Positions 1-64,000 of a stretch of 64,000 nucleotides of DNA are shown in pieces. The first letter of the stretch is position 1, and each line of letters opens with the position of its first letter. The DNA is taken from NCBI RefSeq assembly GCF_028278985.1, contig NZ_JANQTA010000017.1, positions 1-64,000 on the forward strand. The letters are read 5' to 3'. Under the pieces are notes generated by a model that saw only the letters and a list, made by a program, of their open reading frames with translations, did not search any database and was not told where the DNA came from. This DNA is from Candidatus Nitrosopumilus sp. (GTDB lineage Archaea; Thermoproteota; Nitrososphaeria; Nitrososphaerales; Nitrosopumilaceae). The position numbers and the translations under genes were made by a program.

Positions 1-95
1 CGCGTTACTGAGCCGTCTGCCTTGTATTACTACAATGACTCGCATGGCTTAGTATCAATCCGATAGCAGTCAGGTCCGGCAGGATCAACCGGATT
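1..95 (-). rRNA. 16S rRNA, 5' end (partial)
   Basis: The reverse complement of the first 95 bases carries the classical archaeal 16S start (CCGGTTGATCCTGCCGGA) followed by the GCTATCGGATTGATACTAAG helix region and the CAAGGCAGACGGCTCAGTAACG segment. Only the 5' end of the gene lies in the window; the rest lies before position 1 and is transcribed leftwards. The exact mature 5' end is uncertain by one or two bases. Confidence 0.97.
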
Positions 96-203
96 CTGAA
101 ATTTTGATTTTGATTATTGAAGTACTTTTGTACTTAATATTGGAATTGACGGATGCACATAATCTTCACATCTCAGATATTGATCACTTGATCAAATCCT
201 CAT

Positions 204-295
204 TTTTGTATGCGTAACTGGAGGCCCATGAATCACAAAATGGCATATTGCCACACTTCATCACAAGCGCCGCCTATTGCGTTACGTATGCAGAA
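204..295 (+). ncRNA. Candidate structured RNA (nested stem)
   Basis: Bases 204-218 pair with 281-295 over 15 positions if transcribed on the plus strand, with three of the pairs being G-U wobbles. On the minus strand those three would be A-C mismatches, so the plus-strand RNA folds better. Inside it, AGGC (222-225) pairs with GCCT (272-275) and 241-253 is a perfect small hairpin (TGGCA, TAT loop, TGCCA). A weak TATA-like AGATATTG lies about 26 bases before 204 on the plus strand, but a better TATA-like box at 314-321 faces the minus strand. It could be an independent small RNA, or part of the 16S leader. Confidence 0.35.
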
Positions 296-313
296 GCCGA
301 AGATTGTAGAATC

Positions 314-321
314 CATATAAA
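314..321 (-). promoter_or_regulatory. TATA-like box, probable 16S leader promoter
   Basis: On the minus strand this reads TTTATATG. A start of transcription about 26 bases on would fall near 291, at the edge of the nested stem and about 195 bases before 16S. It is the best minus-strand TATA candidate found in the region, but the choice is by eye and no upstream BRE was scored. Confidence 0.4.
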
Positions 322-408
322 CCATACGTGAAATTATGCCTGATCGAGAGAAAATTTGTAAAAATTACAAGTTTTTTCAACCAAGGAAATTTGAGAGTAA
401 AATCATCC

Positions 409-433
409 AAATACTTGAATTTTCCAAGTATTT
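409..433. repeat. Perfect 9-bp inverted repeat before the aminotransferase gene
   Basis: AAATACTTG (409-417) and CAAGTATTT (425-433) are exact reverse complements separated by 7 bases, ending 21 bases before the TTG start at 455. Its position over the core promoter suggests an operator, though a 5' hairpin is also possible. The core TACTTG/CAAGTA recurs in the longer inverted repeat at 594-639 of the 61-kb part of the window. Confidence 0.5.
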
Positions 434-454
434 TGATAGTTAAAATTGTAGAAT

Positions 455-1765
455 TTGTTTGAAAAATTACTTTTGAGCAAATTCATTTCAGAGTACAAGA
501 AAAAGACAAAGACATCTGCAAAAATTTTTGCAAAGTCTGCGAAGCTTCATGTAAATGGGGTAAGTCATAACATAAGATTTTATGAACCTTATCCATTTGT
601 TGTAAAATCATCACTTGGAAAAAATTTGATTGATGTTGATAACAACAAGTATACTGATTATTGGATGGGTCACTGGAGTTTGATTTTGGGACATGGTCCA
701 AAAGTTGTAAAAGATTCTTTGAAAAAACAAATTGAGAAAAGCTGGATGTATGGAACTGTGAATGAGCAAACAGTAAAACTCTCTGAAATGATTTCTAAAG
801 CTGTTCCAGTTGCTGAAAAAATTCGTTATGTCACATCTGGGACTGAAGCCACAATGTATGCTGTTAGACTGGCCCGTTCTGTAACAGGAAAAAAAATTAT
901 TGCAAAAATCGATGGGGGATGGCACGGATATACATCTGATCTTTTGAAGAGTGTCAACTGGCCGTTTTCAGAATCAGAAAGCAGTGGAGTTGTAAATGAG
1001 GAGAAAATTATCTCAATTCCTTACAATGATTTAGAAGGCTCTTTGAAAATTCTGAAAAAACATGCAAAGAATTTGGCCGGAGTTATTATTGAACCAGTAC
1101 TGGGCGGAGGCGGATGTATTCCGGCAAAGCCAGATTATCTTAAAGGGATACAAGAATTTGTTCACAAAAATAATGCATTATTCATACTTGATGAAATTGT
1201 GACAGGATTCAGATTCAGATATGGATGTCTATACCCCACAATGAAACTAGACCCAGATATTGTAACTCTAGGAAAAATTGTAGGAGGCGGAATGGCAATT
1301 GGAGTGATGTGTGGTAAAAAAGAAATCATGGAATTTGCAGATACCACAGGGAAGAAAAAATCTGAGAGGTCATATGTTGGAGGAGGAACATTTTCAGCAA
1401 ATCCAGCCTCAATGGTGACAGGATATGCCACTCTGAATTCCTTAAAATCAAAAAAATCAATTTACTCAAAAATTAATTCATTGGGAGACTTGGCCAGAAA
1501 AGAAATCACAAGGGCATTTGATGGCAAAGTGGCAGTTACTGGTAAAGGGTCATTATTTATGACGCATTTTCTTCAAAATGGAATTTCAGAAATTATCAAT
1601 TCCACTCAGGTCTCAAAATGTGACACTCAGATGTTGCAAAAATATCACTTTAAGATGATTGCTCATGATGGAATATTCTTTTTGCCAGGAAAACTAGGAG
1701 CAATCTCAGATGCACATTCAAAGGCAGATATCAAAAAAATTGTCCTAGCATCAGAGAATTTCTAA
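455..1765 (+). CDS. hemL: Glutamate-1-semialdehyde 2,1-aminomutase family (class III aminotransferase)
   Basis: A 436-residue PLP enzyme of the class III aminotransferase fold. Visible family signatures are the N-terminal D-x-x-N-x-x-Y-x-D stretch, the DEIVTGFRF segment carrying the PLP-contacting Asp, and [13 protein letters not shown] carrying the PLP lysine, which matches GSA aminomutase. The family converts glutamate-1-semialdehyde to 5-aminolevulinate in the C5 tetrapyrrole route. Start is TTG; no ATG lies close by. The neighbouring position to 16S rRNA is a known arrangement in marine thaumarchaeal genomes and fosmids. A related class III aminomutase acting on another substrate cannot be excluded, because no other hem gene is adjacent. 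Confidence 0.82.
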
Positions 1766-2132
1766 TTTTGTGAATTTTCTGGAAAATTGATTTTTCGCCA
1801 TTCTATCATTTTGTTAAAAACATCAAGGTAAATTTCAGATTTTAGGGTGATATGGACATGGGCAAAAAATTCACCAAATTGAGATTCAAAGATTATTCGG
1901 CATTCGGGTTTAAAGAAGGGCACAGAGATTCCTATTTTTTTAAATTTGTAAAAACAGTATTTTGGATTTTTATTGATTTTTCAGAAACAAGAATATTTTT
2001 CATTTCAGGATTTTTGTTAATTGATTCATCCATCTCTTGTTTGGTTGTTTCACCCCACAGGGGAGGATCATGAGGCCATCTATGAACAAAGACCTTTTCG
2101 GCTTGAAATTGAATCTCAGAATCAGTCAACAA
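1762..2132 (-). pseudogene. Frameshifted conserved-looking hypothetical gene
   Basis: The first part reads 66 codons from a TTG at 2132 and stops at TAG just after an A7 run (about 1934-1940). If reading slips back one base in that run, the frame continues through IGISVPFF and HVHITLKS and ends at TAG 1762-1764, giving about 123 residues. That end overlaps the stop of the convergent aminotransferase gene by three bases, as is normal for compact neighbours, and both halves have coding-like composition. The run read as TTA AAA AAA fits a -1 slippery site, but a sequencing indel or true decay is simpler. The start is also doubtful: a nearby ATG at about 2143 lies in another frame and would join only with a second shift. 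No function is recognised. Confidence 0.5.
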
Positions 2133-2173
2133 TCAAACCCATTTCTTAACGAAATTAAGCGTATCTTTGAATC

Positions 2174-2341
2174 TCAAGATGCAAGTTGAGCAATTGATTC
2201 TATTTCATCAGGATTTCCAAAGTAGTCTTTTTGTTCATAGCACCAATTACAAACCATCCATTTTGGTGAATGTGCTCCAGTTTTTGCTGGTTTGTATGTG
2301 ATTTCGTACTTATGTTCATGTCTATCATTACAGTAATTCAT
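2174..2341 (-). CDS. Small Cys/His-containing protein
   Basis: Predicts 55 residues starting MNYCNDRHEHKYEI and containing a later MVCNWCYEQ, so a C-x3-H/H and a C-x2-C pair could hold one zinc ion. A TATA-like CTATAAG lies about 32 bases before the ATG. It stands alone between a frameshifted gene and a divergent small gene. Function unknown; a zinc role is inference from the spacing of Cys and His. Confidence 0.6.
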   Translation of the reverse strand: MNYCNDRHEHKYEITYKPAKTGAHSPKWMVCNWCYEQKDYFGNPDEIESIAQLAS

Positions 2342-2430
2342 TTGACTTCACAAGGTGTTAGGGATTTGTGCTTATAGAAATCACGGAAAAATGAGCCCAA
2401 ATAAGGATCCTATTTGGAAAAAATCAGATT

Positions 2431-2439
2431 TTTATAAAA
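2431..2439 (+). promoter_or_regulatory. TATA box for the 2458 gene
   Basis: TTTATAAAA is centred about 24 bases before the ATG at 2458, the spacing expected of a leaderless archaeal transcript. Confidence 0.55.
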
Positions 2440-2457
2440 TTACACTTTGATACAGAT

Positions 2458-2571
2458 ATGGAAAAGAAAGAAGAAAAAGAAGCCTATGCAACTGATGATC
2501 CAACAGACACATCAGCAGAAGAGCAAGAAGAATTAGCAAAAGAAGCAATCAAGAAATTCAAATCTTTGTAG
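2458..2571 (+). CDS. Small highly charged protein
   Basis: Encodes 37 residues, Lys/Glu-rich at the start and ending in an amphipathic stretch (EELAKEAIKKFKSL). The well-placed TATA box and leaderless ATG support expression, and it is followed 40 bases later by the TPR gene, with which it may be transcribed. No family recognised; probably an unstructured or single-helix peptide. Confidence 0.5.
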   Translation: MEKKEEKEAYATDDPTDTSAEEQEELAKEAIKKFKSL

Positions 2572-2611
2572 AAACCTAAACTTTCATTAGATATGCAATT
2601 TTGGTGAGAAT

Positions 2612-3433
2612 ATGGGATTATTTGGTTCTAAAGAAAAACCAGAAGATTTGATGTATCATGCAATGGGTATGATAGAAAAAAATCAGCCCAAAGCAGCCAT
2701 TTCATTATTTAACAAAGTTCTCAAACAAGAACCAGAAAACACAGAAGCTCTATACAAAAAAGGATTAGCCCAAAATCAAATTAAAAAGTACAGTGACGCT
2801 GTTACCACTTTTGATAGATTATTAGAAATCAAACCAAATGATGCACAGGCATTTAACAACAAAGGAATTGCACTAGCAGAAATGGGGAACATTCAAGATG
2901 CAAATGAGTGTTATGACAAGGCAATTGAATATGACCCAAAGCATGCAGCATCCTATTTCAACAAAGGGGTTCTTTTAGATAAATTACAAGACAGAGAAGA
3001 AGCCATAGAATTTTTGGACAAGGCAATTTCAATGGATTCTAAAAAATCTAATGCATTATTTTACAAAGGAATTGTTTTAGGGAAGATGAAAAAACACGAG
3101 GAAGCACTAAATTGTTTTGAAAATGTATACAAAAAACAACCCAGTAATCTGGACGCATTTTTCCATAAAGGGATAGAATTAGCAGAATTAGAAAGGCATG
3201 AAAAAGCCATTGAAATATTTGATAAAATCTTAGAAAAACACAAAGACAATGTAAACATCATCTATGCAAAATCAAGAAGCAAAGCAGCATTAGAGCAATA
3301 TCCACAAGCGTTGGAATTACTAAAGCAAGCAGTGTCAAAAAATGGTAAAGTAATTAGAGCATGGGCAAAAGAAGAACCTATTTTTGATAAACTGCACTCT
3401 AATGATGAATTCAGAAAAATTGTTCGATTATAA
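2612..3433 (+). CDS. TPR-repeat protein
   Basis: A 273-residue soluble protein made almost wholly of tetratricopeptide repeats. Consecutive 34-residue units are visible from about residue 10 to 240, for example A-x-x-x-Y-N-K-G-I-A-L and A-x-x-x-Y-D-K-A-I-E-Y-D-P. TPR arrays act as protein-binding scaffolds; the partner here is not evident. There is no signal peptide or membrane segment. The C-terminal 30 residues (PIFDKLHSNDEFRKIV) look like the tail motif common at the end of TPR proteins. Confidence 0.85.
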   Translation: MGLFGSKEKPEDLMYHAMGMIEKNQPKAAISLFNKVLKQEPENTEALYKKGLAQNQIKKYSDAVTTFDRLLEIKPNDAQAFNNKGIALAEMGNIQDANECYDKAIEYDPKHAASYFNKGVLLDKLQDREEAIEFLDKAISMDSKKSNALFYKGIVLGKMKKHEEALNCFENVYKKQPSNLDAFFHKGIELAELERHEKAIEIFDKILEKHKDNVNIIYAKSRSKAALEQYPQALELLKQAVSKNGKVIRAWAKEEPIFDKLHSNDEFRKIVRL

Positions 3434-3439
3434 TTAAAA

Positions 3440-4147
3440 TTACAAAATCTTCTTTCTAACAGAATCTATTCGAATAATTCCTACCTTCTTTTTTGGGCCA
3501 ATCAATCTTGCCTCAAAAATTGGAACATAGATTTCTGAAATCTCTCGTAAGATAAATTCGTCAGATAAATCACGAACATCGGTTTCTAGAGGTTTTTTTA
3601 ATTGAGATTGGAGTTTCCCCAAAGCAGCATCAATGGTAATTTCAGGTTTTTTGACATTTTGGCTATTTTGTTCAAGAATTTTTTTTGGATAATTCTCTAT
3701 TGTCTTGGAATTAATTTTGAAAGGGAATTTTATTTCTCGTCCATGATGATCGAAAAAGATTTCATCTTCTTCTTCAACAAAAACATGTTCCTCTAATTTT
3801 ATGTCAATCTTATTTTTTCCACGTTTTCCTGCCAAAGATTTTGCAAATCCAGATTTTGAGCGAACAGGGAAAATTCCACCTCCCAAAACTACGTCTTTGA
3901 TATTATATCCTACAGAAATGGTATGTGTTGCTTTCCTATAGTAATCTGCCACATATTTTCCAGAAACTGCCAAAATGCATTCATGATACAATTTTAGAGA
4001 GTGAATGTGAACTTGTTCTTTTTTTGGTCTTGATAGGAGAGATTTGAAGGGAGTAGTTTTCTTTTGTTCAATAATCTCCATTGCTTCATTTTCATCAATA
4101 TTTTTTCTGAGAACAATTGTTTTAATATCATATTTTGACTCTTTCAA
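3440..4147 (-). CDS. Conserved-looking hypothetical protein
   Basis: About 235 residues from the TTG at 4147 (LKESKYDIKT). The frame stays open to 4240, but that extra N-terminal part is hydrophobic and AT-rich and overlaps the neighbour, whereas a TATA-like TTTAATAG at 4174-4181 sits about 30 bases before 4147. The protein has a His-rich HIHSLKLYHECILAVSG segment, a GGGIFPV loop and a basic/acidic C-terminal half ending VRKKIL. No signal peptide and no known family recognised. It is divergent from the SHOCT protein gene and convergent with the TPR gene. Confidence 0.65.
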   Translation of the reverse strand: MKESKYDIKTIVLRKNIDENEAMEIIEQKKTTPFKSLLSRPKKEQVHIHSLKLYHECILAVSGKYVADYYRKATHTISVGYNIKDVVLGGGIFPVRSKSGFAKSLAGKRGKNKIDIKLEEHVFVEEEDEIFFDHHGREIKFPFKINSKTIENYPKKILEQNSQNVKKPEITIDAALGKLQSQLKKPLETDVRDLSDEFILREISEIYVPIFEARLIGPKKKVGIIRIDSVRKKIL

Positions 4148-4227
4148 AACTAAACAAAATACACATTTCTTGCTATTAAACCAATTCAGTAGGAAAGAAA
4201 TAATAGATTTGAAAAAAATTACAAAAT

Positions 4228-4593
4228 ATGGCAGTACCAAGAAAAGGAGGATATATTGACAAATTCCTCAAACGCGCAGACAAAGCAATTCAAGATGGCG
4301 TAAAAAAAGCAGACGAAGTTTTAGATGACGCAGTTGAATTTGGCGAAATGACTGCAAAACAAGCAGCAAAGACCAGTAAAGAATTACGTAGTCAAGCAAA
4401 GAAAGAAAGAATGGCATTACAAAAAAGAGGAACAAAGAAAATCAATGAGAGTATTACTGCTGCAAAAAAAATCACATCAAATGTTGATGAAGATTTAGCA
4501 ACATTAGAAAAATTAGGAAAGCTGAGAAAATCAGGTGTAATTACTGAAAAAGAATTTCAAGCAAAGAAAAAGAAAATTTTAGGAAGAATCTAA
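4228..4593 (+). CDS. Helical protein with C-terminal SHOCT domain
   Basis: A 121-residue Lys/Ala-rich helical protein. The C-terminal 30 residues (LEKLGKLRKSGVITEKEF and on) match the short SHOCT helix pair, an oligomerisation module often found at protein ends. The middle (about 20-85) is a long charged helix. It starts the 4228-5414 run and its stop abuts the next ATG directly (4593/4594), so co-transcription with two cupins is likely. Confidence 0.75.
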   Translation: MAVPRKGGYIDKFLKRADKAIQDGVKKADEVLDDAVEFGEMTAKQAAKTSKELRSQAKKERMALQKRGTKKINESITAAKKITSNVDEDLATLEKLGKLRKSGVITEKEFQAKKKKILGRI

Positions 4594-5049
4594 ATGGAAA
4601 AAACAAACATTATCGGTAAAGGAGATCAAAGAAAAGTAAATCCAAATTGGTTTACAGGCAAAACATGGATGAAAGTATTATCTGAGAAAATTAAATCAAA
4701 AGATCAAGACATTTACCATGTTCATTTTGAAAAAGGTTCCAGAACAAAACTTCATTCCCATAATGGAAATCAAGTTCTCATTGCAACAAAAGGTATTGGG
4801 AGTTTGGAAATTTTTAGACGGTTTGGTAGTAAGAAAAAAGACTTCAAAATTAAAAGAACTAAAAAAATCACTCTTAAAGAAGGAGACATCGTACACATTC
4901 CAGCCAAGGTTCTTCACACACATGGCTCTATTGACAAAAAGAAGGAATTTGCACATATTGCAATCAACATACTACCAAAAAAGAATGCAGAATACAAAAC
5001 TGCATGGTATGAGTCTGATTTTAAATCAAAGGTTTCAGAATTAATCTAA
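4594..5049 (+). CDS. Cupin-domain protein
   Basis: A 151-residue single cupin barrel. Motif 1 is visible as THHSHNG-like G-S-R-T-K-L-H-S-H-N-G near residue 52-60 and motif 2 as G-D-I-V-H-I-P-A-K-V-L-H-T-H near 92-108, giving the His set that would hold a metal. Substrate unknown. It directly abuts the SHOCT gene and is followed 2 bases later by a second cupin gene, which suggests a joint function. Confidence 0.8.
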   Translation: MEKTNIIGKGDQRKVNPNWFTGKTWMKVLSEKIKSKDQDIYHVHFEKGSRTKLHSHNGNQVLIATKGIGSLEIFRRFGSKKKDFKIKRTKKITLKEGDIVHIPAKVLHTHGSIDKKKEFAHIAINILPKKNAEYKTAWYESDFKSKVSELI

Positions 5050-5051
5050 AC

Positions 5052-5414
5052 ATGACACTTCTAAGAAATTCTGAAATTCAAACAGTTGAAGGATACGAAG
5101 GAACTACCGTCAAGCAATATTTTCACCCACATAACACACTTAACGGGATTTCATACAGTATTGCCCATTTCTCACTTGAATCAAATAAAGAAACAAAATT
5201 ACATAAATTGACATCATCAGAAATCTATTACATTCTAGAAGGAAATGGGACATTTGTCATGGACAAGGAAGAATTTGAAATTAAAAAAGATGATTCAGTT
5301 TATGTGTCCCCTAATGCGGAGCAAAAAATTAAGAATACAGGTTCTGAACTATTGAAATTCTTGTGTATTGTAGAACCTGCATGGACTCAAGATTGTGAAA
5401 AAATCCTAGAATAA
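5052..5414 (+). CDS. Cupin-domain protein
   Basis: A 120-residue single cupin. The barrel is recognisable from ETKLHKLTSSEIYYILEGNG and the later DDSVYVSPNAEQKIKNTG. The metal His set is incomplete: motif 1 keeps one His and a Glu (E-x-Y) but motif 2 has no His (usually P-x-G-x-x-H-x-x-x-N), so it may bind metal weakly or act as a sensor. It follows the other cupin by two bases. Confidence 0.8.
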   Translation: MTLLRNSEIQTVEGYEGTTVKQYFHPHNTLNGISYSIAHFSLESNKETKLHKLTSSEIYYILEGNGTFVMDKEEFEIKKDDSVYVSPNAEQKIKNTGSELLKFLCIVEPAWTQDCEKILE

Positions 5415-5466
5415 ACCACCTACAAGATATGCAATTATTTTTAAAATATGAAAGATAGTAAATTTT

Positions 5467-6138
5467 GTGAACAAATACCAAGCTCAACGTGTTTTGAATG
5501 TGAGTCCAAATTCATCACAAAATGAGATCAAAGCAGCGTACAGAAAATTAGCCCTAGAAGTTCACCCAGATAAAACCAAGGATAAAAGTAAAGATGAAGA
5601 ATTTAAAAAAATTACCGAGGCTTACAATTTTCTAAAAGATAACAAAAATCAGAAAGAACCCCAAACTTACACCAATACTGAATCCAAGACAAAAACCAAT
5701 TTTAAGCGAAAGCCACAATGGGGAGCACCTGAAGATGAAAAGATCCCTGAGCAAGATTGGGGAAAATATACCAGAGAATTTGAAGAAGGAGATCCTGATT
5801 TTTGGAAAGAATATGAAAAAAAGTTTTGGGAAGATTACAATGCAAGAATAAGAGCTGATGGAAAAAATGGAGAATTTGATAAAGCAAAAGAACCAAAGAG
5901 ACAACCAAATCTTTTCGTAGATGTTGACAAGAGTTTATGCATTGGGTGCTGTAGTTGTGAAATAATTGCACCAGAAGTATTTCAGATTGACAAGGAAGGA
6001 AAATTTAATCCAAAATCATCTGTAATTAATCAAAAAGGAGCAGGAGTAAATAAAATCATGAACGCCGCAGAAACATGTCCAACTAAAGCAATAATTGTAG
6101 AAGATACAGATTCCAAAGAAAGACTATACCCTTATTGA
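5467..6138 (+). CDS. DnaJ-ferredoxin fusion protein (DnaJ-Fer)
   Basis: A 223-residue protein with a J domain at about residues 3-60, including the HPD triad (H33-P34-D35) that stimulates DnaK ATPase, a linker rich in Trp, Lys and acidic residues (about 85-145), and a C-terminal ferredoxin domain with C158, C161, C164 and C204 (CIGCCSC... ETCPTKA) as ligands for one 4Fe-4S cluster. Start is GTG. A DnaJ-Fer fusion shared between plants and Thaumarchaeota has been published as a case of horizontal transfer. Inferred role: redox-linked recruitment of DnaK. It converges on the HIT gene with 2 bases between stops. Confidence 0.92.
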   Translation: MNKYQAQRVLNVSPNSSQNEIKAAYRKLALEVHPDKTKDKSKDEEFKKITEAYNFLKDNKNQKEPQTYTNTESKTKTNFKRKPQWGAPEDEKIPEQDWGKYTREFEEGDPDFWKEYEKKFWEDYNARIRADGKNGEFDKAKEPKRQPNLFVDVDKSLCIGCCSCEIIAPEVFQIDKEGKFNPKSSVINQKGAGVNKIMNAAETCPTKAIIVEDTDSKERLYPY

Positions 6139-6140
6139 AA

Positions 6141-6545
6141 CTAGTCTTTTAGTTTGTTGTAAATTTCTTCAATTTCCAATTCAGATAGTTTAGAAGAATT
6201 AAACATACTATGGATTGGACCAGCTCCATCACTAGAACTTCTAGGAATTATATGTACATGTACATGTGGAATTTCTTGTCCTGCTTCTTTTCCGTTATGA
6301 ATTGCAATCAGAGTAGCACCTGAAATAGAATCAATCTTTGAGGCCATGATATGAACAAGTGAAAACAAGTCCTTGTTTTCTTCATCTGTCAAGTCTTGGA
6401 TTTTTTCTCGAGGATTCTTTGGGATAACAAGAGTGTGCCCCTTTGTAAGAGGAAAAGCATCAAGAAAAGCTAAAGAGTGTTCTGTTTCTTTGAGAATTTT
6501 TGCAGGAATATCACCAGCAATGATTTTAGAAAATACAGTTTCCAT
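6141..6545 (-). CDS. HIT-family nucleotide hydrolase
   Basis: A 134-residue histidine-triad protein. The triad HVHVHI is present near residues 109-114 in the context QEIPHVHVHIIPR, with the upstream FSKIIAGDIPAKI start typical of the Hint branch. Hint proteins hydrolyse aminoacyl-AMP and other nucleoside phosphoramidates in the cytoplasm. Length is normal for the family. Confidence 0.93.
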   Translation of the reverse strand: METVFSKIIAGDIPAKILKETEHSLAFLDAFPLTKGHTLVIPKNPREKIQDLTDEENKDLFSLVHIMASKIDSISGATLIAIHNGKEAGQEIPHVHVHIIPRSSSDGAGPIHSMFNSSKLSELEIEEIYNKLKD

Positions 6546-6579
6546 AATTTATTGAGAATTTTTACGATAATAAATTATT

Positions 6580-6858
6580 TCATGGTTCAACAATAGTTGC
6601 CCATGCTAAATCACGTCCAAACTTGATTGTTACAATGTCACCAACATTTTTTGTACAATCTTCAATTGTTTTAGGAACATTATCTTCTGTTTCAACATAA
6701 CAAATTCCATCTTGATTTGCTAAAATTGTTACTTCCTCATAGACATCCTCACGGATTAAATTCCAAAATGGGAACACAAGTGTAGAAAGTACAATACCTG
6801 CAATCACAATTGCACCACCAAATATCAGACCACCTTTTTGACCAGAGGTTAGTTCCAT
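6580..6858 (-). CDS. Small single-pass membrane protein
   Basis: Ninety-two residues from ATG 6858 (MELTSGQKGG). One strong membrane segment (about 10-32, IFGGAIVIAGIVLSTLVFPF) is followed by a roughly 60-residue exposed domain with two cysteines (GICYVET, IEDCTKN) that could form a disulfide outside the cell. The frame is open further upstream, but that stretch overlaps the zinc-finger gene, whose stop ends 2 bases before this ATG, indicating a two-gene operon. Confidence 0.7.
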   Translation of the reverse strand: MELTSGQKGGLIFGGAIVIAGIVLSTLVFPFWNLIREDVYEEVTILANQDGICYVETEDNVPKTIEDCTKNVGDIVTIKFGRDLAWATIVEP

Positions 6859-6859
6859 G

Positions 6860-7024
6860 TTACCATGTTCCCCCATCACCAGCATTAGGATCAAGTTTCT
6901 TTGCAGGAACATTTCCATGGGCTTTTTTCATATGACGCTTTAGTCTTTCAGGATCATGTAGTTCAGTACCACATGTTTCACATTTGGTTTGATTTTCTTT
7001 GTCCTTACGTTTGAACAAACCCAT
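6860..7024 (-). CDS. Small C2H2 zinc-finger protein
   Basis: Encodes 54 residues with one classical finger: C-E-T-C, then H-M-K-K-A-H twelve residues on (C-x2-C-x12-H-x4-H). A basic N-terminus (MGLFKRKDK) precedes it. A shared TATA box at 7049-7056 lies 28 bases before the ATG. The MGLF start is also seen in two other Cys-rich or repeat proteins here (2612 and 9218). Likely nucleic-acid or protein binding; partner unknown. Confidence 0.75.
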   Translation of the reverse strand: MGLFKRKDKENQTKCETCGTELHDPERLKRHMKKAHGNVPAKKLDPNAGDGGTW

Positions 7025-7048
7025 ATTTTGCTAAAAATTTGAAATACA

Positions 7049-7056
7049 TTATAAAG
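7049..7056. promoter_or_regulatory. Shared divergent TATA element
   Basis: TTATAAAG on the plus strand lies about 26 bases before the ATG at 7078; read on the minus strand (CTTTATAA) it lies about 28 bases before the ATG at 7024. One AT box therefore sits in the middle of the 53-base gap at the right distance for leaderless starts on both sides. Confidence 0.55.
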
Positions 7057-7077
7057 GATACTAGGGATTTCGAAAAT

Positions 7078-8217
7078 ATGTCAATTAAGAATATCACAGT
7101 TTTAGGTTCAGGAGTCATGGGTCACGGTATTGCTCAGGTTTCTGCAACAGCAGGCTACAACGTAGTTCTCAGAGATATCGAACAAGGGTTTTTGGATAAA
7201 GCAATGGAGAAAATTAGATGGAGTTTAGATAAGCTAGTCACAAAAGAAAAGATTTCCAAAGAAGAAGGAGATGCAATTTTTGGAAGAATCACTCCAATTG
7301 TTGATTTGAGTGAAGCAGTAAAAGATGCAGAATTAGTAATTGAAGTAGTTCCAGAAATTATGGATTTAAAGAAAAAAGTGTATGCTGAGTTAGATAAAGT
7401 AGCAGATCCTAAAGTAATCTTTGCATCAAACACAAGCACATTACCAATCACAGAAATTGCAAACACAACATCACGTCCAGAAAAATTTATTGGAATTCAT
7501 TTCTTCAATCCACCACAATTAATGAAACTAGTAGAAGTTATTCCAGGAGAAAAAACATCTTCTGAGATTACAGAACTAACTCAAGAATATGTTAAATCAG
7601 TAAACAAACAGGCAGTTCTCTGTAGAAAAGATGTTCCAGGATTTATCATTAACAGACTTTTCATACCAATGGTTCACGAAGCATGTTTTGTTAAAGATAG
7701 AACAGGTGCATCACTTGAGGAAATAGATTCAGCTGTAAAATTCAAACTAGGTTTTCCAATGGGAATTTTTGAATTAGCCGACTTTACTGGAATGGATGTA
7801 ATTCACAAGGCAACAGTAGAAATGCATCTGCGAGACAAAAAAGTCATCAATCCACATTCACTTGTTGAAAAAATGTTCGATGAAAAGAAACTTGGGCAAA
7901 AATCAGGTGAAGGATATTACAAATATTCAGATGACAAATATGAAAGAGTTACGCTGTCTGAAGAATTAGCAGAAAAATGTAATCCAATACAACTTGTTGC
8001 AAATATCATTAACAATGCTGCATGGCTTGTAAGTAACGGTGCAAGCGATATTGAAGAAATTGAAAAGGCAGCACAGTTAGGATTAGGATTGAAAAAACCT
8101 CTATTTGAAACTGCAAAAAAGATTGGAATTAAAAATATTGTAAATGAATTAAACAAACTGGCTGCAGAACACGGTGAATTTTACAAACCAGACCCACTTC
8201 TCATATCAATGCAATAG
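7078..8217 (+). CDS. 3-hydroxyacyl-CoA dehydrogenase
   Basis: A 379-residue NAD-dependent dehydrogenase. The N-terminal Rossmann motif is VLGSGVMGHGIAQ, followed by SNTSTLPI and HFFNPPQLMKLVEVI, which includes the catalytic His, and a doubled C-terminal helical domain. ATG 7078 is preferred over an upstream in-frame TTG at 7039 because the TATA element lies 26 bases before it. In ammonia-oxidising Thaumarchaeota this family oxidises 3-hydroxybutyryl-CoA in the 3-hydroxypropionate/4-hydroxybutyrate carbon fixation cycle; that role is inferred here. Confidence 0.92.
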   Translation: MSIKNITVLGSGVMGHGIAQVSATAGYNVVLRDIEQGFLDKAMEKIRWSLDKLVTKEKISKEEGDAIFGRITPIVDLSEAVKDAELVIEVVPEIMDLKKKVYAELDKVADPKVIFASNTSTLPITEIANTTSRPEKFIGIHFFNPPQLMKLVEVIPGEKTSSEITELTQEYVKSVNKQAVLCRKDVPGFIINRLFIPMVHEACFVKDRTGASLEEIDSAVKFKLGFPMGIFELADFTGMDVIHKATVEMHLRDKKVINPHSLVEKMFDEKKLGQKSGEGYYKYSDDKYERVTLSEELAEKCNPIQLVANIINNAAWLVSNGASDIEEIEKAAQLGLGLKKPLFETAKKIGIKNIVNELNKLAAEHGEFYKPDPLLISMQ

Positions 8218-8228
8218 GAATTAGTGGT

Positions 8229-8447
8229 TTGGATTTTGAAAAAGATATTGAAGCGCTAAAAATAGCATTAACAGAGACGGAATTCCGTATAAAAAAACTA
8301 GAAGATCATAAAGATATAATCAACAAACTACTCAGAGATAATAAAACTGATGAAGATTGGATTAATGAAACAAAGAGTAGACTAGTGCGAAATATTAGAA
8401 ATTTACAGAAAAAGCGAGATAGTATTTTTAGAGAACTAGAGTCTTAA
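8229..8447 (+). CDS. Small coiled-coil protein
   Basis: Seventy-two residues from TTG 8229, nearly all helical with heptad-like Leu/Ile spacing (IEALKIALTETEFRIKKLE) and many Lys/Glu. It follows the dehydrogenase by 11 bases and overlaps the end of the convergent LOG-like gene by 4 bases. No family recognised; likely a dimerising helical protein. Confidence 0.55.
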   Translation: MDFEKDIEALKIALTETEFRIKKLEDHKDIINKLLRDNKTDEDWINETKSRLVRNIRNLQKKRDSIFRELES

Positions 8448-8950
8448 GAAATTAATTCTAAAATTTTTTCTACAGCTTCTTTAGGAGTATCTGCTCCAAG
8501 GATTTTGACATTTTCTCGATGATCAAGATAACCATCAATGTATTGTTCAACAGAACCTCCAAGATTTCTCATTGCAACCATAGGTTTCTTGTGCATGTAT
8601 GCTGCACATGTTTCAGATAGAGTTCCAGAACCTCCTCCAACTATAATTATACCATCAGCACTCAATGCATTTAGAAAATCTCTTGTCAACCCCATTCCAG
8701 TAGGAATTACAATATCACAATATTCATTTGCCAAAGTTGCATCATCTTGAGGGATTATACCAATACTCAATCCATTTGCATCATGAGATCCATGGGAAGC
8801 AGCAGTCATTATTCCACCTAATCCACCTGTGATCAAAACAGAGCCCGATTTTGCAATTTCAGATCCAATTTCATAAGCAATTTTTTCATGTTCTGGAGTG
8901 CAACCATTTGTATTATTTCCAATTACCAAAATTTGTCGTTTTTTTGCCAC
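8444..8950 (-). CDS. LOG-family / TIGR00725-type nucleotide-binding protein
   Basis: About 168 residues from GTG 8950 (VAKKRQILVIGN). It has the Rossmann-like start, the GGLGGIMTAASHGSH segment and the VGGGSGTLSE motif, which correspond to the GGGxxGxMG and PGGxGTxxE signatures of the LOG (lysine decarboxylase-like) family; some members release nucleobases from nucleoside monophosphates. The Gly-Gly-Gly-Ser-Gly-Thr variant is nearer to the TIGR00725 subgroup, whose function is unknown. Confidence 0.82.
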   Translation of the reverse strand: MAKKRQILVIGNNTNGCTPEHEKIAYEIGSEIAKSGSVLITGGLGGIMTAASHGSHDANGLSIGIIPQDDATLANEYCDIVIPTGMGLTRDFLNALSADGIIIVGGGSGTLSETCAAYMHKKPMVAMRNLGGSVEQYIDGYLDHRENVKILGADTPKEAVEKILELIS

Positions 8951-9025
8951 AAGTTTGATTAAGAGATTGGTTTGAAATAGGTTTCCCAGAGTAAAGGATA
9001 TTAGGAAAGCATCACAACTATTCAC

Positions 9026-9148
9026 ATGGAAAGACGTTCAATGCCAGTATGTTTTACACAAGAACAATACAAAATGATCGAAGAATTTGCCAAGAGAAAC
9101 GGTATGCTCAACGCAAGCCAAGCTCTTGAGAAAATCCTAAAAGAGTAA
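9026..9148 (+). CDS. Tiny ribbon-helix-helix-like protein
   Basis: Forty residues: a short basic strand (MERRSMPVCFT) followed by two predicted helices (QEQYKMIEEFAKRNG and ASQALEKILKE). This order and length fit a minimal MetJ/Arc/CopG-type DNA-binding unit. No partner toxin is adjacent, so an autonomous small regulator is the simplest reading. Confidence 0.6.
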   Translation: MERRSMPVCFTQEQYKMIEEFAKRNGMLNASQALEKILKE

Positions 9149-9217
9149 TCACTTTTTGTTATTTTCATTTTTATTTTGTTTACATTTATAGAATAATCAA
9201 TCTATAGGAGATCAACA

Positions 9218-9628
9218 ATGGGACTGTTTAGTAAAAAACCTGCAATTTGCACAATATGCAACAAAGAACTTACTCACAAGCATAAACCAAAAAGAGAATG
9301 GAACATCAAAGGTCCTTTATGCGGAGATTGTCATTTTGACAAACAAAAAGAATTCTACGAAGGAAAAGTAAGGCAACCATGTGTAGTATGTGGAACAACC
9401 AAAAAAATTACTGATCTTTGGGAACCAAGATGGCAGTGGGATATGGAAGGTCTATTGTGCAAGGAATGTTTTGACAAAAAAGAAGAAACCCATGGTAAAA
9501 AGAAAAATTTTTGTGCATTATGCGGTGGTAAAATGGGATTAATCAGATACAATCCGAAAGGTCATTGGAAAATAGAAGGACAGTTATGCAGAAACTGCTG
9601 GGATGAGAAAAAAGCAGAATTTGGATAA
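9218..9628 (+). CDS. Triple zinc-ribbon repeat protein
   Basis: A 136-residue protein with three tandem units of about 43 residues. Each has C-x2-C, then a Trp-centred strand (KREWNIKGPLC, RWQWDMEGLLC, KGHWKIEGQLC) and a second C-x2-C (one unit C-x2-C with an adjacent His). It would bind three zincs. Starts MGLFSKK. The repeats indicate internal duplication. No family recognised; nucleic-acid or protein binding is inferred. Confidence 0.75.
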   Translation: MGLFSKKPAICTICNKELTHKHKPKREWNIKGPLCGDCHFDKQKEFYEGKVRQPCVVCGTTKKITDLWEPRWQWDMEGLLCKECFDKKEETHGKKKNFCALCGGKMGLIRYNPKGHWKIEGQLCRNCWDEKKAEFG

Positions 9629-9827
9629 ATTGGGATTTTTAAAAAAAATCAAATGTGAAATTTGTGAAAAGAAATTTTCAAAAGAAGAAGAACTGATGAA
9701 TCATAAACAAATTGTTCATGGAAAAGATTTGAAGTATGATTGTAAAGAATGCAACAAATATTTTTCAAATATGGAAGATATGAGAACGCATTTACAAAGA
9801 GAGCACAGTTACAAAAAAGACAGATAA
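9603..9827 (+). CDS. Double C2H2 zinc-finger protein
   Basis: Two classical fingers in 74 residues: CEICEKKF...HKQIVH and CKECNKYF...HLQREH, both C-x2-C-x12-H-x3/4-H with the hydrophobic core residues in place. The ATG at 9603 overlaps the preceding triple zinc-ribbon gene by 26 bases; a TTG at 9621 would overlap by 8. Co-transcription with that gene is likely. Candidate DNA- or RNA-binding protein. Confidence 0.82.
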   Translation: MRKKQNLDKLGFLKKIKCEICEKKFSKEEELMNHKQIVHGKDLKYDCKECNKYFSNMEDMRTHLQREHSYKKDR

Positions 9828-10022
9828 CTAGATAGCTTTTACAGTTTTTACAACTGGTGGTCTTACTTTGGTAAAGACTCTAAATCCACAAATACATTTG
9901 ATTTCTGGAAGTCTGGATAATTCAGTGTTGGAAACTATAGTTCCACATCTAAGGCATGCATAGTGCACTTCAAAAGTTTCAGTGGTGTTTTCTTCCATTG
10001 AATCAAAAGTTTCTTCAGCCAT
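9828..10022 (-). CDS. rpoP: DNA-directed RNA polymerase subunit P (Rpo12)
   Basis: Sixty-four residues from ATG 10022 (MAEETFDSM). The C-terminal 45 residues are the RpoP/Rpb12 zinc-binding domain: YACLRCGTIV...IKCICGFRVFTKVRPP. Length and Cys spacing are normal. It lies downstream of S10 and EF-1A on the same strand, so the three probably form a translation/transcription operon. Confidence 0.9.
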   Translation of the reverse strand: MAEETFDSMEENTTETFEVHYACLRCGTIVSNTELSRLPEIKCICGFRVFTKVRPPVVKTVKAI

Positions 10023-10060
10023 GTTTATCATCAAAATTTCTATAATTTAAGGATACCAGA

Positions 10061-10369
10061 TTATGTTAGAGATAATTCAATGTAGACATCATCAGGAATT
10101 TTTAGTCTCATTAGTTGTCTAATTGCCTTATCATCAGCGTTAATGTTAATTATTCTTCTATGCATTTTCATTTCCCATTTCTCATAAGTTTCCGTTCCAT
10201 TTCCACATGGTGATTTTCTAGTTGCAACATGTAGTCGTTTAACAGGAAGTGGAGTTGGGCCTTTAACTTTGACACCGGTTTTTTTTCCTATACCCATGAT
10301 TTCACCACAAACACCATCTAATTTTGGTAAACTGGTTGAGGTGAGTTTTACACGGGCGGTTTGTGTCAT
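10061..10369 (-). CDS. rpsJ: 30S ribosomal protein S10
   Basis: One hundred and two residues from ATG 10369 (MTQTARVKL). Family features include the KLTSTS start, GPTPLPVKRLHVATRKSPCGNG loop (archaeal/eukaryotic S10/uS10 type) and MHRRIIN. It follows EF-1A by 10 bases, the usual archaeal order tuf-rpsJ. Confidence 0.97.
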   Translation of the reverse strand: MTQTARVKLTSTSLPKLDGVCGEIMGIGKKTGVKVKGPTPLPVKRLHVATRKSPCGNGTETYEKWEMKMHRRIININADDKAIRQLMRLKIPDDVYIELSLT

Positions 10370-10379
10370 GAAAATCCGC

Positions 10380-11678
10380 CTATGGTTTGTACTCTTCGGT
10401 AATTTCCTTAACGATTCCAGCTGCGATAGTTGCACCCATATCTCTTAGTGCAAATCTACCCATTTCAGGGAATTCCTGGAATGTTTCAATTGGAGTTGGT
10501 CTCACCGGTCTAATTTTGACAATTGCAGAGTCACCAACTTTGAGGAATTTTGGATTTTCTTCCTCAACAGCACCAGTTGCTGGGTTGATCTTTTGCAAGA
10601 ACTCAGTAACAGTTGCTGCAACTTGTGCAGTGTGTGCGTGCATTACTGGAGTGTAACCAGGAGCAATTGCTGTTGGGTGGTGAATTACAATAATTTGAGC
10701 TTTGAATTCTTTTGCTACATTTGGTGGAGCATCAGGAGTTCCGAGAACATCTCCTCTCTTGATGTCTTTCTTTTCAACACCTCTAAGGTTGAAACCAATG
10801 TTATCACCTGCTTCTGCAGATGGCATTTCAGTATGGTGAGTTTCAATAGATTTGATTTCACCAGGAGCACCAGAAGGCATTACAACAATTTTGTCACCTG
10901 CTTTCATAGTTCCTGTCTCAACTCTTCCTACTGGAACAGTACCAACACCTGTGATAGTGTAAACGTCTTGGATTGGAACACGAAGTGGTTTTCCTACTGG
11001 TTTTTCTGCTACTGTAAAGTCATCAAATGCTTCAAGTAGTGTTTTACCAGAATACCAACCCATGTTTTCAGATTTTTTAACTAAGTTGTCACCTTTCCAT
11101 CCAGAAACTGGAATGAATGGTACATTTTCTAGTTTGTAACCTACAGATTTTACTAATTTCTCACCTTTTTCTTTGGCAAGTTTGAATGCGTCTTCAGAAT
11201 AGTTGCTGTCATCCATTTTGTTGATAGCAACGATTAGTTGGTTAACACCGAGTGTTTTTAACAAGAAAGCATGTTCTCTTGCTTGACCACCAGCAGCAAT
11301 TGCTGTGTCGGTTTCACCTTCTTTTGCTGAAAGTACTAAGACTGCTGCATCTGCTTCAGAAGCACCAGTAATCATGTTTTTAATAAAGTCCCTGTGACCA
11401 GGAGCGTCAATCAAAGTAAAGAAGTACTTTGGTGACTCAAACTTTTGGAATGCAAGATCGATTGTAATACCTCTCTCTCTTTCATCCTTAATGTTATCCA
11501 TAACCCATGCATACTTGAAAGTATCACCTTTTCCGGTCTTCTCGGATTCGGATGCATGTGCTGCAATTGTTCTTTCATCTACAACACCAAGATCCATCAA
11601 GAAATGACCCATAGTTGTTGATTTTCCATTATCAATATGACCTGTAACAATCAGGTTCAAGTGTGGTTTATCTGCCAT
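10380..11678 (-). CDS. tuf: Translation elongation factor 1A (EF-Tu)
   Basis: A 432-residue GTPase that delivers aminoacyl-tRNA. G motifs are present: GHIDNGKST (G1), RGITIDLAF (G2), DAPGHRD (G3), NKMD (G4) and SGWKG (G5), followed by the two beta barrels. G1 reads D-N-G-K where most EF-1A proteins have D-H-G-K. Start is ATG within a well spaced operon (tuf-rpsJ-rpoP). Confidence 0.98.
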   Translation of the reverse strand: MADKPHLNLIVTGHIDNGKSTTMGHFLMDLGVVDERTIAAHASESEKTGKGDTFKYAWVMDNIKDERERGITIDLAFQKFESPKYFFTLIDAPGHRDFIKNMITGASEADAAVLVLSAKEGETDTAIAAGGQAREHAFLLKTLGVNQLIVAINKMDDSNYSEDAFKLAKEKGEKLVKSVGYKLENVPFIPVSGWKGDNLVKKSENMGWYSGKTLLEAFDDFTVAEKPVGKPLRVPIQDVYTITGVGTVPVGRVETGTMKAGDKIVVMPSGAPGEIKSIETHHTEMPSAEAGDNIGFNLRGVEKKDIKRGDVLGTPDAPPNVAKEFKAQIIVIHHPTAIAPGYTPVMHAHTAQVAATVTEFLQKINPATGAVEEENPKFLKVGDSAIVKIRPVRPTPIETFQEFPEMGRFALRDMGATIAAGIVKEITEEYKP

Positions 11679-11808
11679 ATCAAAGGCCTATTGGATGTTA
11701 TTTATTACTGTTATGAATTTTTGAAAAAATCTTCAATTTTTTTCAATTATTTTTAGATCAGAAGACTTTGGAAATTACACATAAATCAAAGGGAGAAAAT
11801 TGGAAATT

Positions 11809-12945
11809 ATGAAAATTACTGTATCAGTTATCAAAGCCGACGTCGGAGGAGTTGGCGGTCATACAAAACCAAGTGATGGACTATTAGACGCAATTAGAAA
11901 TACCATCAAAAACTCAGCAGATTTGCTAATCGATTATTACATTGGCTATTGTGGAGATGACACTCACATTGTAATGTCTCATACTCATGGAGTAGATAAT
12001 GAAAAAATTCACAAGCTAGCTTGGGACGCATTTATGGCAGGAACTCAAGTTGCAAAAGATGAAGGACTTTACGGAGCAGGACAAGACTTGCTTAGAGATT
12101 CATTTTCTGGAAACGTAAAAGGAATGGGTCCAGGAGTTGCAGAAATGGAATTCGAAGAAAGACCAAACGAAGCATTTACAGTTTTTGCAGCAGATAAAAC
12201 AGAACCAGGTGCATTCAACTATCCAATTTACAGAATGTTTGTAGATGCATTAAGTAATACAGGACTAATTGTAAACAAGAATCTTGCAGAAGGTGTTAAG
12301 ATCAACATCATGGATGTAGAAAAAGCACAGATTGCAGAATTGGAACTATGGCAAGACAAACCAACAATTGAAGCAGCACTAATGTACCCAGGAAGATATG
12401 TTGTTGACTCCGTTACAACTAAAGATGGAGAGCCAATTCTTGCAGCATCTACAGATAGACTGCACAACATTGCTGGAACATATGTTGGTAAAGACGATCC
12501 AATTTGCCTTGTAAGAACACAAAAGAGATTCCCAGCAACTGAAGAAGTAGGAAGTGTATTTAACAATCCACACTATGTTGCAGGAAACACTAGAGGAAGT
12601 CACAATATGCCATTAATGCCTGTAAAACTAAACTCTGCAGCAACAATCAACTTTTGTATTCCAATTGTAGAAGCACTAGTCTTTAGTATGCACAATGGAA
12701 AATTCACAGGTCCATTTGACGGATTCTCAACACCTGATTGGGATCTAATCAGAGAAAAAGCTACAGAGAAAGCAATGGCCATTAGAAGTCAAGGATTCAT
12801 CCATCCTGCAACATTAGTTCCATCTGAATTGGAATACGCAGAAGGTTACAGGGCAAGAATGGATGTTCTTGAAAGCAAAATGAAACCAATGGAAGAAAAT
12901 ACTTCTAGCGGAGCCAAAAAAGAAAACTACGAAGATCCAGATTAG
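11809..12945 (+). CDS. fbp: Fructose-1,6-bisphosphate aldolase/phosphatase (archaeal type)
   Basis: A 378-residue enzyme from ATG 11809. The N-terminal VSVIKADVGGVGGHTKPS with catalytic Asp/His, the TEPGAFNYPIYRMF segment and the QGFIHPATL end mark the bifunctional archaeal FBPA/P family that makes fructose-6-phosphate directly from triose phosphates in gluconeogenesis. A TTG three codons upstream (11800) is the longest start, but ACATAAATC at 11779-11787 sits about 26 bases before ATG 11809. Confidence 0.97.
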   Translation: MKITVSVIKADVGGVGGHTKPSDGLLDAIRNTIKNSADLLIDYYIGYCGDDTHIVMSHTHGVDNEKIHKLAWDAFMAGTQVAKDEGLYGAGQDLLRDSFSGNVKGMGPGVAEMEFEERPNEAFTVFAADKTEPGAFNYPIYRMFVDALSNTGLIVNKNLAEGVKINIMDVEKAQIAELELWQDKPTIEAALMYPGRYVVDSVTTKDGEPILAASTDRLHNIAGTYVGKDDPICLVRTQKRFPATEEVGSVFNNPHYVAGNTRGSHNMPLMPVKLNSAATINFCIPIVEALVFSMHNGKFTGPFDGFSTPDWDLIREKATEKAMAIRSQGFIHPATLVPSELEYAEGYRARMDVLESKMKPMEENTSSGAKKENYEDPD

Positions 12946-13013
12946 TAATTTCTAATCTTGCCAATCATAGGAAATAGTTAAAAGAAAACAGACTTTAGTA
13001 AAAGCGGTCTGTA

Positions 13014-13421
13014 ATGAGTTTTCAAAAATTATTTGATTGGAAAACATACATCTTTACAGCACTAGCAGTCATTTCATTTTCAAATTTTGTAGCAGTGTTA
13101 TTTGGTCAGACCATCCCAAATATCGTATTAGACTTTTTCAAGATTGCAGGCGAATATGTAATTCTAGGTTCAGTATTCATATTTGCACTAGCATGGCTAC
13201 TAAAGGCAAAGCCTCACAATCGTCCAAAGAAATACTCGGTAGTAGTTTTTGATGTATATGGTAAAAAAAGTGAGATTGACGGAATTAGAACAGAATTCAA
13301 AACACATGATGTAGCATGGAGTTTTATGAAACAATACAAAAAACAATATCCTTTGTACAATTTTGCACTAGTTTCTGATCTTCCAAAATCAGACAAACCT
13401 ACAATCTTCAGATACATCTAG
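13014..13421 (+). CDS. Two-pass membrane protein with small C-terminal domain
   Basis: A 135-residue protein with two predicted membrane helices (about 13-32 and 44-64) and a cytoplasmic-looking 70-residue alpha/beta domain (KKYSVVVFDVYGKKSEIDG and on). Nothing catalytic is evident. It lies between the FBPase and ligase genes on the same strand. Confidence 0.65.
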   Translation: MSFQKLFDWKTYIFTALAVISFSNFVAVLFGQTIPNIVLDFFKIAGEYVILGSVFIFALAWLLKAKPHNRPKKYSVVVFDVYGKKSEIDGIRTEFKTHDVAWSFMKQYKKQYPLYNFALVSDLPKSDKPTIFRYI

Positions 13422-13458
13422 ATTCAGATTTTTATTCATGATTGAATAGAGAAATAGA

Positions 13459-15225
13459 ATGGACTTTGCCATTTTAGCTGATGCATTTAACAAAATGGAG
13501 TCAACTAGAAAGAGATTAGAATTAACACAATATTTGGTAGAATTATTTGAAAAGACACCACAAGAAGTTATAGCAAGAATTGTTTATTTGCTTCAAGGAA
13601 AACTAAGACCAGATTTTGAAGGAGTTGAGCTTGGTGTTGCTGAAAAACTTGCAATAAGAGCTATTTCAAAATCATCAGGGATTCCTATCAAAAAAATTGA
13701 AGAGGAATATAGAATAGGAGGAGACTTGGGTCATGCAGCTTCAGTAATTTTAGAACAAAAAACACAAACAACTTTTCTTGTTGAAGATATTACTGTTGAG
13801 CGGGTTTATGAAACGCTATTCAAAATTGCAAAACTAGAAGGAGCTAGATCACAGGACATGAAGATGAAATACATCTCCAGCTTGCTAAATGATGCAAATC
13901 CACTTGAGGCAAGTTTCATTTTGAAAATATTACTTGGAACATTGAGGCTAGGAGTTGCAGAAAATACAGTTATGGATGCATTAGCAATTGCATTTTCAGG
14001 AAACAAAGAGAATAGAAAAGTTTTGGAACACGCGTATAACGTTTCAAGCGATTTAGGAAAAGTTGCCGAAACAATTTCTGAAAAAGGAATAGAAGGTGTT
14101 GAAAAATTTGAAGTGATTTTGTTTAATCCAGTAAGACCAATGCTTGCAGACAGAGTAAAAAGTCAAGAAGAATCAGTGGAAAGATTAGGAAATAATTTTG
14201 CAGCAGAATACAAACTAGATGGGGAAAGAGTTCAATTACATGTTGAAGGAGACAAAGTTGTTCTTTACTCTAGAAGTTTAGAAAATATTTCTAGTTATTA
14301 TCCAGACATTATAGAGAAAATTCCAAAATCAATTCAAGCTGATAATGCAATCTTAGAAGCTGAAGCAGTTGCAATAAATGAAAACACTGGAGAATTTTTA
14401 CCATTTCAAGAGTTAATGCATAGAAGAAGAAAATACAAAATAGAAAAAGCAGTTACACAATACCCAATTACAGTAAACTTTTTTGATATTTTATTTTGTA
14501 ATGACAAAAGCTGTTTAGATCTAAGTTACAAAGAGAGAAGAGAGAAACTAGAAAAAATAGTCAAAGAAGACGAATATGCAAAACACATTCCTATGGCTAT
14601 TGTAAACAATGAAAATGATGTTGAGGAATTCCTTGAAAACAGTATCAATGCAGGAAGTGAAGGGTTAATGCTCAAAATGTTAGACAAACCATATCAAGCT
14701 GGTTCCAGAGGAAGTTACTGGTTAAAACTTAAACGAGAATATCAAAATGAGTTAGGGGACAGTTTAGATCTTGTTGTCATTGGAGGATTTTTTGGAAAAG
14801 GAAGAAGAACAGGAAGCTATGGAACACTTCTTCTTGCAACATACGATGAAGACGTGGATATGTTTACTAGTATATGCAAAGTAGGCACAGGATTTTCAGA
14901 TGAAGACTTGGATCAACTATACCAAATCCTACAACCTAAAGTTACAATCAAAAAAAATCCAAGAATTGAAAGTGAAATGGAAGCAGATGTTTGGTTTGAA
15001 CCAGAACTAGTAATCGAAGTTGTTGCATCAGAAATCACACTCAGTCCAATTCACAAAGCTGCAAGGGACCAAGTAAGAAAAGATGCAGGACTAGCATTAA
15101 GATTCCCTAAATTTACAGGAAAAATCAGAACAGAGAAAATGGCCGAAGATGCATCAACAAATGAAGAAGTTATTTCACTTTACAAAGGACAGAAAAAAGT
15201 AGCCCACGACAAAAGTTTGATTTAA
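13459..15225 (+). CDS. lig: ATP-dependent DNA ligase
   Basis: A 588-residue replicative-type ligase. The nucleotidyl-transferase motif I reads EYKLDGERVQ with the AMP-binding Lys; other motifs visible are LEAEAVA (III-like), GLMLKMLDKPYQAG (IV) and YWLKLKREY (V), with the N-terminal DNA-binding domain in the first 200 residues. Length matches archaeal LigB. Confidence 0.97.
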   Translation: MDFAILADAFNKMESTRKRLELTQYLVELFEKTPQEVIARIVYLLQGKLRPDFEGVELGVAEKLAIRAISKSSGIPIKKIEEEYRIGGDLGHAASVILEQKTQTTFLVEDITVERVYETLFKIAKLEGARSQDMKMKYISSLLNDANPLEASFILKILLGTLRLGVAENTVMDALAIAFSGNKENRKVLEHAYNVSSDLGKVAETISEKGIEGVEKFEVILFNPVRPMLADRVKSQEESVERLGNNFAAEYKLDGERVQLHVEGDKVVLYSRSLENISSYYPDIIEKIPKSIQADNAILEAEAVAINENTGEFLPFQELMHRRRKYKIEKAVTQYPITVNFFDILFCNDKSCLDLSYKERREKLEKIVKEDEYAKHIPMAIVNNENDVEEFLENSINAGSEGLMLKMLDKPYQAGSRGSYWLKLKREYQNELGDSLDLVVIGGFFGKGRRTGSYGTLLLATYDEDVDMFTSICKVGTGFSDEDLDQLYQILQPKVTIKKNPRIESEMEADVWFEPELVIEVVASEITLSPIHKAARDQVRKDAGLALRFPKFTGKIRTEKMAEDASTNEEVISLYKGQKKVAHDKSLI

Positions 15226-15291
15226 TCGTGCTCAATTTTTCACGAAAATCGTAGAGGATTTAAATTACCATAGGAATTCTTGATTTCTGTT

Positions 15292-15945
15292 ATGTATAGC
15301 GGAGAGCTTGAAGTTCAAGCAAAAAGAAAGGCTATCGCAGTTTTACAAGACGAGATTAACAGAATTCTAAATGCTGCTAGAGAACTTGCAACACTTCCTG
15401 ATCTAATGATGAAAAAAGACAAGACAGGAATCAAAAACGCTCTAGAACAAATTTCAACAATTGAAGAAGAAGTTGAAAACTTGAGAAGAAAGATCACTCG
15501 AGAAGTTGCAGACGTAGGTGGTTTAATCATGAATAGAGAAAATCTTCTCAACACAGCATACACAATGGATGAGATTGCAGGATACATTACAGGAATTTCA
15601 TTCAAACTCTCAAATGTAAAACCAACAACATTGAAAAGTGCAAAACTAGACAAAGACATTACAAAACTAATCGAATTAGTTGTTGACGAAGTTTACAAAC
15701 TAAATGAGATCATTAGAAGTCTAAACACAAACACTGCAAATGCTATTGAATTAGCACAAGAAACACAGACAATTGAGCGTGAAATCGACATCAAATACAG
15801 ACAAGCAACATTGAAACTTCTCACAGAAGTTACAAACACAAAAGAATTGATGCTCATGAAAGATGTTATTGAAGGAATTGAAGAGATGGCAGACAAGTGC
15901 CAAAGAGTTTCAGATTCTTTCATATTGTTAGCATTAAGCCTCTAA
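15292..15945 (+). CDS. PhoU-like (DUF47) helical protein
   Basis: A 217-residue all-helical protein with two Glu/Asp-Glu-x-x-D repeats (IEEEVENLRRKI, MKDVIEGIEEMADKCQRV) characteristic of PhoU/DUF47 proteins, which bind metal clusters and control phosphate uptake. ATG 15292 is chosen over TTG 15280 because the TTTAAATTA box at about 15258-15266 is correctly spaced. No phosphate transporter is adjacent. Confidence 0.78.
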   Translation: MYSGELEVQAKRKAIAVLQDEINRILNAARELATLPDLMMKKDKTGIKNALEQISTIEEEVENLRRKITREVADVGGLIMNRENLLNTAYTMDEIAGYITGISFKLSNVKPTTLKSAKLDKDITKLIELVVDEVYKLNEIIRSLNTNTANAIELAQETQTIEREIDIKYRQATLKLLTEVTNTKELMLMKDVIEGIEEMADKCQRVSDSFILLALSL

Positions 15946-16019
15946 CGAACACATCATTCAATTTTTACTTTATTTTTCATACTAAGAGAATTCATATACA
16001 TATCAAATAATCTAAAATT

Positions 16020-16556
16020 ATGAAAAGTGAGTTAATTGAAAATAGAATCATTGTTTGGAATATCGAAGACTCAAAAAAGCTTTTCAGTAAAGGTTACTAC
16101 GGCAAACCAATAGGAATTCCAAAGCCAAACCCAGAAGAAATTGATGCACCATTAATTTTAGATTTGATAGAAGGTTTGTATCTTTTAGAAAACAAAAAGA
16201 TCACAATAACAAAATCAAAACAAAAAGTAACAGTAGATGAAATGACAGATATTTGTAAAAAAGAATATCATGATTTTGATAAAAAATATCTTGTTTACAA
16301 AAATTTTAGAGACAAAGGATACATAATTAATCCCGGAATAAAATTTGGTTGTGATTTTGCAGTGTATGAAAAAGGACCAGGTATTGATCATGCACCATAC
16401 TTGATTCAAGTGTATATCAGAAACGAACCAATAACATCAACAGGAATAGTCCTTGCGGGAAGATTAGCAACTACAGTTAGAAAACAATTCATCCTAGCAA
16501 TCCCCAAGGGAAAAGACAAAGTTGATTTTCTAGCCTTAGATTGGTGGAAGGCTTAA
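16020..16556 (+). CDS. endA: tRNA-splicing endonuclease
   Basis: A 178-residue protein with the EndA catalytic triad: Tyr116 (FAVYEKG), His124 (DHAPYLI) and Lys155 (RKQFILA). The N-terminal 80 residues match the structural half. It cuts introns from precursor tRNA and rRNA at bulge-helix-bulge sites. Its end overlaps the convergent 16553 gene by four bases. Confidence 0.95.
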   Translation: MKSELIENRIIVWNIEDSKKLFSKGYYGKPIGIPKPNPEEIDAPLILDLIEGLYLLENKKITITKSKQKVTVDEMTDICKKEYHDFDKKYLVYKNFRDKGYIINPGIKFGCDFAVYEKGPGIDHAPYLIQVYIRNEPITSTGIVLAGRLATTVRKQFILAIPKGKDKVDFLALDWWKA

Positions 16557-16930
16557 ACAGATTTGATATGACCTGCAATTCGGTCATAAATCTCAAAAAG
16601 TTCTTTTGTAATTCCAAATGACAAATGATTGTCCCATTTACCTCTAATTCTTACAGCGCCATCAGTTGGTTCTACATAGATAGTTGCATCTTTTACTGAT
16701 TGCTTTGCAATCATTTCATTAAGTTCAGAATCATCATTTAGTTTTGTTGCAACACTGCCTGGACCGTTCCAAGAAACAGAAACCACTTCTTTTGAAGCAA
16801 AATGTCCCTTTGTATTTAGAACTGTTTTTGCAACAAAGTTTCCAGCATCAGCACCTACACTCTTTCTTACGATAAAGTGTGCTTGATATCTGTCTAGTGC
16901 GCCCCAAGGGAGTGGATTTGTATCTTGCAT
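16553..16930 (-). CDS. Hypothetical protein
   Basis: A 125-residue soluble protein beginning MQDTNPLPWGALDRYQ, with an alpha/beta pattern and a central VVSVSWNGPGSVATKL. No family recognised. It follows the 16934 gene by three bases on the same strand, suggesting that the two encode partners. Confidence 0.7.
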   Translation of the reverse strand: MQDTNPLPWGALDRYQAHFIVRKSVGADAGNFVAKTVLNTKGHFASKEVVSVSWNGPGSVATKLNDDSELNEMIAKQSVKDATIYVEPTDGAVRIRGKWDNHLSFGITKELFEIYDRIAGHIKSV

Positions 16931-16933
16931 TTG

Positions 16934-17170
16934 TTATCCCTTCTGTACAATTTGGACGACGTCAATATTGGAGTTCTTTACATCAAGACATCCACGATTT
17001 GTAATCATTCTAGCTGTATGAGCAAAATATCTACTGTAATAATCACCTTGTTCAACATCATCGGTTCCAATTTCTTTAGATTCAGAATCTACACCGATCT
17101 CTTTTAGCATATCACTAAATTTTTCGGGCCATGTTTGATAGACAAATGTATCTGGCTCTGAATCATGCAT
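16934..17170 (-). CDS. Hypothetical small protein
   Basis: Seventy-eight residues from ATG 17170 (MHDSEPDTF). The sequence is rich in Asp/Glu in the middle (IGTDDVEQGDYYSRY) and has one Cys (RGCLDVKNS). An in-frame TTG lies immediately upstream. It forms a two-gene operon with the next gene downstream. No family recognised. Confidence 0.65.
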   Translation of the reverse strand: MHDSEPDTFVYQTWPEKFSDMLKEIGVDSESKEIGTDDVEQGDYYSRYFAHTARMITNRGCLDVKNSNIDVVQIVQKG

Positions 17171-17273
17171 CAAAAATCATGAATCATACCCACAAATAAA
17201 GATATCAAGAAAATTTTTGCCTCAGAGATCAATCCAAATAAATATCACAAAAGATTGGAGATTTTATCTAATC

Positions 17274-19037
17274 ATGAAATTCCAAAATAAAGTCGCTCTA
17301 GTAACAGGAAGTGGAACTGGAATTGGTAAAGCCATTGCCACTAAATTTATTGAAGAAGGAGCCAGTGTAATTATTCTTGGAAGAAGAAAAGAGCCACTTG
17401 AGGAAGCATCAAAAGAATTAGAAGCAAAAATTCCTCAGGGAACAAACTCTACAGTTAGAATTTTTGCAGGAGTTGATGTTGCTGACGAATCTGCAATGAA
17501 TAACATGTTTGATACTTTGAAAAATGATAATGTTACTGTTGATTACATAATTAACAACGCAGGAGTTTCAGGTCCTGTAACTTGCTTTGCAAACTCACCA
17601 GTTGATGAGTTTAAGAGTACAATTGGAATTCACCTTACAGGTACTTTCTGGGGCTCAGTTCAAGCACTAAAAGTAATGAAAGAAGGAGGAAAAATAATTA
17701 CAATTTCTACATTCTTTACTGAAGAAAGACCATTAGAACAAAGACCATACAGATTCAGAAGTCCATATACTGCATCACAAGGTGCAAAGAATAGACTAGC
17801 TGAATGTATGTCATGGGAGTTAACTGAAAAAGGAATTGTTTCTATTGCAACAAATCCAGGACCAGTGCACTCTGATAGAATTTACAAAACAGTTTATCCA
17901 AAAGCTGCAGCAGAATTTATGAGAGTTAGTGGATTTGAAGATTTAACTCCAGTCCAAGTTGAAGAAGCAAGAGATGATTTGCTAGAATGTATTTTAGCTG
18001 ATGGAATTGACAAAGAAGGTATTGCCAAAGTTGCAGAAAAATTAGCAAACGGTAGAGACGTTGCAAAATTAACTGAAACTTATACAAACTTATTAACAAA
18101 AATCAAAACAATTGCAGAAAAAGTTCAAAACAACACATCACATATGATTGCAAACCAAGAATTTTTGGCACAATCACAAGTTTCAGAAATGGTTCTTAAT
18201 TTGTGTGATGAGCAAATTGTACAAATTCTCAATGGTAAAGTAATTCCAGGTGACAGAGTTTTCTATCCAGTTAAACCACACATCGGAACAACAACTCCAG
18301 GTGTTCATCAACCAGACTTCACAGGAAAAGCAGTAGTCTTTACAGTTGATGGAACAGACAAAGCAGATGCTGAGAGAGTAGAATTTTTGGCACAACATGT
18401 TGAAAAGAATGGAGGTAAAGTTGCATGCTTTATTTCAAAAACAACACCAAATGATGTTCAAGAATCAATTAGTAGTAAATTCCACTCACATGCAGTAGAT
18501 ATTTCAAATCCTGAAGAAGTCCAGAGATGGCTAAACACTGCAAAGACAAACCTTGGAGACATTTTAGGCGTAATTCACGTTACTGGAAAACTTCCAGAGG
18601 TAGGCAAATTAACAGAACTAAACAGAGCAGGCTGGGAAGAACTAGTTGCTAAATTCATCACCACACCAGCAATTGTTGCTCAAAGAACACTAGAACATTT
18701 TGTTCCAGGTGGCGGTAAAGACCCAAGACTGTTCAAAGATAAAACAGGTTCCATTATGATCATTGGTCCAGACTTACCAGTAGGACGTAAAGTTTCAGGA
18801 ACTCAGAGAGCTCAAGTAGAAGTTTTCAGAGGAGCCCTTAGACCATTTACAACTACAGTAAACCAAGAACTAAGTGATGTTCTAAAATCAAACATCAGAA
18901 TGTTTACAGTATTTCCTGGTTCTGTTACAGGTTCTGAACCAGACAATCAAAAAATTGCAGATGCATTTAACTTCCTTGTATCAGAGAATGCTGCTTCATC
19001 ATCTGAAGTAACTTTCTGTGTTGACGAATCAAGATAA
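17274..19037 (+). CDS. Double short-chain dehydrogenase/reductase protein (MCR N-domain-like)
   Basis: A 587-residue cytoplasmic protein made of two SDR units. The first (1-260) has the cofactor motif TGSGTGIGKAIA, NNAGVSG, and a Ser/Tyr active site (TISTFF, PYTASQ), but the usual Lys of YxxxK is Gln. The second (about 340-587) is a degenerate Rossmann fold without the Gly-rich loop. This order, and segments such as NPGPVHSDRIYKTV, resemble the N-terminal half of Chloroflexus malonyl-CoA reductase, which reduces malonic semialdehyde to 3-hydroxypropionate. The substrate is not proven. Start ATG 17274 begins MKFQNKVALVTG. It is followed 2 bases later by a MaoC-like gene. Confidence 0.8.
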   Translation: MKFQNKVALVTGSGTGIGKAIATKFIEEGASVIILGRRKEPLEEASKELEAKIPQGTNSTVRIFAGVDVADESAMNNMFDTLKNDNVTVDYIINNAGVSGPVTCFANSPVDEFKSTIGIHLTGTFWGSVQALKVMKEGGKIITISTFFTEERPLEQRPYRFRSPYTASQGAKNRLAECMSWELTEKGIVSIATNPGPVHSDRIYKTVYPKAAAEFMRVSGFEDLTPVQVEEARDDLLECILADGIDKEGIAKVAEKLANGRDVAKLTETYTNLLTKIKTIAEKVQNNTSHMIANQEFLAQSQVSEMVLNLCDEQIVQILNGKVIPGDRVFYPVKPHIGTTTPGVHQPDFTGKAVVFTVDGTDKADAERVEFLAQHVEKNGGKVACFISKTTPNDVQESISSKFHSHAVDISNPEEVQRWLNTAKTNLGDILGVIHVTGKLPEVGKLTELNRAGWEELVAKFITTPAIVAQRTLEHFVPGGGKDPRLFKDKTGSIMIIGPDLPVGRKVSGTQRAQVEVFRGALRPFTTTVNQELSDVLKSNIRMFTVFPGSVTGSEPDNQKIADAFNFLVSENAASSSEVTFCVDESR

Positions 19038-19039
19038 GA

Positions 19040-19489
19040 ATGAAAAAATTCAAAGAATTTCGTGTAGGAGATACATTTCAATCCACATGCAGTATTTCAG
19101 ATAAAGAACTTGAAGAGTATCTTAGCTTCTCTAGAGTAAGAAATTCATTCTTGGATGAAATGAAAAAAGGCGAATCAATGGTTTCAGGTAGGGCAATTTT
19201 ATCAAGAATGGAAGGAGAATTTACAAGATTAAGTCAGATTTATGGAAACCATATTGTCTTTATTGGAACAGACGGAGATCCGGAATGGGAAAACAGAAAC
19301 ACACGATTTCTAAAACCATTAACAACAGATCAAGTTCTAAGATTAAAGTTCACGGTATCTGGAAAAGAAGACATTGATGAAGAATTTGGCAAAATTGCAA
19401 TTGATTTTGAAGGACTGAACCAAGATGGTGAAACCATAGTTCTATCAAAAAAGAACATTTACAGAATTAAAAAAGAGCCACCAAGATAA
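19040..19489 (+). CDS. MaoC-like hot-dog protein
   Basis: A 149-residue protein starting MKKFKEFRVGDTFQSTCSIS with the strand pattern of (R)-hydratase/MaoC dehydratases (F-x-x-G...). A clear D-x4-H dyad is not seen in its expected position, although IYGNHIVFIGTDGDPEWENR and the following NTRFLKPL resemble the active-site loop. It is 2 bases after the SDR gene, suggesting a joint acyl-CoA or thioester step. It could be a non-catalytic hot-dog. Confidence 0.65.
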   Translation: MKKFKEFRVGDTFQSTCSISDKELEEYLSFSRVRNSFLDEMKKGESMVSGRAILSRMEGEFTRLSQIYGNHIVFIGTDGDPEWENRNTRFLKPLTTDQVLRLKFTVSGKEDIDEEFGKIAIDFEGLNQDGETIVLSKKNIYRIKKEPPR

Positions 19490-19552
19490 CTAATCTTCTA
19501 GTTCATCATCATTTCTTCTTGAAGGTCTTACTGGAATGTAAATTACTGTCAT
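19490..19552 (-). CDS. Candidate 20-residue peptide
   Basis: ATG 19552 opens a 20-codon frame (MTVIYIPVRPSRRNDDELED) with a TATA-like TTAAATA (19574-19580) about 25 bases before it, the spacing of a leaderless gene. Its stop abuts that of the MaoC-like gene. Basic-then-acidic composition looks coding, but the frame is very short. Confidence 0.35.
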   Translation of the reverse strand: MTVIYIPVRPSRRNDDELED

Positions 19553-19616
19553 GAAATGATTTTGTGAATTTTGTATTTAACAGACTCGTAGAAATTATAC
19601 TATTGAAAAGTAAACA

Positions 19617-19659
19617 GGAGAGCCGACTAGTCTCCCCCGCCCTTAGGTCAAAGACCTAA
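19617..19659 (+). ncRNA. Candidate GC-rich structured RNA
   Basis: In a gap of AT-rich DNA this stretch is strikingly GC-rich and holds two hairpins in tandem: GGAGA/TCTCC (19617-19621 with 19631-19635) and a perfect 7-bp stem TTAGGTC/GACCTAA (19643-19649 with 19653-19659, loop AAA), separated by CCCGCCC. A TATA-like TATTTAA at 19574-19580 would place a start near 19603 on the plus strand. The strand is a guess. A bidirectional terminator-like structure is possible, but no oligo-T run follows. Confidence 0.4.
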
Positions 19660-19710
19660 CGAACACTATACATCACAAAATTACTATAAAAGCGCAAACA
19701 AAAATCATGG

Positions 19711-20478
19711 CTAAAAAATCAATCCACCTTCTACGATGGAATCAAAAAACAATTTTCCAGCTGCAATCAAAATTACTACTGAAACTAGAATCTGCAAGTA
19801 ACGTTCTTTGATTTCAATGGATAACCTTGCGCCAACTAGTCCACCTGCAAATGAACCAATTGCTAAAAATCCTGCTTGTGTAAAATCAGGATGTCCAAGT
19901 AAACTGTGAGTTATAACACCAGATAAGGATGCAAACAACAAAATTAATTGAGATGTAGGGGCAGCTCTTTTCATTGCCATTCCCATTCCAACTACCATTA
20001 ATGGAACAAAGACGATTCCTCCACCAATTCCAAAGAAAGAAGAAATAATTCCTGCAAAGAAACTTGCACCCACTGCAAAAATTATCATTTGTATAGATAA
20101 TTTTTTTTCCTTTGATTCTAATTTTCTTCTCAAGAATATGTAAACTGCTGATGCAATTAACACCAAACCAAATAATATTTGAAAGATTCCGGGAGTAACA
20201 TCTGAAGAAATTAGTGCACCTAAAACAGTTCCAGGAATTGAAAGTAAACCAAGTTTAATTCCTAATGAAAATTCTATTCTTTTTTGTTTAGAATAAGAGA
20301 TTGTAGATGCTATGGCATTACTTAGTGCTGCAAACAAACTATTACTAGCAGCTGCAGTTGGAGAAAAACCAAGAAATGTTAAAACTGGAACAACAATTAT
20401 TCCACCACCAAGTCCAATCATCGAACCCAATATTCCTGCTGCGAATCCAAGTGGTATCAACCACAATTGATCAATCAT
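19711..20478 (-). CDS. TauE/SafE-family membrane permease
   Basis: A 255-residue membrane protein with about eight helices in two homologous halves. Each half starts with a G-x-GGG-motif: GSMIGLGGGIIVVP and SFFGIGGGIVFVP. TauE/SafE proteins export or import small sulfur-containing anions; the substrate here is unknown. Length is normal. Confidence 0.9.
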   Translation of the reverse strand: MIDQLWLIPLGFAAGILGSMIGLGGGIIVVPVLTFLGFSPTAAASNSLFAALSNAIASTISYSKQKRIEFSLGIKLGLLSIPGTVLGALISSDVTPGIFQILFGLVLIASAVYIFLRRKLESKEKKLSIQMIIFAVGASFFAGIISSFFGIGGGIVFVPLMVVGMGMAMKRAAPTSQLILLFASLSGVITHSLLGHPDFTQAGFLAIGSFAGGLVGARLSIEIKERYLQILVSVVILIAAGKLFFDSIVEGGLIF

Positions 20479-20517
20479 TGTAATGTCAATCAGAGAATTT
20501 TCTATTATATAATTAGA

Positions 20518-21150
20518 CTACTTTAGAATTAGTAACGTGCGTAAGACAGAATTTTCTTTAGAGGTAATCTCCAAAAAGATTTCAGTATTTTCTAAATTTT
20601 CAATTTGTGATTTGACATTACGTCTATCTGAATCAAGATAGAATTTTTCTACAGCCTCAAACCAGGACGTAGGAGTTGGAAAATCTTCTTCTTGTTGTTC
20701 TTCCCAACAATCACAAACTAAAGATTCTATGGTACGCTCAAAAATGGTATGGACTTCATCTCGATTAGCATCCAAAGTAGTGGTTTCAAGGTTCACTATG
20801 GCTAAGATTGGAGATTTCACATCACCACCTAGATTGATGTTGCCAATTGTATTTCCTGAAGAATCATGAACTGCAGTTGTTGTACAGTAACTTACAGATC
20901 TTGGAAGTCCTTTGTCAAAATACACACAATATTGATCAATGGTATCATCAGTTATGGCAGTAGGAGAGGATACAATAATGTCATGCTCTGCCAATGCTGT
21001 TTGAACTAATTCAATATCATAATATGTAAATCCTGATTCATAGATTGGAATTGATTCTGGTTCTGATTTGAAATCCCCCATAAACACTGCAGATACAGAA
21101 ATTGCTACAATTACTCCAACTACAATTGGAATGATAACTAACTTATTCAC
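20518..21150 (-). CDS. Membrane-anchored exported protein, unknown
   Basis: A 210-residue protein with an N-terminal membrane anchor (about 4-24, LVIIPIVVGVIVAISVSAV) and an external domain of about 180 residues. Six cysteines are visible, including CVYF, CTTT and CDCW, so disulfides or metal binding are possible. No family recognised. Same strand as the DUF192 gene behind it. Confidence 0.65.
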   Translation of the reverse strand: MNKLVIIPIVVGVIVAISVSAVFMGDFKSEPESIPIYESGFTYYDIELVQTALAEHDIIVSSPTAITDDTIDQYCVYFDKGLPRSVSYCTTTAVHDSSGNTIGNINLGGDVKSPILAIVNLETTTLDANRDEVHTIFERTIESLVCDCWEEQQEEDFPTPTSWFEAVEKFYLDSDRRNVKSQIENLENTEIFLEITSKENSVLRTLLILK

Positions 21151-21188
21151 AAGATACAGATTTTTTGTTCAAAGATAAGGTTTTGCAA

Positions 21189-21680
21189 TTAGATTGAAAT
21201 TATTGTTAAAATCGAATTTTTTGTAATATTATTTGTGTCAATAAAACCAGCAGTTACCTCTAGTACATATTTTGCATCTCCTTCGGGAACCACACTTTGA
21301 CATGTTGTGATCTCTAAAGCAGTTTTACACGGTGGAACATCTTTTTCAATATGAACTACTTTGCCATTTTCATCAAACCAAATCATATCAAGATGAAATT
21401 GCATGTTAAGCATCCACAATGAGTAAAGACCGGGTTCATCAAAAACAAAGATCATTCCCTGATCAGGTGGCAATTGATCTTGGAACATTAAACCACGAAC
21501 ACGTCTTGGTTCAGTATCAGCTATTTGCACTTCCAACGGTACATCGTCAACTTTGATTGTTCCTCGAGGAAATTCTACAGACTCTAGTTTGCTTTCACTT
21601 GGAATTGACATTAAACCAATCACACCTACAATAACTGCTGCAATAATGATTGGAACTAGGGCCTGAGTTCTAGTAGTCAC
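21189..21680 (-). CDS. DUF192 protein, membrane-anchored
   Basis: A 163-residue protein with one N-terminal membrane segment (about 9-25) and a DUF192 domain: QIADTEPRRVRGLMFQD, DQGMIFVFDEPGLYSLWMLN and HIEKDVPPCK...YVLEV, including the GLM and W-M motifs. DUF192 proteins are exported and of unsettled role. Confidence 0.9.
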   Translation of the reverse strand: MTTRTQALVPIIIAAVIVGVIGLMSIPSESKLESVEFPRGTIKVDDVPLEVQIADTEPRRVRGLMFQDQLPPDQGMIFVFDEPGLYSLWMLNMQFHLDMIWFDENGKVVHIEKDVPPCKTALEITTCQSVVPEGDAKYVLEVTAGFIDTNNITKNSILTIISI

Positions 21681-21718
21681 AAAATTTGTTAGTCCTATCC
21701 TTTTAAAAACTAAGGTAG

Positions 21719-22069
21719 TTACATTACGGATTGTTTGAAATCATGAATTGAAGACATTGTGTTTTTTGTTGCATGACCAATATCGTGAATGGTAGCACTG
21801 TTGTATTTTTTCTCCAAGTATCTTCCTGCAACAATCATAGGTCCTCCTACTGCACAGGTTACTCCAGTTGGCTCTGGGACCCACAACATCAAAAATCCAA
21901 TTTTCTGTAATTTCTTGCCAGGAGCAGGTGCTTTTTGTAAGGCACTCAAAGAATTAGCAGTGTGTTTTCCATCTATTCCAGCAACATCACTATACAGATT
22001 GGCTCTGCGCTTGGCAGATTCAGAGAATTTCTTTAATTTATCGAGTCGTTCCTTTAAGGGGTCAACCAT
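21719..22069 (-). CDS. Hypothetical protein
   Basis: A 116-residue protein with a charged helical N-terminus (about 1-50) and a central hydrophobic LMLWVPEPTGVTCAVGGPMIVAG segment that could form one membrane helix or a re-entrant loop. No family recognised. Confidence 0.65.
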   Translation of the reverse strand: MVDPLKERLDKLKKFSESAKRRANLYSDVAGIDGKHTANSLSALQKAPAPGKKLQKIGFLMLWVPEPTGVTCAVGGPMIVAGRYLEKKYNSATIHDIGHATKNTMSSIHDFKQSVM

Positions 22070-22204
22070 TCCAGCCTAGTATTTAGGAAAAAATAGTTAA
22101 GATTCAATGATCAATAACAATCACTTCCAAGTCAACAAAGAGTAACAAAATTTTGGCAAAAAGACACTCAATTATACTAGCTTTGATTTAGATACAAAGA
22201 TTAG

Positions 22205-22669
22205 ATGAAGTCAAAAACCACCAAGCGACTAGACTCAATTAAAGCAGCACATGAATCAGAAAGAACTAGGTCTAGTTCTAGAATGGAGGATTATTTGGAG
22301 ATTATTTCTGAATTAGTAGAACTCAAAGGATATGCCACAACACTAGATATTTCTAGATACATGAATGTTAGTGCACCAAGTGTTACAAAGATGCTTCAAA
22401 GATTAGATGAAAGTGGATTTTTAGAATATGAAAAATATCACGGCATCAACCTAACTGAGAAAGGTTCACAGATTGCAGAAGGAATTAGACAAAAACACGG
22501 AATTTTGTTAGAGTTCTTTGAGATTTTAGGGATTGGGTATGATACTGCAAATGAAGACATTGAAGGAATGGAACATCATCTAAATCCAAAAACAATCAAA
22601 CAATTAAGAAAATTCATTACATTTCTAAAAGCTAATCCAAAGATAATTGATAATTTTAAAAATCTTTGA
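22205..22669 (+). CDS. DtxR/MntR-family metal-dependent regulator
   Basis: A 154-residue transcription factor. The N-terminal winged helix is visible (MEDYLEIISELVELKGYATTLDISRYMNVSAPSVTKML) followed by the Fe/Mn-dependent dimerisation helix pair (GHHL-like EHHLNPKTI). It probably represses metal-uptake genes when iron or manganese is bound; no target is adjacent. A basic N-terminal extension of 25 residues precedes the family start. Confidence 0.93.
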   Translation: MKSKTTKRLDSIKAAHESERTRSSSRMEDYLEIISELVELKGYATTLDISRYMNVSAPSVTKMLQRLDESGFLEYEKYHGINLTEKGSQIAEGIRQKHGILLEFFEILGIGYDTANEDIEGMEHHLNPKTIKQLRKFITFLKANPKIIDNFKNL

Positions 22670-24482
22670 GAAAAATTTGAATCTCGTTTTGAGAAGAAGC
22701 TAATTTCATCAATGTTCTAGCTGTCTCTGAACGTTTTGGAATCTTGATTTGACCTTTCTTTCCAATTCTAACTGATGTAACATACTTGTCATTAACATAG
22801 ATATCAGCATGCATTGAGGTGTATTCTCTGCTTACAGTTAGTAGTAACGAAGTTTTTGATTCTGAAAATGTAAATGGTAAATCATTTGTTATGCCAGATG
22901 ATTCATGGTAGTCTTTTGGTACAACGTCGATGTGAACTTTGAGTGATTTTTCTATTTCATTGATGTTAGAACCACCTCTCCCAATAATAGATGGAATGTA
23001 TTGTTCATCGACCATTACTTTTACACGATTTTCTGATTGAATTTCAACTTGGGCTTGAGGATCATATCGTTTGAATGTCTCACGAACTTTGTCTTCAGCA
23101 AGTTTCTCAATTCCAATTTTTTCAGTCTTTTTACCTACAGGAACTATGACATTTTCTTCTCCAAATGTATAGATTTCATGCTCTAATGCATTATCTTCAA
23201 AATTTCTAATCTCAATTACAGGACGTGCAAGGTCTGATTCAGTCATTCCAGAAGGAACTTTGACTTTTAATTCCAAATCATATACTTTTTCGATTTTACC
23301 ATTCTTCACAAACACTACTGTATCCAAAACATTTGGGATAATGCCTAGTTCGATTTTTCCAATGAATCTTTGAATTGCATCTAGAGGAGAGTTTGCATGA
23401 ACAACTCCTACCATTCCAACTCCAGTTAATCGAAGATCAGCAAATGTTCTAAAATCTTCTCGTCTTCTAACTTCATCAAAGATAGTATAATCTGGACGTA
23501 CTAGTAGCAAAATATCTGCAGTGTTATCAAAACTTCCATCAAGTTTGCTGTATTGAGTTATTCCAGAATCAACTTGCAAGTCTCTTGGTGACTCGAATGT
23601 TTTTACAATTTTTCCTTGACTGTGATAATAATTTGCAAGACCTGATGCCAGTGTACTTTTTCCTGAACCAGGGGAACCAGAAATTACAATTCCTTCTGCC
23701 CTATCAGAAAATCTTGCCATCAATTCTTCAGAAATCTCATAATCACTCAAAGATAATTTGACTATAGGATGTACAATTGTAATTTCGAAAGACTCTGAGA
23801 AAGGAGGATGAGTTATAGCAATTCTATAATCTCCTTGTTGGATTACTGATGCGCCTGTCTTTGAAATCTCTATAGTGTTATCATCCGAAGCATTTGCTGC
23901 ATCTAAAATTTGTGAAGAAATCATTTCCAGATAATCACGTGTCAATATCTCGTCAGATAACGTAGTCAAAGTAAAGGTTCCAGGCATGCCTTTCTTGCCT
24001 AGGGGTTGTTGATTTTCCTTAAGATGAACACTCATCGTTTCAGAGTCAAAGAACTTTAAGAATTCCAAATCTTCTTTTTTGATTTCAGATTTTAGATAGA
24101 CGGTATCAACTCCTTCTGCTTGAGCAACTAGATGTTGCACATTATCAGAAGTGTACAAAATAGCATCATTTTGTTTTGCTAAATCAGTAATAATTGCGTC
24201 AATTCTTCCTTTGTGAGCATATTGAATATCATCATTTGAAGGATGAGTTCCCAACACAGATACTGTTAATCCAAATTCTTGAGAAATTTTTTTCAGAGTT
24301 TTAATTTTCTCTAAACCAACAAAGCCTTGTTCTTTTTTTGTTGATGCTTGTGATTGTAATTCATCAAAAACGGCTTGGGGAATGATTATCTCAATATTTC
24401 TAATGGTACCAGATTCAATTTGAGAAATCAGTTGCCCATTAATTATCACACTAGTATCTACTACAATTTTAGACAAATTCAC
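22656..24482 (-). CDS. PIN-domain/PilT-type ATPase with KH domain
   Basis: A 608-residue three-part protein: an N-terminal PIN nuclease-like domain (1-135, VVDTSVIINGQ), a PilT/VirB11-type ATPase with Walker A GSPGSGKST near residue 269, Walker-B-like YTIFDEVRRREDF, and a C-terminal KH-type RNA-binding domain with IIGRGGSNI near 485. The build is conserved in archaea and thought to handle RNA. Divergence from the DtxR gene is tail to tail (14-base overlap). Confidence 0.92.
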   Translation of the reverse strand: MNLSKIVVDTSVIINGQLISQIESGTIRNIEIIIPQAVFDELQSQASTKKEQGFVGLEKIKTLKKISQEFGLTVSVLGTHPSNDDIQYAHKGRIDAIITDLAKQNDAILYTSDNVQHLVAQAEGVDTVYLKSEIKKEDLEFLKFFDSETMSVHLKENQQPLGKKGMPGTFTLTTLSDEILTRDYLEMISSQILDAANASDDNTIEISKTGASVIQQGDYRIAITHPPFSESFEITIVHPIVKLSLSDYEISEELMARFSDRAEGIVISGSPGSGKSTLASGLANYYHSQGKIVKTFESPRDLQVDSGITQYSKLDGSFDNTADILLLVRPDYTIFDEVRRREDFRTFADLRLTGVGMVGVVHANSPLDAIQRFIGKIELGIIPNVLDTVVFVKNGKIEKVYDLELKVKVPSGMTESDLARPVIEIRNFEDNALEHEIYTFGEENVIVPVGKKTEKIGIEKLAEDKVRETFKRYDPQAQVEIQSENRVKVMVDEQYIPSIIGRGGSNINEIEKSLKVHIDVVPKDYHESSGITNDLPFTFSESKTSLLLTVSREYTSMHADIYVNDKYVTSVRIGKKGQIKIPKRSETARTLMKLASSQNEIQIFLKDF

Positions 24483-24506
24483 TGTAAAGTTAGGAGTACG
24501 CCCTAA

Positions 24507-24869
24507 TTACTTTTCTAAAATATCAGAAATTGCTTTTAAGACACCATTGAAATCAAATGGTTTTGAGATGTACGAAGTAGCTCCTTGTTCCAAACATTGG
24601 TTAATGGTTTTTTGATCATCACTTGCAGTAATCAAAATAATTTTTGCATTAGGATCTGCTGCAATTACTTCTTTGACTACTGTAAGTCCATCTTTTTTTG
24701 GCATTGCTAAATCTAAAAGTAAGATATCAGGATTATGTTCTTGGTAAAATTTGACTGCCTCAGCTCCATCTGTAGCTTCTACAACAATTTCATGTTCTCC
24801 AATTGACAAAATGTCTTTTAGAACCAGACGAATAGCATCTGAATCATCAGCTATCATCATTCGGGCCAT
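24507..24869 (-). CDS. CheY-like response regulator
   Basis: A 120-residue stand-alone receiver. The acidic pair is DDSD near 6-9, the phospho-acceptor Asp lies in LLLDLAMPKKDG, with the conserved Thr (ITAS) and Lys (ISKPFD). No output domain, so it signals by protein contact. Directly upstream of the Hpt gene on the minus strand, and near the histidine kinase, so these three probably form one phosphorelay. Confidence 0.95.
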   Translation of the reverse strand: MARMMIADDSDAIRLVLKDILSIGEHEIVVEATDGAEAVKFYQEHNPDILLLDLAMPKKDGLTVVKEVIAADPNAKIILITASDDQKTINQCLEQGATSYISKPFDFNGVLKAISDILEK

Positions 24870-24905
24870 ATTTTATCAGCAGATAAAGCATATTAAAAAT
24901 ATTAA

Positions 24906-25265
24906 CTAATTGAGAGATTCCAAAATTTGGGAAGTTTTAGTTTTTAGCTCACTCAAATCAGTGGCAGGCTCATCCATACATTGTTTCATTGAAGAGATTG
25001 AAGTTTCAATTAGATTTTTTGCATCAGGAGTTGTTTTGCCATCTGAGAGTCTTTTGAGGACAGAATCCAAAATTGCGGCAAATGCACCTAGTTCTTCTTG
25101 TCCCATCATTGGAGCCAATCCCTTTATTTTGTGAGATTCTTTTTGAAATAAATTTGATTTAGAAAGTGTAGCCTCATCATCTGTGCACGAAGAAAAAGTT
25201 GTTTCCATTTCTGCAATTGCTTGATTGATTTCATCAGTAGCAAGTTTGACAAATTCTTCTGACAT
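24906..25265 (-). CDS. Stand-alone Hpt phosphotransfer protein
   Basis: A 119-residue helical protein from ATG 25265 (MSEEFVKLATDEIN). The H-x-x-K-G phosphotransfer motif is ESHKIKGLAPMMG with the phospho-acceptor His. It is divergent from the histidine kinase and followed downstream by a receiver, as expected for a His-Asp-His-Asp relay. Similar to the P1 part of CheA; no CheA is seen here. Confidence 0.85.
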   Translation of the reverse strand: MSEEFVKLATDEINQAIAEMETTFSSCTDDEATLSKSNLFQKESHKIKGLAPMMGQEELGAFAAILDSVLKRLSDGKTTPDAKNLIETSISSMKQCMDEPATDLSELKTKTSQILESLN

Positions 25266-25323
25266 AATGATTGACTTTACAAAAATCACTATTATTTTTA
25301 TATCCTTGTTCAGTCATTTTGAT

Positions 25324-27210
25324 ATGAAGCTCCTGAGTAAGGCATACCTACTGATAGCTATACTTATTGGAGCTGCAGCAGTCAATCTTTTGTTATTTTA
25401 TACAGATAGTAATTCACAGACAACCCAATCATATTCAATCATCAGAGTTGGCGACGTTAAAGTATCAGCTGAATCAATTTCATCACTAGCTACATCAGTT
25501 GCAAGTGGAAATGAACAAGACAAAACAATTCTTGATGAAAAAATTACAGATGTAGAAACGATGATTGGAATAATCAAAACAGGTGGAACATTCAATGACT
25601 TGACATTAGAAAGAATCCCAGATTCCTTAGTAGATGATCATCGTAATTTATCAAATTCATGGGAAGCATATAGAGATGCAGCAAATGAAGTTGAAACAAC
25701 ATTGCTTTTAGATCCTGAAGCTGAAAAAGCACAGTTAGATGTTTTAGATAAAAACAGTGAGTTAATCATCCTTACAGTAAACATGGAAAGAGAGTTTGAA
25801 AACTTGGGAAGAGAATACAACCGACATAAACAAATTTCAATTGACTTGGTAGAATGCGCCAAAGCAATTGGAGAGCAGACTCTTCTGCTTTCTAGTGGAA
25901 ACGAACAAGCAGTTCAAGAAAAACTAGGAGAAAAGAGGTTACAATTTGAAATTAGTATAAGAAAATTATTACAAGTTCCAACTAATGACTTGGATGTAGC
26001 AAGCGTAGGAATGGAGCATGAAGAATTAATCGAATTATCACGTGAGAATTCCAGTGCACTGAGACAGATTGATCCATTATGGGAATCCATGAGTGTGAAA
26101 GTGCAAATTTTAGAAGAAAAGGGATTATTTTCTTCTGAATACGATTCAGCAAATGACAAGATGATCCAACAAAAAGAAATCTTCTATGCAGATATTGATA
26201 CCATCATCCAAGATTGGACACAAGAAATTTCAAAACAAGGTTCAGAAGAACAAACAATCATTCAGATTATTCTTGTTGTAGATATTGCAGTATTCTTCTT
26301 GGTATTGTTTGTAATTAGACAATCTTTGACTCCTTTAGGCTCAATTATTCAAGCAATTGCAAGAGTTAGGGAAGGAGTTTACGGTGAGAAAATCGAATAC
26401 ACTGGAACTGACGAAGTAGGACAATTAGTTAACGACTTTAACGTAATGTCAAACACAATTAAAGAGAAAGAGGAAGAGGCAAAGAAAACAGATATTGCAA
26501 AAGATGAATTTCTTGCAATGATTACACACGAACTAAAAACACCTCTTGTTCCAATTCAAGGATATTCAGACATTTTACTTGGTGAGCATTTAGGAAAACT
26601 AACAGACAAACAAAGAGAAAGAATCGGAATCATCAAAACCAGTTCTGAAACATTGCTTGCAATTATTTCAGATTTGCTTGATGCACAAAAATTAGAATTA
26701 GGACAATTAAAGATGAAAAAAGAAAATAAAAATATCAAAGAGACAATTGATAAGGCAATTCAAACGCTAATTCCTGAAGCCGCAAAATCAAATATTCAAA
26801 TTTCATCAAATGCCATAGATGTTACAATTGATCATGACGCAGATAGAATCGCTCAAGTGATTACTAATTTAATTAAAAATAGTTTGATTGCAGTAGAACC
26901 AGAAACAGGAAAGGTAGAAGTACTCATGGAAGATTCTCCAACTGAAGTAAAAATTAGTGTCAAAGATAATGGTGTAGGAATTCCATCTGAAAAACAAACA
27001 GACTTGTTTAAGAAATTCTACCAGGTAGATGCAACACTAACTAGAGAAAGAGGAGGAAGTGGATTAGGTCTAGCAATCTGTAAAGGTATTATCGATAATC
27101 ACTTGGGAGAAATTTCAGTGGACAGTGTGCCAAATCAAGGGGCCACATTCACATTTACAATTCCAAAAAATCCTAGCACCTCTACAGGCAGCCCAGTAGG
27201 TTCTGCTTAA
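25324..27210 (+). CDS. Membrane sensor histidine kinase
   Basis: A 628-residue kinase from ATG 25324. N-terminal membrane helix (about 8-28), an external sensor of about 310 residues, a second helix (about 316-338, IIQIILVVDIAVFFLVLFVI), a HAMP linker, HisKA dimer helix with the phospho-acceptor His in MITHELKTPL, and an HATPase_c domain (N-box LIKNSL, GVGIP, GGSGLGLAICKG). The upstream TATA (TTTTATATCC, about 25296-25305) supports this start. Ligand unknown; partners are the adjacent Hpt and receiver proteins. Confidence 0.94.
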   Translation: MKLLSKAYLLIAILIGAAAVNLLLFYTDSNSQTTQSYSIIRVGDVKVSAESISSLATSVASGNEQDKTILDEKITDVETMIGIIKTGGTFNDLTLERIPDSLVDDHRNLSNSWEAYRDAANEVETTLLLDPEAEKAQLDVLDKNSELIILTVNMEREFENLGREYNRHKQISIDLVECAKAIGEQTLLLSSGNEQAVQEKLGEKRLQFEISIRKLLQVPTNDLDVASVGMEHEELIELSRENSSALRQIDPLWESMSVKVQILEEKGLFSSEYDSANDKMIQQKEIFYADIDTIIQDWTQEISKQGSEEQTIIQIILVVDIAVFFLVLFVIRQSLTPLGSIIQAIARVREGVYGEKIEYTGTDEVGQLVNDFNVMSNTIKEKEEEAKKTDIAKDEFLAMITHELKTPLVPIQGYSDILLGEHLGKLTDKQRERIGIIKTSSETLLAIISDLLDAQKLELGQLKMKKENKNIKETIDKAIQTLIPEAAKSNIQISSNAIDVTIDHDADRIAQVITNLIKNSLIAVEPETGKVEVLMEDSPTEVKISVKDNGVGIPSEKQTDLFKKFYQVDATLTRERGGSGLGLAICKGIIDNHLGEISVDSVPNQGATFTFTIPKNPSTSTGSPVGSA

Positions 27211-27279
27211 AGAAAACAAACTCTCAGAACTAAAATTTCTCACTCTAGAAGAAAAATGGGGTTATTGAGATGAGAGATT

Positions 27280-27411
27280 ATGCAGCACAAAAACGAGGAA
27301 TTTTACCAAAATTGCTCAGAATACTTTGAATTTCTAAGGAAAAAAGGTAGTACGGACTATGAATTTGAGGATGAATACTACTTTACAATGCCTGCAATCT
27401 CAAGTCAGTAG
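27280..27411 (+). CDS. Small hypothetical protein
   Basis: Forty-three residues from ATG 27280 (MQHKNEEFYQNCSEYFEF), acidic and aromatic-rich with many Tyr/Phe. It lies in the 240-base gap between the kinase and TldD genes on the same strand. Codon use looks like neighbouring genes. No family recognised. Confidence 0.5.
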   Translation: MQHKNEEFYQNCSEYFEFLRKKGSTDYEFEDEYYFTMPAISSQ

Positions 27412-27449
27412 GCCAGAAGATTTAGGAATGTGATAATTTTCTACTATTT

Positions 27450-28871
27450 GTGGATAATTCAATTTTAGACTATGCTGATAAAACAATACAATTTGCTCAA
27501 GATTTAGGGGTTCAGTATTGTGATGTCAGAGCAGAAGATCAAACTCTAAAATCAGTACTAATTGAAAACCAATCAGTTGAACATACTAGAGAATCAAATG
27601 ATGTTGGATTAGGAATCAAACTGATAAAAAATGGGGCATGGGCATTTTGTTCAATTACAAATCCTGAATCATGGGAACAAGTTAAAGATAAAATTTCTGA
27701 AACTGTAAAAAATGCACAGCATTATGGAGAAAATAAACAAAACAAAATTAGACTTTCACCAAACAATTCAGATAAAATTACAATAGACTATCCAGTGATA
27801 AATGAGCCAAATTTAGAAGAGATTACAAAATTAGGATTCGAATGCAGTAAAATTATTTCAGACACACCTAGAATAATCAAATCAATAATTCATCCTTGGT
27901 TTATGAAAAGCTCAAAATATTTTGTAAATACAGAAGGTGCAAAAATTTTGCAAAACTTTACAGATGTCGTAATGGATATGAATGCAATATCACATGAATC
28001 AGGATTAACGCAATCAGTAAACATTACGGAAGGAGGAAGAGGAGGAATAGAACAAATCACAGAAAATAACAAAATTCAAACGGTTGCAAAAGAGATTTCT
28101 CAGAAAGCATCACAGCTAATTGATGCAAAACCTGCTAAAGAAGAAAAAACCACAGTAGTAATGAATCCAGATTTTGTTGCATTGTTAACTCATGAGATTT
28201 TAGGACACCCATCTGAAGCTGACCGAGTTTTAGGAAAAGAGATGGCATGGGCTGGAGGTGCATGGTGGAAAGGAAAAAGAGGAGAGAAAATAGGCTCAGA
28301 ACATCTAACAGTTTTTGATGATCCTACAATTGAGCAAAGTCTTGGGTGGTATCAGTATGACGATGAAGGAGTAAGAACAAAGAAAACTACCCTAGTTGAG
28401 AATGGATATCTCAAAGAGCATATGCAAAATAGAGAGACTGCAGAGATTTTTGATTCAATTCCTACCGGAAACATGAGGGCAACTAGTTACAGATTCATGC
28501 CTCTAATCAGGATGGCTTGCACATGTATTGCACCAGGGAAATACAATCCTGAAGAGATGATTAAAGATGTCAAAGACGGATACTATATCTCAAACATGAA
28601 AATCCCTTCAATTGATATGAAAAGATTCAACTGGAGTATATCTGCGCAATATGCACAAAAAATTGAAAACGGGGAATTGACAGATTTGAAAAGAGATATC
28701 ATTGTTACAGGAGTTGCCCCAGAATTTTTTGAATCAATTGATGCATGTGGAAAGGACTTTACTGTCAGACCAATTACAAACTGTGGAAAAGGAGATCCAA
28801 TGCAATCAATGATAATGGGAAATGGTGGGCCAACAATAAGAGGAGTTGCAACAGTCAAGAGTGTGAACTAA
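27450..28871 (+). CDS. tldD: TldD/PmbA-family metalloprotease (TldD-like)
   Basis: A 473-residue protein with the TldD hallmark HEILGHPSEADRVLG, whose H-E-x3-H holds the catalytic zinc, followed by AGGAWWKGKRGEKIG and, late, MGNGGPTIRG. The family degrades peptides or matures modified peptides. Start is GTG 27450. No partner tldE/pmbA gene adjoins. Its stop overlaps the next start as TAATG. Confidence 0.93.
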   Translation: MDNSILDYADKTIQFAQDLGVQYCDVRAEDQTLKSVLIENQSVEHTRESNDVGLGIKLIKNGAWAFCSITNPESWEQVKDKISETVKNAQHYGENKQNKIRLSPNNSDKITIDYPVINEPNLEEITKLGFECSKIISDTPRIIKSIIHPWFMKSSKYFVNTEGAKILQNFTDVVMDMNAISHESGLTQSVNITEGGRGGIEQITENNKIQTVAKEISQKASQLIDAKPAKEEKTTVVMNPDFVALLTHEILGHPSEADRVLGKEMAWAGGAWWKGKRGEKIGSEHLTVFDDPTIEQSLGWYQYDDEGVRTKKTTLVENGYLKEHMQNRETAEIFDSIPTGNMRATSYRFMPLIRMACTCIAPGKYNPEEMIKDVKDGYYISNMKIPSIDMKRFNWSISAQYAQKIENGELTDLKRDIIVTGVAPEFFESIDACGKDFTVRPITNCGKGDPMQSMIMGNGGPTIRGVATVKSVN

Positions 28872-29461
28872 TGAGTAAATTAGAAAAAATCAAACAACAA
28901 GTAGTAGAATGTACAAAGTGTGATCTTTGCAAAACTAGAACAAATTCTGTTCCAGGTAAAGGAAATTTCAAATCAGATGTAATCTTTGTGGGAGAAGCTC
29001 CAGGACGAAATGAAGATAAAAATGGAGAGCCATTTGTGGGAGCTGCAGGAAAAAGATTATCATCTGCACTAGAAGAAATAGGAGTTACACGAGATTCAGT
29101 ATACATTACAAATGTTGTAAAGTGCAGACCACCTAACAACAGAGTTCCAAATACTACTGAGAGAAGCACCTGTGTTGACTATCTAAACCAAGAAATTGCA
29201 ATAATTGAGCCTGAAATAATCTGTATTCTAGGAAATACAGCATTTAATTCAATTTTAGGAGGCTCAGAGATTACAAAGTATAGGGGCAAAGTTGTAAGAA
29301 AAGACAATCAATTGTATTTTCTGACAGTTCACCCAGCAGCTACCATTTACAATCAAGAATTAATCAAAGTGCTAAATGGAGATATTGCCAAGCTATTCTA
29401 CACCATAGCACAACTAAAAGAAGGAAAAAAAGTAACTGTAGACATTGAATACTCTTCCTAG
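28871..29461 (+). CDS. udg: Uracil-DNA glycosylase, family 4 (Fe-S)
   Basis: A 196-residue thermophile-type UDG from ATG 28871. The four iron-sulfur ligands are the C-x2-C pair (CTKC) and a second C-x16-C pair (CRPPNN...STC), with the motif GEAPGRNEDKNGEPFVG and HPAATIYN. It removes uracil from DNA. The start overlaps the TldD stop by one base (TAATG), and the 3' end overlaps the next glycosylase. Confidence 0.95.
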   Translation: MSKLEKIKQQVVECTKCDLCKTRTNSVPGKGNFKSDVIFVGEAPGRNEDKNGEPFVGAAGKRLSSALEEIGVTRDSVYITNVVKCRPPNNRVPNTTERSTCVDYLNQEIAIIEPEIICILGNTAFNSILGGSEITKYRGKVVRKDNQLYFLTVHPAATIYNQELIKVLNGDIAKLFYTIAQLKEGKKVTVDIEYSS

Positions 29462-30002
29462 GGAATTTTATCTCAAAGATACAGTAACGGTAGCAAAAAA
29501 ACTACTAGGTAAAAGAATCATTAGAAAGATTGGAAGAACAGAGATTTCAGGAATAATTACTGAAACTGAAGCCTATAGACACAAAGATGATCCTGCAAGT
29601 CATGCTCATAGAAGCATTACTGAGAGAAACAAGGTAATGTTTGGAGAAGTTGGAATTTCTTATGTCTATTTCACATATGGAATGTATTATTGCTTTAATG
29701 TTGTAGCTAAAAACAAGAAAACTAAAGCAGGGGCAGTTTTGATTCGTGCAATTCATCCTGAAAAAGGACTCAAGACAATGCAAAAAAATAGAAAGCAAGA
29801 TAATTTGAAAAATCTAACAAACGGTCCTGCTAAACTTACTCAAGCATTACAAATTACAAAAGAACAATATGGTTTGGACTTAACAAATGATTCAAAATTA
29901 TACATTACAGAAGGAATTGACAAAAAGAAAATTATTTCATCACCTAGAATTGGAATTAAAGAAGCAACAGACAAGTTGTGGAATTTTAAAATAGAAATTT
30001 AA
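29445..30002 (+). CDS. 3-methyladenine DNA glycosylase (AAG/MPG family)
   Basis: A 185-residue protein of the eukaryote-like alkyladenine glycosylase family: LPREFYLKDTV, GKRIIRKI...TETEAYRHKDDPASHAHR and FTYGMYYCFNVV are the family signatures. Start is TTG, overlapping the UDG gene by 17 bases. It excises alkylated bases, so this is a base-excision repair pair with the UDG. Confidence 0.95.
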   Translation: MNTLPREFYLKDTVTVAKKLLGKRIIRKIGRTEISGIITETEAYRHKDDPASHAHRSITERNKVMFGEVGISYVYFTYGMYYCFNVVAKNKKTKAGAVLIRAIHPEKGLKTMQKNRKQDNLKNLTNGPAKLTQALQITKEQYGLDLTNDSKLYITEGIDKKKIISSPRIGIKEATDKLWNFKIEI

Positions 30003-30643
30003 TCGTCCTTGTCATCAGGATTGTTTTCATCCAGAGTCCAAGGGGCAAACCTTCCCAAGATTCTTTGCCAATCTAGCCTCAAAAGTAAGACTACAACTGC
30101 AGTCATTGATGCGCCAAATACTATAATTCCAATGTAAATTGGTGTTGCATCATCAATGTTTTCAATAAATGGTTCTACCAAGGATAAACCAAGATAGTGA
30201 GATACAAAGACAATAGTATAACTTAGAACAAATTTTCCAGTTAATGTTGCAATGAAAAATCTTTTTGGATTATACTTTGCCAATCCTAATGGAACATAAA
30301 CCAAATCATCTGGAATTGGAGTTGCTGCTGCAAAGAATGCTGCTCCTGCACCATATCTCTTTACAAGTCTTTCAAAAGGTCTCATTCTTTTTCTTGTCTT
30401 TTCATTAATGATTTTTCGTCCCCCATAACTAACAAAGAAGATTATTTGTTTTGCAATAGTTGCAGATACTGCTGATAAAATTGCTAACACATGCAAGTCA
30501 AACTTGTCACCAACTGACATTGTAGCTAAAAGTAAGAATCCTGGTAATGGGACAAAAGGAACTAGAGAACCAAAAAAGTTCACAAGTGCTAGACTAAGAT
30601 AGCCCACTTCCGGGGCAAATGGAAATAGGTCAGCAAAATCCAC
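29999..30643 (-). CDS. DedA-family membrane protein
   Basis: A 214-residue membrane protein with about five helices. The VTT/SNARE-associated core is visible as YGGRKIINE, the amphipathic RYGAGAAFFAAATPIPDDLVYVPLG segment and the FFIATLTGKF helix. DedA proteins are linked to lipid carrier recycling and membrane homeostasis. It overlaps the end of the AAG gene by 4 bases. Confidence 0.9.
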   Translation of the reverse strand: MDFADLFPFAPEVGYLSLALVNFFGSLVPFVPLPGFLLLATMSVGDKFDLHVLAILSAVSATIAKQIIFFVSYGGRKIINEKTRKRMRPFERLVKRYGAGAAFFAAATPIPDDLVYVPLGLAKYNPKRFFIATLTGKFVLSYTIVFVSHYLGLSLVEPFIENIDDATPIYIGIIVFGASMTAVVVLLLRLDWQRILGRFAPWTLDENNPDDKDD

Positions 30644-30708
30644 AAGAAAACTATTTTCTGGCTTTATTTAATTAAAATGAATTTTTACAGGCTGGAATTT
30701 TTAGAAAA

Positions 30709-32235
30709 TTATTCATCTGGAATTGAGAAATTAAATTTGGAACCCTTCTTGAATTCTTTATCAAGCCAGATTTTTCCACCATGAGCCTCAACAATTCCTT
30801 TACAAACAGACAATCCTAGCCCAGTTACTGAATGTTTTACGTGATCAGGTGTCTTTAGTTGTTGGAATGAATCAAAGATTTTTTCAGATTCCTCAATTGG
30901 GATTCCAACTCCATTGTCCTCAACAGAGATTATAGTTTCAGAATTCTCATGTTTTGCAGAAACAACAATTTCACCATCTGATTCAGATACAAAATCAATA
31001 GAATTTTTCACCAAATTAGATAGAACTTGTGAGAGACGCTTTTGATCAGCTGAAACTGTCCAAGTATCAGTTAGGCGTAAACGCAATTGAACATTTTTCT
31101 CACCTGTAAATGGTCTGACACTCTCCATAGCATTTTCAAGATATTTTTTGATATCAAAGGTGGTTTTAGAAATGTGGATTTTGTTGAGATCAATCTTGTT
31201 GATATCAGCAAAATCAGATAACAAGTCGTCAATTTGGTGACTAGTAGTTCGAATTTGTTGAATTCTTTTTCTTTGATGATCCGTTAATGGATTTTTCTCA
31301 TCTTCCATCAAGAGAATATCAGTCAAGTTAGAAACTACACCAAGTGGATTTTTAATTTCATGATTAATCATGGAAACTAGTTCGTTTTTCTTATCACCAG
31401 TTTCTAGTAATTCAACAACTTCTTGTTTTGATTTTGATACTTTAGATTGAATTAAGAGTGTTGTTGCAATACTTGCAGTAATTACACCAATTATAATTGG
31501 AATAATGTTATAATAGATATTAAAGAGAGATTTGAAACTAGTTGCTTTTTGAACATGAATGGTTTGAGAAAAATCTGTAGGGCTATCATATGCATCTAAA
31601 ATAACTACTTTTTCCCCATCAATTATTGCATAGTCAGTAAATTTTTCATTAAATGAAACTTCAATGCCAGTTACTGGTTCAATAAAGTTTGTTGCAGAAT
31701 AATCTTCATAAATTGTATGCCCAATATCAGGATATACATCAGATATGTCAAACGTGGTTTCTCCATAAAATTCGTAAACTTCTAATCCATCAATCTCAGT
31801 GACACCTACAAAATTATAATTCATTACGGCTCCACCAACATCATAAACTTCATAATTTTTTTGTTCAAGGTTTGTAGGGAACATGAAATGTCCAGGTTTA
31901 TCCAAATATTCTCTTGTGACTTTATTTACGGGCTCATCAAATTCGGTAACCCAAAGAGATTCTTCAGTTAGAAGATCTTTGTAATCATATTTTGTATGCA
32001 TTAGAGCATAATTACCATTTGTTTCTTTTACCTTTGAAGTCCAAATGAACACCATTTTAATGGGCTCAGAAAGTGGATCGCCAACATTTTCAGCTATCTG
32101 AATATATCCAAAATTTTCATCAGAAACTTCAATGATTTCAGGAGCGTTAGTAACTTCTGGAACTATAACTAAAAGCCACAGCAACATTACTACAGTACCT
32201 CCACCAATAACTGACGCTAATGTCGCCTTTCCCAT
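30709..32235 (-). CDS. Sensor histidine kinase with DUF3068-like sensor domain
   Basis: A 508-residue kinase. N-terminal membrane helix (about 8-26), an external 220-residue domain resembling DUF3068 (PorA family), with YDVGGAVMNYNFVG and a GETTFDISDVYPDIGHTIYEDY stretch, a second membrane helix (about 243-263), then HisKA (MINHEIKNPLGVV with His) and HATPase_c (NLVKNSIDF, DNGVGIP, GLGLSVCKG). The DUF3068 assignment is by resemblance only. No response regulator adjoins. Confidence 0.88.
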   Translation of the reverse strand: MGKATLASVIGGGTVVMLLWLLVIVPEVTNAPEIIEVSDENFGYIQIAENVGDPLSEPIKMVFIWTSKVKETNGNYALMHTKYDYKDLLTEESLWVTEFDEPVNKVTREYLDKPGHFMFPTNLEQKNYEVYDVGGAVMNYNFVGVTEIDGLEVYEFYGETTFDISDVYPDIGHTIYEDYSATNFIEPVTGIEVSFNEKFTDYAIIDGEKVVILDAYDSPTDFSQTIHVQKATSFKSLFNIYYNIIPIIIGVITASIATTLLIQSKVSKSKQEVVELLETGDKKNELVSMINHEIKNPLGVVSNLTDILLMEDEKNPLTDHQRKRIQQIRTTSHQIDDLLSDFADINKIDLNKIHISKTTFDIKKYLENAMESVRPFTGEKNVQLRLRLTDTWTVSADQKRLSQVLSNLVKNSIDFVSESDGEIVVSAKHENSETIISVEDNGVGIPIEESEKIFDSFQQLKTPDHVKHSVTGLGLSVCKGIVEAHGGKIWLDKEFKKGSKFNFSIPDE

Positions 32236-32377
32236 GCTAAAATTCTCTTAATTTTGCTTAAAACTAGTTATTTGTAACATTTGATTACACATCTGGCCAT
32301 AATTTTTAGATCTGAGACTAGTTTTTGGGCAGAAAAAAGACACTATCATTAAAATATCATATTTTCAGAGTCTAGGC

Positions 32378-32755
32378 ATGACAAATGCAAACATGGAAGA
32401 GATTTGTGAGAAAATTTCTGCAATTAGCCCTTACATTAGATTTGTAGGTGTAGTTGGAGAGACCGGAGATTTGCTTGCATACAAGAGAAGAGCAGATTTG
32501 GTTCCATTACTAGATGAAAAAAATACAAAGTATCAATTCTCACATATTGCAATAAAAACAGATTTGGAAGGATTTTTTGATAAAAATCTTGGAGAAATCG
32601 AATTTGTCTGGGAAGAGCGCAAAAAGGTTCAGACCATCTCATTTGCAATTGGAAAATCCAGAGTCTGGATTTCAATTGATAAAAAAGTAATCAGATCTGA
32701 AATGCTACGTATCATTGATGCATGTTTGCCTGTAGTCAAAGAATTTTCTGAATAA
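32378..32755 (+). CDS. Hypothetical protein
   Basis: A 125-residue soluble protein with an alpha/beta pattern (YIRFVGVVGETGDLLAYKR and FVWEERKKVQTISFAIG). TATA-like TTAAAATATC lies about 26 bases before the ATG. No family recognised; it resembles profilin-like or roadblock-type folds in layout only, an unproven impression. It is two bases before a small Zn-finger gene. Confidence 0.7.
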   Translation: MTNANMEEICEKISAISPYIRFVGVVGETGDLLAYKRRADLVPLLDEKNTKYQFSHIAIKTDLEGFFDKNLGEIEFVWEERKKVQTISFAIGKSRVWISIDKKVIRSEMLRIIDACLPVVKEFSE

Positions 32756-32757
32756 TT

Positions 32758-32853
32758 TTGAAATGCCCATACTGTGACATTGATTTGGATTCGCTATCCA
32801 TGACTGATGGTCTAAAACATGTACTAGAACATAAAAAAGAAAATCAGAATTAA
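32758..32853 (+). CDS. Small C2H2 zinc-finger peptide
   Basis: Thirty-one residues from TTG 32758: LKCPYCDIDLDSLSMTD then H and H (C-x2-C...H-x4-H). It begins 2 bases after the preceding stop, as in an operon. Size and ligands match the other mini-fingers in this window. Confidence 0.6.
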   Translation: MKCPYCDIDLDSLSMTDGLKHVLEHKKENQN

Positions 32854-32885
32854 CTTTTTTTAGAAACCATTATCGATAATAGACA

Positions 32886-33173
32886 TTGGAAGAGCCAGAT
32901 GAAATTCAAAAATTAATTGATGAGATTAGTTTTAGAAAATCAAATTCCAAAGACTATCAAAACATGAAGATTGAAGACATTAGTAGAGAACTACAAGATG
33001 TGATGAAGTTTGAACAAGAATCATTTAAGAAAATTGAAGAGTTTGAAAAATCAGAACATAATCCAGAGATTACACAGTATGCAAAGATGATTTGTTCAAA
33101 CACTACACAAAGAGAGATTGCAGAAATTCAAGAAATTTATTTGAAAAAGATAGACAAAGAATATCTGAAATAA
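32886..33173 (+). CDS. Acidic helical protein
   Basis: Ninety-five residues from TTG 32886, rich in Glu/Lys with coiled-coil-like helices (ISRELQDVMKFEQESFKKIEEF). The stop abuts the end of the OppD-like gene (33173/33174). No family recognised. An ATG start is not available nearby in frame. Confidence 0.6.
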   Translation: MEEPDEIQKLIDEISFRKSNSKDYQNMKIEDISRELQDVMKFEQESFKKIEEFEKSEHNPEITQYAKMICSNTTQREIAEIQEIYLKKIDKEYLK

Positions 33174-34103
33174 TTATTCATACAGCCAGCATCTAACATA
33201 TCCAGTTTCAGTTTTAAATTTAGGTGGAAGTTGTTTACATTTTTCAATTGCTTGAGGACATCTATCAATAAATCGGCATTGTGTTGGCTCTTCTAGTAAA
33301 CTTGGTGGAATCCCTTTGATGTACTTTGGTGTGTTTCCCTTTAGAGTTGGGATTGATTCAAGTAATCCTTGGGTGTATGGATGCTTTGGGTTTTTGTAAA
33401 CTTCTTCAGATGATCCAAGCTCTACAATTTCTCCCCCATACATTATTCCAACAACGTCTGAAATTTCAGATAATACTGCCAAATCGTGCGTAATTAGCAT
33501 AAAAGACATGCCATCTTTTTTGAGTTTTTTTAGCAAATTGATTATTTGAGCTTGAATCAAGACATCAAGTGCAGTTGTTGGCTCATCAGCAATGACAAAC
33601 TTTGGTTTTAGTAAAAGTGCCATTGCAATAATTACACGCTGTTTCATTCCGCCACTTAGCTCATGAGGATATTTTTTGAGAACTATAGCATCCAAGCTAA
33701 CTGAATCCATTGCATCAGCTATTACTTTTTTTGAATCACCTGAGAAATTGTGTTGTTTTAGAATCTCTTCGAATTGTTCTTGTATTGTAAATACTGGGTC
33801 CAGTGAATTCATTGCACCTTGAAATACCATAGATATTTTCTTCCATCTGTATTCATCATCAAACTTTGATTCATCCATGTCAAGGATTGATTCACCTTCA
33901 ATTGAGATCTCACCAGTGGCTGTTCCTCCTGAAAGCATTCTGATTATTGATAGTCCCAAAGTACTCTTACCACATGCACTCTCTCCTGCAATTCCAATTG
34001 ATTGACCTTCTTTTAGAGTAAAATCAACATCATCAACTGCATATACAGGACCATTTGTAGAGTTGTACTTTGCAGATAGTCCTTTGACTGTAAGAAAATC
34101 CAT
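33174..34103 (-). CDS. ABC transporter ATPase, OppD/DppD type
   Basis: A 309-residue peptide-type ABC ATPase: Walker A GESACGKST, Q-loop FQGAMNSLDP, signature LSGGMKQR, Walker B FVIADEPTTALD, and the oligopeptide C-terminal extension with the four-Cys region (CRFIDRCPQAIEKCKQ...RCWL). The matching OppF, permeases and binding protein are not in this window. A lone copy may still assemble with remote subunits. Confidence 0.93.
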   Translation of the reverse strand: MDFLTVKGLSAKYNSTNGPVYAVDDVDFTLKEGQSIGIAGESACGKSTLGLSIIRMLSGGTATGEISIEGESILDMDESKFDDEYRWKKISMVFQGAMNSLDPVFTIQEQFEEILKQHNFSGDSKKVIADAMDSVSLDAIVLKKYPHELSGGMKQRVIIAMALLLKPKFVIADEPTTALDVLIQAQIINLLKKLKKDGMSFMLITHDLAVLSEISDVVGIMYGGEIVELGSSEEVYKNPKHPYTQGLLESIPTLKGNTPKYIKGIPPSLLEEPTQCRFIDRCPQAIEKCKQLPPKFKTETGYVRCWLYE

Positions 34104-34182
34104 AGTTTTGTTGGAATAGACTAGAATTTTTGTTTTGCACTAAGGGATATAAACAACATATTGAGAATATCTAAAGTCGATT

Positions 34183-34695
34183 ATGGATTTACCAATTTGT
34201 GGCTTTTGTGCAAAGAATGCTAGTCTGTGTCCAATGTGTGAGAAAAAGGTCGAGGAAGGAATTCTAACACAGGCAGACGTTGATGCATCAATTACTCTTG
34301 CAAATATTGCAAAGACCACAAATGAGATTAAAGATTTTACTTTATACTCTTGCAAGGAATTTGATGGAAACTATGTTCTGTCTTTGGCCAAAAACGATAT
34401 TTTGACTATACGCCAAAGTAGAACTTTGTACAGACTGCTACAGGAGCAATTCAAGGGCAAAATATGGCTAGTAGAGGCTGATGAAACTGACAAGCGATTC
34501 ATCGAGGACTTGTTTTTCCCAACCAAAATACTATCAATTAATTCAGTTTGGGCCCCTGGAGGAGTTCAGAAAACTAAAGCAGTAGTTTCAGGTAAATGGA
34601 CTCCGAGATTTCCAATTGATACTGAAAAAGTAGTTGCCATTGTTAAAAATGCCCGAAACCTTGACATTGAGATAGAATTTGAGGATAAGAAATAG
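34183..34695 (+). CDS. Zinc-ribbon/KH NusA-like protein
   Basis: A 170-residue protein with an N-terminal C-x2-C...C-x2-C zinc ribbon (CGFC...CPMC) and a C-terminal KH-like fold (FPTKILSINSVWAPGGVQKTK). This build resembles archaeal NusA-like transcription factors, which bind nascent RNA. It precedes aspS by 9 bases on the same strand. Confidence 0.6.
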   Translation: MDLPICGFCAKNASLCPMCEKKVEEGILTQADVDASITLANIAKTTNEIKDFTLYSCKEFDGNYVLSLAKNDILTIRQSRTLYRLLQEQFKGKIWLVEADETDKRFIEDLFFPTKILSINSVWAPGGVQKTKAVVSGKWTPRFPIDTEKVVAIVKNARNLDIEIEFEDKK

Positions 34696-34704
34696 GGGAT
34701 TGTT

Positions 34705-35991
34705 ATGGTTTTTGTAAAGACTCACGATATCAATGAACTAACAGCTGACTTGATTGGAAATCAAGTTGTTCTTGGTGGATGGGTAGAAGATTTTAGAAAA
34801 CTAGGTAAAATGTCATTTATCACTTTACGTGATGTTACAGGAATCTCTCAAGTAATTGTAAAGGGGGAACTCAATGACAACTTGGGTGAGATAAATCGTC
34901 AAAGTGTTGTAGCTGTTAAAGGAGTAGTTCAAGAAACCAAAGCACGTGATTTTGCTTTTGAGATTAAAGCAGACGAAATTGATGTGTTAGGTAAAGCAGT
35001 TCATCCATTGCCAGTTGATCCTATCGGTAGAGTTGAAAGCAATATCGATACTCGATTGAATCATCGTGCACTAGACATGAGAAACCAGAAAACAGCTTCT
35101 ATCTTCAAGTTACGTCATCATGTTTTACAATCACTAAGAAAAACTTTGGCTGAGAAAAAATTTATCGAAATTACAACTCCAAAGATTATTGGCTCAGCTA
35201 GTGAAGGTGGCGCCAATCTGTTTTCATTGGAATACTTTGGACAGACTGCATACTTGGCACAATCTCCACAATTGTACAAAGAACAGATGACAATTGGATT
35301 GGAGCGAGTCTTTGAGATTTCAAACTTTTATCGTGCTGAGAATTCCCACACAGGAAGACACTTGTCTGAATTTACCAGTATTGACATTGAAGCAGCATTC
35401 ATGGACTACAATGATGTCATGGATGTGCTAGAATCACTTGTCTTGAATGTCTACAAGGATACTTCAGAAAACTACAAAGCAGAGCAAGAAGTAATCGGTC
35501 ATACCATAGAAGTTCCAAAATCACCATTTGACAGAGTAACATACTCTCAATGTGTTGAAGAATTGAAAAGTGCTGGTGAGAAAATTGAATTTGGTGATGA
35601 TTTGTTAGATTCACACCTCAGAATTATTGGGGATAATCACCCAGGATTCTTCTTCTTAACTGACTGGCCAATGAAACTCAAACCATTTTACATTAGAGAA
35701 AAAGACGAAGACCCAGAGCTATCACGCTCATTTGACTTGCAGTTTGGATATTTGGAGTTGTCATCTGGTGGAACCAGACTACACAATCCTGATACTCTCA
35801 AAGCACGTCTAAAAGAACAAGATTTAGACCCTGCACAGTTCCAAGATCATCTAAAGACCTTTGATTGGGGAATGCCACCACATTCAGGTTGGGGAATGGG
35901 ATTAGATAGACTGATGACCACATTAATTGGAATTGATAATGTCCGTGAAGTTGTGTTATATCCAAGAGATCCAGACAGACTGAAACCTTGA
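34705..35991 (+). CDS. aspS: Aspartyl-tRNA synthetase (archaeal type)
   Basis: A 428-residue class II synthetase. An N-terminal OB-fold anticodon domain (VVLGGWVEDFRKLGKMSFITLRD) is followed by the catalytic core with motif 2 (FYRAENSHTGRHLSEFTSIDIE) and motif 3 (HSGWGMGLDRLMTTL). It is of archaeal type, commonly non-discriminating (Asp/Asn); which type cannot be settled here. Nearby a NusA-like gene leads in. Confidence 0.96.
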   Translation: MVFVKTHDINELTADLIGNQVVLGGWVEDFRKLGKMSFITLRDVTGISQVIVKGELNDNLGEINRQSVVAVKGVVQETKARDFAFEIKADEIDVLGKAVHPLPVDPIGRVESNIDTRLNHRALDMRNQKTASIFKLRHHVLQSLRKTLAEKKFIEITTPKIIGSASEGGANLFSLEYFGQTAYLAQSPQLYKEQMTIGLERVFEISNFYRAENSHTGRHLSEFTSIDIEAAFMDYNDVMDVLESLVLNVYKDTSENYKAEQEVIGHTIEVPKSPFDRVTYSQCVEELKSAGEKIEFGDDLLDSHLRIIGDNHPGFFFLTDWPMKLKPFYIREKDEDPELSRSFDLQFGYLELSSGGTRLHNPDTLKARLKEQDLDPAQFQDHLKTFDWGMPPHSGWGMGLDRLMTTLIGIDNVREVVLYPRDPDRLKP

Positions 35992-36045
35992 GTTTTGTGA
36001 TAGAGTAGATTCAAATTTTTATTGTGTAATAGTTTGGAATAATTT

Positions 36046-36294
36046 GTGATAGAGCAAGAAGACGCAAAAAAAGTAGTCGAAGTAATTGGAAATAATCTGA
36101 TTGGAGTCTCACATGATTCAAACAGTTTTTCAAAATTGCCAGATAATTTTTGGGGATATTTTGCAAGAGGTCATGACACAAAGGGGAACTTTGGTGTAAT
36201 TGTTACCTATTCAGAAGACGGAAAAGACGTTGATGAATTAATCAAAATGTACGAAGAATGGGCAGCAAAACACAAGGGTAATGATTCAGAATAG
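36046..36294 (+). CDS. Hypothetical small protein
   Basis: Eighty-two residues from GTG 36046, with an acidic beta/alpha pattern (FWGYFARGHDTKGNFGVIVTYSE) and an acidic end. No family recognised. Located downstream of aspS in the same direction and convergent with the next gene. Confidence 0.65.
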   Translation: MIEQEDAKKVVEVIGNNLIGVSHDSNSFSKLPDNFWGYFARGHDTKGNFGVIVTYSEDGKDVDELIKMYEEWAAKHKGNDSE

Positions 36295-36298
36295 AAAG

Positions 36299-36430
36299 TT
36301 ATTTTGTATCTAACAATAGTTTTCTGTAACCTTGGCACTCTTTGCAGATAGGCTTTCCTTTGTATTTTGGATTACCGTCTTTGATTTTTAGGGTACCCGC
36401 GACTAGTTTACAGATGCAGCACTTTGACAT
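36299..36430 (-). CDS. Small zinc-ribbon protein
   Basis: Forty-three residues from ATG 36430: MSKCCICKLVAGTL...GKPICKECQGYRK, that is a C-x2-C and a second C-x2-C as in a zinc ribbon. Longer frame upstream lacks a sensible N-terminus. Function unknown. Confidence 0.65.
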   Translation of the reverse strand: MSKCCICKLVAGTLKIKDGNPKYKGKPICKECQGYRKLLLDTK

Positions 36431-36508
36431 TAATTGAAATGATAGTTGTGTGGCTAATAAATTTACAATTTGAATAAAAGATAAATTCAAAGAATCAGAT
36501 CTTGTATT

Positions 36509-36865
36509 GTGCACCAGTGTGATTACTGCGGTTCTGCATTTGGAGAGAGAATCTGTTATTTTTGTGAGAAAACAGTCTGCACTAATTGTATGGTAGATGA
36601 CAGAACTAGGTGTAAGGAATGCTATATTCAGAAACGTCGCCTGTCTTGGCAGCAGCTAGTAAAGAAAAACAAGTTGATTCTTGTGTTTGCTGGGTTTTTG
36701 TGGCTGTATGCAGTGTTTCCAGGACCATTGATTCCGGGATTGGATCCAGGATTTTATGCAATATCAATAGTTGCAGCTGTTCTGATAATGATTCCACTGA
36801 GCTTTGTGATGTTTTTCTGGTCACTTAATCCACCAACGTCTGATGCTCGAAAGAAGAGAAAATAG
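36509..36865 (+). CDS. Zinc-finger membrane protein
   Basis: A 118-residue protein with an N-terminal B-box-like Cys cluster (CDYCGSAFGERICYFCEKTVCTNC, with CKEC) and two membrane helices (about 55-72 and 86-106). Start is GTG 36509. The Zn part would lie in the cytoplasm. Function unknown. Confidence 0.72.
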   Translation: MHQCDYCGSAFGERICYFCEKTVCTNCMVDDRTRCKECYIQKRRLSWQQLVKKNKLILVFAGFLWLYAVFPGPLIPGLDPGFYAISIVAAVLIMIPLSFVMFFWSLNPPTSDARKKRK

Positions 36866-36923
36866 CTAAAAATCAAGTTTTTTGCACACTTTGTTGTTTA
36901 ACAAAAATTTCTCAGTTCATTCC

Positions 36924-37010
36924 ATGGATGCAAATCATGAGACGTTTTTGTGGATTGTAAGAAATCAGAAAGAATTACACGACAAATATATCAATAAAAT
37001 TTCTAACTAG
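36924..37010 (+). CDS. Candidate 28-residue microprotein
   Basis: ATG 36924 opens 28 residues (MDANHETFLWIVRNQKELHD and on) ending at TAG 37008-37010, 4 bases before the next ATG at 37015. Composition is amphipathic and coding-like, and the spacing suggests an operon with the next small gene. Very short, so uncertain. Confidence 0.45.
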   Translation: MDANHETFLWIVRNQKELHDKYINKISN

Positions 37011-37014
37011 ATTA

Positions 37015-37155
37015 ATGAAAACAGAACAAGAAGTTGCAGAATATAGAAAAGAAATAGAACAAAGATTGGTAAATGCACCATCTGAAGATGCTATGAAATA
37101 CTATCAGGGTGTTTTACGTGCATTAGAATGGATGGTAACAGGACAAGATGTTTGA
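37015..37155 (+). CDS. Small helical protein
   Basis: Forty-six residues from ATG 37015 (MKTEQEVAEYRKEIEQRL), fully helical and amphipathic. Follows the 28-residue candidate by 4 bases. No family recognised. Confidence 0.55.
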   Translation: MKTEQEVAEYRKEIEQRLVNAPSEDAMKYYQGVLRALEWMVTGQDV

Positions 37156-37312
37156 TTTATCCACATTCAATTCAAAATGAAATAAGAATCTCAAATAACG
37201 AATATTAAATAATAATTCAGCAAAGTTCGTTCAATTTGACACAGGGTGTATTATAATAGGCACAAAAAATGAGACACAAATCAGAAGAGAAAAAATTTAC
37301 AGGTTACTCTTA

Positions 37313-37693
37313 ATGGGATTGCCCAAAACAGAGATTGCAAAGAAGCTAGAAATTTCACGTTCTACTGTAATGAGAGATTTCAAACATCTCAAAGTAGAGA
37401 TGAAAGAAAGAATCAGAGATATGGCAGGAGACAATGACTATCTTTTTGAACACATGACAGAGCTTGACAGACTAAATGATCTAATCCACAGCTTGTATGA
37501 ACAAAGAGAAAATGCAACCAAGACATCAGAGGTCATTGCCATTAATCGAGCAATTGCAGATATCTCCTTCAAGAGATTTCAATTGCATGACCAAGCACCA
37601 ATGGTCACATCATTTCATAAATTTGTAGAGGAGAACGTGAATAAGATAAAGAGTATCGAGAATCATCCAAACCATATTGGCTTTAAGCCTTAA
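37313..37693 (+). CDS. Helix-turn-helix DNA-binding protein
   Basis: A 126-residue protein with an N-terminal HTH (MGLPKTEIAKKLEISRSTVMRDF, near residues 1-24) followed by a charged helical body. The frame is open upstream through a sensible IRREKIYRLLL, but no normal start codon was found there, so the true start may be further up (37235 onward) or unusual. Function is not recognised. Confidence 0.7.
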   Translation: MGLPKTEIAKKLEISRSTVMRDFKHLKVEMKERIRDMAGDNDYLFEHMTELDRLNDLIHSLYEQRENATKTSEVIAINRAIADISFKRFQLHDQAPMVTSFHKFVEENVNKIKSIENHPNHIGFKP

Positions 37694-37754
37694 AGGCTAG
37701 AAATTAATTAAATTTCAAGAACAGTGTTATCATTTTTTAATTTTTGAAAAGATA

Positions 37755-38780
37755 CTAGTCATCTTGAAATTCAAACAGACACCACAGTGGTCTGTGATCA
37801 GAGATTGCCCACTTTGCATATGCCTGAAATCTCTTTGCGGCATTTTTCTTGTCTTCTTCTTCCAAGTCTTTCCAGAGTTTCTTGAAAACTGCATTATCCC
37901 ATGAAAAAATGCCATAACCCTCAAGGGACATTTCCTCTGCAAATGGCTTTGCAATGACAAGCTGATCAAAGGTCATATCGTTTTTGATGTTAGAATAAGG
38001 TGTTAGATAGTCAGTATAGTCTACAGGTGAGAACGTCTTGTTTTTGATTTGCTTGAATACTTCGTCATCTTTTTTCATCGATGGTACATTCATGTCTCCA
38101 AGTATCAGAACATTTGGGGAAAAGACATAACCGTTCTTGTGGTTTGTCTTGGATGTGACCCACTTTACAAGAGAATAGATTTCAACAATCCTTCTTCTGA
38201 ATTTTAAAATGTCATCTTCTTTTTCATCACCAAAATAGATGTGGCAGTTGTATGTAGAGAAGACAAAATCCTTGAAGACCCAGCTTGCAACATACGGATT
38301 TCTGTCAAAGCCTGAGAACCTGTGGATGCAAGGATCACAGTTCTCATCATGAAATGTCATTTTGTAAAATCTTCTATCTGATGGCGGAATGTCAAGCTCA
38401 CCCACATGTGGAGTCAGTCCCAATTTTTTGTAATTGTATACATAGCAGAGTCGCTCCTTGTTTCCAGCAATGTCTGTAAAGAGCAAGTCATGGTCAGGTA
38501 AAAATTCCATCACCTCATAGATTCCGCTCAGATCAGAGTTTACTTCCTGAACTGCCACAAGATCAAAGGGCCTGAGGATTTCAGCAATCAGCTCATATGC
38601 TTTAGCATCTCTTTTTTGGCTGTCAAAGTTTGCAATGTTCCAGGTTGCACACAGTAGTTGGTTGCCTTTTGGTTTTGGAAGCTTGTAATCGCCATTGTCT
38701 TGCATGTCAATTATTGCTTTGAGTTCAGTGGCGTTCTTCCACTCAAAATCAATGTCTTTTGGTTTTGGAAATGGAGGCAA
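37755..38780 (-). CDS. Endonuclease/exonuclease/phosphatase family protein
   Basis: A 341-residue protein of the DNase I-like fold. Signatures are CATWNIANFDSQ (N of the active site), LVAVQEVN (catalytic Glu), VLILGDMNVPS (GDxN) and ISDHRPLW (SDH). It cleaves nucleic acids or phosphate esters; substrate unknown. No signal peptide. It is divergent from the 38857 gene. Confidence 0.88.
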   Translation of the reverse strand: MPPFPKPKDIDFEWKNATELKAIIDMQDNGDYKLPKPKGNQLLCATWNIANFDSQKRDAKAYELIAEILRPFDLVAVQEVNSDLSGIYEVMEFLPDHDLLFTDIAGNKERLCYVYNYKKLGLTPHVGELDIPPSDRRFYKMTFHDENCDPCIHRFSGFDRNPYVASWVFKDFVFSTYNCHIYFGDEKEDDILKFRRRIVEIYSLVKWVTSKTNHKNGYVFSPNVLILGDMNVPSMKKDDEVFKQIKNKTFSPVDYTDYLTPYSNIKNDMTFDQLVIAKPFAEEMSLEGYGIFSWDNAVFKKLWKDLEEEDKKNAAKRFQAYAKWAISDHRPLWCLFEFQDD

Positions 38781-38856
38781 TAAATTGGTGTGGTAGGAAT
38801 CGCTTAAAACAATTTTGTAGAATTCTTAATAAATATGAAAGTAAGAGAGTAACAAT

Positions 38857-39270
38857 ATGTCATTTGATGCAATGCTGCTCCTGTCAGGGATATTTTTACA
38901 GTCCACTCCAGAGTCGCTGATAAACGGATGGCTTGTAGAAAACGCAAACAACGCTTCGGCAATAGTCGGTTCCTCCATTATGGGAATTGTTGGGTCTACT
39001 GCATATTTGGTTGCATCAAAGCTTGGATTTATCAAATTTAATTTCAACAAAAAATTTCAGGACATTGGGTATGGCCGTGCGTTTGGTTATTCCATGATTG
39101 GCGGAGCAGTTGCAACTGTCTTTCAGATTCCGGAGCTTCCAAACTTTATTCCAATCCAGTCATTTGTGTTGGGGATTACATGGCCATTATTGGTTGCGCA
39201 GTACACATCAAAGACAGAAAACACTCCTGAAAAAGACAGTTTGCTAAAAAGATTCACGTGGAAGAAATGA
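38857..39270 (+). CDS. Small multi-pass membrane protein
   Basis: A 137-residue protein with about three membrane helices (SIMGIVGSTAYLVASKLG; AFGYSMIGGAVATVFQI; IQSFVLGITWPLLVAQY). No family recognised. First gene of a tightly overlapped set (38857-41106) with elevated GC for the window. Confidence 0.65.
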   Translation: MSFDAMLLLSGIFLQSTPESLINGWLVENANNASAIVGSSIMGIVGSTAYLVASKLGFIKFNFNKKFQDIGYGRAFGYSMIGGAVATVFQIPELPNFIPIQSFVLGITWPLLVAQYTSKTENTPEKDSLLKRFTWKK

Positions 39271-39707
39271 AGTTAGAAAAATTTGAAAAAAACAAAGTTG
39301 GTAAGATGTTAGAATACATCATAGAAAAGGGATCTGATAAGTTTACTGCACCATACAACATCAAAATTAAAGATGCAGGAAAACATATGGATAATGATTA
39401 CGGGATATTGGCATTAACTGATCCAAGTAAAAAAGTGGTTCAAGTAATTTCAGAATCAGACATTAGAGATTTGCTCTCAAAGGGCATCTCATTGGATCCT
39501 ACAGAAGAATTTGAGAAAACACTAAAGAGTGTAGCTGCCAGAGTCAAATACACACCAATTACAACAGACAGTACCATCAAAGAAGCAATAGATTTTGTAG
39601 TAGAAAACAAAGTGCAGAATTTAGTTGTGGTAGATGAGAACAGTAATTTTTACGGAGTCATTAACAAAGACAACCTAGTAAAAGCCATTGACGAGATTGT
39701 AGACTGA
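39267..39707 (+). CDS. CBS-domain protein
   Basis: A 146-residue protein from ATG 39267, which overlaps the previous stop (ATGA). It holds two CBS-like motifs (KDAGKHMDNDYGILALTDPSKKVVQVISESDIRD and TIKEAIDFVVENKVQNLVVVDENSNFYGVINKDNL), a fold that binds adenine nucleotides and often controls partner proteins. The ATGA overlap favours this start over a GTG at 39258. Confidence 0.85.
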   Translation: MKLEKFEKNKVGKMLEYIIEKGSDKFTAPYNIKIKDAGKHMDNDYGILALTDPSKKVVQVISESDIRDLLSKGISLDPTEEFEKTLKSVAARVKYTPITTDSTIKEAIDFVVENKVQNLVVVDENSNFYGVINKDNLVKAIDEIVD

Positions 39708-40108
39708 TGCAGTTTGACCTGGTATTTTTTGTGCTTGGCGCATTTGCGGCATTTCTTTTGGATACCTTTTGGTGGGTAAAGCCTTCAATCAACAAGTATG
39801 AGAAAGGTGCTCTGAAAAACCACGAGCACTATCACTTCGGAATGGAATTGATTATCGTTGGAATAATTCTGATTTGGGTAGCAAACGAGTATTCAATTGA
39901 ATTGTCAATTGTCTGGTCTGCACTGATTGGTGCAGGGTTTGGATTCATAATTGCAGAATGGCGCCAGATTGTAGAGCCCCACAAGGGAACAGTAACTCTT
40001 GGCCATCCATTTGCATATGGTTCGGACCACTACAGACAAAGCACACAGATAGGAGTAGTGATATTTGCAGTTATGATCGGACTGTTGATTTACGTGATGG
40101 TGCTATGA
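39707..40108 (+). CDS. Small membrane protein, 4 helices
   Basis: A 133-residue protein with about four membrane helices (LVFFVLGAFAAFLLDTFWW; MELIIVGIILIWVANEY; IVWSALIGAGFGFIIAEW; IGVVIFAVMIGLLIYVMVL). It starts inside the previous stop (TGATG). A His-rich loop (NHEHYHFG) is between helices 1 and 2. No family recognised. Confidence 0.65.
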   Translation: MQFDLVFFVLGAFAAFLLDTFWWVKPSINKYEKGALKNHEHYHFGMELIIVGIILIWVANEYSIELSIVWSALIGAGFGFIIAEWRQIVEPHKGTVTLGHPFAYGSDHYRQSTQIGVVIFAVMIGLLIYVMVL

Positions 40109-41106
40109 GCAAGTTTACAGTAGGCCTGAACCTTGCATGGATTGGACGAGACTATGACCATGACATTGGGACAAACATGACACGCGACCATGACAACGGC
40201 AACCACATTGCAGTACCATATGACTCGGCAGAGACTGAGAAAATAATTTCTGACATTTCTGGAATGGGTGTCAAGGTGGTAAGATTCTGGCTCTTTGAGA
40301 GATTTGAGGGGTTATCATTTGGCCCTACTGGAGAAGTGTTGGGGATAACAACTGACTTTTGGCACAATCTTCGCGACATGTGCAGTATCGCAAAAAGATA
40401 CGACGTGAAATTTTATTTTTGTTTGATGGACACATGGGCCCTAACTGATTCAGGGGTTGCAGATTTTCGTGATCATTATGCTGCAATGATTAACGGAATA
40501 ATTACGACACCTCCAAAGCGCCAGTCGTTTTTGAATGCAGTCTTTGAGATTCTAAATGATTCAGTAGTAAAGGAGACAGTCTGGGCAGTTGACGTGCTAA
40601 ACGAGCCAGAGGGAATAGAACACGAGAAGATTCTTGGAGACAGGGGCGTTGCAACCAACGTTCACTGGGACCAGGTTATCCAGTACATCAATGACGCATG
40701 TCTTCAGATAAGACAAAACACCGGACACCGCGTCTCCTGCGGATTTCAGGAAAGCAAGCATGTCAAGAGATTCAGAGACGACATTTCAGACGCAGTTGAC
40801 TTTTTTGACTTTCACAGGTATGATGATGCAGGAAGCCTTCCATCCCTTGATGACTTGGAGTTATCAAAGGACTGCATGATTGGAGAGTGCGGACAAAGTA
40901 CTGAAGAAGTTAAACCGGAACTACAGAGAAGATGCATAGAGTCGTTTTTGCAAAACGCAAAGAGACTTGGATACTTTGCATGCATGCCGTGGCGCTATGG
41001 ATACTCAGGATACACTGATGACTGGGACAGGTGGAACTTTGTTCTAAATGCAGACGGGACTCACAGACCGGTAGTTGATATTATTAGTAATTTTGGCGAA
41101 GAATGA
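40105..41106 (+). CDS. GH5-like glycoside hydrolase (clan GH-A)
   Basis: A 333-residue cytoplasmic-looking TIM-barrel hydrolase from ATG 40105 (ATGA overlap with previous stop). DVLNEPEG carries the acid/base Glu167 and MIGECGQST the nucleophile Glu261, with FHRYD before it, as in cellulase-like GH-A enzymes. No signal peptide. GC is higher than in most neighbours. Substrate unknown; it may act on an internal glycan, glycolipid or glycoside. Confidence 0.82.
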   Translation: MSKFTVGLNLAWIGRDYDHDIGTNMTRDHDNGNHIAVPYDSAETEKIISDISGMGVKVVRFWLFERFEGLSFGPTGEVLGITTDFWHNLRDMCSIAKRYDVKFYFCLMDTWALTDSGVADFRDHYAAMINGIITTPPKRQSFLNAVFEILNDSVVKETVWAVDVLNEPEGIEHEKILGDRGVATNVHWDQVIQYINDACLQIRQNTGHRVSCGFQESKHVKRFRDDISDAVDFFDFHRYDDAGSLPSLDDLELSKDCMIGECGQSTEEVKPELQRRCIESFLQNAKRLGYFACMPWRYGYSGYTDDWDRWNFVLNADGTHRPVVDIISNFGEE

Positions 41107-41262
41107 ATCTCTTGAAATTTGATCTAAAATCAAAAAATTGTCAGTCGTAAAATAAAGCTTTTAAAATATCCAAATTGCAAAATTCAAATTTTCAAACAGT
41201 GTACGGTTTGAAGCTGAACTAAAAGATATTGTTTTTAATAACATCATGACAATAATACTTCT

Positions 41263-41343
41263 ATGACTGCAACAGTTGTGTTAAAGTTTGGTATTCAAAA
41301 TGGCTTCAATGGACATATGCGTGAATCCATATGTTACACTTGA
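41263..41343 (+). CDS. Candidate 26-residue microprotein
   Basis: ATG 41263 opens 26 residues (MTATVVLKFGIQNGF and on). TTTTTAATAACA at about 41232-41241 would serve as TATA at the leaderless distance. Very short and otherwise unsupported. The rest of the 41107-41358 gap shows only AT-rich DNA. Confidence 0.3.
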   Translation: MTATVVLKFGIQNGFNGHMRESICYT

Positions 41344-41358
41344 TAAGTTTCAGAAAGA

Positions 41359-42372
41359 TTAGAGATTGTCTGTAATTTTAGAGGTAAACTCAGTAGTAGA
41401 TTTCTCCCCACCAATATCCTTAGTTTTCACACCTGATTTTACCAAATCAAAGATTGTTGATTCTAATTTTGCTCCAACTTCAATGCATTTTGAATCATTG
41501 TTCTTTGTTCCAAGCCAATCAAGCATCATCTTGATAGATAACAAAAATGATGAAGGATTTGCAATGTTTTTTCCTGCAATATCAAATGCTGCACCATGTA
41601 CTGGTTCAAAGAGTGCAAAATTATCACCAATGTTAGCAGCTGGTGCCATCCCCAAACCGCCTACTACTTGAGAGGATTCATCAGACAAGATATCACCAAA
41701 CAAGTTTGTAGTAACAACAACATCAAACTCTTGAGGTTGTCGAATCAAGTTCATTGCACATGCATCAACATACATTTGCTCAAATGAAATATCTGGATAC
41801 TCTTTAGAAACTTCAGTACATGCTTTTGCAAACATTCCATCTGTAACTCTCATCACATTTGATTTGTGAACACAGGTTACTTTTTTCTTGTCATTTCTCA
41901 TTTTTGCTGCTTCAAATGCATATTTTGCAATTCTTTTGGAAGCTTGCTCTGAAATTATTCTCAAAGCAACTGAAGAATCACCCAAGCTGAATTCTTTGCC
42001 AGTGTAAAGATCCTCAGTATTCTCACGAACAATTACCATATCAATATCATCACGTAAAGCAGGCATGTGCGGATAGGATTTTGCAGGACGAATGTTTGCA
42101 TACAAATCAAGCATTCGTCGCAATACCACGATGACATCTGCAGCTGATTCTCCAACTGGTGCTTTCATGCATGCATCAGATGATTTGATAGTTTCAACTG
42201 TTTCATCAGGTAAAGCCTTGCCAGTTTCAGCTAATGCTTTGTCACCTGCAGATAATTTTGTAATATCAAATTTCAAATCTAATTTATCATGAATTGTTTC
42301 TAACACTGAAACTGCAGAATCTGACAATTCAGGACCAATTCCATCACCAGTAATTAATGAGATTTTGTACAT
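41359..42372 (-). CDS. leuB: 3-isopropylmalate/isocitrate dehydrogenase family (leuB)
   Basis: A 337-residue beta-decarboxylating dehydrogenase. Features are ITGDGIGPELSD, the substrate loop (RENTEDLYTGKE), KSNVMRVTDGMF and the NAD-binding SDESSQVVGGLGMAPAAN...FEPVHGAA. Placed at the end of a branched-chain amino acid operon, 3-isopropylmalate dehydrogenase is favoured over isocitrate dehydrogenase. Confidence 0.88.
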   Translation of the reverse strand: MYKISLITGDGIGPELSDSAVSVLETIHDKLDLKFDITKLSAGDKALAETGKALPDETVETIKSSDACMKAPVGESAADVIVVLRRMLDLYANIRPAKSYPHMPALRDDIDMVIVRENTEDLYTGKEFSLGDSSVALRIISEQASKRIAKYAFEAAKMRNDKKKVTCVHKSNVMRVTDGMFAKACTEVSKEYPDISFEQMYVDACAMNLIRQPQEFDVVVTTNLFGDILSDESSQVVGGLGMAPAANIGDNFALFEPVHGAAFDIAGKNIANPSSFLLSIKMMLDWLGTKNNDSKCIEVGAKLESTIFDLVKSGVKTKDIGGEKSTTEFTSKITDNL

Positions 42373-42417
42373 AATTATTTCAAAGAGATTACATTAATGA
42401 GTTAATCGATAGGAATA

Positions 42418-43254
42418 TCATAGAAAATTTGGATTGAAATGAAGACTTATTGCGACAATTATTCCACCCAAGCCAAGAATTATTCCTAAAATTTTAGCAG
42501 AGAGTGCTGAATTCTCAAAAAATTTGTTTTTTCTAAAAGCTTGCTTTTTTGGTATGCTCAAAAACGCATTCAATCGCTGTGCAGGAAGAAGTCTATCAGA
42601 AGTATCGGATAATGCATGAGTAATCAACTTGTCAACAACAGATATGTTTTCTGAAAAGAAATAAGATTCGATTTCTTGATGTCGATTAAATCTAATCCTC
42701 AAAGCTTCGATAAGATAATTATTGTAAATCTCCAAGGATTTTTTGTAAAATTTTAATTTTTTAATTTTCTCCGAAGACGAATATCCAATTTTAAAATGAA
42801 TTATCATCTGTCCAAAATTATAATGAGGGAAAAATTGCAGTGCAATTAAGAGAATTGCAGAATAAACAAACGACCACATTGCTGCAGTTTTAAAATCATA
42901 ATGAATCACGGCTAATGTACCCAAAGTATCGATATTTTGCTCAGTAACAGGATGGCCAAATTTCTCAAATTCCAAGATTATTCCATTTGACAAAATCAGA
43001 ATGGAAATAACTAGCATTGATTTTATTATTTTTTTAGAATCAACAATTGTAGACATTTTTGGAATCGTTCCCTTGAATTGTACAAATACCTTGTAGAATT
43101 CAACAATATTCCAAATCAGCAACAAAAATCCAAGAGTGATTAGAATATTAGAAAAGAAATCATTTGGAGTTAAACTAGGAAGAAAAAACAGAACTAGTGG
43201 AATTATTGCAACATACGAAATTGGTAAAAACAGAAGATACTTTGTTTGTACCAT
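42418..43254 (-). CDS. Membrane protein within the leu/ilv operon, unknown
   Basis: A 278-residue protein with about five membrane helices (about 5-24, 32-50, 72-90, 123-143 and 255-274) and a central cytoplasmic part with a basic helix (EKIKKLKFYKKSLEIYNNYLIEALRIRFNRHQEIE). No family recognised. It lies between leuA and leuB, in the same strand with small gaps, so it is probably co-transcribed. Confidence 0.7.
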   Translation of the reverse strand: MVQTKYLLFLPISYVAIIPLVLFFLPSLTPNDFFSNILITLGFLLLIWNIVEFYKVFVQFKGTIPKMSTIVDSKKIIKSMLVISILILSNGIILEFEKFGHPVTEQNIDTLGTLAVIHYDFKTAAMWSFVYSAILLIALQFFPHYNFGQMIIHFKIGYSSSEKIKKLKFYKKSLEIYNNYLIEALRIRFNRHQEIESYFFSENISVVDKLITHALSDTSDRLLPAQRLNAFLSIPKKQAFRKNKFFENSALSAKILGIILGLGGIIVAISLHFNPNFL

Positions 43255-43267
43255 ATCAAAAATTATT

Positions 43268-44785
43268 CTAACTTACTTGTTTTTCTTGGAGCATCTTTTT
43301 GAGCATGATTCTGTTAATTGCATCAATGACTGCTTTAACTGAAGTAGTTACAATGTCTTCACCGACAGATTTTGCTGAAACCTTGTTTCCTGCAGGATCT
43401 TCTACTTTGACTGTAACCTCACATAATGCACCTGAACCACCAGAAATTGATGCCAATCTATAGTCTTTGATTCTAATCTCTGAAATCTTGCCAGTAATTT
43501 TTTGAATTGCATTTAGTGCTGCATCTACTGGACCTACTCCATAGTCAGTTCCAATATGATCCTGTCCATCTACATTGAGTTTTACAAATGCATAAGGCAT
43601 CGTTCCAATTCCAGTAGAAACAGAGAATCCAGTTAACTGTACAATACGTTTGAGTTCTTTTTCACCTAAAACTTCACTTGCCATTGATAACAACTCAACA
43701 TCTGTGATTTGTTTTCCTTGGTCACCTAACACCTTGACTTTTTCCAAGATTTGTTTTGCTTGCTCTTCAGTTGGTTTTACTCCATATTCTTCTAGCATTG
43801 CATTCATTCCGTGAACTCCTGCATGCTTTCCTACTTTGAGCCATCTCTTTCTTCCAACTAATTCAGGACTGATTGGCTCGTATGTCAATGGATTATTGAG
43901 TACACCATGAGTGTGAATACCTGATTCGTGACCAAATGCGTTTGCACCAACTATTGCCTTGTTTGGTTGAACAATAATTCCTACAGTTTTAGAGATGAAT
44001 CGAGATACATCATAAATTAATTCAGATTTGATGTTTGTCTCATACTTTTGCTCATATGGCAAACATTTGAGTGCCATGGAAAGTTCTTCTAATGATGCAT
44101 TACCAGCACGCTCTCCAATTCCATTAATTGTAACATGTGCACATGCTGCACCAACATGTATTCCTGCAAGTGCGTTTGCAACAGCTAACCCAAAATCATT
44201 GTGACAGTGAACACTAACTGGCAAGTTTGTAGCTTCAATAGTGTCTTTAGTAATTTGTGCCATGTATTCAGGAGTTGAATATCCTACAGTATCAGGAATG
44301 TTTACTCTATCAGCACCTGCTTTTGCAACTTCACCAAAAACCTTTTTCAAAAATTCTCTATCAGTTCTTGATGCATCTTCAGCTGAAAACTCTACTTGCA
44401 AGCCATGTGATTTTCCATACTCTACTGCTTCAATTGCTTTTTCTAATGCTTGCTCTCTTGTCATCTGGAGTTTGTGTTCGAGGTGAATGTCTGATGTCGC
44501 AATAAAAGTATGTACATAGTTTAATCCTGCATCAATTGCAGCATCAATGTCTTTTTTGATAGTTCTTGTTAATCCACAAATCTCTGATTGCAATCCAGCT
44601 GAAGTTATCATCTTTACTGCTTGCAACTCACCTTCTGAAATTACTGGAAAGCCTGCTTCTATGGCATCAACTCCCAATTCATCTAATTTTTTTGCAATTG
44701 CTAATTTTTGATCAGGAGATAATGAAACACCAAGTGTTTGCTCTCCATCTCTTAATGTTGTATCAAAAATTCTAACATTTGGCAT
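43268..44785 (-). CDS. leuA: 2-isopropylmalate synthase family (LeuA)
   Basis: A 505-residue HMGL-like synthase with FDTTLRDGEQTLGVSL (metal and active site), HCHNDFGLAVAN (metal His), NGIGERAGNASLEE and a C-terminal LeuA dimer regulatory domain (from about 390). The position beside ilvBH and leuB supports leucine synthesis; citramalate synthase (isoleucine route) uses the same fold and cannot be ruled out. Its start adjoins the ilvH stop without a gap. Confidence 0.9.
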   Translation of the reverse strand: MPNVRIFDTTLRDGEQTLGVSLSPDQKLAIAKKLDELGVDAIEAGFPVISEGELQAVKMITSAGLQSEICGLTRTIKKDIDAAIDAGLNYVHTFIATSDIHLEHKLQMTREQALEKAIEAVEYGKSHGLQVEFSAEDASRTDREFLKKVFGEVAKAGADRVNIPDTVGYSTPEYMAQITKDTIEATNLPVSVHCHNDFGLAVANALAGIHVGAACAHVTINGIGERAGNASLEELSMALKCLPYEQKYETNIKSELIYDVSRFISKTVGIIVQPNKAIVGANAFGHESGIHTHGVLNNPLTYEPISPELVGRKRWLKVGKHAGVHGMNAMLEEYGVKPTEEQAKQILEKVKVLGDQGKQITDVELLSMASEVLGEKELKRIVQLTGFSVSTGIGTMPYAFVKLNVDGQDHIGTDYGVGPVDAALNAIQKITGKISEIRIKDYRLASISGGSGALCEVTVKVEDPAGNKVSAKSVGEDIVTTSVKAVIDAINRIMLKKMLQEKQVS

Positions 44786-45268
44786 TTAGGCCCCACTCCT
44801 TTGCAAAGCAGCAACACCGGTTCTAGCAACATCTAAAATGCCAAATGGTTTTGCCAATTCTTCAAATGCTTTGATTTGGTCAGGAGTAGCAGTCAATTCT
44901 ACCATGATAGACTCTTTTTTGACATCATGGACTTTGCCTCCATATGCATTTGCCAATTCGTTTATCTTCATACTATCATTAGCATTACTGAGTTTTATCT
45001 TAAAAATACTAAGTTCTCGAAATACGGTTTTGTGCTCATCTAAGAGTTGAACATCCAAGGTATCAATCATTTTGTCTAATTGCTTGACTATTTGCTCTAC
45101 TTGGTGCTGATCACCATAGGTTGTAATAGTCATTCTAGAATAATCAGGGTTCTCTGTAATTCCTACTGAGATGCTATCAATATTGAAATTTCTTGAACGA
45201 AACAAATGTGTAATCTTAAACAAGATACCTGGCTTGTTTTCAACTAAGATAGAAAGTATAGACCACAT
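44786..45268 (-). CDS. ilvH: Acetolactate synthase small subunit
   Basis: A 160-residue regulatory subunit. The ACT domain is visible as ILVENKPGILFKITHLFRSRNFNIDSISVG, with the second half about residues 85-160. It activates the large subunit and mediates valine feedback. It follows ilvB by 10 bases. Confidence 0.95.
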   Translation of the reverse strand: MWSILSILVENKPGILFKITHLFRSRNFNIDSISVGITENPDYSRMTITTYGDQHQVEQIVKQLDKMIDTLDVQLLDEHKTVFRELSIFKIKLSNANDSMKINELANAYGGKVHDVKKESIMVELTATPDQIKAFEELAKPFGILDVARTGVAALQRSGA

Positions 45269-45278
45269 AATTGAACTC

Positions 45279-46991
45279 CTAAGATGGTAAGATCATATCA
45301 GAAAGTGATGTTCCAGGAGCTACAAATGGCAATACATCTTCTTCAGGATCAATTGGAATATCAATTACAGTTGCAACGTCACTACTCAATCCATCTTTGA
45401 TTGCTTTGTCTAATTCATCCATGGATTGAGCTCTGATTCCTTGTGCACCATATGATTGTGCAAGTTTAACATAATCAGGACATTTTCCTTGGTCTACTCC
45501 AATCATTCTTCTATCATAGAAGGTTCTTTGCCATTGAGCTACCATTCCCAATGTGAAATTGTTTAACAAGAATACAATAACTGGAATGTCTTCTAACACA
45601 GCTGTTGCCAAAGAGTTTTCAGTCATACTGAAACTACCATCACCTGCAATGTCAACTACAGGAACATCAGGTCTTGCAACTTTAGCTCCAATTGCAGCTG
45701 GGAATCCCCAACCCATTGTACCTAATCCAGTTGAGCTAAAGAAAGTACCAGGTTGAATTACATCATAAAATAATGAAGCCCACATTTGGTGTTGTCCTAC
45801 TTCAGTTGTAATTACAGATTCTTTAGGTAAGAGTTCTCTAAGTTTACGTAAAATTTTAGCTGCGCCCATTTCTCCTGGATGTAATTTGAGATTTTCTTTC
45901 CAGTATGCTTTGGTTTCCTTTACGTGTTTAATCCAAGGAGTCTCTTCAGTTTTCTTTACTGCTTGCTGCAAGAGTAATTTTACCATAATACGTAATGATG
46001 CTCTAACATCACCTACAACTGCAACTTGTGTGGTTTGGTTCTTTCCAATTTCAGCAGGGTCTACATCCATGTGGATAATCTTTAATCTCTTTTCAAATTC
46101 TTCAAATGTTCCTACAGAACGGTCTGAGAATCTTGTACCGATTGCCAATACACAGTCAGCTTCGGCCATAACTCTATTTGCTTCAGCATGTCCATGCATT
46201 CCAATAGGTCCTAATGATAATGGATGAGTTTCAGGGAAAGCACCCTTACCTTTGAAAGTAGTTACAACTGGCAACATCAAAGTTTCAGCTACTGCTTGCA
46301 ATTCTGCAAATGCTGATGAAATGATTGTACCACCACCAGCTAAGATAACTGGTTTTTCTGCATGTAATAACATCTCAATTGCTTTTTTTACTGCAACAAC
46401 ATCAGGATCAGTCCATGGATGATATCCTGGAATTCTAAACTCATCTGGGAAATCCATTTCAGCTTCGTTAATCTGTACATCTTTTGGAATGTCAATTAGA
46501 ACGGGACCAGGTCTTCCGGTTTCAGCAATGTAAAATCCTTTTTTGACTGCATCAGGAACTTCAGCTGCAGTTCTTGGTTGATATGCATATTTGATTGCAG
46601 GATTTGCCATTCCAAGAATATCACTTTCTTGGAATGCATCACGTCCAATCATGTTTACTGGAACTTGTCCTGTTACTGCTACCATTGGTGCAGAATCTGC
46701 TTGTGCAGTTGCAAGACCTGTCAAAATGTTAGTAGCACCAGGTCCTGATGTTGCAAAACATACACCAGGTTTTCTTGAAACTCTACCAAAGCCATCAGCC
46801 ATATGAGCTGCAGACTGTTCATGTCTTACCAAGATGTGTCTAATGTCGCATCTTGCAAACTCATCATACATTGGAAGATTTGCACCTCCCGGTAAGCCAA
46901 ATACTTGTTTGACGCCTTCTTTTTCCATAGCCGTCATCAAGGCTTTTGCACCAGTCATGGTGTCCAATTTTTTGTTCATCTTATTCATCAA
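45279..46991 (-). CDS. ilvB: Acetolactate synthase large subunit
   Basis: A 570-residue ThDP enzyme: catalytic Glu in VRHEQSAAHMADGFGR, ThDP/Mg motif GDGSFSMTENSLATA...NNF, and the domain order of AHAS. It makes acetolactate and acetohydroxybutyrate from pyruvate. First gene of the operon ilvB-ilvH-leuA-orf-leuB. Start is taken as the first ATG; ATG 46985 or 46979 are also possible. Confidence 0.96.
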   Translation of the reverse strand: MMNKMNKKLDTMTGAKALMTAMEKEGVKQVFGLPGGANLPMYDEFARCDIRHILVRHEQSAAHMADGFGRVSRKPGVCFATSGPGATNILTGLATAQADSAPMVAVTGQVPVNMIGRDAFQESDILGMANPAIKYAYQPRTAAEVPDAVKKGFYIAETGRPGPVLIDIPKDVQINEAEMDFPDEFRIPGYHPWTDPDVVAVKKAIEMLLHAEKPVILAGGGTIISSAFAELQAVAETLMLPVVTTFKGKGAFPETHPLSLGPIGMHGHAEANRVMAEADCVLAIGTRFSDRSVGTFEEFEKRLKIIHMDVDPAEIGKNQTTQVAVVGDVRASLRIMVKLLLQQAVKKTEETPWIKHVKETKAYWKENLKLHPGEMGAAKILRKLRELLPKESVITTEVGQHQMWASLFYDVIQPGTFFSSTGLGTMGWGFPAAIGAKVARPDVPVVDIAGDGSFSMTENSLATAVLEDIPVIVFLLNNFTLGMVAQWQRTFYDRRMIGVDQGKCPDYVKLAQSYGAQGIRAQSMDELDKAIKDGLSSDVATVIDIPIDPEEDVLPFVAPGTSLSDMILPS

Positions 46992-47217
46992 TTCAATCTC
47001 TCTCCATAATTTTAATGTCTAAATTTTAGGACGTACTTACAGTACTAGTAGAACTGGCAAAATTTGGCCAATGTTTTCGTTTAATCTTTTGTTCATTGAA
47101 ATCACAAAAATCACTGAGATCTGAGATATAAGGATTTTCAGAATATTCAACGTTGGAATAGGCTCAAAACTACAGAAGACTTAAACTGATAATTTCCACA
47201 TTGCATGTTGGATAGTT

Positions 47218-47622
47218 TTGTCAGATAACGAAGAGATAATCAACGTAATTGAAACACTCTTTGAATCAGGAATCTCAAAAGATCTTACTAAACTCAAAGA
47301 GATTCATCTTGATGACTCTAAATTTTCTAGCTTTAGTGACTTGCCACCGTATGATCTCAAAGACTACAAGACAACAATTGAACTAGAAGAGTTACGTTTT
47401 GTCAGCATTTCAGATTACTCTTATGAAATTAAAAATCCAAAGATCAGTGTCTTTGGAGATACAGCTGTTGTTGCAATGGAGTTGATTCAAAAAGGAATGC
47501 TCGTAGATAACAAAGCATTCACTGGAGAGCACATGACCATTAATGGCAGAGCAACTTTTGTTCTAGTAAAACATCCAACATGGAAGATTGCTCACATTCA
47601 TCTATCAAAGATAGAAGTTTGA
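47218..47622 (+). CDS. SnoaL/NTF2-like protein
   Basis: A 134-residue protein with a NTF2-like alpha+beta pattern: an N-terminal helix (EIINVIETLFESG), TIELEELRFVSIS and the late strand WKIAHIHLSKIEV, matching SnoaL/DUF4440 proteins. Start is TTG 47218. Function unknown; some family members are enzymes, others ligand binders. Confidence 0.75.
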   Translation: MSDNEEIINVIETLFESGISKDLTKLKEIHLDDSKFSSFSDLPPYDLKDYKTTIELEELRFVSISDYSYEIKNPKISVFGDTAVVAMELIQKGMLVDNKAFTGEHMTINGRATFVLVKHPTWKIAHIHLSKIEV

Positions 47623-48690
47623 TTATTTCTTAGGATTGTTTGGTTTTGGTTGATTGCCGTTAGGCTTGTTTGATTTATTCTGATTGTTTGGTTTGTTGCC
47701 TTTTTTCTGATTAGGATTTCCTTTCTTTTGTTGTGGTTTGTTGCCTTTCTTTTGTTGTGGTTTGTTGCCTTTCTTTTGTTGTGGTTTGTTGCCTTTCTTT
47801 TGGTTTGGGTTGTTGCCTTTCTTTTGGTTTGGGTTGTTGCCTTTCTTTTGGTTTGGGTTGTTGCCTTTCTTTTGTTGTGGTTTGTTGCCTTGTGGTTTTT
47901 TCTTTTCTTGTGAGATTAATTTTTGGTATAGTTTGTAAGCTTGATCAACATTGTAATTTTGGTGAACGATTGCTTTGACTGCTTTAATCATTGGAACTGG
48001 ATGCTCTGATTGCCAGATGTTTCTACCCATGTCAACTCCAACTGCGCCGCCTTTGATTGCATTGTATGTTAACTGCATTGCATCACGTTCAGGAATCTTC
48101 TTTCCGCCTGCAACAATGATTGGAACTGGGCATGATTGAACTACTTTTTCGAAATTATCACAATAATAAGTCTTGACAATGTGAGCGCCTTGTTCTGCTG
48201 CTACTCTGCATGCAAGTGAAAGATATCTTGCATCTTTACCAAGTTCTTTTCCTACTGCAGTTACTGCCAATACAGGAAGTCCATATTGTTCTGCTTCAGA
48301 AACTAATTTTCCAAGATTAACAATTGTTTGGTATTCATATTTTGAACCAACAAAGATAGACATTGCAAGTGCGCTTGCGTTTAGTCTAATTGCATCTTGA
48401 ATTGATACTGTAATGTCTTCTTGAGATAAGTCATCTCCGATAATACTAGAACCACCTGAAACTCGTAAAACCATAGGAATATCTGTGTTTGCATCAACGG
48501 ATGTTCTTTGAACACCACGTGTCAACATCAAAGAGTCACAGTGTTTCAAAAGTGGAGCAATTACTTTTTTTGGATTTTCTAATTTTTCAGTTGGACCAAG
48601 AAAGTATCCGTGATCAACTGCCAACATTAGTGCACGATTATTTTGAGGTTTGATAATTTGTGCTAGTCTGTTTTTTAATCCCCAATCCAT
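47623..48690 (-). CDS. DhnA-type class I aldolase with repetitive basic tail
   Basis: A 355-residue protein. Residues 1-260 form a class I aldolase of the DhnA/LsrF branch with the Schiff-base Lys173 (HIVKTYYCDNF) and conserved VDHGYFLGP, RVSGGSS and GVDMGRN. This branch includes fructose-bisphosphate aldolases and the synthase of a shikimate-precursor (archaeal aromatic pathway); the latter is likely since FBPase at 11809 is bifunctional. Residues 262-355 are a Lys/Asn/Gln/Pro/Gly-rich tail of about 94 residues built from KKGNNPNQ and KKGNKPQQ units, which looks unstructured. Confidence 0.88.
   Translation of the reverse strand: MDWGLKNRLAQIIKPQNNRALMLAVDHGYFLGPTEKLENPKKVIAPLLKHCDSLMLTRGVQRTSVDANTDIPMVLRVSGGSSIIGDDLSQEDITVSIQDAIRLNASALAMSIFVGSKYEYQTIVNLGKLVSEAEQYGLPVLAVTAVGKELGKDARYLSLACRVAAEQGAHIVKTYYCDNFEKVVQSCPVPIIVAGGKKIPERDAMQLTYNAIKGGAVGVDMGRNIWQSEHPVPMIKAVKAIVHQNYNVDQAYKLYQKLISQEKKKPQGNKPQQKKGNNPNQKKGNNPNQKKGNNPNQKKGNKPQQKKGNKPQQKKGNKPQQKKGNPNQKKGNKPNNQNKSNKPNGNQPKPNNPKK
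47692..47883 (-). repeat. 24-bp tandem repeats in the aldolase tail
   Basis: About eight 24-base units (each coding eight residues, KKGNKPQQ or KKGNNPNQ; some units shortened) follow one another in the minus-strand gene. On the plus strand they read TTGTTGCCTTTCTTTT with a variable end. Two unit subtypes alternate in blocks, which suggests expansion by slippage. Confidence 0.9.
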
Positions 48691-48734
48691 TTGTCTTCGA
48701 ATTGCAAAAATTTCAGGCTATTCTTAAGCCTTTC

Positions 48735-49763
48735 TTATTTTGTAATGATTATCTTCATGGCATTATCACCGGATTTGGCGTGTTCAAATGCCTTTTGAGT
48801 ATCATCAATAGGATATGTGTGAGTGATGAGTTTCTTGACTTCTAATTTTCCTGATTCAATTAATTCTAGTGCTTCTTTGGTATCTGCATCAGAAGCTGCA
48901 TAGCTTGTAACCAAAGTGATTTCCTTAGAGTATATTTTGCTCATATCAAGATTCATTGTTGCTCCTTTTGTTGGGACGCCAAACATCATTACAGCACCAC
49001 CTTTTCGGACCATATCAATTGCATCCTCTAGTGCTTTGAGGCTGGATGTAGCCACGATTGCAACATCAACGCCTTTGTTTTCTGTCTCATCTAGAATCTT
49101 TTGCTTTCTGTTTTCATCAGATGAATGAATTGCATCAGTAATGTTGAATTTTTTTGCAAAGTCTAATCTGAAATCATTTACATCAAAGCAAAATATTTTA
49201 GAGAATTTTTTTGTTTGTGCCAACATTACATGCATCATGCCAGTTGGACCAACACCATAAATTGCAACAGAGTCACCATCTTGGTAGGAATACTTGTTCC
49301 AAGCTCTAACACAGCATGCCAATGGTTCAATCATTGCAGCTTCTTCAAATGAAAGTGAATCAGAAATTTTCAAGACACCACCGTGTGCAACATTCCATGC
49401 AGGAACTACATACTCTTCAGATAATCCACATGGAGAAAGATTTGTTTCAGAATATTTTTTGCACATTGTTTCATTTCCGTGACTACACAAATGACAATCA
49501 TAACATGGAACATGGTGATGTGTAAAGACTCTGTCACCTTTAGCAAATTCAGTTACATCTGAGCCAACCTCAACAACTATTCCAGCTGGTTCGTGTCCTA
49601 ATCTCATTGATGGTTGTCCATATTGTCCAAAGACTTTTTCCAAATCAGAACCACAAATTCCACATGCATGCATCTGAACTAAAATATCACCAGACTCTAA
49701 GGTTGGCTTTTTAGTTTCATCAACTGTAATTACAGATGGTTCTTTTACAGATGCAGTTTTCAT
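48735..49763 (-). CDS. Zinc-dependent alcohol dehydrogenase (MDR)
   Basis: A 342-residue medium-chain dehydrogenase. Catalytic zinc ligands in HACGICGSDLEK and GHEPAG; four structural Cys in CYDCHLCSHGNETMC; cofactor motif YGVGPTGMMHVM. It could be threonine/sorbitol-type or a semialdehyde reductase; the substrate is not evident. It follows the aldolase gene by 44 bases on the same strand. Confidence 0.92.
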   Translation of the reverse strand: MKTASVKEPSVITVDETKKPTLESGDILVQMHACGICGSDLEKVFGQYGQPSMRLGHEPAGIVVEVGSDVTEFAKGDRVFTHHHVPCYDCHLCSHGNETMCKKYSETNLSPCGLSEEYVVPAWNVAHGGVLKISDSLSFEEAAMIEPLACCVRAWNKYSYQDGDSVAIYGVGPTGMMHVMLAQTKKFSKIFCFDVNDFRLDFAKKFNITDAIHSSDENRKQKILDETENKGVDVAIVATSSLKALEDAIDMVRKGGAVMMFGVPTKGATMNLDMSKIYSKEITLVTSYAASDADTKEALELIESGKLEVKKLITHTYPIDDTQKAFEHAKSGDNAMKIIITK

Positions 49764-49801
49764 GTTACGATTTTAGAAATTTGTACTATAAGTATATTGA
49801 A

Positions 49802-50095
49802 CTATACACCGAGAATCTTCTTGAGCATAACTCTGTAATCGACCTCAGATTTTTCGCTGCCAGCTGCAGGCAATGCAAAGACCAAAGTTGATTTTTCAGC
49901 CCTTAGTGCTGTTAGCTGATCATTGATTTCTTCAGTAATATCGTCACTAACTAGAACCAATCCAACTTCTTCATCATCAGTTAATGTCTTGATTTCCTCT
50001 AGTGCTTTTTGTGGAGTATCAGTGATTTTGCCTGGAACTCCGGCTAGTTGAAAGCTTGTTACAAAGGATTTGCTACCGACAGTGAAGATCTTCAC
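49802..50095 (-). CDS. atpF: Archaeal/V-type ATPase subunit F
   Basis: A 97-residue protein with the subunit F pattern: FTVGSKSFVTSFQLAGV, EVGLVLVSDDITEEIN and LVFALPAAGSEKS. It links the rotor to the head. It stands alone; the rest of the A1A0 operon is not in the window. Confidence 0.88.
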   Translation of the reverse strand: MKIFTVGSKSFVTSFQLAGVPGKITDTPQKALEEIKTLTDDEEVGLVLVSDDITEEINDQLTALRAEKSTLVFALPAAGSEKSEVDYRVMLKKILGV

Positions 50096-50182
50096 AATCC
50101 AAATCTTTGCATATTCTAATTTAACCCTTTTTGGGCAAATTCGGATCAGAAGGTTGATTTAGTTTAAAAAATCAGTGATTTC

Positions 50183-50482
50183 ATGGCTGAAATTGATACT
50201 AGCAAAGATGTCTATTTGTTCCTCCATGGAAGAATGGATCTTAAAGAAAAAGCAATGAATGCACTTACTGCAAAAGGTTTTGCAGCAGACAAAGTTACCA
50301 TGGCATTACCAAACAAAGTAGGAAATGTTGGCGATTACATGGCAATGATGTGGATGCCACCAAACCCAGATCATATCAAGATTCAACAAATCACCAAAGT
50401 CGAAGAAGTTGAACCAGAAGGAATGATTGGTCTTTGGAAAGGTGTTGCAAAAGACGATATCGAGTCTATTCCATTAGAATAA
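50183..50482 (+). CDS. Hypothetical small protein
   Basis: A 99-residue soluble protein, MAEIDTSKDVYLFLHGRMD and a central PNKVGNVGDYMAMMWMPPNPDH. No family recognised. It is convergent with the 50485 gene. Confidence 0.75.
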   Translation: MAEIDTSKDVYLFLHGRMDLKEKAMNALTAKGFAADKVTMALPNKVGNVGDYMAMMWMPPNPDHIKIQQITKVEEVEPEGMIGLWKGVAKDDIESIPLE

Positions 50483-50484
50483 AC

Positions 50485-50736
50485 TTAGCTGAATCCAGCA
50501 CCAAACTCGTTTCCTTTTTCTAAGAAATCATTAGAATCAGAATTTTTCATTTTTCTAAACAACAATGTCTCATAGACAATCTTCATTGCTTCTTCATCAT
50601 CAACTCCACAATCAGTTTTGATTTGATCACGATATGAAGAAAGTTTTGATTCATCTTGTTCATCAGGTGAAATGTCATCATGAACCATTAGGTTTGCAAT
50701 CTTTTCAATTTCAGAGTTTCTTTGTGCATCATCCAT
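50485..50736 (-). CDS. Hypothetical small protein
   Basis: An 83-residue acidic helical protein (MDDAQRNSEIEKIANLMVHD). No family recognised. It converges on the 50183 gene with 2 bases between stops. Confidence 0.65.
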   Translation of the reverse strand: MDDAQRNSEIEKIANLMVHDDISPDEQDESKLSSYRDQIKTDCGVDDEEAMKIVYETLLFRKMKNSDSNDFLEKGNEFGAGFS

Positions 50737-50775
50737 GTAATAATTATAGAATTTCTAGTTATTAACCAGTTCTAA

Positions 50776-51078
50776 TTACAAATCAGAGATCAAACCTGAA
50801 AGAAAATCAGTAAACTCTTCGTCTGAAAAAGTAATTGTTTCAAATTTGTCTTCTTTGATTGCAAGTGCGGCTGAATCCAAATGGTAACAAGAGGTCTTTC
50901 CATTTGATTGACCAAAATAAAATGCAGGACAAGAACAAAAATTAGCTTTAGGATCTACCCAGTACTCTTCACCTTTTCCAACGACTGTCCAAATTTTTCT
51001 TCCGGTAGGCTCAAAAACATGCAGTTTAACACGCTTTTCTGAAACTATGGTTTCTAGTCTATCAGGATCCTTGTTCAT
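50776..51078 (-). CDS. SWIM zinc-finger protein
   Basis: A 100-residue protein with a SWIM motif: C-S-C (NFCSCPAFYFG), then C-Y-H (KTSCYHL), that is CxC-x14-CxH. SWIM domains bind DNA or protein; in archaea they accompany recombination factors. The gene is divergent from the metallophosphoesterase with only 34 bases between starts. Confidence 0.85.
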   Translation of the reverse strand: MNKDPDRLETIVSEKRVKLHVFEPTGRKIWTVVGKGEEYWVDPKANFCSCPAFYFGQSNGKTSCYHLDSAALAIKEDKFETITFSDEEFTDFLSGLISDL

Positions 51079-51083
51079 AACGG

Positions 51084-51107
51084 TTTAATCTCATATCCAG
51101 AGTATAA
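51084..51107. promoter_or_regulatory. Interleaved divergent TATA boxes
   Basis: Only 34 bases separate the two ATGs (51078 minus, 51113 plus). TTTAATCT (51084-51091) lies about 26 bases before the plus ATG, and on the minus strand TTATACTC (51100-51107) lies about 26 bases before the other ATG. Each TATA thus sits within a few bases of the opposite start. Confidence 0.55.
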
Positions 51108-51112
51108 CTTTG

Positions 51113-51862
51113 ATGCTGCAAACAAGAATAGTTCCTTCAAAACCTGCCCTCATTCTAGAGGGAGAAAAGAAAAATCTCATCATAACTGACATTCACATTG
51201 GTTTTGAGAGTACCATGGCATCAAATGAAATCTTTATTGGAAAAAATTCCACAATCAATGAGACAATATCAGAGATTTCTGAAATTATTGATTCAGAGAA
51301 TCCAGATTCTGTAATTTTACTAGGAGATGTAAAATCAAGCGTAAAAAGTATCGGAAAAAGTGAGTGGGATGAGGTTCCAAAATTCTTTGAAGAAATTAGA
51401 AAAAAGTGCGATGTTGTTTTAATTCCAGGAAACCATGATGCAAACATTCAGAGATTGGTGCCAGATAATATCTCAATGATTAGCTCAACTGGAATGGTTG
51501 AAGAAAATGTTTTGCTAACACATGGACATACAATGCCTTCAGAAAACTTTTCACATGTAGATAAAATTATCATGGGACATTTGCATCCAGTATTTTTTCA
51601 AGAAGATTCTGTAGTTAATGGCCAGCGTGTTTGGGTCTCCATAAAGACTGAAAAAGAAAAGATTTTTCCAAACAAGTCTGGAGAATTGGAAATTACTATA
51701 GTTCCTTCTTTTAACAAGTACTTTTACGCAACTCACAGAAAAAGATACAAAAAATCAATCTCACCAATCATTGACAGAATAGATTCCATTTCAAATGCAA
51801 GAATCATAACACTTGATGGAACTATAATTGGAAACGAATCAATTATTGATCAAGTTCTGTAA
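51113..51862 (+). CDS. Metallophosphoesterase
   Basis: A 249-residue calcineurin-like protein from ATG 51113. Metal motifs are TDIHIGFE (D-x-H), LLGDVKSS (GD), PGNHDANI (GNHD) and HGHTMP / GHLHPVFF (H and GHxH). It resembles archaeal SbcD/Mre11-like or MPE families; acting on nucleic acid is possible, given the SWIM partner. A TTG one codon earlier (51110) is less likely. Confidence 0.9.
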   Translation: MLQTRIVPSKPALILEGEKKNLIITDIHIGFESTMASNEIFIGKNSTINETISEISEIIDSENPDSVILLGDVKSSVKSIGKSEWDEVPKFFEEIRKKCDVVLIPGNHDANIQRLVPDNISMISSTGMVEENVLLTHGHTMPSENFSHVDKIIMGHLHPVFFQEDSVVNGQRVWVSIKTEKEKIFPNKSGELEITIVPSFNKYFYATHRKRYKKSISPIIDRIDSISNARIITLDGTIIGNESIIDQVL

Positions 51863-51878
51863 AATAAAATTTTAACAA

Positions 51879-52328
51879 TCACAGTAAAGTTACAAAGGTG
51901 CCTTTTTGTGCACAGTTAGGACATCTTTGAGATTTTGCCCAGGTCGTTACAGTTTCTGAATATGGAACTCTAACTGAATAAGAATAGCCACAGTTCTGAC
52001 AAACTACAGTCACAGGATAGCTGTTTTTCTTCCAATCATCATCTGGAGTACGCGTGAATTTCTCCAATAGTTCCTGCCCTTTCTCAGAAATTCTATACAA
52101 AGTCATATCATGAAATCCTGTCTTGTCATCAAAGGGGATTCTCTGAACAAGGCCATTCTCATCTAAGAACACAAGAATATCTTTGAGTTTGAATTCAGCA
52201 ATCTTGATTTTGATAAAATTTTTCTTTACTCCATCTTTGAGATGAAGATAACGCATTCCATCTGCGCCAAATTTATCAATCCTACTTAGAACCTCATCTA
52301 GTTCATCATCAGAGAACTTTTTTGCCAT
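51879..52328 (-). CDS. Winged-helix and zinc-ribbon protein
   Basis: A 149-residue protein with a helical/winged-helix part (about 20-90, RYLHLKDGVKKNFIKIKI...TLYRISEKGQELLEK) and a C-terminal zinc ribbon (CQNCGYSYSVRVPYS...QRCPNCAQKG). It resembles small archaeal transcription factors; target unknown. Confidence 0.72.
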   Translation of the reverse strand: MAKKFSDDELDEVLSRIDKFGADGMRYLHLKDGVKKNFIKIKIAEFKLKDILVFLDENGLVQRIPFDDKTGFHDMTLYRISEKGQELLEKFTRTPDDDWKKNSYPVTVVCQNCGYSYSVRVPYSETVTTWAKSQRCPNCAQKGTFVTLL

Positions 52329-52367
52329 TATTTTGAATAAGACTGCTATTGTTTATGTTTTTTAGAA

Positions 52368-55300
52368 TTATTCTATCTTGTCGTATGCTTCAATTGGATC
52401 AGTTGTGGCTTTGTTGTTTTTGCGCCACTCCAGAGTCTTGACAAATGAATCAGCAAGCTCAATTGTAGTTAGTACAGGAATTCCAAGCTCTATTGCCTTT
52501 CGTCTAATTTGGTATTCGTCTTCAAGCATTCCAACGTATTTTTCAATAGTTGATGTACTTGGAATGTTTATGATAAAGTCAATCTTTCTTTCATAAAGCA
52601 TATCTGAAATGTTTGGTTGTCTGTTAGGTTCAGAAATCTTGTGGACAATTTCAATTCCACCTACTTTTTCTTCAAAGAATTCAGCAGTGTGTTCAGTTGC
52701 CATAATCTTGAATCCTAATTGTTTTAGTTTTGCAATTGAAGACAATAATTTCTCCTTGTTTTCTGTTCCCCCTACAGTTACAACAGCAGTTCCAGTCTCA
52801 GGCAGTTTGTATCCAACTGAAGTCAATCCCTTTGATAGTGCATCATAGAAACTATTTCCAAAGCATGCAGCTTCACCAGTTGACTGCATCTCTACACCCA
52901 GTGCAATGTCTGCACCATCAAGTTGCATGAATGAAAACTGTGGAACCTTGATGCCGTAATTGTGGATTTTCTGCCACTTGTTTTCAGGGATTTTAGGCAG
53001 TGGTTTGTCCAAAATAGCCTTGGAAGCAAGTGAAATTAGGTTTGTTTTGACTAGTTTTGAGACAAATGGCATAGAGCGTGATGCACGAATATTCAGTTCT
53101 ATTACATAGACATGATCATCATTTACCAGGAATTGTAAATTGAATGGTCCTTTGACATTAAATGTCAGAGCAATTCTTTTTGTGTAATCAGTAATTGTCT
53201 CAATGATTTTGTTACTTAATCTCCAAGGAGGAATACACATCATTGCATCACCAGAGTGAACACCTGCACTGTCAATATGTTCAACTATTGCTCCAATGAT
53301 GACTTCCTTGCCGTTACTAATTCCATCAACATCAACTTCTAACGAGTTTAGCATGAACTTTGAAATTACAACTGGATGGTCTGGTGATACATCTGTTGCT
53401 TCTTTGACATATGTTTTGAGTTCATCTTGCGACCAGACAACTTTCATTGCAGCTCCGGACAAAACATAAGATGGTCTAACAATAACTGGGAATCCTACTT
53501 CTTGTGCAAATGATTTTGCTTCATTAAGATTTGAGAATGCTTGCCATCTTGGTTGACCTATGTGTAGCTTGTCTAGTTCTGCACTAAACTTTGAACGGTC
53601 TTCGGCTCTATCAACATCTTTGGCTGATGTTCCCAAAATATTGATGCCACGCTCAGCTAGTCCAGGAGTCAGATTGTTTGCAGTTTGTCCACCAACACAT
53701 GTTATGACACCTTTTGGATTCTCAAAGTCAGCAATGTCAAGTAATCTTTCTTGTGTAAGTTCTTCAAAGTACAATCGAGTACAGATATCATAATCAGTTG
53801 AAACTGTTTCAGGATTACAATTAACAACTGAAACATTCTTTTCTCCATTTTCTTGCAAGCCCCAAACCATGTTGACAGTTCCCCAGTCAAATTCTACACT
53901 ACTGCCGATTCTGTAAGGACCGGCACCAACTACTACAATTCCAGGGTCATCTTTTGGAACTTCGATATCATGAGAATATCCACCATATGTCAAATAGAGA
54001 TAGTTGGTAACTGCAGGCCATTCTGCTGCTAGTGTATCAATCTGCTTTACTGCAGGAACCACGCCTAATTCCTTGCGTATTTTACGCACGTCATCAGGGG
54101 ATTTGTCCTTTGAACGGGCAATCTGCTTGTCTGAAAAGCCTAGTTTCTTGATATCCCACATTAGAGATTTGTCTAATTCTGATTCCTTGAGTTTTGTCTC
54201 AGCATTTACAATATTTTGTATCTTTTCGATAAACCAAGGATCAATTGCAGAAAGTTTGTAGATTTTTTCAACTGAAATTCCCATTTTCAAAGCAATTGAG
54301 ACATTGTACAAAATCTCATCATCATGATGAGATAGCTTGAATTCAATTTCTTCTTCAGTGTATTTTTTGCCATTTGCACGATTTAACACCAGTCCATCAT
54401 TTCCAATGTCAAGCATTCTGATTGCTTTTTGTAAAGATTCTTCAAATGTTCGTCCAACTGCCATGACTTCACCAACTGATTTCATAGTAACACCAAGCTT
54501 TCGATTGACATGATCAAACTTTGCAAAGTCCCATCTTGGATGTTTACAAACTACATAGTCAAGTGATGGCTCAAAGCATGCAGTTGTACTTTTTGTAATT
54601 CTGTTTACTAGTTCTGATAAACTATAACCTAATCCAATTTTAGCTGACATGTATGCAAGTGGATAACCTGTTGCCTTGCTTGCAAGAGCTGAAGAACGAG
54701 ACAAACGTGGATTGATTTCAATTGCAACATATCTGTCTGAATCTGAATCCAATGCATATTGGATGTTACACTCACCAACAATTCCAACATGTTTTGTTGC
54801 ACGCAATGCAGCTGAGCGCAACATGTGATATTCATGATTGTTAATTGTTTGAGATGGTGCAACTACAATGTTATCACCAGTGTGAACTTTCATTGAAAGA
54901 ATATTTTCCATGTTACAGACAATTACATTATTGCCATCATAGTCTTGCATTACCTCATATTCAATTTGTTTCCAATGACCAATGTATTCCTCAACTAGTA
55001 CTTGGCCGACAAGACTTGCATTAAGACCTCGCTCTACAATTTCATGTAATTCAATCTCATTGTGAGCAATTCCACCACCACGGCCACCCAGAGTATAGGC
55101 CACTCTGATAATGACAGGATAGCCCAATTCTTCGGCAGTCTTTTTTGCATCATCAAAACTAGTGACAGTTCTACTCTTGAGTACAGGAACACCTGCTTCA
55201 GTCATCTGATCCTTGAAAAGCTGCCTGTCTTCGGTGTTTTTGATGCCTTGAACCTGAGTTCCAAGCACTTTGACACCATATTTTTGCAAAATTCCAGCTT

Positions 55301-55610
55301 CTTCTAGTTTGACACCACAGTTCAGAGCAGTCTGACCACCATATGCCAACATGATTCCATCAGGTCTTTCCTTCTCTACAATAGATTCAACATATTGTGG
55401 ATTTACTGGTAACAGATACACTTGGTCTGCAAATCTTGTATCAGTTTGAATTGTAGCAATGTTTGGATTTATCAGGACACTTTTGAGACCGTCTTCATGA
55501 ATTGCTTTAAGACACTGACTACCAGAATAATCAAATTCTCCGGCTTCACCAATTTTAATGGCGCCACTACCCAGAACAAGAATTTTGTTTAATGATTCGT
55601 TTTTTGGCAT
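52368..55610 (-). CDS. carB: Carbamoyl phosphate synthase large subunit
   Basis: A 1080-residue enzyme: two ATP-grasp halves with GSGAIKIGEAGEFDYSGSQ and GAGPYRIGSSVEFDW, and the allosteric MGS domain at the end. It makes carbamoyl phosphate for pyrimidines and arginine. Its start lies 1 base after the carA stop. Confidence 0.98.
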   Translation of the reverse strand: MPKNESLNKILVLGSGAIKIGEAGEFDYSGSQCLKAIHEDGLKSVLINPNIATIQTDTRFADQVYLLPVNPQYVESIVEKERPDGIMLAYGGQTALNCGVKLEEAGILQKYGVKVLGTQVQGIKNTEDRQLFKDQMTEAGVPVLKSRTVTSFDDAKKTAEELGYPVIIRVAYTLGGRGGGIAHNEIELHEIVERGLNASLVGQVLVEEYIGHWKQIEYEVMQDYDGNNVIVCNMENILSMKVHTGDNIVVAPSQTINNHEYHMLRSAALRATKHVGIVGECNIQYALDSDSDRYVAIEINPRLSRSSALASKATGYPLAYMSAKIGLGYSLSELVNRITKSTTACFEPSLDYVVCKHPRWDFAKFDHVNRKLGVTMKSVGEVMAVGRTFEESLQKAIRMLDIGNDGLVLNRANGKKYTEEEIEFKLSHHDDEILYNVSIALKMGISVEKIYKLSAIDPWFIEKIQNIVNAETKLKESELDKSLMWDIKKLGFSDKQIARSKDKSPDDVRKIRKELGVVPAVKQIDTLAAEWPAVTNYLYLTYGGYSHDIEVPKDDPGIVVVGAGPYRIGSSVEFDWGTVNMVWGLQENGEKNVSVVNCNPETVSTDYDICTRLYFEELTQERLLDIADFENPKGVITCVGGQTANNLTPGLAERGINILGTSAKDVDRAEDRSKFSAELDKLHIGQPRWQAFSNLNEAKSFAQEVGFPVIVRPSYVLSGAAMKVVWSQDELKTYVKEATDVSPDHPVVISKFMLNSLEVDVDGISNGKEVIIGAIVEHIDSAGVHSGDAMMCIPPWRLSNKIIETITDYTKRIALTFNVKGPFNLQFLVNDDHVYVIELNIRASRSMPFVSKLVKTNLISLASKAILDKPLPKIPENKWQKIHNYGIKVPQFSFMQLDGADIALGVEMQSTGEAACFGNSFYDALSKGLTSVGYKLPETGTAVVTVGGTENKEKLLSSIAKLKQLGFKIMATEHTAEFFEEKVGGIEIVHKISEPNRQPNISDMLYERKIDFIINIPSTSTIEKYVGMLEDEYQIRRKAIELGIPVLTTIELADSFVKTLEWRKNNKATTDPIEAYDKIE

Positions 55611-55611
55611 T

Positions 55612-56766
55612 TTATTTCTCCATTAGTTCCTTGAGTTCTTCAAAGACAAACTTGCAATCATAAGGACCAGGGGCTGCTTCAGGATGGAATTGAACTGCAA
55701 TGCATTTCTTTGATTTGTGTTTTATTCCTTCAACTGTTTTGTCATCAGCGTTTGCAAACCACAATTTAAAATCAGATTTTTCAAGTGATTCAGGTTTAAT
55801 TCCGTATCCATGATTCTGACTAGTAACATAAACTTGGTTAGTTTCTAAATTAACACAAGGCTTGTTTTGTCCTCTGTGTCCGTATTTTAGTTTGTAAGTT
55901 TCAGTTTTTCCTGCAATACCAATTATTTGTGCACCAAGACAAATTCCAAGTGTTGGAACATTGTTTTCAATTAATTGTTTTGTTGCCTCAATTGTTGCAG
56001 GACAGTTTTGTGGGTCTCCAGGTCCGCTACTTAAAACAATTCCTTTTGGATTGTATGACATTATTTTTTCATAACTAGTATCCCATGGAACAACAACTGC
56101 TCTGTATCCAAGTTCTCTAACATTTCTAATAATTGCAAACTTTGCACCAGTGTCAATTACAACTACTGTCTGTTCTTCATTTCCATAGATTTTTTCTTCT
56201 TTAGTTGAAACTGAATCCATAAACTGCTCAGAATTGTAATTTGTAGCCTCAGAAAGTTGCTTTTTGATGGCTTCAACATCAATCTCAGTATCAGATACAA
56301 CAAGGGCGGCCATCATGACCCCACTTGTCCTGAGTTTCTTTGTTAATTCCCTAGTATCAATTTCAGCAATACCGGGAATCTTCTCATTGTGCATCCATTC
56401 ATCCAAAGTCATGGACAGATTCCAGTGACTTGCAGTATGGGATAGTTCATGAACTACAAGACCTCTTGCTTGAATCTCGTCTGCTTCAAAGTACTTTGGA
56501 ATCCCATCATCGTCTGTAATTTTTGGATCGGGAACTCCATAATTTCCAACAAGCGGATATGTTAGTGTAAGAATTTGCCCTTTGTATGAAGGGTCAGTTA
56601 GTGCTTCTGTATACCCAACCATACCAGTATTGAATACAATTTCACCAAAAACAGTCGTCGAATATCCAAATCCTTCTCCGTCAAGAACAGTACCATCATC
56701 AAAAATGAGCTTTCCAAACTTTTTTGCGTGGATTGATTTCTTTGTGGATATTGTGACCCTCAGCAA
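55612..56766 (-). CDS. carA: Carbamoyl phosphate synthase small subunit
   Basis: A 384-residue glutaminase subunit. The class I GATase triad is present: GICLGAQIIG (Cys), HPEAAPGPYD (His-x-Glu), and the N-terminal carA domain (GEIVFNTGMVGYTE). Start is TTG 56766; a later start is possible since no ATG lies nearby. Confidence 0.96.
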   Translation of the reverse strand: MLRVTISTKKSIHAKKFGKLIFDDGTVLDGEGFGYSTTVFGEIVFNTGMVGYTEALTDPSYKGQILTLTYPLVGNYGVPDPKITDDDGIPKYFEADEIQARGLVVHELSHTASHWNLSMTLDEWMHNEKIPGIAEIDTRELTKKLRTSGVMMAALVVSDTEIDVEAIKKQLSEATNYNSEQFMDSVSTKEEKIYGNEEQTVVVIDTGAKFAIIRNVRELGYRAVVVPWDTSYEKIMSYNPKGIVLSSGPGDPQNCPATIEATKQLIENNVPTLGICLGAQIIGIAGKTETYKLKYGHRGQNKPCVNLETNQVYVTSQNHGYGIKPESLEKSDFKLWFANADDKTVEGIKHKSKKCIAVQFHPEAAPGPYDCKFVFEELKELMEK

Positions 56767-56884
56767 TTCCGTTATACTTTGAATTTAAGTTTTTGGAGAA
56801 ACAAAGATTTTGATTTCTGATCGCTATATTGGTAATGCATGCCTTTAGAATGTCAGTTTGAATTAATCCAGTTCTTTAACTAGT

Positions 56885-57550
56885 ATGAATTTCTTAAAAT
56901 TTTTGTTGAGAGTAGAAATCATCAAGGATCTTTTCATTCATCCAAAAAAAGCACTTGCAGAAATTGACAGTTATTCAGAAAAATATTTTTTTCCAGCAAT
57001 TGCTGTCTTGATATTTTCTGCAATAGCTGCAAGCATTGCAGATGCGTCAGGAACCTGGTCTCAGGTTTTTGATGTAGATGCAACAACAGAGCCAATTGAT
57101 CACGTAAGTAATTTTGCATGGGCCATTGTTGCAGGATTTTTTTCACCAGTATTGATGCTTTGGATTGCAAGAAAAATATACAAAGTTCAAAGTAATTTTA
57201 AGAGATTATTTTCCACACTGACTTTTGCAGGACTTCCATTTTCTATCATGAGTATCCCATTAGGGATTGTAATGAGTCTATACCTAATCAGTCTAATTGA
57301 GAGTCCAGAACTAGATGATGGAATGAGTTTTGTAATAATTTCAATTTTGGCATATATTCCATTAGTTATTCATTTGATAATATTGATGATAATGGCAACA
57401 AAACAAAGTCTTGAATTAAGATTAGGACAGGTGGTTGCAGTCTGGATATTGTCAGCTCTAATATTCTTAGGAATTGCAGCTGTTTTTGGTTCTATTTTAG
57501 GAGTACTTGGCGGATTTGGTTTCAGATACAGTGATTTTGCTATATCCTAA
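56885..57550 (+). CDS. Yip1-family membrane protein
   Basis: A 221-residue protein with five or so membrane helices (AIAVLIFSAIAASIADA; AIVAGFFSPVLMLWIA; LPFSIMSIPLGIVMSLYLISLI; AYIPLVIHLIILMIM; LSALIFLGIAAVFGSILGVLGG) in a Yip1/YIF1 arrangement. Function unknown in archaea. It overlaps cdvC by 4 bases at the tail. Confidence 0.75.
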   Translation: MNFLKFLLRVEIIKDLFIHPKKALAEIDSYSEKYFFPAIAVLIFSAIAASIADASGTWSQVFDVDATTEPIDHVSNFAWAIVAGFFSPVLMLWIARKIYKVQSNFKRLFSTLTFAGLPFSIMSIPLGIVMSLYLISLIESPELDDGMSFVIISILAYIPLVIHLIILMIMATKQSLELRLGQVVAVWILSALIFLGIAAVFGSILGVLGGFGFRYSDFAIS

Positions 57551-58740
57551 AGGGCTTGGAATTCTTCGCTCCATTTGTGATATGCTCTAATCATTTCACC
57601 TGAAACGCTTGGTTTTCTTCTTGCCATGATTTCTTTGAAATCAGCAGTTGTCAACTCTCTTGGTTGAACTGGTTCTTCTCCTTCTACGGGCTCATGATAA
57701 TCTGGAGAATTGAAAATTTCATGAACTGTTTTGATTTGTGCTGCCTGACAAACGTCTTTGATGTCACTGGCACTGTAACCGTCAAAGAGTTTGCCCAAGC
57801 TAGCAGAGTTTACGCGGTAATCTTTTCTTAGGGGAGCAGTATACTGATCAAACAAATTCTCTCTTGCAGCTTGTGTTGGAAGAGATACATAGATTCTCTT
57901 TTGGAATCTTCTCAAAAATGGCCAGTCAAGACTCCATGGTTTGTTTGTTGCGCCAATTACATATAGCATCAAGTCTTTGCCTTTACCGTTAACACCATCC
58001 ATTTCAGTTAGGAATTGGTTTTTAGTTCTAACTTCACCACCGACTTCACTATTTCTTGAACCTAATAGTGAATCAACTTCATCAACAAACAAGATTACTG
58101 GTTTGCCTTCTTTTTCAGCATAAGTTCTTGCCATTACAAATAATTTTGAAACATTCTTTTCTGCTTCACCAAGCCATTTGCTCATCATAGAAGATGCATC
58201 TACATTGATGAAATAACCGTCCATTTCATTTGCAGTAGCTGCTGCTAGCATTGTCTTTCCAGTGCCTGGTGGTCCATAAAGCAACATGCCTTTTGGCCAT
58301 CCCAATGGGAACAGGTCTGGTCTTTTAGTTGGATAAACAATGGATTCACGTAATGCTGCTTTTGCATCATCTAAACCGATTACTTGGTCCCAAGTAACAT
58401 CTGGTTTTTCTTTGAGAACTAATTCTTCAAAGTCATTTTCTGCTTCTTGTCTCTGAACAGATTTCTTTTGCTCTTCTGGAGAGGCTTTAGGGTCTACTGC
58501 AGGATCAACACCGTGTGCCTGCTGTAATGCATTAATTCGATTATGATAAGAGTTGCATCTTTCTTTGTAAATTGGATTTAGTTTGCTGTTTGGATATAGT
58601 TGCAATAGTTTTACCAGTGCATCAATTGCATGCTGATAGTGAGTAATTGCCATGCCTCTGGCTCCTTGGGAATCGCACTTGATTGCCTCTGAAGCGCTTT
58701 TGCTAGCAGTATTTTCTAATTCTTGGGGGGCTAAACTCAT
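57547..58740 (-). CDS. cdvC: Cell division ATPase CdvC (Vps4-like)
   Basis: A 397-residue AAA protein. N-terminal MIT domain (about 5-78), a linker, and AAA core with Walker A GPPGTGKT (156-163), Walker B ILFVDEVD (217-223) and the pore/arginine region TNKPWSLDWPFLRRF. CdvC depolymerises ESCRT-III (CdvB) filaments during archaeal division. It is last in a three-gene operon with two helical proteins. Confidence 0.95.
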   Translation of the reverse strand: MSLAPQELENTASKSASEAIKCDSQGARGMAITHYQHAIDALVKLLQLYPNSKLNPIYKERCNSYHNRINALQQAHGVDPAVDPKASPEEQKKSVQRQEAENDFEELVLKEKPDVTWDQVIGLDDAKAALRESIVYPTKRPDLFPLGWPKGMLLYGPPGTGKTMLAAATANEMDGYFINVDASSMMSKWLGEAEKNVSKLFVMARTYAEKEGKPVILFVDEVDSLLGSRNSEVGGEVRTKNQFLTEMDGVNGKGKDLMLYVIGATNKPWSLDWPFLRRFQKRIYVSLPTQAARENLFDQYTAPLRKDYRVNSASLGKLFDGYSASDIKDVCQAAQIKTVHEIFNSPDYHEPVEGEEPVQPRELTTADFKEIMARRKPSVSGEMIRAYHKWSEEFQAL

Positions 58741-58749
58741 CGATATTAC

Positions 58750-59235
58750 CTACGCAGTATTCCCTTGAGAATTTTGTTGGTATTCTACGGTGTTAACCTC
58801 TGTCGTAATTTTGGTTAAATTAATTGCACTTGTTTCGTGCTCGTCATAGTCAGGTCCATCATGATATTTGCCCTTAAAATCAGATTTATCAGAAATGTGA
58901 GTGTGCATGTCTTTGACCTTGCTAATAGAATCCTCAGCCTCTAAAATCAATTCTGAAACCTCATCATCGATTTCCTCCAGGGATTTTGCTGAATCTGAAA
59001 TGATATCTACAAATCCTCTGAGAATAGAGCGCATCTCTTTTTTGTCCTGATATTTGGTTAACATGAAATTGGCAAGACCCACAACCTTGTCTAAATCCTG
59101 TAGTTCTTCTAGAGTTAATTTGTCAAGCTTGCCTTCTTCAGAGGGTTTTGCTTCTGAAATTTTCTTGTCAAGTTTGCCAGAAATCGATTTGATTTTCTCT
59201 AAATCCTTTGAAAAACTTCGTTTAGTGTTAAGCAT
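58750..59235 (-). CDS. Helical protein in cdvC operon, possible ESCRT-III-like
   Basis: A 161-residue protein from ATG 59235 (TTG 59241 also possible). Almost wholly helical: SKDLEKIKSISGKLDKKISE then a Leu-rich EELQDLDKVVGLANFML and SAKSLEEIDDEVSELILEAEDSISKV, ending in an Asn/Gln-rich tail. Basic start, acidic middle, as in ESCRT-III. It is 9 bases before cdvC. It may be a CdvB-like partner or an unrelated adaptor. Confidence 0.65.
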   Translation of the reverse strand: MLNTKRSFSKDLEKIKSISGKLDKKISEAKPSEEGKLDKLTLEELQDLDKVVGLANFMLTKYQDKKEMRSILRGFVDIISDSAKSLEEIDDEVSELILEAEDSISKVKDMHTHISDKSDFKGKYHDGPDYDEHETSAINLTKITTEVNTVEYQQNSQGNTA

Positions 59236-59237
59236 CT

Positions 59238-59846
59238 TCAAGTGTTACATAATTTGAAAAAATCAACATTAGGGTAAGACTTACTTATTTTAGAGTCCAC
59301 CATCAATTTTACTTCATCTAGTATTCTTGCAGATTCCTCATTTGACTGACTAAAATCAAATCTTGCTTTAGTTAATGCAGCTGAATCTAAAACAATACTT
59401 CCCAAATGAACTGATAATTCAGAGAGTTTTTGGCTAGAATTAGGCATGATTTCAAAGAGTTTTGCACTAATTGTTCTAATCATTGGAATTGTAGATGGCA
59501 AAACTTCTGGAAGACTAGTAACGCCATTAATTCCAGATGTTCTCTTTTTTACTACAGATAATACCTCATGGCAATACCAGTAGGTTTTTTCTAATTCAAG
59601 TGATTGCAAATGTGTAGGTTCCTGTTCATCAAAGTATGATACAAGGTCTTTGTTTGATTCTTTAAGTTCTGATTTTTTTTCAGAAAGAGTATCAATAATT
59701 TCAGATAAAAGATTCACAGAGTATTCTAATCTTGGAACCAGAGTAACTGAATGAGAGATGTTAAAATCATCAGATGATTCAATGTTACATTTTACCAACA
59801 TACCAAATGTTGATTTGGAATTTTGTATATCAGGACCATGTATCAC
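59238..59846 (-). CDS. Helical protein in cdvC operon, possible ESCRT-III-like
   Basis: A 202-residue protein with a beta-rich N-terminus (about 10-40) and then long helices (LLSEIIDTLSEKKSELKESN; IRTISAKLFEIMPNSSQKL; ALTKARFDFSQSNEESARILDEVKLMVDSKI). The end SARILDEVKLMVDSKISKSYPNV resembles the last core helix of CdvB proteins (E-x-A/V..., then FP-like). It is first in the operon with the 161-residue protein (2 bases) and cdvC. Confidence 0.6.
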   Translation of the reverse strand: MIHGPDIQNSKSTFGMLVKCNIESSDDFNISHSVTLVPRLEYSVNLLSEIIDTLSEKKSELKESNKDLVSYFDEQEPTHLQSLELEKTYWYCHEVLSVVKKRTSGINGVTSLPEVLPSTIPMIRTISAKLFEIMPNSSQKLSELSVHLGSIVLDSAALTKARFDFSQSNEESARILDEVKLMVDSKISKSYPNVDFFKLCNT

Positions 59847-59960
59847 AGAAAATAGTAACCACAGTTACACCCATCTGCAGATACAATTTTGATTTTTTTT
59901 GAGTACTTGTGTAAAGGAATTTAGCTCTCAATTTTACCTAATAACAAGTCAAATACAATC

Positions 59961-61121
59961 ATGGTCAATGAGCACGCACTAACTGTTAGCCTTGAAGAAT
60001 TTGGGCTAAGCAAGTACGAAGCACAAGCCTATGTGGCATTAATTGCTAAAGGAACAATTTCCGCAAGCGAATTGGCATATTATTCAGAAATTCCAAGAAC
60101 CAAGATTTACCCAACTTTGCTAAAACTTGAAAACAAAAAACTAGCAATCATCTCAAAGAGCAAACCAATCATGTGTACTGCAATTGCACCAGAAGACGCA
60201 TTTGATGGAATCATTCATGAGCAAATCAACAAGGTAAATGCAATGAACACTCTAGTTTCCAATTTGAAAAAGGCAAGCGAAGAGAGCAGAAAATCAAGGG
60301 GCTCAGAAGAAAAGAGATACTTTCACATTTCAGCTAACAATGTTTTGAATCAATTACAAACCATGATTGAAGGCTCCAAATCTTCAATCAGAATTATGGC
60401 AGACCAATGGGGATTGGGATTACTAGCCGAATGCAAAGAACAACTAGTTTCAGTTCTTAGACGAAATCTAGATGTCAAAGTTATAGTGCAACCATCACAG
60501 ATTTGCTCTGAAGCATTTAGAAAGATTCCAGAAGGAGTTGAGATTAGAGGTTCCGACATTACTCAGAATTGTTTCATCTTTGATGAGACAGAATTGCTGA
60601 TGGTAAACAATGACAATGGCAAGGGAGCAATATTTTCATCAACTGACATTTTAGGAATTAACCAAGAAAAAGTATTTTCAAACATTTGGAAAAATGCAAT
60701 CAAGACAAAGGCACTAGCTGATATGACAAAAGCTGAAGCCCAAGAAATTTACAAAATTATCAAGACTGTAAATGATTCAGGACTATCTTACATCCTAAAC
60801 TCTACAATGGTCTCAAAGAAACCAGAATTTGACATGTTCAAATTACTAGAGAAAAACGGAATCTCATTCAAATCAAAGTCACTAGATGATATTATAGAAA
60901 TCATTGATGCAGTACTGCAAATTACCTGCTCAGGCCATGTCAACTTTGAGGCTAACACCAAAAACATTACAGTTGAATCAAAACTAAATAGTGGTCATTC
61001 CTTGCCATGGGTTTCTATCCTTGATGGATGCCTCCAAAAACAAGGCTACAAGACTAGAACAGTATACCAAAATAATTCTTCAAAAGGCGAAAAAGTTCAC
61101 ATTAAAATTTCAAAAAGCTAG
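59961..61121 (+). CDS. TrmB-family transcription regulator
   Basis: A 386-residue protein. N-terminal TrmB HTH (about 10-80: FGLSKYEAQAYVALIAKGTISASELAYYSEIPRTKIYPTLLKLENKKL), a PLD-like sensor domain (about 125-255, FHISANN...LDVKVIVQPS...DETELLMVNNDNGKG) lacking the HKD catalytic set, and a C-terminal helical/beta domain of about 120 residues that is not recognised. It likely senses a small sugar or metabolite and represses genes. Convergent with a receiver gene. Confidence 0.9.
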   Translation: MVNEHALTVSLEEFGLSKYEAQAYVALIAKGTISASELAYYSEIPRTKIYPTLLKLENKKLAIISKSKPIMCTAIAPEDAFDGIIHEQINKVNAMNTLVSNLKKASEESRKSRGSEEKRYFHISANNVLNQLQTMIEGSKSSIRIMADQWGLGLLAECKEQLVSVLRRNLDVKVIVQPSQICSEAFRKIPEGVEIRGSDITQNCFIFDETELLMVNNDNGKGAIFSSTDILGINQEKVFSNIWKNAIKTKALADMTKAEAQEIYKIIKTVNDSGLSYILNSTMVSKKPEFDMFKLLEKNGISFKSKSLDDIIEIIDAVLQITCSGHVNFEANTKNITVESKLNSGHSLPWVSILDGCLQKQGYKTRTVYQNNSSKGEKVHIKISKS

Positions 61122-61123
61122 AA

Positions 61124-61471
61124 CTAGCTAAGGGCTGCTAAGAGCTCTTCATTGTTTACAGGCTTTTCTAATACGGTAACTCCTTCTGAAGCAATTGATT
61201 GTAATTTAATTTCAGGAGAAGCAAATCCTGATAAAACAATAATTTTGCATTCAGGATATAGTTTTTTGACTGAATCAATTACAAACAATCCGTCGCGTTT
61301 AGGCATATTGTAATCTGTAATAATATAATCAGGATTATGTTTTTCATACAATTCTAGACCAAATGAACCATCAGTAGCTGTTCCCAAGGTTTCAATATCA
61401 TGCATTTTGAGATAGGTTGAAAGATTATCAATTGTCTCTTGATCATCATCAAGAATTACTACAGACGTCAT
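61124..61471 (-). CDS. CheY-like response regulator
   Basis: A 115-residue stand-alone receiver: DDDQ near 8-11, phospho-Asp in YIITDYNMPKRDG, conserved Ser (LSGF) and Lys (LEKPVN). No output domain and no adjacent kinase; partner remote (kinases at 25324 and 30709 are candidates). Confidence 0.94.
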   Translation of the reverse strand: MTSVVILDDDQETIDNLSTYLKMHDIETLGTATDGSFGLELYEKHNPDYIITDYNMPKRDGLFVIDSVKKLYPECKIIVLSGFASPEIKLQSIASEGVTVLEKPVNNEELLAALS

Positions 61472-61593
61472 AACTTTGGATTACGAGACATCCCATATGC
61501 TCACGTGTGTTTAATCTGAACAGATATGGCTCAAACTGGTAAGACTGCAAAACAAATCTACGAATTTTGAATCATTTTAAAAAAAATACGGTA

Positions 61594-61639
61594 TAGAGTA
61601 CTTGCTTCAAATAAAATCAATGTAAAATCAAGTACTCTA
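61594..61639 (-). terminator. Inverted repeat, possible terminator
   Basis: TAGAGTACTTG (61594-61604) and CAAGTACTCTA (61629-61639) are exact reverse complements (11 bp) with a 24-base spacer. On the minus strand it lies downstream of the 61674 gene and is followed about 8 bases on by a T8 run (61579-61586), as a terminator would be. An operator of the receiver gene is also possible, because the motif GAGTACTTG also occurs at 59901, before the TrmB-like gene. Confidence 0.5.
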
Positions 61640-61673
61640 AATTTAGTTTCCACTAGGGAAGACTACGAGTACT

Positions 61674-61958
61674 TTAGAGAATTTGTGAACGAATTATTTC
61701 GTCAAAGGCTTCAATGTATGCAATCTGTTTTAGAATTTTTTCAGTTTGCATTGTATCAGTTGTGTCTACAGAAGAACCTGTATCATTTGGGATTTTCAGG
61801 ATTTCTGCTTCAACGCCTTCAAGAAGCTCTCCAAACTCGTGAACTAGTGTATCTGCCTCATGATCACCAAATACATCAGTGACACCCATCGCCATCAAGA
61901 CAACTAGTGCCATTACAGCCGTTAGGGCGACAGATTTCTTGCTATTTGTTCTAGTCAC
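61674..61958 (-). CDS. Small exported or membrane-anchored protein
   Basis: A 94-residue protein with a basic N-terminus and hydrophobic signal/anchor (about 9-29, VALTAVMALVVLMAMGV), then an acidic soluble 65-residue end (DHEADTLVHEFGELLEGVEAE and on). No family recognised. Confidence 0.65.
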   Translation of the reverse strand: MTRTNSKKSVALTAVMALVVLMAMGVTDVFGDHEADTLVHEFGELLEGVEAEILKIPNDTGSSVDTTDTMQTEKILKQIAYIEAFDEIIRSQIL

Positions 61959-62038
61959 AAAAAAAATGCCAAATTATCGTATTTAAAAATAAAGAAGAAA
62001 ATATCTGGATTTAACAAGATTCAGATTCGCTTTTGAAT

Positions 62039-62239
62039 TCATTCTTCATAAAATAACATAAACAGATAATCTTCAAGTTGATGACATGAATGCTCTGAAC
62101 GGTCTCCTGAAGGAATCATTCCGTTTCCAATGCATTGAAAATAAAATTCCCATGGAAGAAACACAACAAGATAAAATATTCCAATTATTCCAGCAAGAAT
62201 TACTGCAGTAATTATGGCAACCTCAATTTCAATTTTCAT
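62039..62239 (-). CDS. Small single-pass membrane protein
   Basis: A 66-residue protein with one membrane helix (about 6-30, VAIITAVILAGIIGIFYLVVFL), then a short loop with two Cys (YFQCIGNGMI, EHSCHQL), which may form a disulfide. Located in a run of anchored/exported proteins. Confidence 0.6.
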   Translation of the reverse strand: MKIEIEVAIITAVILAGIIGIFYLVVFLPWEFYFQCIGNGMIPSGDRSEHSCHQLEDYLFMLFYEE

Positions 62240-62269
62240 TTTCTATCAAAGATTTTTAGAATTCAGATA

Positions 62270-63529
62270 TCAGTTTATGGATTCAAATGAACTTGTTGCT
62301 GAATTCCAAATGATTGAGAGGTTATTGTCATGTTCATAGTTTTGTACAAAGGAATCCAAGTCTGATTGATGTTGTTTTTCTAGAATTTCTAGAGTTCTTG
62401 ATTTTTCATCAAGGTAATGCTCTTCTAAAACAGAGTAATCTTCACGAATGTTAATTATCATCTGGCTTGCAACATCTTTGTCCAGATTTCCAGAATTAAG
62501 TTTATCAAGAACCTCTTTTTCCTCTAGAACTTTTTCAGACATTGTACTTTTGATCAGAGATTCATATTCCAAAGTGGTTTCATCAATTTTTTGCTCAAAT
62601 CGTGCCTGAATTGACTGGATTTTGACATTCAATGAATCAACTTTTTGAATTGTTCTGTCTCGCTCTAGTTTTTCAATATCAACGACTTGAGAATTTGAAA
62701 AATTTTCATCAACTAAAACTCCCATATCATATCGAATCCACATTTCTGCAGTATAATGAGTTGTACAGACATAATCATCAGCATGATTTCTATACACTAA
62801 GGTATAATCATCCCTGCATTCTGTTGTAGGATTATTCTTTCCAAGATCTTCCCAAGATATTTTATCAAATGGATTTGCTTGCAAATACTGAGGATTTGTT
62901 CTGTAATCCTCATAGTATTTTCTTAATTCTTTACCAGAGATTTCATCAATGAACTGTCCATCAGATTCAAAAAGTATTTGCTGATTATAGTATGCTTTCT
63001 CATTTAGAACGTTAAACAAGATATTTGCAGAAAGCATCTCAGCCCTTGAGATTTTTGCAGCATCTACAAATGCATCTCTAGCTTCAACAGGACCACCACC
63101 ATTTGCAATTACTTCAGATAATGCGGCTCTACCAGCATTGATTTTTGATGCTGTGAATTTTAGAGGATGATCATAGATAGTTTCTGTAGAATTTGCAGGA
63201 TTGTTTGCAAGGGCTCTCTCTAGCATGCTATCAAAAGTGTAATAATCCCAGACCTCTTCCCATTTTTTCAAATCATCTTCCAAGTAACGTAATACTTCGG
63301 CTCTTTTTTCTTCAAGTTCCTTTTGTTTTTCTAAATTCTCGGCATTTCTTTTTTGGATATTTTCAATCCATCGTTTACTTTTTTCTATTTTCTTTAGAAT
63401 TTCTTGAGCGGTAGGATTGTTTTCTAAATCACCACTAAGAGTAGTCTGTTCTGATACTTGAGCATGCGAAGTTCCAATCAGAGTAATTGAAAAAACAATA
63501 GCTAAAATTGCTAACCCAATACCAACCAT
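62270..63529 (-). CDS. Exported coiled-coil protein
   Basis: A 419-residue protein. An N-terminal signal or anchor (about 3-24, GIGLAILAIVFSITLIGTSHAQ) is followed by a helical region with heptads (LKKIEKSKRWIENIQKRNAENLEKQKELEEKRAEVLRYLEDDLKKWEE, about 43-95) and a long second helical half (about 290-400, IEKLERDRTIQKVDSLN and on). Two Cys lie in CRDDYTLVYRNHADDYVC. No family recognised. Confidence 0.7.
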   Translation of the reverse strand: MVGIGLAILAIVFSITLIGTSHAQVSEQTTLSGDLENNPTAQEILKKIEKSKRWIENIQKRNAENLEKQKELEEKRAEVLRYLEDDLKKWEEVWDYYTFDSMLERALANNPANSTETIYDHPLKFTASKINAGRAALSEVIANGGGPVEARDAFVDAAKISRAEMLSANILFNVLNEKAYYNQQILFESDGQFIDEISGKELRKYYEDYRTNPQYLQANPFDKISWEDLGKNNPTTECRDDYTLVYRNHADDYVCTTHYTAEMWIRYDMGVLVDENFSNSQVVDIEKLERDRTIQKVDSLNVKIQSIQARFEQKIDETTLEYESLIKSTMSEKVLEEKEVLDKLNSGNLDKDVASQMIINIREDYSVLEEHYLDEKSRTLEILEKQHQSDLDSFVQNYEHDNNLSIIWNSATSSFESIN

Positions 63530-63720
63530 GAAAAAATGTCTGATTTTTCATATTTAGTAAGCACTGATAAATCATCAGTAAAAATCAAGATTTTAGGCAC
63601 GAATGAGAGATGGGAAATTGTTTTGCAAGTGTTGCTTAAAATTCAAACAATATGAAAAAGTATGCATTTATTACAATTAAAAATTCGAGCGATTAAATAT
63701 AGTATTCACCATATAGAAGC

Positions 63721-64000
63721 ATGGAAGAGGAATCGTTACGATTCTGGATTATTCCTATGGTGTGTTTTGTTGTGGTCGCCATGATTCTTGTAGTCACCTT
63801 GGATTACAGATTCAATGTAATGTATCCAAATGCTGCAATAGAAAGAGAACAGCTAAAAACAATTACCTGTGAGGAAATTTTTGAAAAACAGAAAACAGGA
63901 AAATACTGGAGTTCTGATAACGCAAGAATTGGAGCTGAAAAAGCTTTGGCATGTTTACCACCACCGGTAGAAAAATCTAGTGGCGGAAATCCGTATGTAG
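63721..64000 (+). CDS. Membrane-anchored protein (partial, cut by window edge)
   Basis: Starts MEEESLRFWIIPMVCFVVVAM with one membrane helix (about 9-27), then an external part beginning LDYRFNVMYPNAAIEREQLKTITC. The frame runs open to the end of the window, so the length is unknown. TATA-like AAATATAG lies about 26 bases before the ATG. Two Cys (TITC, LACLPPP). Confidence 0.65.
   Translation, partial: MEEESLRFWIIPMVCFVVVAMILVVTLDYRFNVMYPNAAIEREQLKTITCEEIFEKQKTGKYWSSDNARIGAEKALACLPPPVEKSSGGNPYV

Follow-up and report, generated by a model that had tools for sequence, protein, structure and literature searches.

A free-standing tandem-SDR protein is a candidate malonyl-CoA reductase of ammonia-oxidising archaea

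Ammonia-oxidising archaea (AOA), among Earth's most abundant microbe groups, carry a free-standing tandem-SDR protein that, judged from its sequence and a structural model, may be the NADPH-dependent malonyl-CoA reductase of the thaumarchaeal 3HP/4HB cycle, perhaps also reducing succinyl-CoA. We give this assignment about an even chance of being right, and the protein is the best candidate in the present analysis for the missing enzyme. Its gene lies in a stretch of 64,000 nucleotides (hereafter the window) from Candidatus Nitrosopumilus sp. As a universal, single-copy and lineage-exclusive candidate carbon-fixation gene for AOA, it reduces the gene gap in the cycle to one expression-and-assay experiment; if the assignment is true, it supplies the missing marker gene for the thaumarchaeal pathway variant and bears on enzyme sharing between archaeal and bacterial 3-hydroxypropionate pathways.

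Malonyl-CoA reductase activity has been measured in extracts of N. maritimus, and its gene was listed as unidentified in 2018, as were the genes for succinyl-CoA, acryloyl-CoA and succinic-semialdehyde reductases (PMC6038301). In 2020 the malonyl-CoA reductase was described as not findable by homology (PMC6964070), and a 2026 marker resource has no malonyl-CoA reductase marker for the thaumarchaeal cycle variant (PMC12894919); the cycle's 3HP-CoA dehydratase has already been identified (PMC7845616). For the semialdehyde step, the authors who described Ca. N. cavascurensis proposed candidate SDRs with about 30% identity to Caur_2614 (PMC5797428), so the SDR idea is not entirely new. What is new, as far as the searched literature shows, is the assignment of malonyl-CoA reduction to the tandem SDR, its universality, and the residue-level match to bacterial malonyl-CoA reductase (MCR), whose C- and N-terminal halves we call MCR-C and MCR-N. 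The features of the locus, in window positions, are as follows.

17274..19037, + strand: tandem-SDR oxidoreductase, 587 residues, ATG start, candidate malonyl-CoA reductase of AOA
17274..17909, + strand: catalytic SDR domain, residues 1–212, with TGSGTGIG, Arg37/Arg38, NNAG and the active site
17709..17789, + strand: active-site loop, residues 146–172, family-invariant, with length and residues common to MCR-C; T146, F148, E151, P158, Y159, R162, Y165, Q169 (catalytic Lys position) and K172
17853..17909, + strand: NPGPVHSDRIYKTVYPKAA, residues 194–212, containing R202, the equivalent of MCR Arg215/Arg785
17910..18305, + strand: helical linker, residues 213–344, occupying the place of the MCR-C extra domain
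18306..19034, + strand: second, degenerate SDR domain, residues 345–587, without the Gly-rich loop and without the Tyr
19040..19489, + strand: small, weakly MaoC-like protein, 149 residues
19711..20478, − strand: TauE/SafE-type exporter, convergent neighbour, not claimed as part of the enzyme

Pfam adh_short matches the protein in two stretches (E 2.6e-42), bearing out the two SDR units that a preliminary description of this DNA had read from the sequence. Its observation that the second unit lacks the Gly-rich loop also holds, and the first unit keeps a normal TGSGTGIG and NNAG. In the second domain, which begins near residue 345, a register set by hand places Val515 in the column of the catalytic Tyr, where V, A, S and G all occur, and an invariant Arg519 at the Lys position; K506 and R512 are also invariant and R523 is nearly so. 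Conservation is greatest in the catalytic domain, where 90 of the 212 columns are shared by at least 49 of 50 aligned orthologs spanning three AOA families. At one locus (L042, genome G256) the SDR frame breaks after about residue 521 and an intact MaoC-like gene follows, reflecting a frameshift or an assembly error.

A sequence search of the PDB placed two full-length bifunctional MCRs on top (3e-34), with domain scores in the same search of 65 bits for MCR-C and 54 bits for MCR-N. The family profile matched the PDB MCRs at 1.5e-45, and profile-profile alignment covered 535 columns of MCR-C (4.5e-32) and 487 of MCR-N (5.5e-26). An AF2 model of the protein (pLDDT 74.6, pTM 0.77, with linker residues 239–296 poor) was built from an alignment that took in MCR-N and single SDRs and no MCR-C, and because of the MCR-N rows it may be somewhat biased toward an MCR-like domain arrangement. 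A model with MCR-C rows in its alignment was poor (pLDDT 49) and was set aside. Foldseek searches with the first model returned MCRs as all 25 of the best PDB matches (1e-24 to 1e-18), led by MCR-C at 1e-24 and MCR-N at 3e-23; the next match was 2et6 (1.7e-16), with single SDRs after it near 1e-12. Model and search together indicate a catalytic and a degenerate SDR with the fold of the MCR halves. In this structure comparison, which the preliminary description had proposed, the best match is MCR and not an unrelated SDR. The likeness it had seen by eye to the N-terminal half of Chloroflexus MCR is supported as kinship to MCR but not as a specific N-domain match: MCR-C outscores MCR-N in the sequence, profile and fold searches, and the long active-site loop is MCR-C-like. 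When only the catalytic domain is scored, glucose dehydrogenase and FabG-like SDRs equal MCR-C.

Among known systems, MCR-C (C. aurantiacus 8a8t, R. castenholzii 8hi5, P. dokdonensis 6k8u) is the top fold match and shares with the AOA protein the pairing of a catalytic and a degenerate SDR, the Thr/Ser-Tyr-Arg-Tyr-Arg substrate site, the long loop with F148, E151 and P158, and an interdomain linker. The AOA protein differs in having Gln for the catalytic Lys, Thr for Ser, a shorter linker, an archaeal host and a second domain without specific sequence kinship; it is also a free-standing chain of 587 residues rather than half of about 1220, with one tandem unit and one copy per genome in place of the four-SDR chain of bifunctional MCR. 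MCR-N (malonic semialdehyde reductase; 8hi6, 6k8v) is likewise a tandem SDR, with Thr at the Ser site and Tyr172, Arg175 and Arg215 as equivalents, but it has a short loop, no extra domain and a Lys, and matches more weakly. The tandem (3R)-hydroxyacyl-CoA dehydrogenase of peroxisomal MFE-2 (2et6) also acts on CoA esters, but its fold match is much weaker than that of MCR. The crenarchaeal ASADH-type malonyl-CoA/succinyl-CoA reductase performs the reaction proposed here in the same overall cycle, yet its fold is unrelated and AOA have no extra paralog of it.

At the residue level, none of the MCR substrate-site residues (Thr/Tyr/Arg/Tyr/Arg) varies among the 50 orthologs. T146 aligns with Ser731 of Roseiflexus MCR (RfxMCR), Y159, R162, Y165 and R202 align with Tyr743, Arg746, Tyr749 and Arg785, and Gln169 aligns with Lys753. 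Lys283, also invariant, aligns with the CoA-contacting Lys919 of MCR-C; no AOA residue aligned as a counterpart of Arg799 or Arg1164, the CoA-binding residues that go with the extra domain and SDR4 of MCR-C. In locus L063 the residue numbers published for Roseiflexus (PMC10470521) land on the residues they should, so the mapping is secure on the MCR side. In RfxMCR, alanine mutants of Ser731, Tyr749, Arg746 and Arg785 lost activity or had it lowered; the malonyl end is gripped by Tyr743, Arg746 and Tyr749, the thiolate is protonated by Tyr743-Arg746, Tyr743 belongs to a proposed proton relay, and the Lys919 contact comes from simulation only (PMC10470521). A further family-invariant segment, GPVHSDRIYKTV, aligns with PGPI-[ED]-S-[DE]-RI in MCR-N and PGPV-[ED]-G-[DE]-RL in MCR-C.

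These residues are rare among 84 other SDRs picked as near relatives: Y159 and R162 occur together in one, R202 in two, and Phe148 and Glu151 in one each. The span from Ser/Thr to Tyr is 19 residues in AOA, 18 in MCR-C, 13 in MCR-N and 10–15 in the other SDRs; F148 and E151 are common to the AOA and MCR-C loops, and the long loop with F148, E151 and P158 is common only to AOA and MCR-C in this sample. We rejected Y-x2-R-x2-Y as an MCR-exclusive motif, as a wider SDR set contains a single-domain family that carries it. The exception, L157, groups with 5unl, and these SDRs share Y-x2-R-x2-Y and an Arg at the position of R202 but have one domain, a Lys and a short loop. On these alignments the signature is not strictly MCR-only, and the long loop appears MCR-only within the sample.

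The substitution of the catalytic Lys of YxxxK that the preliminary description had seen in PYTASQ is real: all 50 orthologs have Gln169 at this position, which every MCR catalytic domain and 83 of the 84 other SDRs fill with Lys. It is also the counter-evidence to the mechanism proposed below, since the Lys753Ala mutation abolished RfxMCR activity; Lys182 of the MCR N-half has a role in the alcohol-forming step (PMC10470521). Lys172 (window 17787–17789) is invariant in AOA and is Gln in MCR-C, an apparent Lys/Gln swap with position 169, one helical turn apart. A FabI-like Y-x6-K reading was rejected, as the helix register in a hand alignment places Gln169 and not Lys172 at the catalytic Lys, and the FabI-like spacing is probably fortuitous.

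Tests by domain limit what can be said of descent. The second AOA domain matched generic SDRs at 2.4e-17, MCR SDR2 at 6e-5 and SDR4 at 3e-4 in domain-wise profiles, with E-values that are not strictly comparable, the generic profile being deeper than the other two. The match of the linker to the MCR-C extra domain, the K283-Lys919 alignment included, is not significant on its own. With a second domain nearer generic SDRs and no significant match in the linker, the tandem arrangement may have arisen independently. We rejected a common ancestry of the whole protein, as the full-length MCR-C profile match had suggested, because domain by domain only the catalytic domain carries signal. A tree from all columns united AOA, MCR-N and MCR-C in one clade (96/74); without the active-site columns this clade was gone and AOA joined two generic SDRs (90/90). 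AU tests accepted AOA with either MCR half (p 0.44), and Thr146 is the MCR-N residue where MCR-C has Ser. Given the domain-wise results, the dependence of the tree on the motif columns and the AU tests, we hold that the protein works like MCR with more confidence than that it descends from MCR.

The gene is carried once by essentially every AOA sampled and is exclusive to this lineage among the sampled Thermoproteota and three bacterial phyla. In a phylum-wide sample of 299 Thermoproteota genomes it was present in 58, all from three families (f1–f3) of the window's order, and was not found in the other 241. Among 150 genomes of that order, amoA and the tandem SDR were each found in 110, agreeing in 148; the two mismatches (G631 and G616) are fragmented drafts. 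The Fisher p of 1e-33 for this co-occurrence ignores that AOA are essentially one lineage, and since that lineage has many exclusive genes, agreement with amoA does not point to carbon fixation in particular. Searches of 251 Chloroflexota, 349 Pseudomonadota and 296 Actinomycetota, in which the best few candidates per genome were scored without a built-in positive control, gave no comparable full-length match. The preliminary description had held that conservation of the operon outside carbon-fixing lineages would refute its inference; every sampled genome in which the gene was found belongs to the ammonia-oxidising lineage, and a role in the 3HP/4HB cycle is likely. We rejected 4-hydroxybutyryl-CoA dehydratase as an uninformative co-distribution marker: genes of its family (PF11794) also turn up in roughly every second sampled non-AOA relative of the order (for example G298, G565, G572 and G580), and these relatives lack the tandem SDR.

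Neither of the other two known classes of the enzyme fits the missing step. The ASADH/ArgC family (PF02774) has exactly two copies per genome in AOA and non-AOA alike (19 genomes), leaving no spare ASADH-type reductase, and the ALDH family (PF00171) is absent from two near-complete AOA genomes, which excludes a universal ALDH-type reductase. A strong match of about 320 residues to Fe-ADH, which we read as the known malonic semialdehyde reductase, occurs in AOA of f1 and f3 and is missing from those of f2 (G184, G228, G240, G579, G583) and f56 (G561). The probable malonic semialdehyde reductase (Fe-ADH) of the window's genome lies on the window's contig about 65 kb from the tandem SDR (genome G000, contig C25, 83836–84243, − strand). 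Four of the five f2 genomes have two adjacent 4-hydroxybutyryl-CoA dehydratase genes; Ca. N. cavascurensis has such a pair and lacks Nmar_1110 (PMC5797428). By this gene pair and the missing Fe-ADH, f2 looks like Nitrosocaldaceae. No 3HP/4HB genes were recognised among the tandem-SDR neighbours looked at.

The preliminary description had inferred an alternative or related hydroxyacid step. Reduction of malonic semialdehyde to 3-hydroxypropionate (the MCR-N step), alone or beside malonyl-CoA reduction, would fit Thr146, the presence of the tandem SDR in the f2 and f56 AOA that lack a strong Fe-ADH match, and the earlier suggestion of Caur_2614-like SDRs (PMC5797428). We consider it unlikely, as the step most impaired by loss of the relay Lys should be alcohol formation, the long loop resembles that of MCR-C, the AOA of f1 and f3 have the Fe-ADH match in any case, and malonyl-CoA reductase would be left without a gene; it is this gene, and not that of malonic semialdehyde reductase, that makes up the gap. 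It is quite unlikely that the protein is mainly the succinyl-CoA reductase of the cycle, with malonyl-CoA reduced secondarily or by another enzyme: that gene was also listed as unidentified (PMC6038301), but the residues match MCR, which acts on a C3 acid substrate, and none of the evidence is succinyl-specific. The crenarchaeal malonyl-CoA/succinyl-CoA reductase catalyses both reductions, a precedent for a succinyl-CoA activity.

A different AOA substrate, such as acryloyl-CoA, an organosulfonate aldehyde or an acyl-CoA/ketoacyl compound, is improbable. Acryloyl-CoA reductase is likewise without a gene (PMC6038301), the SDR has a TauE/SafE exporter as its convergent neighbour in f1, in f2 and in one genome of f3, and the single-domain L157/5unl SDRs, of unknown substrate, share part of the signature; yet convergent neighbours are not co-transcribed, the long loop is common only to MCR-C in the sample, and the hand alignment puts Gln169, rather than Lys172, at the catalytic Lys site. 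Loss of the general-base Lys in all orthologs could also mark a catalytically dead or regulatory protein, which is very unlikely given that the catalytic domain, NADPH motif and Tyr165 included, is the most conserved part and a dead site would drift.

Returning to malonyl-CoA reduction as the preferred reading, we infer the substrate, the direction and the following mechanism from the architecture, conservation, residue matches and distribution. The first SDR domain would bind NADPH through TGxxxGxG and Arg37/38, with the malonyl carboxylate held by Tyr159, Arg162, Tyr165 and Arg202. Hydride transfer from NADPH to the malonyl-CoA thioester carbonyl would yield malonic semialdehyde and CoA thiolate, the latter to be protonated by the Tyr159-Arg162 pair in the way proposed for Tyr743-Arg746 in MCR-C. 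CoA may be held in part by the helices of the linker and by basic residues in the degenerate second domain. Gln169 may orient the nicotinamide ribose without the Lys proton relay used for alcohol formation, and because it offers no such relay the reduction may stop at the aldehyde, leaving malonic semialdehyde to the iron-type alcohol dehydrogenase. The Lys-to-Gln site would also offer an instructive example of how an SDR works when the canonical Lys is gone. More tentatively, it is possible that the free-standing Tyr-x3-Gln tandem SDR is both the malonyl-CoA and the succinyl-CoA reductase in all AOA, with the Lys-to-Gln change stopping reduction at the aldehyde; if so, two gene gaps in the cycle close together, and the enzyme type used in the thaumarchaeal cycle is also that of the bacterial 3-hydroxypropionate bicycle, not that of Sulfolobales.

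The MaoC-like gene starts two bases after the stop of the tandem-SDR gene, as previously described, and is probably co-transcribed with it in Nitrosopumilaceae; its MaoC identity is weakly supported. Pfam gave no MaoC match for the window protein (19040–19489), the profile of its family matched the MaoC-type PDB chain 1q6w at E 9e-4 over the C-terminal third, and no MaoC catalytic Asp/His or GDxNPxH-like motif was seen by eye. Among 43 Nitrosopumilaceae-type (f1) loci the gene adjoins the SDR in 38, and among seven f2/f3 loci in none. In L028, a locus of the window's genus, a remnant with its middle deleted, joining the N-terminal 28 residues to the C-terminal tail, lies 600 bases downstream of the SDR and indicates a recent loss within the genus. 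A MaoC-like dehydratase partner, as the preliminary description had proposed, does not fit these absences or the missing Asp/His; the protein is dispensable and may be accessory or structural. The TauE/SafE exporter gene (PF01925) is conserved more deeply as a neighbour than the MaoC-like gene, which in most f1 genomes lies between it and the SDR. The exporter gene converges on the SDR in many loci of f1, in all three of f2 and in one of f3 (for example in the window at 19711–20478, − strand, and in L047, L048, L043 and L045).
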